This document shows, in pieces, positions 1 through 64,000 of a DNA stretch of 64,000 nt. Within the stretch, counting starts at the first letter, position 1; every line of letters starts with the position of its first letter. The stretch is from NCBI RefSeq assembly GCF_009389715.1, contig NW_024067740.1, forward strand, positions 496,001 to 560,000, written 5' to 3'. A program made the translations under genes and the position numbers. Below the pieces are notes generated by a model. That model was not told the DNA's origin. It made no database searches and saw only the letters and a program-made list of their open reading frames with translations. Source of the DNA: Phoenix dactylifera (taxonomy: Eukaryota > Streptophyta > Magnoliopsida > Arecales > Arecaceae).

Positions 1-2585
1 GAAAGTCGAAACCATTGCTCATGGTATGGAGCCAAAGAATTCACTTGGACTATTGAAACGATCACCAAGAGCCTGCTGCCCTTCGCATGCTTGTTGCCAA
101 TTGAACAGCAGATTTTGTTCACATACAAGCTGGAAAATGTAGTAACAACAGGCACCACCACCTCAACTACTACGTATACACAAGTACATTCCTCAATTTT
201 GTAATTTTTTTTCCCATTTCACAAGTAATATGCTACAAGGACTGCCTTTTATATGACTGAATAGTCGAACACCATATGCTTTAATAAGATGAACCTACAA
301 CTCCATATTCTTTAATGAGATGAACCTACAACGAATACATTATATGATTTCCAAACAGTGTTTTACAATTTCATGGTTAATTAAACTGTCCCCATCATGC
401 TATCATAAGATGTTGACAGCAAAACATCAACAAAAATCAAATCATTGGAAACAAGTTAGGATTGAACATTTCCAAAAAGTATGAGGAAATTTCAATAATT
501 TTGACACAAACTTATATGTTTTATGAGAGCAATGTCATCCCTCCAGTTTTTTGCTGCTGTACTGCATTGATGAAAACCATAACTCTGCCCTCATTCAGGC
601 AAAACGTGGATCTGCACAACAAATTCCATATATCACATACCGGCCATACATTAGTAGATAAACCACTGTGGATGCATCACAGCAAGCCAAAATATAAACA
701 TGATCGCCATATAGACTATAAAAAGAATATGGACATTACAACTTATGAAGCATTCATTTGGAAAAGAGATTTTTTTTTTGTGTGAGAGAGAGAGAGAGAC
801 GGGGAGAGGGCGAACGGGAGAGGGAGGGGGGGGAGAGAGAGAAAGAGAGAGAGATCCTCCCAATTAGGGACAAATTATAAGATACCCACTGCATTTGCAA
901 ATACTTAAACAATATGGACACTTCTCTAGCAAATATTTTAATTCCTCTCCATACTAATCCATTCATTAAATTACGTGGAATATCTTGTCATCAAAAGATT
1001 CAGTTCAACAATATCCTGAAAATTCTCACTTAGGGCAACATCAATTACCACACCCAGCTGCCAGAGGTTCATAAGCGCACCATGTTCCACCCTGCCCCCT
1101 TTGCCTTTTCTCTAAGAAGAAGAGCTTTGAGAATAAATATTTCTAGTGCAGCAGCTAACTAATATCCTTGACCATGCATTACATAGCATAATAAATACTA
1201 ATCTCAAAGCGTTAAATCATCAAAAGATTCTAAATCCTCCATGATTCCTAAAACAGAGTAATCTTAGTCTCAAATGTTGCTGTTGAACTTATTCTTTCAA
1301 TTTATTACATGCACATATGTCTTCTTACTAATATATAATTTGACAACTATTTTATGCAAAATTAATTCCCGAAATCAATGCTTGATCTCCAGATGAGCAG
1401 CTGCAGTGTTTCAAGAATGGACAAATATAAAATGCACTCTATTCCTTCTACAAGATGCTGCCATTTACTGCAAATAGTGGAAATAGAAGTATGATATTGT
1501 TCAGAGATAACATTAGTAGTGTTGAAAACTTTTGAAGAATTTAATGTAAAAGCACTAGCACCAAGAGAGAGAGCTATGACTTACAGAAACAGTCTCAGCA
1601 CCAGTCTACAGGTTCTGCCACTGCCTCACTTCTGCATAAAATGAACAAGATTGGATTAGTACTTCCTGGAATGACAAATTCTTCCACTTCAAAAATTTTA
1701 CAGAACCGTGAAATTGTTGAGAAGGAAAAGAAAAGGCCCATTAACTTGTATCTCACTTCTTGGAGGTATACGAACAAGGTGAATATGTTAAAACCTAGAC
1801 AGCTGATGAGGTCCCAAGGTTGCAAAAATTAAATCATGTTCAAATAATGTTCCAGTTCAAGCAAGCCAAACACATATGGCACCATCCCCAGCTAGAACGC
1901 GGGACTTTCCTCTTGAAAGTTAAGCTTTACATTAAATGGCAAATACTAACTTGAATATGTACATGGAAACTGCCTAGAATTTTTTGATAAAAAGGAGTAA
2001 AATAGCCACGTCTGCACCAAATCAGTAGACTATCATGAGGGAAAGACAAACATTTTTGATATCTTGACTAGTTTCTTCTCTTGCCCTCTCTCTATAATCA
2101 AGTGACCTAGAATACCATGTAATGAACATTTGGAACAGAACTTACATGCCATCCTGGTAAACGGGTTGAGCTAACTCTGCAAGAATAAGCCCCCATCAGG
2201 CATCTGTCGGCACACAATTTAATGGCAGCGGAAATGAAGGGAACAATAATTTTGAGACCAGGACAATGAATGGCTGGTTTGCTTATATTCTTTTTCAGAG
2301 ATTACCTGAAAGAAAAATATAATAATAAGTCATAGGTGCAGCAAACAAACATAAGCTAATCGTAGAAACTTTATTAAATACCTCTATGGCCTATTTATAG
2401 CCTATCTCTTTCATCAAATGGCGATAGCTTCGCCCACGTATGATCCGTTGCCAAAAATACAGTAAAAATTCTTGAAGGCTCATTTGCATCCTTTGCTGAA
2501 CAAGCCTAAGCACCAGCAACAGGAAGTGGCCAATCAATGTAATGACAGAGTATATCAACTCATGGCAGTAAACAAGTACAGCAAC
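1..2585. other. Region downstream of the minus-strand NTPase gene
   Basis: No protein-coding gene can be supported here. The region lies 3' of the stop codon of the minus-strand P-loop NTPase gene and probably contains its 3' untranslated region. Splice-like signals facing the minus strand (for example near 2305 and 2190) could be untranslated exons, but none extends the reading frame. A purine-rich GA/GGGA tract runs from about 783 to 855. The short open frames on either strand have no recognisable domain and look like chance frames in AT-rich DNA. Confidence 0.5.
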
Positions 2586-5500
2586 TCACCATCTGACAAG
2601 GCACCTCTGAATACCTCTAGAAATTGGACGAATGAAAGATGGATCTCTCTGTGCATAGAGTAAACCAACCTAACCACAGATACGAAAATGTTAAATTACA
2701 TGGAATGCTTAAGATGTACAATTAGCGAAAAGTAGTCGGTGACACTTAGCAAATCAGGTTATGCAATTGATTGGAAACTTCTGGTACCTCCAGCATGGCA
2801 ACTGCAGAAGGATCATCCAGTATTTCGAGGCTATCATCAGCTAGATAATTCACCTATGGAAGAAAACACATAAAAATAATTAATTCTAGAGCCAAAATTT
2901 GAGAGAAACAACAACCAATTCAACTTGGTGGCATGCTATAATGATTCTTTATTAGCGAATACTGTTTTCACAATAACAAGATGAAGAGGTCTCTTAATAC
3001 TCTTTTCTCTTATCTGAAAAAGGCTAGAAATTATAATAAATCCCTCAAACTCAAAATTTTAGAATAAGGGAAGCTGCATATATACACCACTTACAGCCTA
3101 AGGCCTCTGACTCACTAAATATAATTTCACATATATACCTCCTCGTAGCAGTAATCATCAGAGTACACATTTACTACTTTGCACAGATTTGGCAACAATA
3201 CAATCTCCAACGAGCTGATCAGATGAAAATTCCAGATAATTTTGAGGTTTAAGGTAAGCAAATGACTCCTGTAGTATATACTTCAACGCCACATAGAATG
3301 GCCTCGAAGGATTATGCAGACAAACATCTATTGGCCTTCCATCTCCAGCACATCATACAAGATAAGGGAGAGGCAACAGAATGGGCCACTGAACCAATTG
3401 ACTTTGAAGCAATGTAAACAGTAAGAACCAACTTGGAGGCAACAGCTACAATGTCCGGAAAAGATATCTATCAAAGGACAAAGTTATAGAAAAACCAAGG
3501 GACTACTAAAGCTGCTAGGCAGACAAGGAAAGCATGTCTGTGTCTGCAGACTCAAAAGAATTCTACAAGCATGTGAAAATGAATAGCTAACAAGAGCATT
3601 TGGACAGTCACTGATGACAAAAGTTACTAATTTCCAACACCAGAAGTGTGTATTTCATGATACACGTGCTCACACTAGAAAGGGAAGTGAGCATCTCTCT
3701 GGGTAGCCTCTTTTGCATTCAATGAACTAGCTTGATCACTATTTCTAAGGCCAAAGCATGAGCATAACAGATGCATTCTCTAGTTGTCATCACGTGTGCG
3801 CACATACATCAACTGTATGAGATTAAAACAGAAATAAACAATTCAAAGAAAAGTACAGAGGTTCCACATATTGCTGTAATTATATATAAATGATCTCATG
3901 GTGACTAGACATTGCACTCTGAAATTTGATGCATGATGAGAAAACCTACCCCAAATTCCGTATTTACAAAAGATTGGACAAAGTCCATGAGTTGAACCTT
4001 TGCCCACTTCAAAGATGCAACAGGATCATCAGTACGAGGTGGATGCCTCCAAGGAGCACCAAAAAACAATCGAGTCTCTGGAATTTTCCCGGCACGTGCA
4101 TCAGAAGCAAATTTTTGCAGGATAACTAATGCTGATTCCATGGCTGGGTTCACCACAGTCACCTAACAAAGCACAAGAAAAAATAAATAAAAATAGTTTT
4201 TTCTATGAATTTGTAGAATCAAGTAAACACAAAAACCATGGACATTTTCTTTAAAAAAGTTACAGATATATCAAACTTTCCAAGTTACAGAGGCGTAGAA
4301 TAACAATATGACAATGGGAAGAAAATGGAGTTATTTCGACAAGAACAAAATAGGATCAAAAGGTTTTTAAGCCATTGTGGACACGTCAATTGTTAATTTA
4401 TTGCAGTGGTCGTTGGGAAACTTCATATTGCTAAATTAGATCACAAAGACAAATGAAAATGCATATTTCTGTTATCCTTTGAGAAAAAGGTCAAAGGTCC
4501 ACTTACAGCCTTTTTAATTGATAAACCACTGGGTGATGCACACATACATCTAAATTAGATCACAAAGACAAATAAAAATATATATTTCTTTTATCTTTTT
4601 GAGAAAAAGGTTGAAGTTCCATCTACAGGCTTTTAATCGATAAACCACTTGGTGTTGCACAGAACTAACAAAGTTGCTGGGTCAACAGTTTGACAACCCG
4701 ATTGAAGGAGAATCAAATATCAAACCTGAGTTCTACTTTTTTGAGACTTCAAATTCATCAACTAATAAGTTTTGAGATCTCATCTGCAGTATTTGAGATG
4801 ACTGACTATCTAAACATGGTTATCATGAAAGCAATCATAGGCTTCCAACAAGGGACCTTTGGTGGATAATTGTCTGGAGTCCAACCATTTATCGGAAAAT
4901 ACTGTTTTCTACATAACACCAAATCATGCATGCGAATGTCAACTTGCTTTGTTCTTAGATGTACCGTGGCACTCCTAGACACTCAATTATAAGGGACAGA
5001 CATTATAATTTAATAGAGGGTGATCTCAAAAGCAATGACTAAGAAGCCCACAGGCAGTCCAGAAAAAATCAAAACTTTCTCTTGGTAATCTGAGGTTCTT
5101 CTTCATGGTCATAGATTTTGAAGATGAGTAAAGCAAGGCACCTCAGGTCAAGAGATGGCCGCCCTTTTTGTGGCTAATTTCTCAAAAAATGTCTGTATCC
5201 TTGCTAAACTTTCACAATGAGGTCAGTTGATTTCCAGGAATACTACAGAGTAATTGCTCAGAAAAATATGCAACCAAATTCAAAGACGTGATGTCGACAC
5301 TATATTCAAAGATGTGATTTTGACATCCTACCCCAAGCTAATCAGTTCGTTTATATATGTTGACAAAAGAATGTTATGAAAAGCAAATTATTCCTATAAT
5401 TTTTACGGACTAGGTTGAACAAAGTAGTTTGATTAATAACTGATGGTGATATATTAAAATTATAGAAAAAAATCATAAGATACTTTAGTTATATGGATCT

Positions 5501-6881
5501 GCCAAGAATAAGGTCTAAAGAAATTGCTTAATGTTATAGCATTATTCAACATGCTTCTAAACCCTAACCCTAAACCCTAAGATATAAAACTTGCATATGT
5601 CTATGCTGATGTCAAACAAAATAAGTAAATCCTAGAAGCCATTTTTGCAATGTGCCATAATATAGCTATTTTTTTCATAGCTAAGCTTCAAGGTGCCTCA
5701 TATCAATATATGCCAAATAAATTTATTGCACTACATTATTATAGTTTACCTTTAATGGGATGTGACATTGTGACCTACTAAGTCACAAGCATCTACATAA
5801 GGATAGCACAAAACACAAGAAGATCTATTAGACAAGATACTATCCAATTTATAGTAGGGTAAGTAAAGCAAAGACTTCTCACTTGTAAATATGCCAAGTA
5901 GGCATCAACAATGTCCTCAAAACTGCTTCTGCTATTCTGCATAAGCCTGTAATAAGAAGGAAAGATTTTAGTCTATTGCAAGGTTGATTGTACAACATAG
6001 TAGGCTTGATGGTATCATACTGCTTACATGTAGGGAAAGCAGTAGAATTACCATTTACCAGAAAAATAGAAATGTTGCTCGATAAATAATTCCTGCCAAA
6101 ACAACATAGTTCATTGGATATCATGATCAAGAGTTAACTAAAACTTTCGGGCTGTTTGGATGCCCAGACAAATTATCCAGGAAGAAGTCCCCTGCTGACC
6201 CAAATATTTAAGAGAAAAGGCAGCAATGGTAGATTAAGATGATCAATGGAATCGGGGAGATCGCAGAACAAACAATTCTGAAAAGTTTGGATCCTCTGTT
6301 CTTTTTGAAACACAATTTTCACTATCCCATATTGTGAGGATTTCTGGATCGAAACTTTCCCTGAGTAGGAAAGAGAAGCTCTTCCATGCCAACTCCATGC
6401 TAGCTCATTCCCACCATCCACTTTAAATGGTGTATTCTCTGGAGGCATCCAAACAGGCTCCTAGTTTATTGTGTAGTTTATCATAAGTTGATAGAAATGC
6501 AGGCACGGACACTGCATTTCAGTTGGGCATAACATAATTTTTTTGTCATTTCTTCTCTTAAATATGTAATTTTTGTTTACATTTATCATAATAAACATAG
6601 TTCTTCAGAAAAACAGCATTTCTGTGAAACAGATATTTATTCAGAAAAACAGCAATGATGCTAGAGCCAGAAAAGAAAAATCTACGTAGCAACCTTGAAG
6701 TCCAGAACTAGCAATTGCAGAAAACAATAGAGCAGATTCACAATTACATTAAAGCAACAAAAATATAATGAACATGTAAGAAAGTGATGGCTATTGAAAG
6801 AAACTTAAATCTCGCATTTGAAAAGTTTAGCACCTGATTTCCCATGCTGTGATTCCCAATGAAACATTAAAAGATAGGGGA

Positions 6882-6940
<59 letters not shown>

Positions 6941-9387
6941 ATTTGCTAGGCATGATGATTTCATTCTATGCCAAGTTCTTGATCTTATACTTTTGGTTCA
7001 TGGAAGACAAAACATTCACCTTCCTTCCCCTGTTATGTTGCTTGTATCTTGCATTTAGATTGAAAAAGAACAAGCAAAGCAACTAGGTCCAACAAGGTTA
7101 AAAAAAAGACATGCATGTCTCAATTAGGTAGACATCATAAGCAAAAGCAGACAAGTGACTTACTCCTGGTAATGAGTGCTTCCTTTAAGCGCATATAGTT
7201 CAGAAATATGTCGTGGATTTGGGCCAAGAACTTCATCAATCACTTTCCACTAGAAATTCAACAAGCATCATTTTAGAATCAAAACACAGAAATTGGTAAC
7301 CAAGACAAAATGAGGACTACTACCTAGATGACAAAAGATTACTACCTCGGGCTCACTGAAGAAATCTGAAACCATGTGCAGCTTAGCTTCTTGAGGACTC
7401 CATCCAAAGGCCTTCGGATCATGGATTAGTTAATATGCAAGTTAGAGAGGGAAAAACTATAGATGCAATGATTCATTAAGATAATTAGCTGTACAGGAAA
7501 CCATTCTCTGTTTAATATAGAAAAACAAAAAGCCAAAAAAGCAGCCAGAAAAAGATACCTCACGGGAGATGAATATGTCTGGAAATCCAAAATCAATGAA
7601 CGCTTGATAGGAATAGTAACTGGAAAGTTAGAAGAAAGTTAAAGATGCATGCTGCATAAAGAGATAAACATTAAGACACAATGAAAGAAAATGATCGCTC
7701 TTCTTTTGAAGAGAATGAAAAAAAAAATGTCACTGTTAACAAAAAAAAATCATGAAAGAGAGTTAAAGCCTGTGTTTGGGAAGGAATTATTATGCCATTG
7801 ATCAGCCATACGCAAGAGTATGAACAGAAGATTGATCTGCCATTCATATTAGCTGGATAAACAGAAGGGGATCTTCAAAGCATCATCACATTCAGGACCT
7901 ACTGGTTGTCAGAGTAGAGTTTTGAGCGATTCAGACCCTGTGCGAGAGGAATCATGTGGCCGATAATCTGCCAAACATAGGGCATGGAACTATCTGGAGT
8001 TTGTGACTTATAAGGCTCAGGCAGATGGGCAAGACTCAAGAGTGCTATTTTTTGAGGACGTAATTGATGGGTTTGCCCTTCCTTGCTTAACAAAATAAAA
8101 TAAAAGGAATAAATTTGACTGCAAGATGCAAATTCCTATGTTACTTCCCTAGGATTAGACAAGGACTCGGTGATCTCAATGCGAACAATTAACAGCCCAG
8201 AGTAATCAGTTTATCATGAAACTTGTAAAGTTTTAATCGGACGACAACGAAACTCAGACCCAGCAGGTCCTATTAAAACAATCCAATTTGCTCCTGAAGG
8301 AAGAAAAAAAATGCTAAATACCAGCGTTAGGATCTTACCTATCTGATGTCACAAGAATGACTGGCAAGCATCCCTCATTCACACCAAGGGCTATCAATCT
8401 CCATATGAAGCTATCGTGGTACATCGCGGCAGACACAGTTGAATCATCTTCTGTCGACGTGGCCTTAAGCACATCAATGTTGTTTATAACCAGCTTTGGC
8501 TGCACCCAGAGGGGTAAGGGTTTTGAAATCGGAAGTTTGGGGGATTTTTAGATCTTATTTCTTTGGGCAGCGCAGCAGACCTGGAAGAAGTCGACCTGTG
8601 CAGCCTCGGAAAGGATCTCGACGAGGAGGTAGGGCCAATCAGTGGCGGAGTTGGCGAGAGGCCTGGAGAAGCCGCCGGTGCGGTTGAGATGGCGCACCGC
8701 CTCCCTCCTCCACTCCTGATGCATCCCGATCACCTCCTTGGCCAGCCTCAGCGCCACCATCGCCTCCCTCACGTACGCCGCCTCTTCCATCGAGTACCTC
8801 CTCCGGAGCGACCCTCCACCACCAGGAGCCGCGACATCGATCTCCCCTGGGCCGATCCTCGCCGAGAAAGCGAGTACGGCCTTGGACCAGAGAGCGGCCG
8901 CGGACTCGTCCCGCCGGGGGGAGAGGCGAAGGCCAGGGCCAATGACGCGGCGGAGGGCGGCGTGCAGGCCGTGCCACCTGTCGAGGGCGGCGAAAACGTC
9001 GCGGCTGCCGATGGCGCCAAGGCGAACCCCGCGGTCCACCAGTCTCTCCAGCTCGCGCTCCAGACTGGCACGCAGGTGGCCGAGGGGCCGCGGCGGTGAA
9101 GAGGAGGAGGCGGCCCACCAGGGGGTGTTGGGATAGGAGGCGGCGGCCGAAGCAGCGTCGTCGGATGCGAAGTCGACGTAGGCGGCGAGGTGGGGGCCGT
9201 TGTTCCAGTCGGGGAGGAGGCGGTGGAGGAGGAGGGAGGTCTTGCCGACGCCGCGGGGCCCGTGGAGGAGGAGGATGGGCCGCGGCACGCGGTGGTGCTG
9301 CGCGTGGTTGTTGAGCACGCTCTCCAGGATCGGCCGCGGGATGATCCGCCACGCCTTCGCCGCCACCGGACGCCCCATCCCAACCAC
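2586..9387 (-). CDS. P-loop NTPase (AAA/ATPase_2-like), nine exons, 535 residues
   Basis: Minus-strand gene. Coding exons in transcription order: 9387-8581, 8499-8339, 7619-7559, 7411-7346, 7249-7164, 5946-5883, 4162-3950, 2853-2788 and 2669-2586. All have GT..AG borders and the phases close to 536 codons including the TGA at 2588-2586. Residues 43-51 read GPRGVGKTS, a textbook Walker A loop. The start of exon 2 (LVINNIDVL, about residue 272) fits a Walker B strand. Later blocks such as AFGWSPQEAKLHMVSDFF and FFGAPWRHPPRTDDP look like conserved plant-family blocks. I see no signal peptide or membrane span. Exon 1 is very GC-rich, as is usual for the 5' end of monocot genes, while the introns are AT-rich. 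The fold suggests an ATP-dependent switch protein of the STAND/ATPase_2 kind. The substrate and process are unknown and I cannot name an orthologue. The start is the first ATG before Walker A. Confidence 0.85.
4432..4665. repeat. Tandem duplication, about 119-bp unit, in NTPase intron 6
   Basis: The stretch starting TAAATTAGATCACAAAGACA at 4432 recurs at 4551. The two copies stay alignable (AGAAAAAGGT, GATAAACCACT, GGTGxTGCAC) to about 4665 with scattered substitutions. It is a direct local duplication old enough to have diverged, with no coding potential. Confidence 0.8.
5557..5580 (+). repeat. Short interstitial telomere-like tract
   Basis: Three consecutive CCCTAA-type units, two of them the plant telomere unit CCCTAAA, lie inside intron 6 of the NTPase gene. 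The tract is only 24 bases, so it is no chromosome end. It could be a repair relic or chance. Confidence 0.6.
6149..6460. mobile_element. MITE-like element with GTTTGGATGCC inverted ends
   Basis: A stretch of about 312 bp in NTPase intron 5 begins GGGCTGTTTGGATGCC and ends with the near reverse complement GGCATCCAAACAGGCTC. Ends of this kind are typical of small non-autonomous DNA transposons in plants. No clean target-site duplication is visible, so the superfamily (hAT or PIF/Harbinger) stays open. The interior holds no long gene. The same 16-base end recurs at 60916 inside the PRMT5 gene. Confidence 0.6.
6885..6938. repeat. (AG)27 microsatellite
   Basis: An uninterrupted AG dinucleotide run of 54 bases in intron 5 of the NTPase gene. 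It is probably length-polymorphic. Confidence 0.97.
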
Positions 9388-9502
9388 CCGGCTTCCTCCT
9401 CCAAAGGCCGAGACCTGGCTATCCTTTTCTTCTTTTTTTTTCTGATTAATTAGTAATATGAACTCTTCCGCATTGCCATGTTGGGGCTCGGGGGGTTTAG
9501 AC

Positions 9503-9515
9503 TTTAGGGTTTAGG
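9503..9515 (-). promoter_or_regulatory. Telo-box-like motif upstream of the NTPase gene
   Basis: On the minus strand this reads CCTAAACCCTAAA, a telo-box core (AAACCCTAA), about 115 bases before the start codon. In plants this motif is common in promoters and leaders of growth-related genes. The position fits a promoter-proximal or leader element. Function here is inferred. Confidence 0.45.
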
Positions 9516-10852
9516 TTCGTGCCGACGTTGCTTCTGAATCGCTCGTTTCTTTATCATCGGATGGTGATGATAGATGCCAAGCTGGGCCTACTCCGCTTAT
9601 TATTTTATTCCTGGGTTTAGCGTGCTCCCAAAATTCCGTACAGTTAAGCAGGTTGATGCAGCTTAGGAATTACAAGAGATGGGGAACGGGCGATCTTGAA
9701 TCCGTTACCTGCGTAGAAACGCCATCCAATCAGCGGCTCCGCTCCGCTCTAAATATGAGCGGGTACGGTTTGTATAAAAAAGAAAAGTGTGTACGGCCTA
9801 CCACAATGAAGGATGAATTGGGGCCTCTAATAACGGATCTTGTATCCCAATTCATTTTAACAAAGCTAGAAGGAGGGGGGAGCTCTCAGGTGAACTGAAT
9901 CATTAAAAAAGATGCAGAATTTGTAGGATATAAACTCCTAGTTTCCTTAGCTACCGAAGATCCCTTGATGATGTTGGAATGAGTGAATTCTGCTTCATGA
10001 CATGGAGACTTGACTTAGATCATTTTTCTCCTCTGCAATCCTTCCTCCTTCCGGCCAATCTTGTAACATAAGGCTCCTCTTCTTATCTCTTTACCTATCT
10101 CCATCCAAGCTTGTCCCAACCTCCGCCTTCTTCATTGGCTCCACAACTTCTTCATCGGCAGTGATAAAAAGAAAGCTCTCACTCATTACCTAAATTTTGT
10201 TATTTCCACATCTAAGCACATCCAAGCTCGAACATCCCTGGCCTCTCGAGTTCCATTGCTATCATCTTCTCACTAACAAAAAAAAAAAAACCTCAAGATC
10301 TATATACTGCAGAAAAATCAGACATTGTCGACGCTTCTTAATGTATACACCGACGTAAAAAAGTATCGATAGTTTTATTTCCGATGTTTTCTAAAGCGTC
10401 GCAAAAGTGTCGGCAATGCTACCATCGATATTCAACTTTACGGTGTTTTTTGAAAGCGTCGTTGATTTTAAAAGACGTCGATGCTTATAAGTGTCCTATG
10501 GATATCAAGTTTTAGTCTAATTTCAAAACATTTTGGTTCTCTATTGCCACTTTATTTTCCAATATACCCTTTAACAAGGAGGATATCTATAGAAAATTAA
10601 TACAAAAAAGACTTGTTATTTGACGATCTCATCCTAGTTTTGAACTAGTCCAACTTACGTGAAGCTTGCTTAAGATAACTACTTTTGAACTGGTCCATGA
10701 CCATGAACTGGATAGTCCAGCTCGCTTAAGATAACTACGGGCGCCGTTTGAACATGGATTCAGCTGATTGGAATTATTTTCGGAAAAAATTCAATGATTA
10801 AAGTACAAGGGCAAAAAGATGAATAGATTTATATCTAACCCAAGCTTTGTAA
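9516..10852. other. Intergenic region between NTPase gene and tRNA-Glu
   Basis: This is the promoter side of the minus-strand NTPase gene and the 5' flank of the tRNA gene. No coding gene is supported. The right part holds a possible transposon end (listed separately). The rest is low-complexity AT-rich or unrecognised sequence. Confidence 0.5.
10271..10500 (+). mobile_element. Possible CACTA-type transposon left end
   Basis: The stretch opens CACTAACAAAAAAA. Over the next 230 bases it carries repeated short motifs around GCGTCG and GACGCTT in both orientations (near 10329, 10396, 10457 and 10473). Subterminal motif clusters next to a CACTA terminus are the hallmark of En/Spm elements. I find no matching right terminus or 3-bp duplication, so it may be a fragment. 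Confidence 0.4.
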
Positions 10853-10925
10853 TCCGTTGTAGTCTAGTTGGTTAGGATACTCGGCTCTCACCCGAGAGAC
10901 CCGGGTTCGAGTCCCGGCAACGGAA
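10853..10925 (+). tRNA. tRNA-Glu (anticodon CTC)
   Basis: A full cloverleaf can be drawn. Acceptor strands are TCCGTTG and CAACGGA with discriminator A at 10925. The anticodon stem CTCGG/CCGAG encloses the loop CTCTCAC with anticodon CTC at 10887-10889. The T-arm contains GGTTCGAGTCC, which is also the B box; the A box is in TAGTCTAGTTGG. The gene is intronless and CCA is not encoded, as expected for a nuclear gene. It decodes GAG in the cytosol. The organellar tRNA-Glu normally has a TTC anticodon, so this is unlikely to be an organelle insertion. Confidence 0.97.
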
Positions 10926-10927
10926 AG

Positions 10928-10934
10928 TTTTTTT
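10928..10934 (+). terminator. RNA polymerase III T-run terminator
   Basis: Seven T residues begin three bases after the tRNA-Glu discriminator base, a standard Pol III stop signal. Confidence 0.85.
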
Positions 10935-10989
10935 AAAAAACGTTTTATTCATTTACGTTAGCATTTTGCGCTTGACCCCTCCACTTCGG

Positions 10990-12856
10990 CTGGCCTATTT
11001 ATTTCGTCTGGTGCCGCGCGGCGGCGTCTGACTGCCGTAAATTGTTCGTCCACCAGGTATCGCGATCTGTCTCTTTCTCAGGTTTTTTTTTTTTAAATTT
11101 ATTTTTAATTTTAATAGCAAAAAACAGAAGCTTCTTTGTTTTAGAAAGAATCATCTAAATCATCTTTTTCATTAAATTAATTATGTCTACATATTCATAT
11201 CCTTTCTTCGTAAGAAAATCCGTTGTGTCTCGCCTTGCGTAATTACGTGTTATTGGAGCCGGTGCTGATGCTTTTATCTCCTGCCGTTCTAGCTGATTTC
11301 TCTTATCTGTTTTCTTCTTTCCTTATCATTCCCCTCTCTTGTGTATGGGTTAGATCGGCTGCGTCTCTTGTTTTTTGTTGCTGGTCCATCATCTTGGAAT
11401 TGTTATATAGCAGTCTACCGTTGGTGCACCAGATGTTTGTTAATTTGCTGCAGTGATCTGTTCATAGAAAACGTAGCATCTTTTTTGGTCCCGAGTGCTG
11501 GCTTATGCCTGCTAATCTTAGCAGACGTGTTTCCAGAAGTGCAGCGTAAGAACCAGTGTTTGAATTGATGGCCGCACCCTTCTTGTTGTGTCACCAAAGT
11601 TTGTCACATTAAGTCCCGGATTCATGCATCTGCCGCATGCTTTTGATGCTAATCTGTGAATCATAAATTTATATTGTTAGCTTTTTGTTGTATCTGTTCA
11701 CTTTGTTCCAACGTGAAAAATCTTGTGTATTTGCTCATCTTTTCAATTTTACTTATAAAAGATAATGCTGCATGACATGCAGGCTTTTTTGATGGTTTTG
11801 CTTTTGGTACGCCTATCTATGTCTGTTCTTGATATGTATTTAATGATTGGTTGCTTTGTTTCTCCATAATATGCATGACTCCTACTTTAGATGCTTCTCT
11901 TCTCTCTCTGCACTGAAAGCTTCAGATTTTTTTTCTCTCTTTTTGGGGATAATTATCAGATGCTTTTTAATTCCCTTGTCGATATATTCATTCCTAAATT
12001 ATGCTTCATATGTTCACTTGGAGATCTTATCACACGATAAACCACCAAAGAGTCCTAGTACATCGATACCTGCATTCGTTTGGTGAATTTTGATTTTGAA
12101 CGTGCATGTATATGGACTAAACTTTTCTTTTTCCACCGTCTCATCTCAGAGGCAGTTGTCTTGTACATGACCATCTATTGATAAAAAATATCTTGCTGCA
12201 TCCCCAATGCATCTCCTGGCAAGCTACCCATCTGAATAATAAACCCTAGAAGGCAAGTTCTGGAACAATTTTTTCTCCGCATCGGGGTTCGATGGGTTTG
12301 GATAGAAATAATTACATCTCTTTGATTTAGGGTTTTCATAAACCTGACAAAACCAAGACAAACTCCTCCCACTATCAATCGGTAAGCGAGTCTTCTCTCC
12401 TTTGATAGAGATTATTTCTAGAAAAAAGGAAAATAAAAAGAAAACGAAAGCTTTTCTCTTCCACCATTAGTTAGTTCCCTTTGGTTTCTTTATCATCCTA
12501 TTCTTCCTTTATCTGACTCATTGTAATGAGGGTTATGCTTCGCATTTCAATCCCTATTGTTCGTGTGTATCGTTTGTGCGTGCATGCATGCATGTTTGTT
12601 TATGTTTTTTGTAAACAACCATTGCAGCCATGGAATGCTGAAAACCCCATTGTCAAAAAATCTCACTGCTATTCTTCAAGTTTATGCTGATCTTTTATCT
12701 TGTCTGGTAGTTTTTTTTTTTTAACTTCTCAATCCTGTTCTGGTTGATGGTCCTAGTTATGACCTCTCTAGCTTCGCTCTGCAAGCTGACAGACTGATAC
12801 TTCACTGTCATAATACTCTCTTCATTCTAACAATTACTGATGTTTCATGTAGCTTT
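10990..12856 (+). other. Probable 5' leader and leader intron of the acidic-protein gene
   Basis: A GC-rich patch at about 11010-11055 ends CCACCAG followed by GTATCG, a plausible donor. The acceptor TTTCATGTAG lies at 12843-12852, four bases before the ATG at 12857. The intervening 1.8 kb is T-rich on the plus strand like a plant intron. A second possible donor (AATCG followed by GTAAGC) is near 12381. The transcription start and exact leader exons cannot be fixed from sequence alone. Confidence 0.45.
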
Positions 12857-13534
12857 ATGGCAGAGGAAGAGGATGATATCTCTGCCCTACTTTCTGAACC
12901 CAATGGATCTGATGAGGTGGTTGAGCTCTCCGATGCCATCTCTACTGTGCTTTCTCTATCCACTAAATCTGATGAGAAGGCAGAGGAGCTCTCGCCGGAG
13001 GAGGCTGCCTGGGTGGACTCCTGCCTGGTGGCCAATCCGGAGCTCTCAGATGATGAATGGACAGAACTGAGAGATGCGCTGCTGGACACCCTAAGTGCCT
13101 ATCCGACATCTTATGAAACCCTCTCTACTGCCAATGTCAATGGAACACTGGACGAGCTCAAAGAGAGCAACGACGAATGCGCTTACACAGGCGAGGAGGC
13201 AGAACCAGCACTAATTCATGTCGAAGGGCATCGCTTGTCTGAAGATGACACGCAGAGAGATGGAGCTGCGGATGTGGAAGCCTCGGTGGTGGATATTCAA
13301 GAGGATATCGAGTCTCGTGAGAATATTTTCAAGGTCTGGGATCTTGCGACGCCATCTCCAGACGAGGAGGATGATGACGAGCTCATCAAACAGCTGAAGC
13401 AACTTCTTGCAGGGAGCGGCCTGCAGGATCTGTCGCAGCCTCTGGATGATCCCAGCACAGCTCTGAGCCAAGAAAAGGTTGACGAACTTGTTGCGGGGAT
13501 GGATGATCTGTCGCTTGAAACATGCAAGGATTGA
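12857..13534 (+). CDS. Acidic uncharacterised plant protein, 225 residues
   Basis: A single uninterrupted coding exon with ATG at 12857 and TGA at 13532-13534. The protein is strongly acidic, with D/E clusters throughout. The segment around residues 45-70 (ELSPEEAAWVDSCL followed by PELSDDEW) looks like a compact conserved helical block. A second block lies near the C terminus (DDELIKQLKQLL, about residues 172-183, and VDELVAGMDDLSL at the end). There is no signal peptide, membrane span or known catalytic motif. Codon use is balanced and the frame is much longer than the other plus-strand frames nearby. An AG acceptor just before the start supports an intron-containing leader. I do not recognise a function. 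It may be a small regulatory or adaptor protein, which is inference only. Confidence 0.8.
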   Translation: MAEEEDDISALLSEPNGSDEVVELSDAISTVLSLSTKSDEKAEELSPEEAAWVDSCLVANPELSDDEWTELRDALLDTLSAYPTSYETLSTANVNGTLDELKESNDECAYTGEEAEPALIHVEGHRLSEDDTQRDGAADVEASVVDIQEDIESRENIFKVWDLATPSPDEEDDDELIKQLKQLLAGSGLQDLSQPLDDPSTALSQEKVDELVAGMDDLSLETCKD

Positions 13535-15230
13535 AGCGATGAGGTCTTGCTGGACCTCCACCCGTGTCTTAAAATGGGTGCAGATTTGGTAGATTTGTTT
13601 TCAAGCATCTTGTTAGTAGAGTTGGCGTCTTGATTTCTTCAGTCTTGCTTGTATATGCCCTCGTCCACTTGATCTCTTCGTGAAACCTTGATTGAATCTC
13701 TAGGCATGGCGGATATTAATTTGCATTCATGTCCCCTTCTGTGGGCAAGCAATTTCACTGGCATATTCTTCTTCAAAGGCCCACATGAGAGTATTATGCT
13801 TTGCATCTATGCCGCTGCAATCAAAGTTGAGCTCCACGCCAATTTGTAGGACTATTGAATCTATGCTTGATTGCTCCATATATAGTTTCTCGAACTGCAT
13901 TTTCTAAACGAACAAGCGCCAATCCGAATTGGTCCTATAACAGGTCTGCTATTACATAATTTCGCCTATACTATCAGAGTTCAGTGAGCTGCATGCTTGC
14001 GCATCACAACGATGTGTCTAGCAACCAAGGATGAAACCTCTAGGGTTCTATTTTGGGCAGGCTGACATGCTCGCTCCCATAAGAGCAGATGAACTTGTCT
14101 TAGAGTAATTATAGGAGCCTCAAATGCAGTCAAGTCTCTAGCTGACACCCTTAGGGATGATGGAATTTGTCATCAGATAAATATATAGGGTAGATTGGAC
14201 TTGATGAGAGCGACTCAGCAACAAAAAAAAGGTTCACTTGTCATAGTTGCAGAAGGTTGCCATTTAGACTCATCTGCGAAATTTCTTTATGAAGACAATT
14301 TTTTCCCTGAAGAAAGGAGGACACTAGTGTTGCAGTATCTAGTTTGTATGTTAAGCATGTGCATTGATTTTATACCTCCATGAAGATTACAATCTAGAAA
14401 ACTCTTCAAAAGAATGAAAAAAGTTGAGTTTTCGCCAAAAGAAATGGTGAATTTGAACACTGAGATGAGCTTTGGAAACTATATTTATGAGCATAAACAT
14501 TAACTAATAATTGCAAAGCATTAGAAGGATAGATCTGGCAAGGCTCTAAGCATATAAAAGCAAGAGGATGCTATTTAGAAGACGCAACCAAGACATTTCA
14601 AGATGCAAAATGTATGAAGGATAATTAACGTACCATTTTGGTCTTTGGACTTTGCAACAACAGATCAACATCTGTTTGACCAGGTAATCTATATATCAAT
14701 GCGGAAATTGCTACAACATTAATTGCCCTTGATTGCATCAAGGAATATGATCCAAAAGAAAAAAAAAAAACCTAAATCGCATGAAGATCTCCTCTATTGT
14801 GCACATCAACATTAGATGTAGATTCTCTTGATATTTTAAAATATGGTAGATTCAGAGTGCTTTGAAATCAATCCATATATCAGAGATGCTGAAGATAAGG
14901 CAGAGTTCGAGGGCATGCCGGAGTCAAACTAGTCCCAAATACCCAATGTTTCAACAGTTGTTAGTTTGTGCGATAGAAATTCTGCCATGAGGCTTTTTTC
15001 TTGATTTGACGAGAAAGAAGAGGAATACAAGCGGCGATGCCCGTCTTCATGTTCAAGAGAAGCTATAGCCTATATGAGATGATTAGATGCTAAAATGCTA
15101 AAGAGCTGGAAAGGAATGCAAGTGATCACGAGGGGCAAAGATCAGTTCTTTAATCTTGAATAAAAGCAAAGACCGGTGTTTCATGACATTGTTTTGTCTC
15201 AAATGGTCTTTGTAGTATGGATATAAAATT
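13535..15230. other. Intergenic region after the acidic-protein gene
   Basis: The first part is probably the 3' untranslated region of the acidic-protein gene (to about 13700). The remainder is unrecognised sequence, perhaps old retrotransposon remnants. The short plus frame at 14195-14383 shows no domain and is not supported as a gene. Confidence 0.5.
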
Positions 15231-15410
15231 TTTATTTCGATTTGTATACAATTATAATTTTGTATGCATCGGGGGGCGTATGCGAAAAAGGTGTATTATT
15301 ATTTTTATTGAATACGAGAGGGGAATAGATTTTTATTTCGGTTTATATATAATTATAATTTTGTATACGTCAGGGAGCTTATGTGAAAAAGTGTATTATT
15401 ATTTTTGTGC
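15231..15410 (+). repeat. Tandem duplication in the promoter of the SPOT1-like gene
   Basis: A block starting TTTATTTCGATTTGTATACA at 15231 recurs at 15332 with about 80 percent matching by eye (shared core AATTATAATTTTGTAT and GTGTATTATTATTTTT). The offset is 101 bases. The pair ends about 145 bases before the start codon, so it probably covers the core promoter. Confidence 0.75.
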
Positions 15411-15554
15411 AACGGGGACTCGCTGCGAGTTATTCCCGCAGCAGCGGGCAGCGGCCCCGGGTCTTCTCTTATTACCAAACCCACCACTCCACACGGAGTC
15501 GTCCGCTACCATCCCCTCCGTGCTGCGGGTTTCTAAAATCTCTCTCCGCCGGCG

Positions 15555-18500
15555 ATGGCTCTCGCGATAAATCCCTCCTCCATAACCTACCGGAGCTCGC
15601 TTGGCCGTGCCTTCTCCTCCTCCTCCTCCCCCAAATCCACCCCTCTCGTGATCGGCGGCTTCTTGATCCTCCTCCTGGTAAGCGTTCCATCTCTACCCTA
15701 CCCCACCCCACCCCGATCTTCTTTACCGCCTCCAGCCTTTCGTCTGAAATCCTTCTGTATCACGTCCGCTTCGGGGGAAAAAAAAAAGAAAACAGAATTG
15801 GAGTCTTTACTCGGGATGTTTCTTTCTTTCTTTGTTCCCCGCGGTCAAGAACGATGAAGATTAGGTTCCGTCTGGGGTAATCGCCCCGGTAGTTTGAGAT
15901 TTTGTCGTAATCGCTACTACTCCATATATGCGCGCTTGTTATGCGAAGCGTTAGACTGTTTGTCCTCATTGATGTTGTTCAGTTCCTAACAATCGCGGCG
16001 GAGGTGGATGCGGCGGAGGTGGGGATTCGCAAAAGTGGGAAATCGTCGGTCTTTTCGTTGTTCAACCTTAAAGGGAAGAGTAAATTCTGGAGCGAAGATG
16101 TGATTCGTGGTGGTAAGATGCTGTACATCTTCTCCCTTTCATCAAAGAACAAAACGAGGGAAGATCCTTTTTTTGATAAACAGAGAAGGCATGCTTTAGA
16201 TCCTCATATTCTTCTGTCTTACTCTCGAAAAACCCTGGCCCCCACAAAACTCTGACATGACATGAAAACAGTTTTTTTTTTTCCTGAGAAATCGCAAGAT
16301 TACGCTCCTCCTGAAGTAGTATCTTGCCCCTTTTAGTTGAACAGTTAATCATGTTGTTTCTGCTGGATGACATGCTATAACGTTTTCAGATTTTGATGAT
16401 TTGGAAAGTTCAGTATCTTCTGACTTGGCGAAAATGGCCGTGTTCAACTACACAAAGGCAGGTAATTACTTCCCATAGTGTGTCAAGGTTTACTTATTCT
16501 GAAGTATCGGATGATGTGCATGCATGCCAAGTTTGCAAAGATTCAATTTTGTTTTTTCTCCCCTTTTGAATGGCATCAAGAACATATAAGAATTGAAGTG
16601 CGAGAGTCAAAACTATATAGCTCATAAGAAACAAGTATCATAATGGAACGCCTGCTCATAACTAAAATTTGTCGGGTTTCAGAAGCAACCCCACCTCACT
16701 CCCCCTTCAAAGCTACCATCACCATACTCCACCCATGTTCTTCTCGGAAATGGAGTCTCACTCTTCAGTTTATTCCTGAAGATTGTATTGCTTCCTTTCT
16801 TCTGCACCTTCCGCTACACCACATTTGGTCTCAGTTCCCTTTCATCTCGTCATCTCTTCACATTTACCACAGACAGCACTTCATAATTTGTTCCAATGAC
16901 ATCACATGCAGAAACTATTTCCAGGATAAACTTTAGAATGACCCTTTAAACAGTCAAGCATAGCGCAAAATTCTTCATTATAAAATTTAAGTAGAATAAC
17001 TAGATATTTCTTGGAATCTGATCACGAATTCCATTTTGTTGGAAATTCTATGTTTTTGGTCAAAGTATTAATCATTTAAGTACTTCAAATGCTGATCAGT
17101 GGTCATAGCGCCGGGAAGGCATTTATGGAAAAAAGTGAACATAAGACATTCTTTCACCTGAATCTTATAATCAAGCCTTGGGAATTGCAATTATAACCAT
17201 AGTGGTAAAGGAGGTTAAGAAATGTTTGATAGGACGTATGGGTACAATGATAGCCTATAGGTCGTGGACAAAATGGTCTCCATTAGGACCATAAAAATAG
17301 CGAAATAGAATCAATCTACGTTCTACAATTCAAAATAAAAACTTAATTAAATTTGATTCATATAAAAAAGAAAAAGACCAATTCATTCATTACATGAAAC
17401 AAAATTACTATGCAGTGGTGGTGGACTCATTGATGAGTCAAAAAGAAAAATTTAAAAAACACTATAGATATGATATTTTATCACATAACTGTATGAATTA
17501 TGGGAATAGGAAGGACTCATATATTTATGCATGAACATTACAAGTAAAAGGAGACCAAGAAATTCCATACATTCTATACACTGAAACCCGAATCATTTTA
17601 TGTATTGTTAAGTATGGCTATTAATAATTATCTAGAAATGGAATTATTGCTATACATAAAAAAATGGATAGTTATTTGTTGAATATATAGAAGGGCATTT
17701 ACTTTTCACTTTTTAGCAGGGGGACATTGCACTCATGAGATGGTCTATAGGTTGGTCATCATCATTGAGTGATCACATCAAATATCATATAAGTGATGTG
17801 AGAAGTCTGGAGTTTTCTTTAAAAAATGAGATTCAAATGCTCCCTTGATTTTTTGTCAATGAATGATTAGGTTAAATGTCATAATATAAGTGGTGTGAGA
17901 AGTATGAACTTCGATTGAAAGGGCAAGTTTGTATTTGGTGGAAGATGGGTGAAGATTGACACCAAAGTAATGGTGAAAACTGTTCAGTTTTGAGATGCAA
18001 TGAAGTATAAGTTACAGTGAAAACACCTTCCATGCTCCACAACATATGAGCAAATGTTAACTAAATTAAGCCAATTTCTTAGCGACAGTTAATACACTGA
18101 ATGTGGAAAGTGTTGTAGATGATGATGATGATCAAATTTGACCAACACGCTATTTCACCATGGTCGTTAGCCCAAAATTTATTTTAAGTTGGTTCAGTCA
18201 GACTATTGTGGATCAAAATTACTTAGGAACTTCAGTTTTATTTTTTCAATTGAGGAATCTGACTTCAAGGAAGCATGAAAACAGCAGAATGGAGAGAAGC
18301 GAGGATAAAAAGAAAGGGAGAGGGAATATGGTAGCAAGATATGATGTTTATGTGGATCTGGGTCCACATCATTATGATGATATGTTTAATTATAAACCAG
18401 ATGCTAGATATTCTAACTAGTGTTTGAAACTTAATGAATGTCGATACCAAGCTGTCTTGTATGTTCAAATCTGTAACCACCATCACCATTTGTTCATATT

Positions 18501-21500
18501 TTTATATTGTACTCTGTATGCAGACCAGAACTTACACACTGATCTATATCTCCAGCTAAATTTGCATCAATTATGTGCTTTATATTCACATCCAAACATG
18601 TATGATTTTAAAACTGGATTGAATTAAGCAATTCTATTTATACCCTACTTGTGCATCGAACTTGAGAAATATCATTTACCCCTGAATTAGGTGATAACTT
18701 TCTTATTGGTCTATTGACAATTGTAAGATGAGATATTCTGTCTTATCTTCAGCATCGATCTCCTTTTCTAATGTTGTCTGACCTCTGATCCTGTCACTTG
18801 ATAAAAGAAAAAGAAAAGGACTGTGTGCTAAAAAAGTGGAAGGCATGTGTGCCTTACACCAGAGAGGTGCATAAACTGGTTCACTGTTTTCCAGGACTTG
18901 TTATGCATGCTAGGTGGTAGATAGATATGATCAGTTACCATAGTTTACACTCTGATTTGGATTTTTGTTATACTGCAAACATCCATAGAAACTGCTTTAT
19001 GTTGGACTGCTTATATTTCATAGACAAAGTTTCATTGTAGAATCTCTTTTATATGACATGGCGATTGCATTTAGAGAAAACTAGTATCGCCATTTTGGTT
19101 CAGAACCAAAGTTTTGTGATCTGTGCTTATGTTTTATTTTCTCTGGTAATATGTCCAGGTAATATTGCAAATTATTTGAAGGTTTCAGAGGTTGATTCTA
19201 TATATCTCCCTGTCCCAGTGAACTTCATCTTCATAGGATTTGAAGGAAAAGGGAACCATGGTACATGTATTTTGTCTATTTATATGTACTGATATCAAAT
19301 GGATGTTTTTTTCCAATTTTTTATGTATATGATGACTGTTCTTAGAGTTTAAGCTGGGATCTGAGGAACTTGAGCGGTGGTTCACCAAGATTGACCACAT
19401 TTTTGAACATACACGAGTCCCTCCAATTGGGGAGGTTCTTACACCATTTTACAAGATCAGCATTGAGAAAGTTCAACGCCATCATCTTCCTCTCATCGGT
19501 CACATAAACTACAAGTGATTATTCTTTGACCTCTCGCTCTTCAGTTGCAGAATACCATGGCTTATTCAGTTATTTGATATCAAGAATTTTCATTCCGTTT
19601 TTTTTTTTTGGGCCTCTTGGTCAGTTATCAGGCAGATAGTTGCCCTTTTCTAAATTTATTATGGTGTTCCATTGTGAATGCAGCTTTTCTGTGCATGCTA
19701 TACATATGGGAGAAAAAGTTACTTCTGTTTTCGAGTATGCCATAAAAGCTCTATCGCGTAAAGAAGATATTTCAGATTCCAGGTAATGTATGTAAATATA
19801 AATTTGAACATGGGTGGCCTGCATTTCTGAATTTCATCTGTCTAGTAATTTGACCAAGTCTGAACATGCATTCATATTTGCTATAGAACTTGTTGATGCC
19901 ATATGGCAATAATTCATTAATACGGGCACAAATAATTTGGACCAAGTGACAATAACTTCGCATGCTCACGCACGTGGGGGGGGGGGGGGGGGGGAGTGGT
20001 ATTAGTATCCATATATGACTTAAATATAGACTTAATCCTGTATTCATGATGTGATCACATCGGTCCTTCAAATTCTTCTTGATTTGATCATGTGCACTGC
20101 ATATGCTAGGTATTAGCACAAATAGCCTGAGGTGATTAGAACACTGGAGTATCCTGACTTCCTACAAGAAATGTTTTAGATATTATACCTTACTTCACTG
20201 TGCATCTAAATGATGACTCTATGTGCTGTTAATACTTTGATACCATTAGTTTTAAAATCTTATATAATGATCTGGATATCAAAATTCAGATCAAAGTGAT
20301 GCTGAGCTACCTGTATCTTGTCCTTGGATCAGGATCTATTAGGATCATGTGACTTACAGCTGTATTATGGATTACACAATCTCTTAGATCATAAGATAAG
20401 ACCTGATCATGTCACGGACATATTAAATCACAAGGAAGTCTGCTCTTTTTGTTATTTATTTGACTTATATTACTTGCTTCACCAACATGACTTCAGCATG
20501 TAAGTTAGCAAGCTTGTTTGATATTTTTTACTTCTAAGAACTAAAGAGAGATTTTGGAATTCATGAGTTAAAAGCAAGAGGCAAGTTTACAACCATGTGT
20601 TAAATCTTTTTCTTTTTTTCTGTTGTTTCATGAATATTCCACCTAAAAGGATAATTGATTTGATAGGTAATATAGTGTTATAATAAATAATTGGACATGA
20701 TATTGCTACAGTAGATATGCCTTATATGGGCTTATGATTGGTGGAAACTAGACTTCGTATAAGTATGAACTATTTTTTTTTATAATTGACTCATTTTTCT
20801 TAAGTTTCACATTTCTTTTATGCTTTCAATTTCTTAATCACTTTTAATTTAGGATTTGCAATTTGATCTGTGATCTGATCCAATCTAACCCATCTACAGT
20901 TTACAAGTCAGTGCCAAACAACTTTGCTTGGCAAATTCATGTGACTCCAAATTTTGGCTGAAAGTTGATTCTCTGGATGCCATGGCATTTGTGGATCTCA
21001 AATTTTTAGTTAGTGCAAATCTGTTTTTTTGCTGCTGTCATGGTTAATCATTGATGCTTTGAGGTTTGCATACATATGAACTTCTGATATTGATGTATGA
21101 AGTTCTGATATCAATGTCATAATTTGCCTGTGTATGTATATTATTTTTATCCTCTCATTGCATTTTGTATGCTTGATGCCTATGTGCAACACTCTTCAGT
21201 TCTTTTAGTGCAACTTTGGAGCTCTGCTAAACTTCTTTGTTTCACAAAATTCAGGTTGTAGATCATGATTTGCTGGTTTATGGTTGCACCTAATTCTTCA
21301 TTTATCCATTTTCTTTTTCTCTCTTGTTTCCCCTCAGGGAGGATGAAGAAGTTCTTTGGCAAGTTGACATCGATAGGATGGAGTATCTTTTTTCAACTCT
21401 CATTGAATACCTTAAGATTGAGGATGCGTACAACATTTTTGTTCTCAATCCAAAGCATAATGATAAAAGGGTTCACTATGGTTATCGGTGAGTGTTTGTA

Positions 21501-24500
21501 AGGCATTTTCTATTTATTTGTTTATTAGGTGATGCACGTTGTCATGCTGTATTTAACTGTTGTAAGGTTCTATTGAAACAGACATCCCTCTGCAATAAGG
21601 TATCAACTCGTAGTCATTAGTTGCGGCACAGCCTGCAACAAGACTTGAAAATGAAATATCTTCTTCATAATGTCTCTGTAACTTTTGGCGAAGACAGGAA
21701 TTGCCTGTCTGTAGTTCAAACATAAAGCTTGACTCCTTGGAGAATTGACAGGCCCTAGTCATCTATATAGCATACCTTCTCTTCAGTTGATTTGTATCTG
21801 AATGTTGTGATTGGGAATTTCTTATTCTTATGTTACAAAGTCTACATCAAAGCTTATGTTGTTTCTGACCTACACATTGATGTACACTGCATTCATCATT
21901 GATGTACGCTGCATTCATTATCTGAAATTGAAAGTGCTTTTGCACTTAACATGGTCTTCCTATTCTCTAATCAAGTGAGCGCTCGGATGAAATTGTTAGG
22001 AACTTCCATGGAGTTAAAGCTCCTTGTAGAATCTAATGATCTTAATAATGGTATCTTAAAGCTTCTAATTTCATGTGAATCAATGAAGAGAAGTTTGGTT
22101 ACGATATTTTGTTCTCTTCACATTATTTTTAGTCAAGGTCTCCAACAATTAGGCAGACAATCTTGTGGGCCTTTTAAAGTAGTAGTGTCAGTTGGGCAGA
22201 AATAATTCTAGAGTTTCTTTTTTGTTTTCAAGAAATGCTACAAACTGATTAAACTAAAAAAACTGTTAGAGCAATTTGAAAATATTTAATTTTTAGGTAC
22301 AATGACTTCCTGATTTTGTTATGCATATTATTTTCTTATTCCCATTATGTCGAAAATCATTTGGAGCAAGGTTTGCCAAATTGGTACCGGAGGACGTACC
22401 GGCTGGAGAGTTGTTGCCGACATAGGGAGAGCTAGAGAGGGAGGGGAGAGGGACAAAAGGAAAGAGGAAAGAGGAAGAGAGAGAGGGGATTAAAGAAAGA
22501 AAGGAGGAAGAAGAAAATGCCTGACCTTGAGAGCTAGTTCATGAACTCTGAAGTAAGAAGTGGAGCAATGGCAGCGCTAAAGAGCAAAAGAAGGGGAAGA
22601 GGGAGGGGGGAGAGAGAGAAAGAGAGGGAGACGATGGGAGGGAGGGATCTGCCGGAACATGGGCGGGGGGATGAAAGCAAGCGGGCCATGGGTGGTTTAA
22701 TAGCCGAATCGGCCCCATCTCATTTTAATAGCGTGAATTGTGCCGATCCTTGACCAGTCTGGTTTGGCATGCCCCGAACTGGCTGGTTCAACACATTTTG
22801 GCAAGCCATAGTTTGGAGTGAATTGTTTTTGAATTTCTTGCTTATTTTGGAATTTGGTTATGAAGAATAGGTTTCTTCTTGAAAAGGATCCTTGCAGAGG
22901 TAGCATTTTCTTTGCCTTGTGGTGGTTGTCATCTGTGTTGCCGAGGGTAAGGAGAAGTAATGTAGTAGCATGTGCAACACAAATTTATATTTACCCAAGC
23001 AATTCAAGATATAGGAGGTCAGTCAGAAATATAAGGATCGATGCAAATGGAGACTAGCATTAGTTATCTCATGCAGGAAATATAGATCCTTTATCTTTCT
23101 TTTTATTTAATACCTTTTAATAGATTCATAGGATCTCGATACCCGAGGTATTGACATAGGTAAGAGGATTGTTTTCCAAACTAGAATGTACCACCTCATA
23201 CCAGGCGTACCGGTAGTAAATTGATACTCAGTATGGGGGGATATTATGTGTTGGTACCATGAACTACCTATACGAACACTGTACCAAATTGTGCCCGGTA
23301 TGGGTACCAAAACTATTGTTGCAAACCTTGGGCAAGAGGCTATATCTGATTTTTTCTCAATTTTTTTCTGATCTTTTGTATTGGTTTTTGTATGCATTAA
23401 TCTATATCTCCTTTCATGATCTTCAAATCTTATTAGGCAAGTTTTATTTTTTACCACTAGATTTTCTTTTGTTACTTTTCTGCTTTGATAGCTCATTCTT
23501 TTCCTGATTATCTGTCGATAATTCTATCTGTCAATAATGCAATGTCTAACTTTATATAACTTGAAGAGTCCTTTTGCTTTTTTACAGGAGAGGCTTGTCT
23601 GAGTCAGAGATCAGCTTTCTCAGGGAGGTACCACATTGTATTTTTAACTTCTTACATAGGCTCCAAGTATTGATAGTTCCTGATGAGTAGACTCGCCGAT
23701 TCTTTTTGAGATATGCAGAACATGTGAATATTATATTTTTAGGACATTAGTGTTGACAATTTTTGCTCAATAGATTGGCATTGTTTTTTTAATGTATACA
23801 GAAAATATGAATTTTCACTCACTTATATACCACACTACCTGTGACAATTATTGTGTGCATCTCTTGTACGTTGATGACTGGCATTCTGTCTTCATCATAA
23901 TATCTGCTACATGAACAGAACAATAACCACATATGAAAGTAGAAAACATACATCAAAGTACTCGATCAAGTTTAATTATATCTTATCCTGCTCGCCATCA
24001 GGCTAATAGTTTGCTGCAACAATTTGTTAAATGGCTATAGATCTTGTTTTCCTTCATTTTTTTAGAAATATTTATCATATGGTTTGAATTTTGAACTGTT
24101 ATAATTTCTGAGCTGACCTCGCTGTTTCTTGGAATCATGAGTCTCTATGTACCAAGAAGTTTTGAAAGCTTCAAGAACAAAATAGTGTAGGTTTGAGTTG
24201 CCATATCCCTGCTTTTTAGCTAGCAAATAAAGATGCTCCTCTAAGAGCTAAATTAAGTACTCATAATTGAGAGCAATATAGAGAAATACGAGAAGTGGCA
24301 AGCTTGCCAATTGATAGTACATGAGAATGTAAGCTTGAATACTTTCTAGTTCCCACTACATAGCTTTGCTGTTCTTTTGGTGAATCTCGGGTCTTTTAAA
24401 GAACTAAGAGCAAGAAAGAAGAGATGAACATGAAGGAGCAAAGGAGCAGGGGAGAGGGAGAAATGAAGGTTTTAAGTTATGGCTAAGGCCACACCAAAAT

Positions 24501-27500
24501 TGACCCCCTCTTTTGCATTTTGGTTAATCTTGGTCCAATTTCAGCTGAAACTGAGAGAAACCAGCCATAAATGCTTTTCCCCCTTCTATAAACTTTATTA
24601 TTTTGTTTTCTGCCCTATGGGGATCATTTCTTTACGTATTTAAATACAAGCAAATTTTCGATGGTCTTTCTTTTTCTTCAGTTATAAGAATGGATAGATG
24701 ATAAGCGTTAATGTTGATGGGTTGAGGATTTCATATAGGCACTTATGAGAGTATTTTTATAAAGACTATTATGATCAACTAAATATGTACATGCTAAATA
24801 GGAACTTGTATTTTTTCTTATAACATAAAGATACCATTCTGGATTTACATGCGTTTAATTAAATTGTCACTTATCCTCATAATAATGAGAAAGAAAAGCC
24901 CATGTTCAATATGTTAAAAAGTTGTCAAAAGTGATGAAAATATTTGAATCTCACTAGGCACTAACAAATTTCATAATGGATAAATATATTAATTTTTCTA
25001 ACAACTAATCTTCTGAAAGTAAATGTGTACATGCATGTTCATATACTTGATTTTTTTGAATTTTATTTACATACTAACTTCAACCTAAAACTGTCTCAAA
25101 ACTACACATGCAAAGAATCTATGTATCACAAGATGCTCTAAACTGTTGTGTGGTTGCTTTTATTGGCTTCTTTTATTTTCTTCTATTTTTTAAACATTTT
25201 GTTTTTGACTTTTTGATTAGAACTCCGTAACTTGGAGCTAAACTTCTAAAACTGCTGAAATTGAAACTCCAAAGACTCGCTGGGAACTGACAAGAATTTT
25301 TAAACCTGGAAGAAAAGAATTGGTTAGAAAAGCTGCACGACTCTATCTAGATTTGTTTTACTTGTTCATTTCTGAATATTTCAAGTGAATAATTTTTACA
25401 CTTTCCATACATGTTATGAAATGTACTTTGTTCTACTGAATTTTGGAGGTCACCAAACACTGGAAGATGCTCTTTCATGAAATTACAGTCTCACCAGGAG
25501 TTAAGAGAGGCCTTTTTGGTGACATTGTTTAGTTATAAGTGGGAGGAAGTGATCAACGTGTGGGAAAGTGAACTGAAAACTGGTACAGCTTGGTGGTCTG
25601 GATACGTACATGGGTTTACTAAATCAAATAATAATGGGATTAATTTGAAAATCCAGGGTTTGGTGGGGTGGTTTGGAATATGTCTCTGGTTATTGATGGG
25701 AAACAAGCCACCACTGGTTATTTCTCTATAAGCTAGGGTTATGTTACATATACAAGTCTAAAGAGACTTTGAATTGTTGCTGATGCTAAGTTGATTAAGA
25801 AATGCTGGTCCAGATTATACTGTGGATGCTGGAGAGACTGTCTATCGTAGAGGTGAGGAAACTATGGTACCAGATGGTCTTGCAAAATAAGAAGCTGTTG
25901 AAAAATATGATACTGGATGGTCTTGTGAAATAAGAAGCTGCTGAAAAATAATTTATCTAGGTACAAAAAGATGGCTATTGACAACAAATTCTTGTGCATT
26001 GTTGAGGGTCTAACCTCAAGGGCCTTTTTTGGAACTCATTTGCAAAATTCTATTATACTATTTATGTTTCTCTTTTTCTTAATAAAACACATTATCTTTG
26101 CTCTACTTGTTTTGTAGTATAATAATTTTAGTTGAATTAAGTTGAGTTGTGGTTCTAAAGGTATCCAATGCAAGGTCCGCCGTACCGGTACCGGTCGGCG
26201 TACCGGTGGCCGGCCGGACCGGTACGGTACCGGTCCGGTCCGGTCCGTACCGGCCGGTACCGGTCCCGTACCGGCCGGTACCGGTCCCGTACCGGCCGGT
26301 ACCGGTCCCGTACCGGCCGGTACTCGGTGGTTTCAAAAACCACAGCGCGCGGCGCTGTGGTTCTAAAAAAAAAAAAAATCATACCGGTGCGAACCGGCTG
26401 GTTCGCACCGGTACGAGGCCGGTACCGGCCGGTACGGGCGCCGAACCGGCCGGTACGCACCCGTACCGGCCGGTTCGGATAAAAAACCGGGAAATACCGG
26501 TTTTTTATCCGTTCCGGTACCGGTCCACGGCCGGACCGGTACGTACCGGCCCGTACCGGCCGGTACGGACCGGTACGGCATTCCATGATCCAATGTATTA
26601 TTTACTCTTCTCTTAATTTATTTGCTATTCTTGATGATGGCTCGCATTTTTGAGATATTTTTTCCTCTTGCATAGACTTGAGAATGAAAAATTTAGACAC
26701 ATGATTAGTATGTTGAACAGATTGACTCAAGCATTTTGCAAGAAAATAATTTGCCCAAATAATTCATTTTTATTAGCTTTAACAGAAAAGTATTAGCTTT
26801 GTGTTGCTCTGCTTCTTTCATTCGGTTCATGATTCTTGATTTGTTTATCAGAATAAAACCCTGCAAGCCAAAGTTCTCCAATCAGAAAGTGTCACTGGAA
26901 ATTCTCTTGGTAAGTACATTACTTTTATGTTGTTCTGGATGGAAAAATCATATAAAGCTGTTTATCTTGTTATTTACCTTGAGTTGCACTGGAATTTGAA
27001 CCGAGAACTCCTGTCCATTCCCCATGAACCCAAGTGGCTTGCAAGCTTGTGGAAGATTACAATGAAAATGACATCTCAAACCAAAAATCCTGTGACGTGT
27101 GACAGACCTGAAACTGATCTACCCCCAGACCTCAGAAATGTGAATTCAAGCTTTTAAGACACCCAAGATTGAAAAAATTAACTCCAAAAGAAAAGACCAG
27201 AATATCTTCATCGCATGTAGGTGGGTGGCAAAATCTGACCTTCAAGAACCTGCCCGGAGAAATGGGTTTGGTGGTTCTTTCTAAAGTTGAGTCGGTCTGG
27301 TTCATCTGGAAATCAACCCGGTTATAAATGGGTAGGTTTGTTTAGTCCCCTGACTCGATGGGTCACTTAGGATGATCCGGTGGGAAACAACCGGCTCCCA
27401 AATCCAATAGAGTTGATAGTTCTCTAATTATTTTTCCATGTGTTTCAGTTCACTCAAAATAACAAAAAAACTGTGTTCTATAGAGTGATGGACAGGGTGC

Positions 27501-30500
27501 CTCATAGGATTTTGTGATGGACGATTGCATTTTTGCTAGTTTTATCTTTATTAGCTTAATATTGACATATATCCTAATTTCCTAAAATTATTGTGATTAT
27601 GATGGTATGGATGAAGCTTTTTTTTTTCTTATTTTTTATCTTTGCATGCAATATCTTGTTTTAGTTTTTCAGTTATATGTATGATTGATGGGCGAAAATT
27701 TAACTGTGTTCGTGGGTGGGTATGGGTTATTGTAAAATAAATGGTTTGTGTATCGGTACATTTTCCAACATGGTTATAAATGGGTCAAGTATGGGTTGAG
27801 AGTTTATTGACTTGAACACAACTTGACCTAACCCAAACCTGACCCAACCAATTGCTACCCCTAATTACATGTCCCTTAAAGATTTTCACTTCTGATTGCT
27901 CATTTAGGCACTTTTTGTTTGGAGCTCAAATTCTCTACAATCTAGTAGGAAATTCCTGCAAATGGTGTTTGTGGCAGAATTTGTATATGTTAGGTGACTT
28001 GGACCCACATTGTCTGGTTGTTTCAGATGGAAAGATAATCTTTGTTTGGCCTTTCAAAAATGTGCCACAGTCCCAAGTTGTAAAAATTTAGAGGATCTGA
28101 TGCCTTTTGTTTGCATGTAAACTTGTCCTGGAATTTAATTTAATAAATATTGTTTTATACTTGGATGTTTGGCATTTTGGCAAAATTTTGTAAAAGTAAG
28201 TGCCATATGTTCTCTAAATCAAGATTTTAGACTGTGCTTACTGCTTAAGAGTTTGTGTATTAACAACCAGATAATTAGCATATAAGTATGCACACTTCTA
28301 TCACTACTTTGTCTACCTAAACAACATAGGTACTTGGACAAGTGAATTGGTTGGACTCAAATTTAGCCTGTTTCTTTACCTAAAGCAAAAAAACTTGAAT
28401 ATGTGGATTATGTATTGCTCTAAACCAAGATTTTGGTTTCCAACTCAGGGAGGCAAGTGGGTTGGGCCTGGGCAAGGGTCTGCACAATTTTCTATCAGGC
28501 CAAACGAGGGTCCAGCCCCAACCAATGCAAATTCTGACTCATGGTTTACATCACCCCTACAACCTATTAGAGCATATATCTTCAAATATTGTTCTTTCTT
28601 AATATGGCCAGCAAGATATTGGCCTAAGAATTGATGCAAATTGTAAAATTTTAATTGAAATTCGATTCAACTTGTCAAGTGATTAAATTGTATTCAGGTC
28701 AGCCTACACAAATACTCAACCTTCATAGAGATGATCTTAACAGTAGTAGCTGTAGCAACAACCGCAGCAGCAAACACTACCTGTTTGCAAAAATTCCCTT
28801 GCTTCCACCACTAATGTTTGTGCAATACTGTTTTACCTCATAGCTGACAATTATCAGGCAAATCTTTCCAGGGTGCTGGAGCATTTTCTAACCGTTGAAA
28901 ATGATCCAAAAGCCCTGATGTTTTGGATTGGTATAGAATAAAAAATGGGGGCATTTTTGTTATTTATCTAGTGCAATGACTTCATTATTCTTTTTGTTGT
29001 GGTCATTGCACTGGGAAAAAGACCAAAGCACTTCATATATCTTTATCTATGTCCATAGAAAAACATGAGGATTTTTTGCTTGTTTCTCATTTTAGGATCA
29101 AGTTGTTAGATTCTCTGGTCAGAGCAAAACAGTTGTTATATGCACTTCATATATATGTTAGCTTTGAAAGCATTTTCTTTTCAAATTTTGAACGAAAAAA
29201 CTCAAGTTGTTTCCATGCATACCTTTGTGCTTGTATTTTAACTGTTCATTTGATGTAAGACATTTTTAGGGGGTAAAGAGTTTCATCTTTTTTGTGTTCC
29301 AGAATTTGATAAGGGTAACAGCCCAAGGCCTTTGTATGTAAATCGACCTACATCAAATTTTGCCTTGACCACAACTGAAGATATTGATACTGTAAGTTGT
29401 CATTCTTAGTATTATTTCTTCTAGGTTGGAGAGCTTAATTTATTATCGGTATGGCGAAGCAATCCTTTTTTCTCATTGAATTGCAATTGCAGTATTTTCA
29501 CTGGAAATGAAATGGTCTCATCAAACTATATGTTCAATATCTCTAAATTCATTTTCGATGATTTTTTCCCTATGATTTTCTGCTTGATCGATGTATTCAC
29601 AGAAAATGTTGATTTGGCCAATTGTTTATTTAAAAGTTCCAGAGAATTGAATCATATGAGTAGCCAGTATATCACCATCTCATGAAATCCTGTGATGGGT
29701 TGCTTTTTTTATTTCCTCTTGCTTTCTTTGTTTTTTCTTTTTGGGGGTTCATCAGACAGAATGGTCGAAGAGGTGTTTAGATGCCTTGACCAGTGCCGAG
29801 AAAGTGAACGATGGGAAGGATTATGCTGAGATTGTTTATAACAAAGCTGCTCAGGTATCTTGTCTTTTGTTTTGGGACTTCAAGCTTCATAAAACTGTTA
29901 GAATTGTCAAAATTGAGAATTTGCTCAATAACATGATTTATTCTTTGCCTGAATTTTTGTAGATGTTACATGGGAAACAGGATGATATAAATCTTCTTTT
30001 TGAGAAACAGCTAAAATCTGGGGATTTAAAGGGTCTCCATCCTGAGTGTCTTACAGATACATGGATAGGCAGAGACAGGTTCAGTACCTCACTCAAATCC
30101 TCATGTTCATCTCCAGATCTAATTTCAGTGATTAGTTATTTTGTATTATTTCTGTTTCAGGTGGGCATTCATTGATCTGACTGCAGGACCTTTTTCATGG
30201 GGTCCGTCTGTTGGTGGAGAAGGTGTCCGTACTGAACTGAGTTTACCAAATGTGGGGAAAACTATTGGTGCAGTTGCAGGTATGGCTGCTACCTGCCCTG
30301 TCCTCTTTCAAACATATTTCTGCTGGTTGTTTTAAGCCTGAGGGTGTGCTTTCCGGAATGTTATATCACCAGTTCTATTTTTTGACTGTACACTACCATC
30401 ATCACATCATATTTGTAGTTTGAAAAGTTCAGATTCGTAATGTTTAGTATGATAAGATTTTGTGCAACTTTCAGCCGCAATAGAAGGTTCTATTGCTTGG

Positions 30501-33500
30501 AGATGCAGATTATATCTACTTCAAGTATTATTTTGTGGTACCAAAGGTTACCGTCAATGATTGTATGACAATTTGATGAAAGCATATTTTGCAATTACAA
30601 CATTGATTTTGAGGTGTGTGGTATATCTAGGGATTTCTCAAGTAAAGACACCTCTTTTGTAGATGTTACAGATCATGATCTGCACGGGTACACTAACAAC
30701 AATTTACCTCTTGGCTGGTTATGGCTGTAAGTGGACATTTCTGTTGTTGAAAGTGACTAGAACATGAGGACTCCATGAAAAGAAGAAATCTGAGGTGATA
30801 AAGAAGGAATAGAAAGAGATTTCAATCAAGGTCGTTCTTCTACTTCTCATGGTTTAAGATCTATGGCTTTGGTACAGAACCCACAGGCCTTTTAGATCCA
30901 GATCCCTGAAGTGAAGTAAGTGAAATAAATAATACAATAAAGTTAGAGATGAGAAGGAAAAAGATTGATAAAAAAAATGAAGAATCGGATGAGTAGTGTG
31001 AAAAAAAAGGGAGGATGATCTGGAACAGGGACTACATGGACAGACCATAGGTCCCTGTGATCTGTTTCCTGTCTTGAAGAGTGACCACTTGAGGGTAGCA
31101 GGTTGACTTTTCTGTCAACTTTAAGGGTCCAAATCCCATAATTGTTAAATACAAATCATGTGGACTTTAAAATTGGCCCAGAACATATGTAATAGCTGAA
31201 TGGTTTGGTAATAACTTAGTTAAATAGCTAATCCCTGATCGTCAACAGTTCACTCATTATAGAATATATATTTGCACATTAGCTTCTCCAGTAAGTCATA
31301 TATGGATGGCATTTATTTCTATAACTTTTATTTAGCTTTCTATTCCACAAATGACCATGTTTATAAATATTTTCTGTACTGCTCAGAAATTACGGAAGAT
31401 GAAGCTGAAGATAAATTGCAAGATGCAATCAGAGAAAGATTTTCATCATTTGGTAATGTGAGTTTCTTTTTCTCTATGATGGATTGTTTCTTGAAAAAAT
31501 CAATTCTTGGTGGAGTCATGCTTTGCTTTGACCTAGCACAACGTTCCCTCTTAACCGGCGAGCCATTTTTTAAGTTACATTCAACTGCACTTGAAGGATC
31601 AAGTAGCTTTTTTTTTAATAACTAAATATCTTCTTATTATGATTTTGACCTTAATTGATCTCCTAAGTTAGTTAGCTTCCATTTTTGCTGAAGTCTCCCC
31701 CCCTCTCTCTTCTTCTCTTCATGTGTCAAAAGATTCATTCACTTGTTGAGTTGATTAAGAAAACCCGTGAGACCCCATAAGAATTTATGTATTGTCAATT
31801 CTGGCTTTTCAGTGTGCATGTAACATAAACTACAAGCTTATCCTATTGAAATCAGTTTGACTCAGAACCCATCTCATGATTGCTTCCTGTTGAGGTTCAA
31901 GCACTGCAAAATGGAGAATGCCTTTAAGTTCATTCCTTATCACTCATTAATCTATCTTTTGTCTCGCCCTTTTTCTTACCTTTGAACTGCTATGATGCCC
32001 TTCTAACTATGGTGCTCTTTAGCCTAAGTTGTGCATATCCAATAACATTTTTAATGGTTTTTTCCTCACTTTATGCACTTGTGGTGTTGGCGGTAACCTT
32101 CCTTAACCATGATCACACCAATCTTTTCTGCCCTATTATCTATGACATTTCTGCCTGAGCATTTTTATATTATGCCCATGTGTCCTCCTCCAAGAGTAAA
32201 TGCATGATGCCAGTCAGCATGGCTTGCGCATAACAGGTCAGTGCTAAGCCGACAGTGCAAAATGTTGATTCTAACAATAAAGAATTAAAGATAGTCTTAT
32301 AATCATCATAAAATTTCCTTAAAATCTTTATGGTGTTTCTCTATGTCATAACTCACCATCAGGGCATTCCTTGCTATTATCCAGTTAAATATTGTCGTCA
32401 TCCTCTCCGGACAGCGACAGTTTTGTTAGGATTCTAAGCACATAAGAGTTTGATAGTTGTCTTACAGGGTAGTCTTTATTAAAGTGATAAATGCTTTGGA
32501 TTGGGATTTCATGGATACCATAGTTTCTTACTTAAGATGTATTGCCTGTTTGCTTTTTTTGGATGAGTTCTTTCTTTTTCTTCTTTTTGTGTGTATATAT
32601 GTAAATTATTGTTTGAGCATATTTTTAATTTGTTTCTATATATAGCAGCATTATATACAGTCCGAGCTTAGACTAGGTAGGAAGTATGATTTTGAGATCA
32701 TGCTTATGGTTACACTCTATCTGCACAATTCCCACTTATCAAAATGTTGCTGCAGGATCATCAAGCCATTGATATCCTTTTAGCAGAAATTGATATCTAT
32801 GAAATTTTTGCTTTCAAACATTGCAAGGGAAGAAAGGTCAAGCTAGCTCTCTGTGAAGGTATGCTTCCATATTCCATTTTCATTTATGTTCTTATGTTTT
32901 TGAGTCTGCATTTTTCTTTTGCTTGGAAAGCTAATGTTGTTTATTTGTAGTTAAGAAAATTTATGCATGAATGCGTATCAATTTTGCCGATATGCATCTG
33001 AAAGTTAAACTATTGTGAAGCTAAAATCTTGATAGATGTACGTGAAATGCAGTTTTTGCAGTTTTCATCTTAATCAACTTTTGAGGTTGACTTTGGACAA
33101 CAATATCTAACTTTGTGTTCTACAAATGTAGAATTATATTTTGCATGCATATGTGGAAAATTGAAGTCATATAAGCAGTTGTTGTTGAATACTTTGATTA
33201 TTCAGTTAATAGGACCTAAGTGGTTTAGTACAAAATATACTCAAACTTCATAGACTCCCTTGTCACTTTTTATTGCTGTCATGTGAACTTTTCTGTCACT
33301 TCAGAGCTTGATGAGAGGATGCATGATTTGAAAAGCGAGCTGAAGGGATACGACAGTGAGGAGTATGACGAGACACATAAGAGAAAAGCTCTTGATGCAT
33401 TAAAGCGAATGGAAAATTGGAATTTGTTCAGTGATACTTATGAGGTTAGCGTTATATACTTTCTGTTGGGTCATATTTATTAGCAGTCAAATCTATCTGC

Positions 33501-36500
33501 AGTAGGATTGTATGTCATCTTTCAGTGATATCGCAAAAGAAGTATTTATGAATGAGTAGTAAGTGTAATTTTTACAGTCGGTTTAGTTTTTGGCATGTAA
33601 TTTGGATAACTATTCTGGCACCATTTGCCATGCAGGAATATCACAATTACACAGTTGCTCGTGATTCATTTCTTGCTCATGTTGGGGCTACATTATGGGG
33701 TTCTATGAGACATGTAATTGCCCCCTCAATTGCGGACAGCGCATACCATTACTACGAGAAGATATCATTTCAGATCTATTTTATCACACAGGAGGTATGC
33801 TACTATGTGCTGAGTTTTTATTGGACTGTTGTGTTTCGAGATTCTTTCACACTGTTATTATTTTCCAGAAAGTGAGGAACATCAAAAAGTTGCCTGTGAA
33901 CCTAATGTCTTTGACGAATGGCCTTTCTTCTTTGCTGCTACCTTCTCAAAAGATCATGTTTAGCCAACACCTGTATGTATTTCAGATTCTTCTAGGTTTG
34001 GGTTACCTATGAGAATTTGAAGCTTTTTATAATGCAGCATCCTCTGCTGATCTACCTTCCAAAGTCTTTCCATTGTGAGAATGGAGTACTTTTATTTTAT
34101 CTATATGCATCTGGTCATATTCATGTCTGTCAATCATCAGGCTATCACTTTCTGAGGATCCTGCTCTGACAATGGCCTTCTCAGTGGCCCGACGTGCAGC
34201 TGCTGTCCCTCTTTTGCTAGTCAATGGTACTTATAGGTCAACTGTTCGTGCCTATTTGGATTCCTCCATTCTTCAACATCAACTTCAGAGGCTAAGTGTT
34301 CATGGTTCACTTAAAGGTACCTCTAGTGCCTATTCTCTTAGCTTTCTGACACAGGGCCCAGGTTTGTTCAGGCATAAGGAAACCTGACAATGGGGTTTGG
34401 GGCCTGTAATTTTGTCCAGGTCCCTGGTCTTGCTAAATATCTGACGTGTTGGTCAGACTGGCAGACATGCCTATATGAAGCATCCAAGTTGGATTGTCTG
34501 GTCACATTTTTAAACCTGGAGTTAATTTGGTTACCAGGGTTTAATTTATATATCAGATTTCGGTGTCCTGTTACAACCTTGCTTACGGTCAAGCTTACTG
34601 ATGATTTTGAGCTGAAGCTATTAGTAATGCAGATATAATTTATTAGTGGCCAGAAAGGCAATTTTCATTCAGTCGGTGAATAAACTAAGCTCGGTTTCAC
34701 TCTTTTATTTATTTTTTTAAATGTTGTACTCTATGTAGGAACACACTTGAATGCGAGGTCGACACTAGAAGTTCCAATATTCTGGTTCATACATAATGAT
34801 CCATTATTGGTGGACAAACATTATCAAGCAAAGGCACTTCCTGACATGATAATAGTTGTCCAGTCTGAGACATCATCTTGGGAGAGCCACTTGCAGTGCA
34901 ATGGGAAGTCACTTTTATGGGACTTGAGGTTAGAATTTAGGCATAGAATGTCAAGCCATTTTATTAATCAATATATGCACATCAACATGTCTTAATCCTA
35001 GACTATAAATTTCACAGGGGAATAACTTTATTATTTAGCCATTATATATTTATATGCAACTACTGTATTGGCATGTTCACGGCTTAATAGTATGTGAGGA
35101 TCAAAAGTCACTACAGTTAAAACATGTCACTGGTACATTTGATCTGTGTTATATTCGGTTCTCTCTGCTAATGCTCCTGACACCATCCACTGGAGGAATT
35201 CTTTTCATACGCTATAGTCAAATCTCTTTCTTGGATAGGCTTGAGATACTTTTCATTGAATGTGCCTTTTTCACTGGTACATATGATCTGTGTTATATTC
35301 GGTTCTCTCTGCTAATGCTCCTGACACCATCCACTGGAGGAATTCTTTTCATACGCTATAGTCAAATCTCTTTCTTGGATAGACTTGAGATACTTTTCAT
35401 AGACTTGAGGCATTTGTTCTCTATCATGCTGTCATATTTCTCTTTATCTTTCATATCTGAATTCCAGTGTTTTACCACCATGAAAATTAAAATTTCTAAT
35501 TTTTTGCCACCATCTAGAGGAAAGTATGTTGGTCTCAAGACTTCACTAAAAAGAAAATGAATTTAGCTGAGTTTGTCTGTATTTTTCAAAAATTCTCTCA
35601 GGTTGCTCTAACGAGTCCAAATTTCACTCTAAAATTTTCATTTTTGAACTTTGCATTTGTTGCTATTTATACTTCTACCATCTTACCAGCTTGCCGCTAA
35701 TCATATTAAATGCCTTGGTGCTTATGTATTATGGTATAGTGATACTAATTATGATTTTTCTGTTTTTTTATAGGATGCCTGTAAAAGCAGCCATCGCTGC
35801 TACTGCTGAGCATCTAGCTGGTTTACTTCCTCTCCACCTGGTTTACAGTCAAGCCCATGAAACTGCTATTGAGGTTTGTCCAAACACATGCCCACTCTTA
35901 GCATCAAATCACCTCTTTGTAGATATTTATGAGATATTACTTCATAAATGACATTTTACATTTTCTTATTTAACACTTGTTCTAACATTTTGATGCATTA
36001 TCCTTTATGTACCTTTGGATTGATGTAACAGGATTGGACATGGTCTGTTGGCTGCAACCCTCTGTCCATCACTTCTCAAGGCTGGCATCTTTCACAGTTT
36101 CAGTCAGATGTGATTGCTCGGAGCTATATCATCACTGCTCTTGAGGAGTCTATACAAGCAGTTAATGCTGCTATTCACCGTCTGGTTATGGAGCATACAA
36201 GTATCCTTATCTCTGTTTCACTATTGATTCTACTTCTAAATAAATTGAACTTGAGCCCCATCATTTAGGAAATTGTTATGATAAGTTGCTAAGGCTAGTG
36301 ACTCCAGAAGTGCTATGTAGTCCTCTTAGGAACATGTGACAATAGGAACATGTGACAACGGGTTTGTAGAATGAGCCCTGGATGGATATATCTTGATCTT
36401 TAAGGCTGGGTTGGCTGTTACTTTTATGATGCATGTAAAAAATTAAAAATTTATGAACATGTAATATCAAAACTACAGCATGAAATCCACTTTTTCAACA

Positions 36501-39500
36501 TATAAAAGCCACTTGCGCTTCCCAAGTTCAGAAATTTGTTTTTATTATAATTGGTTTTATAATCTGGTCACATGCTTGGAGTGTACATTCCTTTGAGCTG
36601 TAACCTATAAATTGCCATGCTTCTCTCCAAGTTACCTCAAAATGTCCGTTATTTTAGTATCTTTTCTTTCCCTCCACTGTGTTTAGATTCTGCAAGCTTG
36701 TTTGAAATTTTTGCTTTGCCAGCAAGTTCTTTACATGTTAGAATATCAAATGATGATTAATTAATGGAATTGTATTAAGAAGGATGTACAGGTGATGTCG
36801 AACATTTGACAAAAGAAAAGCTTAGATTTACAGCTAGCCATATCCAATTCTGGGCATGTTACTTCTTAATTATGAGGTTATAGAGTGATCCTCTTCCTCT
36901 GGTCTTTATCATGGTTCTGAGAAATGCTTGCTGAAGAAAAAAAACTCGTACTCCAATTTGTGGTAAAATGAATAGTACTAGGTTTCCCCCCTCTTGCAGT
37001 CAATCTTTAAGGGTCCTTCTTTTGCATACACCTCAAGCTAAGGTATAAAGTTGTGGCCAAGATGGATTGTTTTCTGCTGAAACCTTCAAAAGCTGACCAA
37101 GATTTCTTTATTGGACTAGTTTTGGTCAGGTTCGGCAAGTTTCAATTAGGTCTGGCAGTTTTGCGTTATTTTCGTCTGAGCTTTCTTATGTGGGTGGAAT
37201 GCATGAAGCTTCAATACAGTCAAGTCTAAAACTGCACAAATTGTGATCGTAGATACCTTAAAAAATAGTAAAATGATGTGGCATGACTTTTGTTGTTTTT
37301 TAAAAAATACTTTTTATTTTTTAGATTTCCTGTAACTTTCATGATTGAATCTTGGAGACAACTTCCTAGACCAAAACTCTACCTCGGGGACCAAAACTGA
37401 AACTGAAACCAAGTTTTAAAACCTTGCTGCAAACTGGTTTTTGTTGTGGAAAATGGCAATATTTCTTCAAGTATAAATCTGATAATAATATTTAATAGTT
37501 AAAATGACAGTAACATTTTCTTGAACATACTAACTCATTTGATTCTTTTCACATTTGTTCTCTGAAATTTTAGGTCTTATCATTCTGAACCCCAAGCATG
37601 AGGCCTTTGACTTCATAGCTTTGGTGGTGGTGGTGGTTTGGAGACAATGCTTATGCTTAAGAACCACCTTCCCTTTAATTTAAGCCCTTGTGAACTATAT
37701 ATGATGATCCTTATTATTTAAATTAAACAGGGGTAGTCATGTTCTATTTTCTTGTTTTGTTTGTATTTGAATGCATTTCTCTTTCAGCACTACCATAAAG
37801 AAATTAAGTTTGGCATTGTCATTGGAGGGCCAAAAAGCGGTTCTTGGAGGCTCAGAAGCTTTTTTGAGTGATTCTGAAGTATTGGGTAAAAATTTTGAAA
37901 CAATTTTCTACTTCCTGCAAAATATGAAAAAGGTCTACCAAGAAAAAGCTCCAATTTGGAGCTTTTGGGTAAAAGTTCTAGCTGTGTTGCATCAAAAAGT
38001 TGTTTTCCAAAAGCTTGACCAAGACACTTGGGTTCGAGTCCCCACAATAATTTTTTTTCAAAAATAATTTAAAATACTTTTGTTGCCATGGTTATTTATT
38101 TTATATATTTTTTATTGCCATAATCATGTAGTTAAGGATTGAGTTTCAATGCTATGATAGTCTTTTTAGTTGGTAATCACCCAGAAAAAATAATTATATT
38201 ATTTATTATGTGATTTAGATTAAAATAAAAATTAAATTAATAATAATTTTTAATATTATACAATATAATAGTATAATATTCTTTAAAATAAAATAAAATA
38301 TTATTATATTATTTTCATGATTATTATATTCTTATAATCATATTATAATAATATAGTATTATTATATTATAATAATAGATAATATAATATTGTTACAATA
38401 TGATCTTACGGTATTAATATCATATTAGTATATTATAATATTATTATAATATAGTAATATCATAAATTTTATTATATTTTTGTAAAATATTATAAGTAAA
38501 TAATTTATAAATTAGCAAGACAATATAATAGAATTTTTTATCATACAAATAGTTAAACAATTGTAAGCGCTATGCAATATCCTAGATTGTCATTTTCTAA
38601 TACTAAAAGCACTTTTTTAGTTTGGTTACCAAAGAGATGTTAAAGTTCTCCAGCATTTCAAAAATATAATTCCAAATAATAAATAGTTTTTTAATTAAAA
38701 ACTCTACTACCAAAAGTTGTACTTCTCAAAGCTCTTTAGATTAAGCTCTACTACCTACAATAATACCAAACGGGGCCTAAGCGGTTCCCTTTTATCTTCA
38801 ATCACAGCATATGAGTTTTCTTCTTGAAGAACATAGCATTCCATCTATCAAATTTTGTCAGGCTTTAAGATGTCATGCTCAACCTACTAGATTAACTTCC
38901 ACATGTTGATATTGCAATTGCAATGCATACCGTGTGGTTTATTTTACCATTCTTTAGAATCATATGGGGCCTACCTCTTTATTGGCAGTGAAAATGTAGA
39001 CAAGCTTAACAAAAACTAGCTGCACAGGGTTTTAAACTATTCAAAACTCAGGAGCGAGTACTGGTGGAAAAATACAATTCAGTTGTTAGTTTATGGAGGA
39101 GAGTAAGAAGATACTGCTCAAACAATCCTTGCCTGTATCCTTCTTCTGTCTTTATTTTATTTTGATTTATTTGCTGTCATTGTAGATTTCGACAATCTCT
39201 GCCGGGCTGCGTTATGGTGATGCTGTGAAGCTTCTATCCTTGCTTGAGGATGCTTCCAGCAGGTTAGCTTGACTAGATACTTGCTTTAAAATTGTTGATA
39301 TCGAGAAATTCTCTTGGCTTCTATCAGTTATTTAGATTTTATTTTTTTTAAAAAATAGATAAATAAATTCAGAGTGCATAACTATGACCTCTAGAAGAAA
39401 AGGATTTTGTGCTTTGGTTTTGATAACTGATTTGTTCATTTGGATTGTATAGGGCTCTAGTCATTTACCTAATAGACAGTTTTTGATCATCCACCAATGG

Positions 39501-42500
39501 AAGATATCTTCTTCTATTATGTTAGTGTTTGATAATATCTGCCATTTTCAGATTTCATATCACCAAATAACTGTTGTCACCTGTTTTTCTTGTCTAATTA
39601 AGGTTCTTTTGTTGTATATACAGTATTTTTATAAGAGAATTCTAGATCCTACAAAATCTCAAAGAATCCAATGTTTTCATTTCTTCTTTTATGGTCTCGC
39701 TAGATTACCGAATATGTGTACAAAGAAAACATAAAACATATTTAAGAAACATAAGTAGCGCGACGTCGTGAAATGATGAGTTCACCTTAGGGTTCATATG
39801 ATTTATTATGATTAATTGCATCCTTAAGTCATGCTTCTTTTCTTGGTTCAGTGTTGAACCTTTTGGCATGATATCAATTGATGATAGATATATTGTGGAA
39901 TTATTTGTGATTTGCCTCTTAGGTGTTGTTATATTTTAGAAACATATTTGCACTTAGATGGACTGAATCAAGAGATTCCTAGTAGAGGAATTGGGATGGG
40001 CATGTGAAAAAATATAATGTAAATTTTAAAAAGGTGCATGGAGGTTATGGTTTCAGACATAGAAACAAGAAAGGAAATATCATTTTGGAGTTCACAATGC
40101 CATGCAATCTAGTTCTAGCCATCAATTGCTTTAGAAAGGACTCTCACTTGATAACTTTTATAAGTGGGCATAATACTAGTTAAATAGATTTCTTCCCTAC
40201 TAAAAAACTAACCAAATTGTATATAAAGATTGTAAGATTATGCTAGGTGAGAGTTTAACCACCCAATGTAGATTGGCAGTTTTGGATGTATGTGCTGGAA
40301 AATAGAAAAAAAGGGCCAAAGAAAATAAGAGCCCAGAGATTAGATGGTGAAATTTGCTAGGGAAATAAATGACTTTTAGGGATGGAATATTGAAGGAAAG
40401 AAAATGAGGTCTGGATGGGAAAATCAATACCATATTGGAAGAGATGACTAACAGTATTGAGGAAGTGGCTATAAAGGTATTAGGAGAATCAGAGGCAAAA
40501 GGATCGAAGGAAAACATGATGGTGAAATAAGAAAGTTTAGTAGGCAGTTAAGGCTAAAAGAAAGTGTTATACAAAACTACCGAAATATAAGAATAGAGAC
40601 ATTCATGAAAGCTATAGGGTGGCTAAGGCGGAAGTTAAGAAGGTGGATTAATTCAAAGCATATGAATAGTTATATTATAGGTTAGAAACCAAGGATGGGG
40701 AGGAAAATATATATAGGATTACAAGACTAAGAGAAAGGAAGACTAGAGACTTGACTCAGGTTAAGTGCGTTAAAGATATTGAAGGAAGGAAAATAAGAGC
40801 CCGGGGATTAGATGGTGAAATTTGCTAGAGAAACAAATGACTTTTAGGGATGGAATATTGAAGGAAGGAAAATAAGGTCTAGATGGGAAAATCAATACCA
40901 TATTGGAAGAGATGATTAATTGTATTGAGAAAGTTGCTATAAAGGTATTAAGAGAATCAGAGGAAAAAGGATCGAAGGAAAACTTGAAGGTGAAATAAGA
41001 AAGTTTAGTAGGCAGTTATGGCTGAAAGAAAGTGTTATACAAAACTACCGAAATATAAGAATAGAGAAGTGCATGAAAGCTATAAGGTGGCTAAGGGGGA
41101 AGTTAAGAAGGTGGGTTGATTTAAAGCATATGAATAGTTATATTATAAGTTAGAAACCAGGGATGGGAAGGAGAATATTTATAGAATTACAAGACTAAGA
41201 GAAAGGAAAACTAGAGACTTGACTCAGGTTAAGTGCGTTAAGGATAAAAATTTAAAAATTTTGATTAAGGAGGGCGAGATTAAAGAAAGATGGAGTTATT
41301 TTGATAAGCTATTTAATGGAAGTCTTGTAAATGATTTAAGATGCCTTACTAGTTCTATTGAGGATAAAAATATGGAGAATACACATAGAATTAGAGTATT
41401 TGAGATAAAGGAGGCTATAAAAAAGATGAAAATAGGTAAAGCGGTTAAACCTATTGATCTCTAAGGAGGATTATAAGTGTTTAGGTGACGTAGGAGGAAC
41501 TTGGTTGACTAATTTGTTTAATAAGATTTTAAAGACCAAGAAGATGCTTGTTGAATGGAGGAAGAGCATTGTGGTACCAATTTATAAGAATAAAGGAGAT
41601 ATTCTATGTTGTTCTAACTATGTTGGTATCAAACTAATGAGTTATACTATGAAATTTTGTGAGGATGATTAAGCATAGATTGTGGTGTGGCACAAAAACA
41701 TCAGAGAATCAATTTGAGTTTATGCCAGCAAGGTCGACTATTGAAGCTATTTTATTTTTCATTTGGAGGTTAATGAAGAATAATAGAGAAAGAGACAAGA
41801 TCTTCATATAGTTTTTATTGATTTAGGGAAAGCATATGATAGAGTTCTTACAGAAGACCTATGGTGGGTCTTAGAAAAGAAAGTAACTTCTTTAGATATA
41901 TTAATATGATTAAGGATGTCTACAATAGGTGATTACCAGTGTAAGAGCTACTGATGGCAATACTAGCAAGTTTCTAATTGCAATAGGTTTCCACTGAGGA
42001 TCTGTTCTTAGTCTTTACCTTTTTGCACTAGTTATGGATGAGCTTATTAGGCATATTTGGGATGATAGTTCTTGATGCATGCTATATGTGGATGATATAA
42101 TCTAAGTGGACAACAGTAAAGTTTGAATCAATTGTAAATTGAAAGTGTGGAGGATGTTGTTAGAATCTAAGGGTTTTAAGGTTAAGTAGGTCCAAAAGGG
42201 AAAATATTGAGTGCAATTTAGTATAATTAGAAATGAAAATGAAGGTGGAGTGAAAATTGAGGATCATGTCGTTCCTAAGAGTGATTATTTTAGATATTTA
42301 GTATTGATTATTCATAAGGAAGAAAATCTTGAAAAGGATGTTATCCACAAGATTAAAACAATCTAGATAAAATAGAGAAGTACAACTTATATGATTGTAG
42401 GATACTTGACAGATTGATGAAAAATTTCATAGGATAGCTATACGACTAGTTATACTTTATAGTATAGAATGTTGGGTAGTTAGAAAACAACATGTGCACA

Positions 42501-44811
42501 AAATGAGTGTAGTCAAAATGAGAATGTTGAGATGGATACATGGCATTACAAGAAAAGATAGAATAAGAGATGGGGTCCTTCGTAGAAAGGTGGCGGTAGT
42601 GCCAATTTGATACATGTAAAAGAAAAGAGAGGTAGAGGTAGACTAAAAATTACATGGGATAGAACAGTAACGACTTAATATGGCTACATCTTTCAAAAAG
42701 TGTTGCCCTAAATAGAGTGGAATGGAGAAAAAGAATTCATATGGCTGACCTGAAGGAGTGGGATTAAGGCATAATTGAGTTGAGTTGAGCTACATTTTTG
42801 CACACATCATTACGTGTGGCAATGGGTTGGATGGGGTGTGTTGGGTCAAGTTAAAATAGTAACCTTTTCTATCTTGACCATTACCCTCCTGACTTGACAT
42901 ACTTCTGAGGCTGCTTGACCAAAGCCTACCCTTGGCTTAAACCTGACCTTACTTAATGAGTAATAGCTTATTTGATTACACATGACCCAACACCAATTTA
43001 GACCTGTCCCAACACAAGCTAAACAAGGTCGAGTTGGCTTATTTTTAGGCACCTCTACTCCTCGTTCAAACTTATGTGCCCTATTTTTGAATCTTAATTT
43101 GGAGTTAGGGTAATCCAACACCCTATAACTGGGATGCAGGTCAGTCCTAGATCCATCTTGCTCCAATCCAAGCTAATTTTGTTTTTTTAAAGTCTGTGAT
43201 GTTGACCTAGATCTTGATGAGTTGGGTTGGTCAAGTCCCTGCATATCTGGACTTTCTGTCGAGTCTAATTTAATGGGAATACTTCTAACCAGTGCTAATT
43301 GGATTTGTTTGGGCTCATTGAATTCAACCCTACTCTGCTAGATCAATACTTGATTCAGTTACCTGAGCCATGGTTTTGAAATTCAAGTATTGGTTTGAAT
43401 TGAATATGGTCTTATAGTGTCCAACCTGACTCCTCTTCTACTATTCAAGCAACATTAACATCAACCATATTAAAAGAAGGGGCCTCTCGAGGGTTTTTTT
43501 CCCCTCTAATTTTTAATTATTTTTTTTAATCCTTCTGGGATCAGAGCTGCAACCTCCTGCATCCCAATGCTCTCTCTCTCTCTGCCTATCCTTCTGGATC
43601 CAGCAGGATTTTGCCAAGCAGGCGCTAAATGTGTCTGCTGTCTTCACTGTGGGCCAGAGCAAGCAGATGGGGACTGGCAACTCCACTTCTTATTGTTCTT
43701 CAATCTACCAATTTTTCTTTTCTGCCTTTTTACCTTCGGTACCACTCCCAACTAAGAAAGGAAAGATAGATATGATCAGAAATATCCATTAGATGCTCCC
43801 TTTTTTTAAAGTAACATGCAGCACGCATGTCACGATCTAGTAATGTGTTAACGCCATCTCAAGGGCTTTTGTTCTGTCTTGATGGTAGATGTTGCATTGA
43901 ACATTCAACAGAGATATAGGAAGTTGACTTCTGTTCAAGGTGGATTTCGGAAAACACCATGATTGACCTGCCTGGAGACGGTGGGCATTGGAGGGACCCT
44001 GGAAGGGGCCTTTATGTATTGACCTTTGAAAGGAGTACGAGTCGGTTACGAGTGCCGTAAAAGAGTTCATGTTTGTGAAGAAACCAGTTTGGTATATATT
44101 TTGTCCACCAACAATAGTTTACCTCCGTGTATTGGTCTTGATGGTGTTGGCGACTCATGCTTTCTAATTTCGTAAACATGCAGTTTGAGGACTGGAGTAT
44201 GAAGGTTATGCATCACAGATGGGTGGTACATGGTTTTTGTGCTTCGAGAGTTGATTTTGCTTGAAGAGCGATAGTTTCTTTTGATTGTTCGATTTATTTA
44301 GGTTTTATGGGTTCGTCTGCTTCTTACTAGATTGTCAGCTTTCTGACCTGTCTTGTTGGAACTTTGTGAATTATCTGCGTTGTGTTTTTTTGCTTGCTCG
44401 GAGTGATCTTCTGTTTTTCCCGTTTCCTTTTGCATGTGGTTATTTTTTAAGGCTTCTGGTCGGAGATAATGGTAAGGCTTAGATTCATTTATTAATAACA
44501 TGCATACATCAGTTCCGTTGAACTTTTGTATGCTAATTTCATGCATTATGCCCCCAGGAAGCTTTGATAAAGTGGGGAAGAAGTAACGATTGTTGCCGAA
44601 CGAGGTTGATATTTGCTCTGAACTGTTTGCTCTTTGCAGGTTTACAGATGTTGTGAATTCCACCGTTGCTACGCTGCATCCTATTCATTGCACTCGGGAA
44701 AAGAAAGTTGATGTAGAATTTGACCTGACCACGATCCCTGCATTTTTGGTGGTTTTTGCAATTCTGTGGTTTGTTCTAAGACCAAGGAGGCCAAAACCCA
44801 AGATCAATTGA
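15555..44811 (+). CDS. Type I membrane protein, AT5G58100-like, 25 exons, 969 residues
   Basis: Exons: 15555-15677, 15983-16112, 16390-16461, 19159-19260, 19346-19514, 19684-19782, 21338-21487, 23588-23627, 26852-26909, 29303-29391, 29756-29854, 29963-30078, 30161-30279, 31387-31457, 32756-32858, 33305-33444, 33636-33794, 33869-33972, 34141-34316, 34739-34928, 35774-35873, 36032-36200, 39020-39102, 39186-39262, 44640-44811. The phases sum to 970 codons including TGA. A signal peptide (core [11 protein letters not shown], residues about 31-41) is split by intron 1. The long lumenal part includes [15 protein letters not shown]. One membrane span ([13 protein letters not shown]) precedes the tail [10 protein letters not shown], whose KPKIN end fits a KxKxx ER-retrieval signal. 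By recall it matches Arabidopsis AT5G58100, which I associate with pollen exine patterning (SPOT1). The molecular function is unknown. No frameshift is seen. Confidence 0.9.
16462..19158 (+). other. Intron 3 of the SPOT1-like gene
   Basis: A 2.7-kb AT-rich intron. I see no recognisable element, RNA gene or conserved frame in it. The two open frames (16643-16936 and 18160-18420) have no domain. Confidence 0.6.
19976..19994 (+). repeat. G19 homopolymer
   Basis: Nineteen consecutive G residues in intron 6 of the SPOT1-like gene. It may be a real mononucleotide repeat or partly an assembly artefact, since such runs are error-prone. Confidence 0.9.
22367..23330. mobile_element. Older GGTACC-family hAT-like element in intron 7
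   Basis: The left end CAAGGTTTGCC and right end GCAAACCTTG are inverted repeats. Just inside each sits GGTACC, as GGTACCGG on the left and GGGTACC on the right. Scattered TACCGG, CCCGGTATGGGTACC and GGTACCATG motifs relate it to the GC-rich element at 26171. Many CG sites appear to have become TG or CA. A purine-rich block (GAGAGGGA) fills about 22420-22640. No clear 8-bp target duplication remains. No transposase frame is present. Confidence 0.55.
26245..26325. repeat. 21-bp tandem repeat inside the GC-rich element
   Basis: About four near-identical copies of CCCGTACCGGCCGGTACCGG plus one base. Each unit contains overlapping palindromes around GGCC and GGTACC. Confidence 0.85.
26476..26511. 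repeat. Perfect 15-bp hairpin in the GC-rich element
   Basis: The arm CGGATAAAAAACCGG (26476-26490) is followed by the 6-base loop GAAATA and its exact reverse complement (26497-26511). A second, 9-bp hairpin (CCACAGCGC, loop GCG) lies at 26340-26360. Confidence 0.9.
35128..35400 (+). repeat. 144-bp tandem duplication in intron 20 of the SPOT1-like gene
   Basis: The block starting CACTGGTACAT at 35128 repeats at 35272 with almost no differences over roughly 125 bases (for example CTCCTGACACCATCCACTGG in both). It is a recent direct duplication that sits wholly within an intron. Confidence 0.92.
37790..38782. mobile_element. AT-rich MITE/hAT-like element in intron 22
   Basis: The left end contains AGTTTGGCATTGTCATTGG (about 37807). 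The right end contains AATAATACCAAACGGGGCC (about 38760), roughly its reverse complement. Between them is a left arm with AAGCTTTT/GAAGCT motifs, and an extremely AT-rich core at 38090-38520 dominated by TTATAATA words. Ends reading CCGTTTGGTATT are a familiar feature of plant hAT-like MITEs. Target duplications are not clear and exact borders are uncertain by tens of bases. Confidence 0.5.
40200..42790 (+). mobile_element. Degenerate RTE-clade LINE (reverse transcriptase remnant) in intron 24
   Basis: Broken plus-strand frames resemble the plant RTE-type LINE polyprotein. They include [15 protein letters not shown] (about 41280), [11 protein letters not shown] (about 41417) and [10 protein letters not shown] (about 41820). 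The catalytic box LYVDDII lies at about 42082-42102. A C-terminal block contains [17 protein letters not shown] and RKDRIR (about 42490-42560). Many stops and frameshifts mean it is dead. No endonuclease domain is visible, so it is 5'-truncated. The 3' end runs into TTGAGTTGAGTTGAG (about 42775-42790), a short-repeat tail typical of RTE elements. It lies in the same orientation as the host gene. Confidence 0.8.
40320..41245 (+). repeat. 468-bp tandem duplication inside the LINE
   Basis: The block starting near AATAAGAGCCC at 40324 recurs 468 bases later (GCCC at 40331 and 40799). It aligns through TTGACTCAGGTTAAGTGCGT at both 40752 and 41220. Copies differ by scattered substitutions. The duplicated part covers the region just upstream of the reverse transcriptase fingers. 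Confidence 0.9.
42791..44460 (+). other. Rest of intron 24 after the LINE
   Basis: AT-rich intron sequence with several degenerate GGTTGG/GACCCAAC-like stretches between about 42830 and 43450, probably old repeat debris. No gene is supported. Confidence 0.5.
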
Positions 44812-45598
44812 GGGCTATAGAGCTAGAACTGTAGCAAAGTTGTACGTCTGCAGATCAAGATGAGTAGATGGCAGGTTTCTGAATTTTTGTGTGTTGGCCC
44901 TAATTATACATCTTTATTTTTTCTGAGCTGATTTTATTGCTGAAGGTGTTGGATGCTGACAAGTAGGCTGAGTTGACTAATGACATTATCGTCGTGTTCG
45001 CTTATCTTTGTATTTATGAGGAGCTATTCTCGTCCAATTTGGGCTGCTTTTAGTTTTTTAGTTTTTTTGTTTTTTTTTCCCATTCCTTTTTCCGGCCTAA
45101 TCCATATTGCATAATCCTACCAAGTGATCAAGCGGTGGCGACCTTTGCATGCATCACTTTTGGAAAAGAATTGTATCTTCATTTTGACCGTGCATGCAAG
45201 AAGAGTTGCTGTCTTGCAGAAATGTATCCGGTCAGGTACTTTTGGTTGAGCTCTTGCAATTTGGGAAGTTATAAAAGAATAGCTAGCTGCTTGATTTGAA
45301 CTACAAGCCTGACTCGAACCCAATATTTCAGATTAGGACTGTGTCATGCTCGACCCCGATCCGGCCTTAATGATTTATTGGATCTAAAATTCTTTCTATA
45401 GATCCGAATTGACTTGACCCGATTAGCTAATAGGTTACATTTAGGTCCAAAATCATGACCCAAATGTGATATACTAGGGTTAAGCATGGTCTGACCAGAT
45501 CTATTTGTATCCCTAAGGCGAATAAAAATTGTTGTTATATATTATCTGTCCTGTCATTGCTCACGGATTAGCTCTATGTGCATGGCGGTGAGGGCTGG
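44812..45598. other. 3' untranslated region of the SPOT1-like gene and flank
   Basis: The first 200-300 bases are the probable 3' untranslated region of the SPOT1-like gene. The remainder is unrecognised; 45330-45480 has GACCCGAT/GATCCGG-like text that suggests old repeat debris. Confidence 0.5.
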
Positions 45599-45606
45599 GT
45601 ATATCC
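45599..45606. repeat. Left 8-bp target duplication of the hAT-like element
   Basis: GTATATCC, matched by GTGTATCC at 53351-53358 with one difference. Confidence 0.5.
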
Positions 45607-45729
45607 TAGGGCCGGCTCGGGCTTTAGGCGACCGCCCGGGCCAATGGAAGGCCCCCGGGAGGCTGACCAAAAGGAAGCAAAGGTCCCATATAAAACAGGA
45701 TCAGGAGCTGGCTGACAGTAGTTTTGTTT

Positions 45730-45730
<1 letters not shown>

Positions 45731-45757
<27 letters not shown>
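45731..45757. repeat. (GA)n microsatellite
   Basis: About 13 GA units within the left arm of the hAT-like element. Confidence 0.95.
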
Positions 45758-45760
<3 letters not shown>

Positions 45761-46174
45761 GGATTTGGTTGGCTTGATAGACGCCTGAAGCCACTCTTAT
45801 CTTTCATCCCTTCTCTTTTTTGATTTTGGTCTTGATTTTCCTTCCCTCACATTACTCCTGATCCAGCTGGGCCATCCGGAAGAAGGATAGGGGGATTGGA
45901 GATGGACTTCTTGGAGGGTGGAGATTCTTTTAGTTTTCTCCTCCCGGTTTCTTCTCCCCTCTTGGGTGGTAGAGAGAGAAAAGGAGGGAGGGGGTTGAAT
46001 GGCTGCTGTGCTGTGATGTTGCAGTTGCTGCTTGGGTACTTGAAGGGGAGATGGTGGGACGGGATTTTTATTAATTAGATGGAGTGAATTTCTCATAATG
46101 ATCCTACTTTCTCTTATAGAGAGGTTTCTTTATGGACAAATTCTTTTCTTTACCTTGACCATGAAGTGCCATGG

Positions 46175-49174
46175 TGTAATAACTCCAAAAAAAATTTTTT
46201 TTATAAAAAAGGGATAGAATAGTCCTTTAAAATTGATATAAGGGGTAAAATTGGAAGGAATCAAAAGTTAATGGCATAATAGTAGATGTGTTGAAGTGTT
46301 AAGGGCAAAATGGGAAGGAATCAAAAGATAATGGCATAATTGCAGATATATCGAAGTGGCAGAGGCAAATTGGGAATTTAATAATATTAAAAAAGGGTGA
46401 ATAGTGTTTTGATGTGATTTAATTGGAGGGTTTGAGCTACGGAATGAAGCAGAGAAAGAAAGAGGGAGGGGGTTCACAGACGGCAACAGAGAGGAAGAAA
46501 AAGAAGGAGAGGAAATGAAAGGAAGAAAGGAAGAGGAAGAAGAAGAAGAAAAATAAAAGGAAGGAGATCCCGGTTGCGCTGCCAGCTGAAGGGAAAAACA
46601 TAGATCTCCTTCCCCTCTACGCAAGGACCTCGATTTCCAAAAAGAAAAAGGTAAATATCCATCTCTATCTAGTCTTTTGATGACATTAGGCTATACAAAG
46701 GGTGGATATAGTCTAGAGGGGTCGGATAAGGGTTGTAGAGGTGGTTAAAAGAAGAAGAATCGGATTTTGACAAATTTTTCGGGCACTACGGAAAAACTGT
46801 GTCGAAGTCCCAACTTCGGCAAATTATTTAGGGGGTCAAACGGCCTCCGATGATGATGCATGTTATCTCTTTGGAATCCTCTGTGAGTGTAGAATGTTAG
46901 GTAAAAATTTCATCAAATTTGGAGTCCTGAAAGTGGATCAAAACCGGGATGAAGTAACCCACTGTCAGTTCGGGTTACTGTTCATCCGGGTGGAAAATAG
47001 GGGATTTCATGCTATAATAGAGTATTAAGCCTAGATCAAGCTAAAAGGGACCTTGTACTCATGCAAAGGAGTCCCTAATACACATAAATGGTGAGTTAAT
47101 TAATTAAAAAGGAAAAAAAGAAAGAAAAGAAAAGATTTAGAGAACATGGGAGTTGAATCAATTAAAGTTTCCTATGTTATAATTGGCACGTAGATTATAG
47201 CCCTTGATACAAGACTAAATGTATTGTAAATGCATGTCACAGTTGGGCAAGAAGCTAGGGAACAAGAGGAAGAAGTTCCCCACTGCCTGCTGTAGATTTT
47301 TGGAGGCGTATCAGGGCTGTGCCAGATTGACAGGTGAGTGGGAGTCATGTACTTTGCACTATGAGCATCCTTAATTCATTTTCATGAATGTCGCCAAGTG
47401 TGAATTGATTCCACTTGAGCATATTGATTAATATTGTAGTAGATTCCTCTATAATCTTGATTCTCCATGCTTGATTATTCTGTACATGCATTTGAGGGAA
47501 CATTGAGAGGAATTACGAGGGGTTGATGAGTAATCAAATTGATTCCGAATTGTGAAATGATTTCTTTTGTAAATTGATTTCATTTCCTCTATTTCAAAGA
47601 TTTGTAGAGCCCATTTCAGTGGTATATTGAGTTGCATTGTACATCCTTGACCCCTCACTCCCAACCCTGATGTTAGTTTATGATTGGGTCGGAGTCGAGT
47701 GAGCGGTAGTCTTGATCATACTCCTTTTTAGTAGAGTATTGGGAGGGTGCATTATGGCATTTATGCATGGCTTGGCAGTATCTGCAGGACACCTATAGTC
47801 GATGGGGGTTGAACATCGGCCTTTGTGCACATAGTAGCCTTCTGGGTGGGCGGAGCCCAGTCCCTTCCTAGGGGGGACACGGCCCTAGGCGTAGGATCGG
47901 CCGGTCCTACGACTTATATTCTGCTTGCCGCCGGGCATAGTAAGACCCCGCGAGGTGCAGTATGGCTTTCCGCGGATGTAGAATTCCCGCGAGGTGCCGT
48001 TTAGTATGTAGATGTGAGATGGATTTCTGTTCTGGATACTGGCCGGCATTTATATGATCAGTGTGGTGTCTTATCCTGCATATGCATGCGACAGTAGGGA
48101 GTTGTTGCTGGTTCGCCTGGGGCGTAAAACCCACCTTCCGACAGCTGTCTAGCATTTATGTTATCGGTATGGTGTCTTATCCTGCATATGCATGTGACAG
48201 TAGGGAGTTGTTGCTGGTTCGCCTGGGGCGTAAAACCCACCTCCCGACAGCTGTCTAGTGATGATTTACATATTGGTGTGGTGTCATATTCGATGTATGC
48301 ATATGGCAGTAGAGAGTTGTTGCTGGTTCGCCTGGGGCGTAAAACCCACCTCCCGATAGCTGTCTTGTTGATGATTCAGCCTATTGACACCTGATTTATA
48401 TGATTCAGTACTATGACATGTTGAGCATATTCATGAGTAGCATATATGTTGACTTGATTATTCCATATATGCTTCAGATGAGTTGATATTGATTGTGGTG
48501 ATATTGATGACTTACTCCATATTCTCTATGTTGAGATCATGTTCATCTTATTATTGATCTTGAGATTTCACCTCGAGCCATGATTATATCTGGTCTCATG
48601 TGCATAGTACTCTCTACTCCACTCACTGAGTATTTATATACTCACTCCCCAGTTTGGTGTTTTTGATTGCAGGGCAGGTATTGTATAGAGAGGAGCAGGA
48701 TTAGTGATTGCCTGTTAGCTGTGCCGCTCCATAGTATAGTATAATGTACATAGAGGTTTATACCCTTTTGGTGTATTATAAACCTTCTGTTGTATATAGT
48801 GTATAGTTACAGTCATAGATCCTGTTGTGGATATGGGTTGACCATGGATGGATTGGGAAGCATGTATATATATATGTGTGTGCAGATCAGTTGTGTGCCT
48901 GTGATAATGTATTGCTATATATTGTCCAGGTTTATTATGTGACAGATTATGTGATTACTGCTCTGACAGGTAGTGTGTTATATGTATTGAGATAATCCTG
49001 ACAGGTCACCATAGGAAAGGTGATCATTTTGTGCATGCATCATGCCAAAATTTTTCAGAATTTATGGATGATTGATAGGTAGTAGGGTTCCACGTGGTGG
49101 CTGGTGGCCTTATGCCTACCCGCACCCTAGGACCGTCGCGGCGGCCCGCCGGGAACGGGGCGGGGGTCATGACA
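46175..49174 (+). repeat. 5' LTR, 3000 bp
   Basis: It runs from TGTAATAACT to GTCATGACA. It starts with a T/A homopolymer patch, then a GA-rich zone (about 46445-46570). Near its 3' part it carries three copies of a 106-109-bp unit. No functional protein is encoded; open frames within it occur at identical positions in both LTRs. Confidence 0.95.
48065..48363 (+). repeat. Three-copy tandem array in the 5' LTR
   Basis: Units start at GGTGTCTTAT or GGTGTCATAT at 48065, 48171 and 48280. Each contains GGGAGTTGTTGCTGGTTCGC and GGGGCGTAAAACCCACC. The 3' LTR has four units. Confidence 0.93.
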
Positions 49175-49179
49175 AAGCT

Positions 49180-49191
49180 TGGTATCAGAGC
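49180..49191 (+). other. Primer-binding site (initiator tRNA-Met)
   Basis: TGGTATCAGAGC starts five bases after the 5' LTR end. It is the standard complement of the 3' end of plant initiator tRNA-Met used to prime minus-strand synthesis. Confidence 0.93.
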
Positions 49192-49414
49192 AAAGGTTAA
49201 GAAGAGTCCTGTCAGAGCAATAGGATGAGTCAGGATTAAGTATAGGATTATACTATGGAGCATAGGATTTTTCTGTATGTTATTTTATGAGTCATTTACA
49301 ACTCAGTAAAATATATCATGACTCAGTGTGTAACGACCATCCTCTCTTTTTGACTTTTTTAGAAAGATATAAAGAATACCTCCAAGGAGAGGATCTGCTC
49401 GTCCTGGAAGGAGG

Positions 49415-49861
49415 ATGGAGCCAGATATAGCATTGGATGCGGGTTCCACACATATCGAGCCCCAAAGAGAAAAATCTCCTCCTGCAGACAGGCGGAGAGT
49501 TGATGATCAAGGGGAGGTAGGAAGTAGAGATGCATTGATGGAACAGTTACTGGCGGAGAATCAGGCTCTGAGGGAGCAGATTGCTCGGAGGAAATCTCCT
49601 GCCCCGTCAGTAGTATCCATCCCACCTCCTGTAGTTGTGCCAAGAAGTTTGGCCAGGCGGGCTCTAGATGATGAGGGGATTACTGTACAGGAATTTCTGA
49701 GGCTCAGAACCCCAGAGTTTAAGGGGGAAGAAGGTGAAGATCCTCAGAGATTCCTGGAGGAGACTGAAAAGATGATACGGAGACTGCCCTGTTCTGATGC
49801 AAGAGCTATAGAACTTGTAGGGCTTACAATGAAGAGAAGATACACTCACCCCTTTGAGTAA
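49415..49861 (+). pseudogene. Truncated gag of the LTR element
   Basis: A 148-codon frame that reads like the N terminus of a Ty3/gypsy Gag. A charged, glutamine-rich helical stretch (LLAENQALREQIARR, about residues 45-59) precedes the conserved FLRLRTPEFKGEEGEDPQ and ELVGLTMK. It stops at TGA shortly after, where it joins sequence from the far 3' end of the internal region. The capsid core, zinc knuckle and all of pol are absent. The TGA is a consequence of the deletion junction near 49830. Confidence 0.8.
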
Positions 49862-49903
49862 TCAGGTAATTTACTCTTTTAAATTCGAGGACGAATTTTA
49901 TAT

Positions 49904-49916
49904 AAGGGGGGGAGGA
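49904..49916 (+). other. Polypurine tract
   Basis: AAGGGGGGGAGGA lies directly against the TG that starts the 3' LTR. It follows TTCGAGGACGAATTT, a string commonly found at the end of pol in plant Ty3/gypsy elements. Confidence 0.9.
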
Positions 49917-52900
49917 TGTAATAACCCCAAAAAAAAAATTTTTTATAAAAAAGGGATAGAATAGTCCTTTAAAATTGATATAAGGGGTAAAATTGGAAGG
50001 AATCAAAAGTTAATGGCATAATAGTAGATGTGTTGAAGTGTTAAGGGCAAAATGGGAAGGAATCAAAAGATAATGGCATAATTGCAGATATATCGAAGTG
50101 GCAGAGGCAAATTGGGAATTTAATAATATTAAAAAAGGGTGAATAGTGTTTTGATGTGATTTAATTGGAGGGTTTGAGCTACGGAATGAAGCAGAGAAAG
50201 AAAGAGGGAGGGGGTTCACAGACGGCAACAGAGAGGAAGAAAAAGAAGGAGAGGAAATGAAAGGAAGAAAGGAAGAGGAAGAAGAAGAAGAAAAATAAAA
50301 GGAAGGAGATCCCGGTTGCGCTGCCAGCTGAAGGGAAAAACATAGATCTCCTTCCCCTCTACGCAAGGACCTCGATTTCCAAAAAGAAAAAGGTAAATAT
50401 CCATCTCTATCTAGTCTTTTGATGACATTAGGCTATACAAAGGGTGGATATAGTCTAGAGGGGTCGGATAAGGGTTGTAGAGGTGGTTAAAAGAAGAAGA
50501 ATCGGATTTTGACAAATTTTTCGGGCACTACGGAAAAACTGTGTCGAAGTCCCAACTTCGGCAAATTATTTAGGGGGTCAAACGGCCTCCGATGATGATG
50601 CATGTTATCTCTTTGGAATCCTCTGTGAGTGTAGAATGTTAGGTAAAAATTTCATCAAATTTGGAGTCCTGAAAGTGGATCAAAACCGGGATGAAGTAAC
50701 CCACTGTCAGTTCGGGTTACTGTTCATCCGGGTGGAAAATAGGGGATTTCATGCTATAATAGAGTATTAAGCCTAGATCAAGCTAAAAGGGACCTTGTAC
50801 TCATGCAAAGGAGTCCCTAATACACATAAATGGTGAGTTAATTAATTAAAAAGGAAAAAAAGAAAGAAAAGAAAAGATTTAGAGAACATGGGAGTTGAAT
50901 CAATTAAAGTTTCCTATGTTATAATTGGCACGTAGATTATAGCCCTTGATACAAGACTAAATGTATTGTAAATGCATGTCACAGTTGGGCAAGAAGCTAG
51001 GGAACAAGAGGAAGAAGTTCCCCACTGCCTGCTGTAGATTTTTGGAGGCGTATCAGGGCTGTGCCAGATTGACAGGTGAGTGGGAGTCATGTACTTTGCA
51101 CTATGAGCATCCTTAATTCATTTTCATGAATGTCGCCAAGTGTGAATTGATTCCACTTGAGCATATTGATTAATATTGTAGTAGATTCCTCTATAATCTT
51201 GATTCTCCATGCTTGATTATTCTGTACATGCATTTGAGGGAACATTGAGAGGAATTACGAGGGGTTGATGAGTAATCAAATTGATTCCGAATTGTGAAAT
51301 GATTTCTTTTGTAAATTGATTTCATTTCCTCTATTTCAAAGATTTGTAGAGCCCATTTCAGTGGTATATTGAGTTGCATTGTACATCCTTGACCCCTCAC
51401 TCCCAACCCTGATGTTAGTTTATGATTGGGTCGGAGTCGAGTGAGCGGTAGTCTTGATCATACTCCTTTTTAGTAGAGTATTGGGAGGGTGCATTATGGC
51501 ATTTATGCATGGCTTGGCAGTATCTGCAGGACACCTATAGTCGATGGGGGTTGAACATCGGCCTTTGTGCACATAGTAGCCTTCTGGGTGGGCGGAGCCC
51601 AGTCCCTTCCTAGGGGGGGACACGGCCCTAGGCGTAGGATCGGCCGGTCCTACGACTTATATTCTGCTTGCCGCCGGGCATAGTAAGACCCCGCGAGGTG
51701 CAGTATGGCTTTCCGCGGATGTAGAATTCCCGCGAGGTGCCGTTTAGTATGTAGATGTGAGATGGATTTCTGTTCTGGATACTGGCCGGCATTTATATGA
51801 TCAGTGTGGTGTCTTATCCTGCATATGCATGCGACAGTAGGGAGTTGTTGCTGGTTCGCCTGGGGCGTAAAACCCACCTCCCGATAGCTGTCTAGCATTT
51901 ATGTTATCGGTATGGTGTCTTATCCTGCATATGCATGTGACAGTAGGGAGTTGTTGCTGGTTCGCCTGGGGCGTAAAACCCACCTTCCGACAGCTGTCTA
52001 GCATTTATGTTATCGGTATGGTGTCTTATCCTGCATATGCATGTGACAGTAGGGAGTTGTTGCTGGTTCGCCTGGGGCGTAAAACCCACCTCCCGACAGC
52101 TGTCTAGTGATGATTTACATATTGGTGTGGTGTCATATTCGATGTATGCATATGGCAGTAGAGAGTTGTTGCTGGTTCGCCTGGGGCGTAAAACCCACCT
52201 CCCGATAGCTGTCTTGTTGATGATTCAGCCTATTGACACCTGATTTATATGATTCAGTACTATGACATGTTGAGCATATTCATGAGTAGCATATATGTTG
52301 ACTTGATTATTCCATATATGCTTCAGATGAGTTGATATTGATTGTGGTGATATTGATGACTTACTCCATATTCTCTATGTTGAGATCATGTTCATCTTAT
52401 TATTGATCTTGAGATTTCACCTCGAGCCATGATTATATCTGGTCTCATGTGCATAGTACTCTCTACTCCACTCACTGAGTATTTATATACTCACTCCCCA
52501 GTTTGGTGTTTTTGATTGCAGGGCAGGTATTGTATAGAGAGGAGCAGGATTAGTGATTGCCTGTTAGCTGTGCCGCTCCATAGTATAGTATAATGTAGAT
52601 AGAGGTTTATACCCTTTTGGTGTATTATAAACCTTCTGTTGTATATAGTGTATAGTTACAGTCATAGATCCTGTTGTGGATATGGGTTGACCATGGATGG
52701 ATTGGGAAGCATGTATATATATATGTGTGTGCAGATCAGTTGTGTGCCTGTGATAATGTATTGCTATATATTGTCCAGGTTTATTATGTGACAGATTATG
52801 TGATTACTGCTCTGACAGGTAGTGTGTTATATGTATTGAGATAATCCTGACAGGTCACCATAGGAAAGGTGATCATTTTGTGCATGCATCATGCCAAAAT

Positions 52901-53023
52901 TTTTCAGAATTTATGGATGATTGATAGGTAGTAGGGTTCTACGTGGTGGCTGGTGGCCTTATGCCTACCCGCACCCTAGGACCGTCGCGGCGGCCCGCCG
53001 GGAACGGGGCGGGGGTCGTGACA
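49917..53023 (+). repeat. 3' LTR, 3107 bp
   Basis: It runs from TGTAATAACC to GTCGTGACA. It is collinear with the 5' LTR at an offset of 3742 bases up to the tandem array and 3849 bases after it. The difference is one extra G near 51607 and one extra 106-bp unit. Only a handful of substitutions are visible elsewhere (for example ACATAGAGG versus AGATAGAGG, and CCACGTGG versus CTACGTGG). Confidence 0.95.
51808..52212 (+). repeat. Four-copy tandem array in the 3' LTR
   Basis: Units start at 51808, 51914, 52020 and 52129. The second and third are nearly the same unit, consistent with a single-unit expansion. Confidence 0.93.
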
Positions 53024-53350
53024 CATGGGATGACCTTTTCCTATTCAGCTCTTGCTTGACGTGGTAAACAGTATTGCCCAGCATTATCTCAGTTATTTAA
53101 TCAGTTTCATGGCCCTTTATTTAGAGTAATTACTTTTATGTGTTTCCATTCAAGAATTATATTAAATCGAAAAGGCTTCTTGTCTATCTTTGTTAGATTC
53201 ATGTATCTTTGTTGAAATAGTGTACTTGATAGCCATCTATTTTCATATATTTTTTTAAGTATTTTATATTTATTAAAAGAATTATTATTAAAAAAAAGGT
53301 CTCGTTCATTGGATTCGTCTTAGGCCCTCGAATGTATTGAGCCGCCCCTG

Positions 53351-53358
53351 GTGTATCC
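53351..53358. repeat. Right 8-bp target duplication of the hAT-like element
   Basis: GTGTATCC, directly after the terminal GCCCCTG, pairs with GTATATCC at 45599-45606. Confidence 0.5.
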
Positions 53359-54570
53359 TAGCTGCGGTCTTGTGTCCTTTAACCAATCACCGATTTCCAC
53401 GTGGAGCCAGTGGCTTGGGTGGTGATTAGAGGGATGACCCTTCATATTTTTCTCGTATGGAAAGGAAATGGCCGAACCATAATGGATGTGCTCGATATTC
53501 ACAGTAGGTTTTCCGAGTCTATTGGCTGTCATTTATTCAAACCTCTTGACCTCGCAGGGAACAGGTTGAACCAAAACGGCGTGGGTTGCTCAACTTTCTT
53601 TTGTAGTTTCTTGTCTTGAGAGTCCGTTTGGTATTGGAACCACGCTGTGGCTGCTGCGAATATTCTGTCACGCAGCAGGAGCAGGAACCGGCTGCTGACT
53701 TCAGTTTATGTAATTCATATTTAATATAGTTTACGAGTAATGTTAGAACTCACATTATTTATATTATATTGTTAAATGAGAGGAGCATATGATTTTGAGC
53801 TGTAAAATTTTATGACCGGAATATCTTTAATGTCTTTTGGCATCATTTTACTTTTTTTTATTCTTTAAAATAAAATAATAAAATCAAGATAAAAATATAA
53901 TTAATTTTTTTAAAAAAACTCGTATTAGTACTGTTGATACTATCTCCATTATAGTTGTTGTCGTCACCACCACCATATAGTTATCATCTCTATTGTTACT
54001 GTTTTCACTATATCATTGTTATTATAATTGTTACTTTTACTAGGTAGTTGGTGCTCGAGTGTCGTGTTGTCTGTGTTACATTGTTGATGCCCCTGCCATT
54101 ATTGTTATTATTTTTATTTTTGCTATATTGCGGCCATTATCACCACCAATACCGTCATTGCCTCCGCCACCGACGAGAAATTATCATTATATTTATATTT
54201 TTAAGATAATTAAATATATTAAATATATTTATATTTTAAAAAATTAGTAAAAAACATTGAATTTTTAATTTTATTTTTAAAATAAAAAATAAAAATGATG
54301 CTAAACAACATCTTAATTTTTCTGTTCATGAATATTTTCAAAATAATACGATTAATATCCACATGTGCTTTTTTTTTTTCTGTTTTACATCTATTTACAA
54401 TGCAGTTGGTCTCAATCTTTTTGAAAAATCTATCCACCTCTTATCCGTAATTCCCAGCAAGTTTTTTTTTTTTAAATTATTTATTAATATAATTTATATA
54501 TTTATTTTATTTTCAATTTGTTAATTTTCTAATTTATTCTGTTAAGCAGTCCGTTGCTAGTGTTATTTAA
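53359..54570. other. Intergenic region upstream of PRMT5 with AT-rich transposon-like stretch
   Basis: At 53629 the sequence GAGTCCGTTTGGTATTGG resembles an end of plant hAT-like MITEs. It is followed by an AT-rich zone to about 54320, near which GATGCTAAACAAC could be a decayed opposite end. The last 200 bases before 54570 are AT-rich and probably hold the PRMT5 promoter. No gene is supported here. Confidence 0.4.
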
Positions 54571-54711
54571 TGTGAGACAGAGGAAAAACCCTACGCAAAC
54601 CCTCCCCTCCTCTCTCGAGTCGCCTTCTTCATTCTCGCCGCTTTCCACTCGATCCCGACTCCGTACCAGAGACAGAGGGTTTCGCGTCCTTCTACTACCT
54701 CCAAGAACTCG

Positions 54712-54748
<37 letters not shown>
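54712..54748 (+). repeat. CT microsatellite in the probable PRMT5 leader
   Basis: A CT-rich run of 37 bases with one TTT break lies about 145 bases before the PRMT5 start codon. Pyrimidine-rich leader tracts are common in plant genes and may affect promoter strength. That is inference. Confidence 0.9.
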
Positions 54749-54892
54749 ATCTTCAAGAACCCCTGAAACGCTTCCAAGAATAAAGTAGTTGCTTGATTGG
54801 AGGGGGAAAAAAAAAATCCCTCTTTTATATATACATATCCAAGGCATCTTTTTGCTGGCCAAGAACGTCTAATCTCTTTTGCTTCTCTAACA

Positions 54893-57800
54893 ATGCCGCT
54901 CGGGCAGAGGGTGGGAGACAAAAGCGACTCGCGGTATTGCGGAGTGGAGACAGAATTCGATTATGACATGCCTCAGGTCTTGACCTTCAATCTTTCAGGT
55001 GGCTTCGATTTCGTCATGGCTCCTCTGGTTCGTAGTATCTATCCAGCTCTTCTCTTAATTTAACAAGATTTTCTTGCCTCTCTTAATTTCCCATAGTCTG
55101 AAGTTTCTTCGATTCGCTTTGGTTGTTCGTCAAGTTCGGTTCCATTTTTTGCCGTTGTAGAATATCAGCACTTCGAAGCTATAATAAATAATAAGAATTG
55201 AAAAATATAAAAGAACATGTTATGCTTGGAGAAAGTTGGAAAAAATTACATAGCAAACAGGGTGCATGTTTTAGCATATATTCTGCTTTATCTGGACACA
55301 ATGTCTTATGATGCTGGGTGGAAATCCTTTCAGTCGAGTCGAATGGTAGGGAATCGCAATAAAGCACGTAGTAAGAAGGTCTTAGAGAAGTTAGAGAATG
55401 GTCTAGTTAGTTTGTCAGTTCCAGATTCGCTGAAAGATTTTATGTTCACGGTTTTGCGATAGAATAGATAGTTATGTTGGGATGTAATGACTAGCTGTGT
55501 AATACCATGACTACTGGATATAGTTACAATAATGATAAATCAAAAATAATGCTAGCCAACACCATGTCCAGGTTGTGTATGCACCGGACATAATCCAACT
55601 GGTTTTGATTGAAAGCTGATGAAATTGGTCCCATGTCATTTGAAATCGAAAGAGGCACGTATAGTCATCTTGGCCTATGTCATTATTTCAGATTACCAAA
55701 AAATGAAGAAATTTTAGATAAAAGTACCATATACTGTTTTATCATATGCTCATAACGCCTGCATAGTATACATTTGCCTGTGAATCTGATGTATACTTAA
55801 TGCATGAGCCACTTAATGTGGCAAAACCCACATAATTGAGATTCACAATTAATTCAGAAAAGGAACTTTTCTAATATCTGTAAGTTGGGTGGATATCAGG
55901 AGATTGTATTGTATGGAAACTAACAAAATATTGGTGTGCCTTTTAAAAAATGTTTAGCCTTTCCGGAAAGATATACATTTCTTTCAATCAGCTGTCATTA
56001 AAGTGGGAAAGAACTTAAATGTCAGTGGAATCCACAATTATTAAAAGGTCAATGTAAGCTGGTCTCTGACAATATAGAGCATGTCATTAGGCAGTCACAT
56101 GATGTGACTAGTGCTGCAGGAATCCAAATATTGGTTGTGATGTTTTCATCTCATATCTCTCTAAGTTTCATGGTGGCCAATTAGCCAATCACATATGGCC
56201 AATTTGGCTATCGTATGTGGAATGGTCGGTAGCCACCAATAATACTGCTGTTTCAGTATTTTAGGAAGCCATAATTTTTTTTCCTGTCAGGTACTTCAAG
56301 TCATTTTCGTTGAAAGATCAGAAAAATACTTCATGATCCTTTTCCAACATGTGAAGATCTAGGATTGCTCATATAGATGGTTTTCTTTTCTAATTTAAAA
56401 ACTTGCAAAAAATGCCATAGTTTTCACCTTCCAAAAAGTGCCTCGTGAAACCTTAAAAATGCAAAGGAGTGTGGCTAGTGGTTGAATGGTGTTTGGCATG
56501 TGGGCTTCAAGAGTTGGCCTTGTACACAGTAGAGACAAGTAGATATTGATCTTTATTGTATTTGATGTGCCCTTCTTTATGTCTATTCTTTTGCAACCTA
56601 ATGCAGATTGATCCTAGTTATAGACCTAGTTCAGTGAAAAAGGAAGCCGATGGAAGTTCAGTTCTTCCAGCTGCAGCATCAGACTTAATTCTTAGCCCCT
56701 CACAGTGGAGTAGTCATGTTGTTGGTATGTATCACTGTATATAATTGTGGTTATTGAAAAAATTAACTCCATTAAATTCATACCTAGATTCTAATATAAA
56801 TGTATGCACATCATTCATATCATCTTGAATGTGATATATTGATGTTTATATGCTCTAGATTCTTTGCAAAGTTCACTTAAAATGAATTCTTTCAATAACC
56901 ATTATAACATCGTCATTCATATGGATTGGCTTCAATTTTGGAACTATTGATGCCAGTCCGTGCTTGGTTGAAGAAAGTGGAGGTTGTCAGACTGTCATAA
57001 GAGCATCTCAAACGAAGAAATGGGTCCACATTCAGTATTCCTGGAAGCTATGGCACCTCTTGTTTAGAGTGCTAGGCAAATGAGGATTCTAAAGCTGACC
57101 CTAAATAGTTGGGACAGCCTTGATGATTATTGATGGTTATGGGTAAGTTGCCTTGTTGGAGAAATGGTAACCTTCTCATTTTTTTTGAGAATAATAACCT
57201 TCCCACTTAATGGCCATATTTTTGACAAGTCATAGCTTGTAAATTGTGTATAGTACGAGTTCATAAGGTTTGACCATTATGATCGAATTATGGCAGTAGT
57301 ATGTTATCATTATACAGTCACAATTGTAATGTCCTTGCTAGTAGTGAGACATTCGATTGGGCATTTTTTCGTCCTAAGAATTTCCAAAAGGTTGAATGTA
57401 TTATATAGTATGTATGCTATCATTATACAGTCACAATTATAGTGTCCTTGCTAGTCTATATCACAGTGCCCTACTAATTTTCATTTGTTGTGTGAATCTT
57501 AACCTGTATCAAGCATTAATTACTTTGGGAGTGTTTTAATTGTTACTCTAGTAATATATACATAAAATATAAAATAGTTAATTGTACTAATGCTAAGGGA
57601 CTTTTAATTGCTGTGCTACTGCTATGATATTTATTTAATGAATATGTAACTCAACTATTTGCATCAAAGAATCACTCTTTTCTTTCTGTTCCTGACTGCG
57701 TCTTAGATCCATTTTGACATCATTCGGGAGGGTTCTGCTGTTTATTATGATCATCTACTTCAAGTCAAATAGGTCCTTTTTTTTGTTTCACTCATCTTTT

Positions 57801-60800
57801 TTTTTAATCATGTCCTCCCAATATATCCTTTTTTCTTATATTTTACTACAATAAACCTGGTCACTTGTAGACCACTTTTGACTTTCTTCTATTTTCAGCT
57901 AATCTCCTCGGAGAATAGCGAAAAGGGTGGATCTGAATATTAACCTACTATCACATTATCAGGCCACCAAACAACTTCATAAAAACAAATATGATCTTTT
58001 GTATGCTTCAGTAGCTGGAATATCCATTTTCTGCTCCAGAATCTTGCTGCCACTCTTGGAATCTTCTGACTATTTTCAATCTACAATCTACAATGTTTGC
58101 AACTATATTAAGGCCAATTTTTATGTTCTTTACCATAAAAATATTCATTGTTCTGTCACTGTACATGGTTGTTAAATTCTTATGCAATATATGACACCAA
58201 GTTCATTTTGTGAAGAAAAATCTCAATCACTAAGTACTTCTTTGTTAATCAAATCTTAATTGAAGGATTTAGGAGGGGAAGAGCTATTGGCAACATGGTG
58301 GGAATTTTAAAAAGGATATTATTAAACTTGTTATACCATCTAAGGTAGCCTTTAACAGGAAAGTTGTGGAGGATGCGTAAAGTTACTCCATATTACTGAT
58401 TGTGGTTATGGTCATGTTTCCCATTATGTGCTTATGTGCTGCTCTTTTGTTTTCTTTGTTTTTTTTCAAAATGACCATATTTCTGCACTCCTGAAGTCCA
58501 GCTCAACTGTCTTAACCCTCCCCCACCCTGCACCCACAGAGATATCTTCAAACCTGTGCTTTAGATATGAACTTTGCAGCGATACTAGACTATGAGCTAA
58601 GAGAACAAGTGCATTATGCTATGAGGAGTATATGTGATGACTGCAAAGAATTTAATGAACATCCAATATCTACTGAGAACATCATTGTTGAATATTTTTT
58701 TCTTGTTAAGACTGTTGTGGCTGGATGGAACTTTATGTGCTGCTCTTTTTTTTTTTGGTTTTGTGAACTGCTTATCTTTTCATTGCAGTCGCAAATTTGT
58801 CATCAACACCAGAACATCTTGTTTATTTTTAGTTCATGTATGGTAAACATTAGCTCCATCTTCTCAAACTTTTCTGCAAAAAAAATTAATCTGTCTTCTT
58901 CCTGCAATCATTAATGTTGTATTGGTACTTGAACTCTTCTTTTTTCTATGAAGTTGTCATGCACTCCACCTAGAAAGGTGAGGGGGTTCAGTATTTTAAG
59001 GGTCGAGCTTCCTGAGTTATTAAGTATTACTTGTCCTTTTCTAGCTTTATGAATCATTTTAACCTGTGCTGCAACCTAGCCCATCATGGTTCTTTTTGTA
59101 AGTTTGACCAAAGTGTTCCTTGTTTTGCCCAGGAAAGATTAGCTCATGGATTGACTTAGATTCAGAAGATGAAGAACTTCGGTTGGATTCTGAAATTACT
59201 TTGAAGCAAGAGATTGCATGGGCGTCACATCTCTCCTTGCAGGTTTATCAACTGATTTCACATATTTTATATCTTATCATAGTTTCCATTTTGCATTTGA
59301 CGTTAAAATACTAACACTATACAAAAGCAGCTATATTTCCCAACTTTTCAATTCCCATAATAGCCCTAATTAGATTTCTTCCTTTTTAAACCATGCTAAA
59401 CCTTGATAAAAGGGATCCAGACATTGATGTACTCTTAGGAGTTGTCCATGGGGAAGGCTCTCCTTGAGCTGGGATTTCCATGTTTCTGTGCATAATAAGA
59501 GTCCTAGATCGCACAAAATCTAAACCATAGTGATTTATTGGTCATTGCAAAACTTAAGCTTATCTAGATGAATAACATAATATACTAAAGTGAATCTTAA
59601 ACAATTCTGTGAGGAAGGCATATTAGCACCTAATCCATGCTAAAGTCAATTTGTCTTATATCTAAAATCTTTAGTATTAGCCACATGCATTTGCTCATAC
59701 ATTTTAACTAGCCTGTTAAAGTAGTGCCTAATTTCTTTCTTCCATCTATCTATTTCTGTCACTTCCTGTATGTTCATGTATGCGGGCACCACGGATGCCT
59801 ATTCTATGTAATTTACCTTTACACCTGTATAAGTGTAGGTTTTCTGCCTTCTTGCTCTGAACTTTGAAATATTCATTTATCCTATCTTTGTCATATAAGA
59901 ATCAAAGAAAAATAAAGTCATTGCATTTGATTCCTAGAGCTCCTAGATAGTGGTGCACTCAAATTATCCGATAGAGAAAATGCATTTGCTTGGTATGTCA
60001 ATTTCTTTATCAATTTTAGGCTTCTTACCTGAGTCTTATACGTGCACAATATTGAAATGGAATGCTTTAATTTATTACCAAATAGGTTGCTAATTTGTAC
60101 GCCATACTTAAAAATGAAATTGAAAGGGATTTACTGGTAACACCTAATTTATCTACAAATACTATATTGTTCATCTCTATTATCTTTATAAAATTGTCAT
60201 GGGGGACTTATAGGTTATAAAACTGTGATATGGACTCTGTAAAATGATTCCTTATATCAGATCAAGGGCTATGTGGGTTATATGGGTTATATGTTCTTTC
60301 AATTAGTGTTTCGCTCAAACTGAAACGTGGATTGTTACTAAATTCTCATATCAGTGGACTGAATTAAGATGCAACACATTGGTTTGGTCTGTTCAAACCA
60401 AGCCCCCACCCCTCCACCTCTTGTTTGCCACTGCAGGTGGGAGCTGGGGTAATAATTTTTCACTCAGCCTACCTGTGGACTATATCTCAAATAATCTGAT
60501 TAATCTTGTATCATCAAATGTATATTGCAGGCCTGTCTTCTTCCTCCACCTAGGACTGCTTCTTGTGGTAATTATGCAAGATGTGTGAATCAGATCTTGC
60601 AAGGTGTAAACAATATGCAGGTATCCTCCTGCAGCCCAATCTCATATTTGCGTAATGAGGATACTATTCTGATATTTAACCATATCCCATTTTTTATGAT
60701 ATATCATTTCTTATGATCTTTTTGCTTTTAAAGTTGTGGCTTAGGGTACCATTGGAGAAGTCTGAACTCATGGATGATGATTCTGTGAATGCTAAAAATG

Positions 60801-63656
60801 ATCTTCAAGTAAGTGTAGTATCAGTCAACTTGTGGCTATGTGACAGTTTGATCATCTGTTCTTTATATGCTGTTATGCAAATTTTAGTTTTAGCTATTTG
60901 CTAGTGGCTGTTAAAGGGCTGTTTGGATGCCGGAAGATCTTATCAGTCTGATAAGATATTCCAGCGGGAGGCTTATGCTTTGGGGAAGTCCCTGAATTGT
61001 GTAAGCCCAAAAATATCAGTTAGTAGGTTCCTCTCAAAAGGTGGTTTATATTGTCCCTGTTCCCCAAAATATTGGTTACTAGGTTCCTTTCCCCAAAATT
61101 TTGGTTACTAGGTTCCTCTCAAAAGGTGATTCATATTGTCTCTGTTCATATAACTTAAAATTCTTATCTTGTCAAAACTCTCCCTCCTCATTGCATTTCT
61201 CCTACTCAAACTCTCAAATCTTTAGCCACCTCTGGTTTATACCATGGACAAGCTCTCGGAGAATCCAAGAGTGGTCTAAGTGGATATTTTCTTCAGAAGA
61301 ATTCTATTAGCTTGTCAGCCTTATTGTGACTGATATGTGGTACTAACATATCATTTAAGCATTGTAATGAGGTGAAGTTGACCTCTACAAATATATTGAC
61401 AAGTAAATCAAATATACATCATTATTTGCTGCTTCCTGCAGAGTGGAAGAATGTTTGATGCATGGGAATTGTGGAATTCATTTCGGTTGCTATGTGAGCA
61501 TCACACTCAGCTGTGCGCAGCTGTTGACATTTTGTAAGTGAGAAGTGCCACTATGTATTCTATTCACTTTTATTAGCTTTTTCTCCTTTTCCTCCATGCA
61601 AGTTCCCTAGTGTCAGGTAAAGGTTACAGTGCTGAAAGTTGAACCCTAAGTTTCAATGTTTCAATTGCTTCAAAAAACAAAAAATATTTCAATGTTTCAA
61701 AATTTGCTCATCAGGAGTACACTGCCTTCTGTTAACTCTCTTGCACGTTGGTTCGGGGAGCCAGTTAGAGCAGCCATCGTTCATACCAATGTAAATATTT
61801 TTCAAAATTTGGACATATAAATTTAGAATTTTTTTGTCTAGTTCTGTTAAGGTTTTAAAGTTCTGATAAATGATGTTTTTGATTTAATAGTCCTTCTTAA
61901 CAAATGCAAAAGGATACCCTTGTCTATCTAAGCGACATCAGAAATTGATTATGGGGTTTTTTAATCATTCTGTTCAGGTAATTTTCTTATATTGCTATTC
62001 TCTGTTTTTTTTTTTAATGTGTTTTGCTGCATTTGTGACCTGTACTAATTTGTTCATCAATTAAGTTTTCTTAGATGCAATAATTTTTGAGTAGTTTTTG
62101 TTTTAGCTTTTTTATATCTGAAAGCTGATGTTGTCCACTCCATCCATTGTATGTATTTGTCCATACTCCCTCTAATCATGTTACTATGCTTTTGCATGTT
62201 TCAGATAGTAATTTCTGGGAGCTTAGTTCACAATGTATCTCAGGAAGGTTATGAGGATTTGTCTTCTAATAGTAATGATAATCATATTGAAGGTAAGGTA
62301 TACAGGTTTTGCGTTCTAGCCAATTGGAATATTACAAATGACCTATGCTTTGTGTTGCTTGGAGTTGTTAATTGTTTTGCTTCTCACACATGTTGTTTTT
62401 TTTTTTTGTGTGTTGTCGACTGTCATTCCTGACTGTTTTCATACATTCTTAACTATATAGAGTTTCTTAAGGCTTGTATATTTATGTGGTTTAGACATGC
62501 CTGGCCAGCATCTGTTGAGGCCTTACCTGGATTATGTTGCATACTTATACCAAAGGATGGATCCACTACCTGAGCAAGAACGTTTTGAGGTAGCTTTCCT
62601 TTTAGAGTTATGGTGATTTAGTCTTATTTCTTCTACTCGCATTTCTTTTGACTTGTAAATACTATTATTATTGCAGCTGGGTTACAGGGATTTCTTGCAG
62701 TCGCCTTTACAAGTAACTTGATTGTGCTGTATCTTTTCAGTCTCAAGCTATTAGCTAAAAGCTTTGCTTTGTGTCTGGACCTTGTTAATGCTTCTCTTTC
62801 CTTTTGCTACAACAAAATCTTTTACTAAAAGTGTAACCTTGTTGTTGACATGTCTATTCTTGGAACAGCCTCTTATGGATAATCTGGAGGCCCAAACTTA
62901 CGAGACATTTGAGAAAGACACAGTTAAATATAACCAGGTCTGTTTCGTCATTTGGTAGTTATTTTCTGAAAGTTTGTATCAGGCTCCTGAATCGCATGGC
63001 ATAAGGTTTGTCAGCTATGGCTTTAGATATTGTCAGGTGTTCCTTGTTAATTAATTGCGTAACAAGTATTTCAAAATTTCTTGTTGCTTATGTTCATCAA
63101 CAAGTATCTTATTTTGGAAAGTGCTCTTCAATATACCATGCTAATAGTAACCCAGGATATATGATTTTTGAAGTGAGATTTATAATGTATAAGCTTATAA
63201 CTAAACATTTAGTTGAGCTACTATATCTGGAAATTTAATGAACTAAGCAAATGACCCAGCCCATATTGAGTGTCTACTTCTCCTCACTTTATAAACTTGC
63301 TTACCTAATGTGAAACTTTCCAGAGCTTACATTGGTTGTTTTACTTGGACAGTACCAAAGAGCAATTTGTAAAGCTTTGCTTGACCGAGTCCCAGATGAG
63401 GAAGCTTTAACAACAAGGACGGTGAGTTAGGCATTTCAGTCTCTTCACTTTTTCTAATGTCAATGAGTGCGGGATGTGTAATTCAAAAAATTATTACCGC
63501 AATAGTATAATGATCAGCATGGATGCAGTAAGCGATTCTAGCTCTATTTGAACACTCCTTTTATTCCTTAAAAGTGACATGTTCTCATCTTTCTGCAAAA
63601 AGGTACTAATGGTGGTAGGAGCAGGACGAGGACCATTAGTGAGAGCATCTTTGCAG
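54893..63656 (+). CDS. PRMT5: Protein arginine N-methyltransferase 5, N-terminal 398 codons (continues beyond window)
   Basis: Exons: 54893-55027, 56607-56724, 59133-59242, 60531-60620, 60734-60808, 61442-61533, 61715-61790, 61891-61977, 62205-62292, 62495-62589, 62677-62712, 62869-62937, 63353-63421, 63603-63656. All junctions keep frame. The product closely follows plant PRMT5 (Arabidopsis SKB1), with [47 protein letters not shown] and [15 protein letters not shown] in the expected order. Residues to about 300 form the TIM-barrel domain. The Rossmann part begins before VVGAGRGP (exon 14), motif I, which binds S-adenosylmethionine. The catalytic double-glutamate loop and C-terminal barrel lie beyond the window. 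The enzyme makes symmetric dimethylarginine on histones and splicing proteins and affects flowering. The ATG is set by conservation of the N terminus. No coding damage is seen. Confidence 0.96.
57305..57456 (+). repeat. Direct repeat in PRMT5 intron 2
   Basis: TATCATTATACAGTCACAAT followed by GTCCTTGCTAGT occurs at 57305 and again at 57418. The copies are about 40 bases long and 113 bases apart. Confidence 0.85.
60916..61135. mobile_element. One-ended MITE fragment with small duplications, PRMT5 intron 5
   Basis: It begins GGGCTGTTTGGATGCC, identical to the end at 6149. It continues with a hairpin, ATCTTATCAG/CTGATAAGAT (60937-60958). The phrase GGTTCCTCTCAAAAGGTG occurs at about 61026 and 61110, separated by TTGGTTACTAGGTTCC copies. 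No matching right terminus is seen, so this is a fragment. Confidence 0.45.
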
Positions 63657-63789
63657 GTTTGTTCTGTTGTCTTTTGTAGTGATGATATTTGATGAAGGTT
63701 TAGACTTTAGAACCTGAAGAAAGAGTTGGAATAGGACCATTTGGAAAACTTCAGATACTACTCTCTCGCAGCCTGTTAATTGTTATGTG

Positions 63790-64000
63790 CATACCATGGT
63801 TACACAAAAGTTCTGGCATGATACCAGCACCAGTACAGGTGCCCGGTTGCTGAAATAGCTTTACTGGTATGTATCAACCGTAATGGTCTGTATTGGTATG
63901 TACTGATGTGTACTGGCATTATCGTACTGAACATAGCGGTCAGCACCGATGGTTTTTCCATTTTTTGAAAGTTGTTAGTCTCGGTATGTACCATCGTACC
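63790..64000. mobile_element. Decayed GGTACC-family repeat at the window edge
   Basis: Dense words such as GATACCAGCACCAG, ACTGGTATGTA, TACTGGCATTATCGTACTG and GGTATGTACCATCGTACC lie in PRMT5 intron 14. They look like TACCGG/GGTACC units in which CG became TG or CA. The sequence runs off the window, so its right end cannot be seen. Confidence 0.45.

Follow-up and report, generated by a model that had tools for sequence, protein, structure and literature searches.

The E1 locus and its surroundings

The window analysed here is the whole 64,000-nucleotide stretch of DNA. On its plus strand the hand-joined exons of a gene match PF25483 (DUF7906, 5.4e-13), and one intron of this gene, with hand-placed splice sites, spans 23628..26851. 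This intron contains E1 (26171..26587, plus strand), a whole non-autonomous element of 417 bp that ends 264 nt from the hand-placed acceptor. E1 is bounded by an exact 8-bp repeat, ATCCAATG, which forms the left (26163..26170) and right (26588..26595) target-site duplications, and a like arrangement was found in 44 other copies in the genome. The 5' end of E1 is CAAGGTCCGCCGTACCGG (26171..26188, plus strand) and the 3' end, read on the minus strand, is CATGGAATGCCGTACCGG (26570..26587). Both ends have GCCGTACCGG in common, while their outer 8 bp match only partially. A first-pass annotation of this DNA had described a GC-rich 417-bp palindromic island of extreme composition, with an exact 8-bp flanking duplication and with inverted ends that share an inner sequence. 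Its coordinates agree with ours, and each of these descriptions holds.

The GC content of E1 is 66%, compared with 38% for the window, and the observed/expected CpG ratio is 1.50 compared with 0.46 in the remainder of the window. CCGG occurs 40 times in E1, GTAC 24 times, and GTACCGG or CCGGTAC 30 times. Perfect palindromes of at least 8 bp make up 43% of the element (mean 12% and maximum 24% in 300 dinucleotide shuffles), and 13 of the 14 occurrences of GGTACCGG in the window are inside E1 (shuffle mean 0.13). The predicted DNA folding of E1 has z = −17, and the predicted RNA fold is also very stable (−310.8 kcal/mol). The 10.5-bp periodicity of CCGG was not significant when tested across the whole element, although a 10/11-bp spacing is clear inside its tandem array. 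Helical phasing of the words was therefore dropped. The five E1 reading frames that were tested all matched no Pfam family, and the long open frames in E1 exist because its words contain no stops. Of 20,000 random 417-bp intervals, 270 had an exact 8-bp repeat close to the two edges, and thus the duplication of E1 by itself is only moderate evidence.

Several other features were noticed in the window. A tRNA gene was identified by Rfam at 10853-10925 (67.8 bits). There is a long direct duplication (46243-48951 and 49985-52800, ~3.7-3.8 kb apart), and 60-bp and 106-bp arrays as well as reading frames are repeated in both duplicates. A gag-like frame at 49373-49861 was recognised by eye, and the Pfam search gave no match. 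Two 468-bp tandem units, 92% alike, are found at 40321-41246; beside them are frames that by eye resemble fragments of a LINE-type reverse transcriptase, with no supporting Pfam match. The frame at 54797-55060 resembles the first exon of plant PRMT5 by eye, again with no Pfam match.

Copies of E1 in the genome

We searched the window's own assembly (773,078,369 bases in 2391 contigs) using E1 with its flanks as the query. There were 1946 candidates, and all 40 scored places, E1 included, matched with 81-100% identity. The first base of the element is base 9 of the query and the element ends at base 425. In 28 of the 39 other best rows the alignment starts at query base 8 or 9, and in 19 it ends at 425-427. 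The remaining rows were clipped by the aligner (ten end at 406, within the last repeats, and some begin late), and on reading both ends were found in all 39. Seven of the best matches are shorter copies, and all seven have the 5' end and 8/8 identical flanks.

The exact 18-bp 5' end is present 726 times in the genome and the exact 3' end 355 times, and neither reversed control was found. On two contigs, C1 and C2, 97 exact 5' ends were listed. For 35 of them an exact 3' end lies 117-565 bp away on the expected strand, and from the other 62, which have no exact 3' partner, five extra copies were drawn through the 5' end alone. Four of these five have a partner with 8/8 flanks. For the fifth, L157, a match 590 bp from its start was obtained with a pattern that combines a loose 3' end and the left flank; this pattern has five places in the genome, one of which is L157, while the reversed control has two. 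Genome-wide, exact 5' ends outnumber exact 3' ends about two to one, and therefore many copies may have a different 3' end, as L153 and L157 do with CCTTG.

The 40 best matches and the five extra copies gave 45 copies for examination. All 45 start with CAAGG..GCCG and end with CCATG or a near variant. The 8-bp flanks are identical in 43 of them and agree at 7/8 in the other two (L069 and L074). In 44 copies the ends were read directly (42 with 8/8 and two with 7/8), the 45th being L157 with its pattern match. For two 8-mers of the window the chance of 8/8 agreement is ~5e-5 per pair. L078 and L081 have 685 bp of common flank and are a segmental duplicate, counted as one event; no other related flanks were found among the 44 directly read copies. 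As a check, the first-pass annotation had proposed searching the genome for copies whose ends match and which carry 8-bp duplications, and the outcome was positive for all 45. The transposon reading of E1 is settled by these other copies.

The copies are 304-456 bp long (44 copies; L157 is 590 bp), and their observed/expected CpG ratio is 1.32-1.61 across 44 copies. They are short, contain no recognised coding sequence, have homogeneous ends and are present in high copy number, as is characteristic of MITEs. An AT-rich body, which is usual but not defining for MITEs, is absent, the GC content being 0.61-0.67 in the 44 copies. L157 (C1:6220563 onward) has an AT-rich interior, unlike that of E1, between the family 5' end and a close variant of the 3' end, and is a filler-type member.

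Two possible relatives are located in the window. E2 (22367..22810, plus strand, 444 bp) has the ends CAAGGTTTGCC and TATGGCTTGCC, and its duplications, ATTTGGAG and GTTTGGAG, are identical at 7/8. An alignment with E1 that starts at the first base covers the first 36 bp of E2 at 75% similarity (E 0.075), and there is an inner 15-bp match to E1 with one difference. Thirty candidate 3' ends within 2.5 kb were compared, and only that of E2 had 7/8 flanks. A genome search gave no other full-length copy of E2 among the 32 candidates, all scored; thus E2 is tied to the abundant family by its ends and the short inner match only. Judged by this resemblance, E2 is probably an old relative. E3 (23167..23330, minus strand) has one end, CAAGGTTTGC, and duplications GGTAAGAG and GGCAAGAG that agree at 7/8. 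Its far end was picked by its duplication, making it a weak case, and E3 is only tentatively regarded as an old relative. E2 and E3 were also considered as a single 964-bp element with two CAAGGTTTGC ends, and this was rejected as the flanks agree at only 3/8.

Interior of the elements

On the plus strand of E1, a 21-bp tandem array (26247..26323, unit GTACCGGCCGGTACCGGTCCC) contains 3.7 units, three identical and one partial, and varies between copies. It is followed by a hairpin, AACCACAGCGC / GCGCTGTGGTT (26338..26362), an internal run of 14 A (26365..26378) whose length differs among copies, a hairpin with a perfect 14-bp stem (26382..26413), a hairpin with a perfect 17-bp stem (26441..26478), and a 15-bp hairpin, CGGATAAAAAACCGG / CCGGTTTTTTATCCG (26476..26511), in which four pairs are altered on both sides in one or two copies each. 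The stems of 17, 15 and 14 bp are all perfect. A 21-bp array and perfect hairpins had both been recognised in the first-pass annotation.

We aligned 42 copies, three of them chosen through the 5' end alone. The alignment excludes L155 and L157, which have different interiors, and the duplicate L081. The median divergence from the consensus is 1.7%, a value that describes a subgroup and not the family since the 40 best matches were selected as nearest to E1; the three aligned copies chosen by the 5' end alone are 7.6-15.3% divergent. Length differences occur at many places and mostly consist of blocks of words, as slippage or unequal exchange would give.

Covariation was tested at 40 pairs in the 42 copies, where 97.3% of the cells are paired. 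Changes on both sides were found in four pairs (five cells), all in the 15-bp hairpin, and each double-changed pair is present in one or two of L080, L153, L154, and L156. None of 500 shuffles was as high. When the partners were slid by one column there were also four double-changed pairs (four cells), at only 38.6% of cells paired. Covariation is weak evidence for matched hairpin arms in the family, and the changes in the 15-bp hairpin fit hairpin-templated correction and a folding constraint alike.

The 42-copy alignment was also examined for an excess of CpG decay that would point to methylation, and none was observed. In the consensus, the 108 CpG bases have 69 C>T or G>A changes and the 105 remaining G/C bases have 101, among 369 changes in all; CHG context and the alignment of the array confound this count. 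Plant transposons are usually methylated, and the missing transition excess in copies so packed with CpG is unexpected if these copies are methylated.

The body of E1 could be an overgrown subterminal region built from a single self-complementary word of ~10 bp. Blocks would be added or removed by unequal exchange or template switching from word to word, and the hairpin arms could be kept matched in this way. By analogy with other transposons, we infer that the ACCGG words may be transposase-binding sites that multiplied until they filled the element. A stronger version, which we regard as possible but rather unlikely, is that the body is a self-expanding platform of transposase sites, on which copies rich in ACCGG recruit transposase better and out-compete the others. 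In such a platform words would be gained by slippage and hairpin-templated exchange, and selection for mobility would have made a single palindromic word out of what was an ordinary hAT derivative. Its footprint would be block-wise length change, perhaps with paired changes in the hairpin arms.

Superfamily assignment and comparison with known systems

The duplications of 43 independent copies lean to nTnnnnAn, with T at position 2 in 30 of the 43 (p 5e-7) and A at position 7 in 24 (p 4e-4). This pattern is the target preference of Ac-group hAT elements. The ends of hAT elements are short terminal inverted repeats with the consensus YARNG. The 5' end of the E1 family, CAAGG, fits this consensus, and the 3' end, CATGG, has T at the third base. 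The E1 ends are presumably unlike the 11-bp ends of Ac. Duplications of hAT elements are given as 8 bp, with different target choice in the Ac and Buster groups, in one source (PMC3942097), and as 5, 6 or 8 bp in another (PMC3991616). These sequence features, namely the 8-bp duplication, the nTnnnnAn preference, and the CAAGG terminus, point to hAT and to its Ac group. The earlier reading of E1 as a non-autonomous hAT-like transposon is supported by the same three features.

An autonomous hAT element of this family should match the ends CAAGGTCCGCCG / CATGGAATGCCG. Domains of hAT are common in the genome, as all 150 scored places, the best 150 of 1658 candidates, were above the cut-off. At 30 hAT-dimerisation loci of 3255 bp each, no family end was found within 4 mismatches of 16. 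We further compared 275 domain places among the matches listed (150 hAT and 125 BED) with 190 places of family ends; 97 of these are the exact 5' ends listed on C1 and C2, 93 represent a variant 5' region, and eight elements are in both sets. None of the 275 is within 10 kb of a compared end, and the nearest is one BED place at 10.5 kb. As these lists cover only some of the ends and domains and the flanks are short, an autonomous element may exist in the genome. Within the window, none of the 30 reading frames given to Pfam, including the five over E1, has a hAT domain. No hAT transposase bearing these ends was found at the loci and places compared, and membership of the hAT superfamily, though strongly suggested, is therefore not proven.

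Such ends and duplications imply cut-and-paste movement with a hAT transposase acting in trans. The transposase, encoded elsewhere, would bind the ends and the GTACCGG/ACCGG words, excise the element, and insert it at a target site with a stagger of 8 bp. As E1 is intronic, it would leave with the intron on splicing.

It is improbable that the family belongs to another superfamily that makes 8-bp duplications and was moved by a non-hAT transposase. Duplications of 8 bp are not unique to hAT and are also made by, for example, P-like elements; the 3' end CATGG deviates from the hAT end, and no matching hAT transposase was found in the loci and places compared. However, the lean of the duplications to nTnnnnAn is what Ac-group elements prefer, and hAT domains are abundant in this genome. 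An immobile satellite or GC-rich tandem expansion that arose locally within the intron, with an 8-bp repeat by chance, would account for the short tandem words that make up much of the E1 body, and the random intervals gave such repeats at times, but it is ruled out by genome copies, as all 45 examined are delimited by this pair of ends or close variants of it and the duplicated flanks differ. It is also extremely unlikely that E1 was co-opted by the host, its folded RNA or dense CpG regulating the DUF7906 gene: the stable predicted RNA fold, the CpG ratio, and the intronic position 264 nt from the hand-placed acceptor favor this, but 43 other measured copies have a similar composition, and because composition is a family trait it is uninformative on this locus.

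Therefore, we are confident that E1 is one copy of a high-copy, MITE-like, non-autonomous hAT-type DNA transposon family with the ends CAAGG...CCATG. In our view, the family very probably combines an ordinary mechanism with an unusual body, being a high-copy GC-rich non-autonomous hAT-type family of which no description was found. What had been an unexplained GC-rich island is thereby a member of a mobile family that can be counted, and this family is an exception to the usual AT-rich picture of MITEs. Copies with intact ends offer a direct test of whether the spread of a non-autonomous element is driven by how many subterminal words it has, and insertions of the family are sharply bounded markers in the host genome.

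In the literature searched, four longer E1 words were in no paper, and one further word led to one unrelated paper. Among the matches listed for hAT MITEs of palms or bananas and for GC-rich MITEs, no title or opening of an abstract describes the E1 family; a repeat-database entry is possible. In viral collections there were five matches to the E1 end motif, which were isolated and had no array. Inner 19-base patterns of E1 had no viral and 43 prokaryotic matches. At 48 loci no 417-bp stretch has more than 6 GTACCGG/CCGGTAC words, compared with 30 in E1. The viral and prokaryotic collections contain no plant genomes and have little bearing on the family.

The E1 family resembles the maize elements Ds1 (<500 bp, ~400 bp) and Ds-l4 (~1 kb), which belong to the Ac/Ds system of hAT, in being short and non-autonomous with 8-bp duplications (PMC3260210). 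Variable fillers are described in Ds-l4 (PMC3260210), and likewise one is present in the 590-bp copy L157. Ds1 is said to share little with Ac beyond the ends and a few subterminal AAACGG hexamers, which serve Ac transposition, three copies being required in tests (PMC3260210). These repeats are not always needed, since 314 of 331 maize Ds1 elements lack them and some of those still move (PMC3260210). Unlike in Ds1, the GTACCGG/ACCGG word of the E1 family fills nearly the whole element, at 61-67% GC. Maize Ds elements have the autonomous Ac (PMC3260210), whereas the partner of the E1 family was not found among the loci compared.

BniHAT-1 and BniHAT-2 of Brassica nigra are high-copy MITEs assigned to hAT through their 8-bp duplication; they are 70 and 75% AT and 673 and 666 bp long, and high AT is deemed typical for a MITE family in the source (PMC7385995). 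The E1 family is likewise high-copy with 8-bp duplications, but GC-rich and shorter. GC-rich plant MITEs are already known, since a PIF/Harbinger MITE (854 bp) in Sh1 of Setaria italica has 66% GC (PMC6060267). This MITE and E1 have the same GC content; the Setaria element differs in superfamily and in being exonic, and the portion of the source seen describes no such word array (PMC6060267). Lastly, a study of hAT-derived DNA-binding domains, whose main text does not contain the word "plant" and whose consulted passages have nothing on the E1 family, indicates that each of the four hAT-encoded domains has high-scoring sites within the subterminal regions of its own transposon (PMC8097297). 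Some of these hAT-derived domains prefer CGG or CGC, and thus the proposed role of the ACCGG words gains support (PMC8097297).
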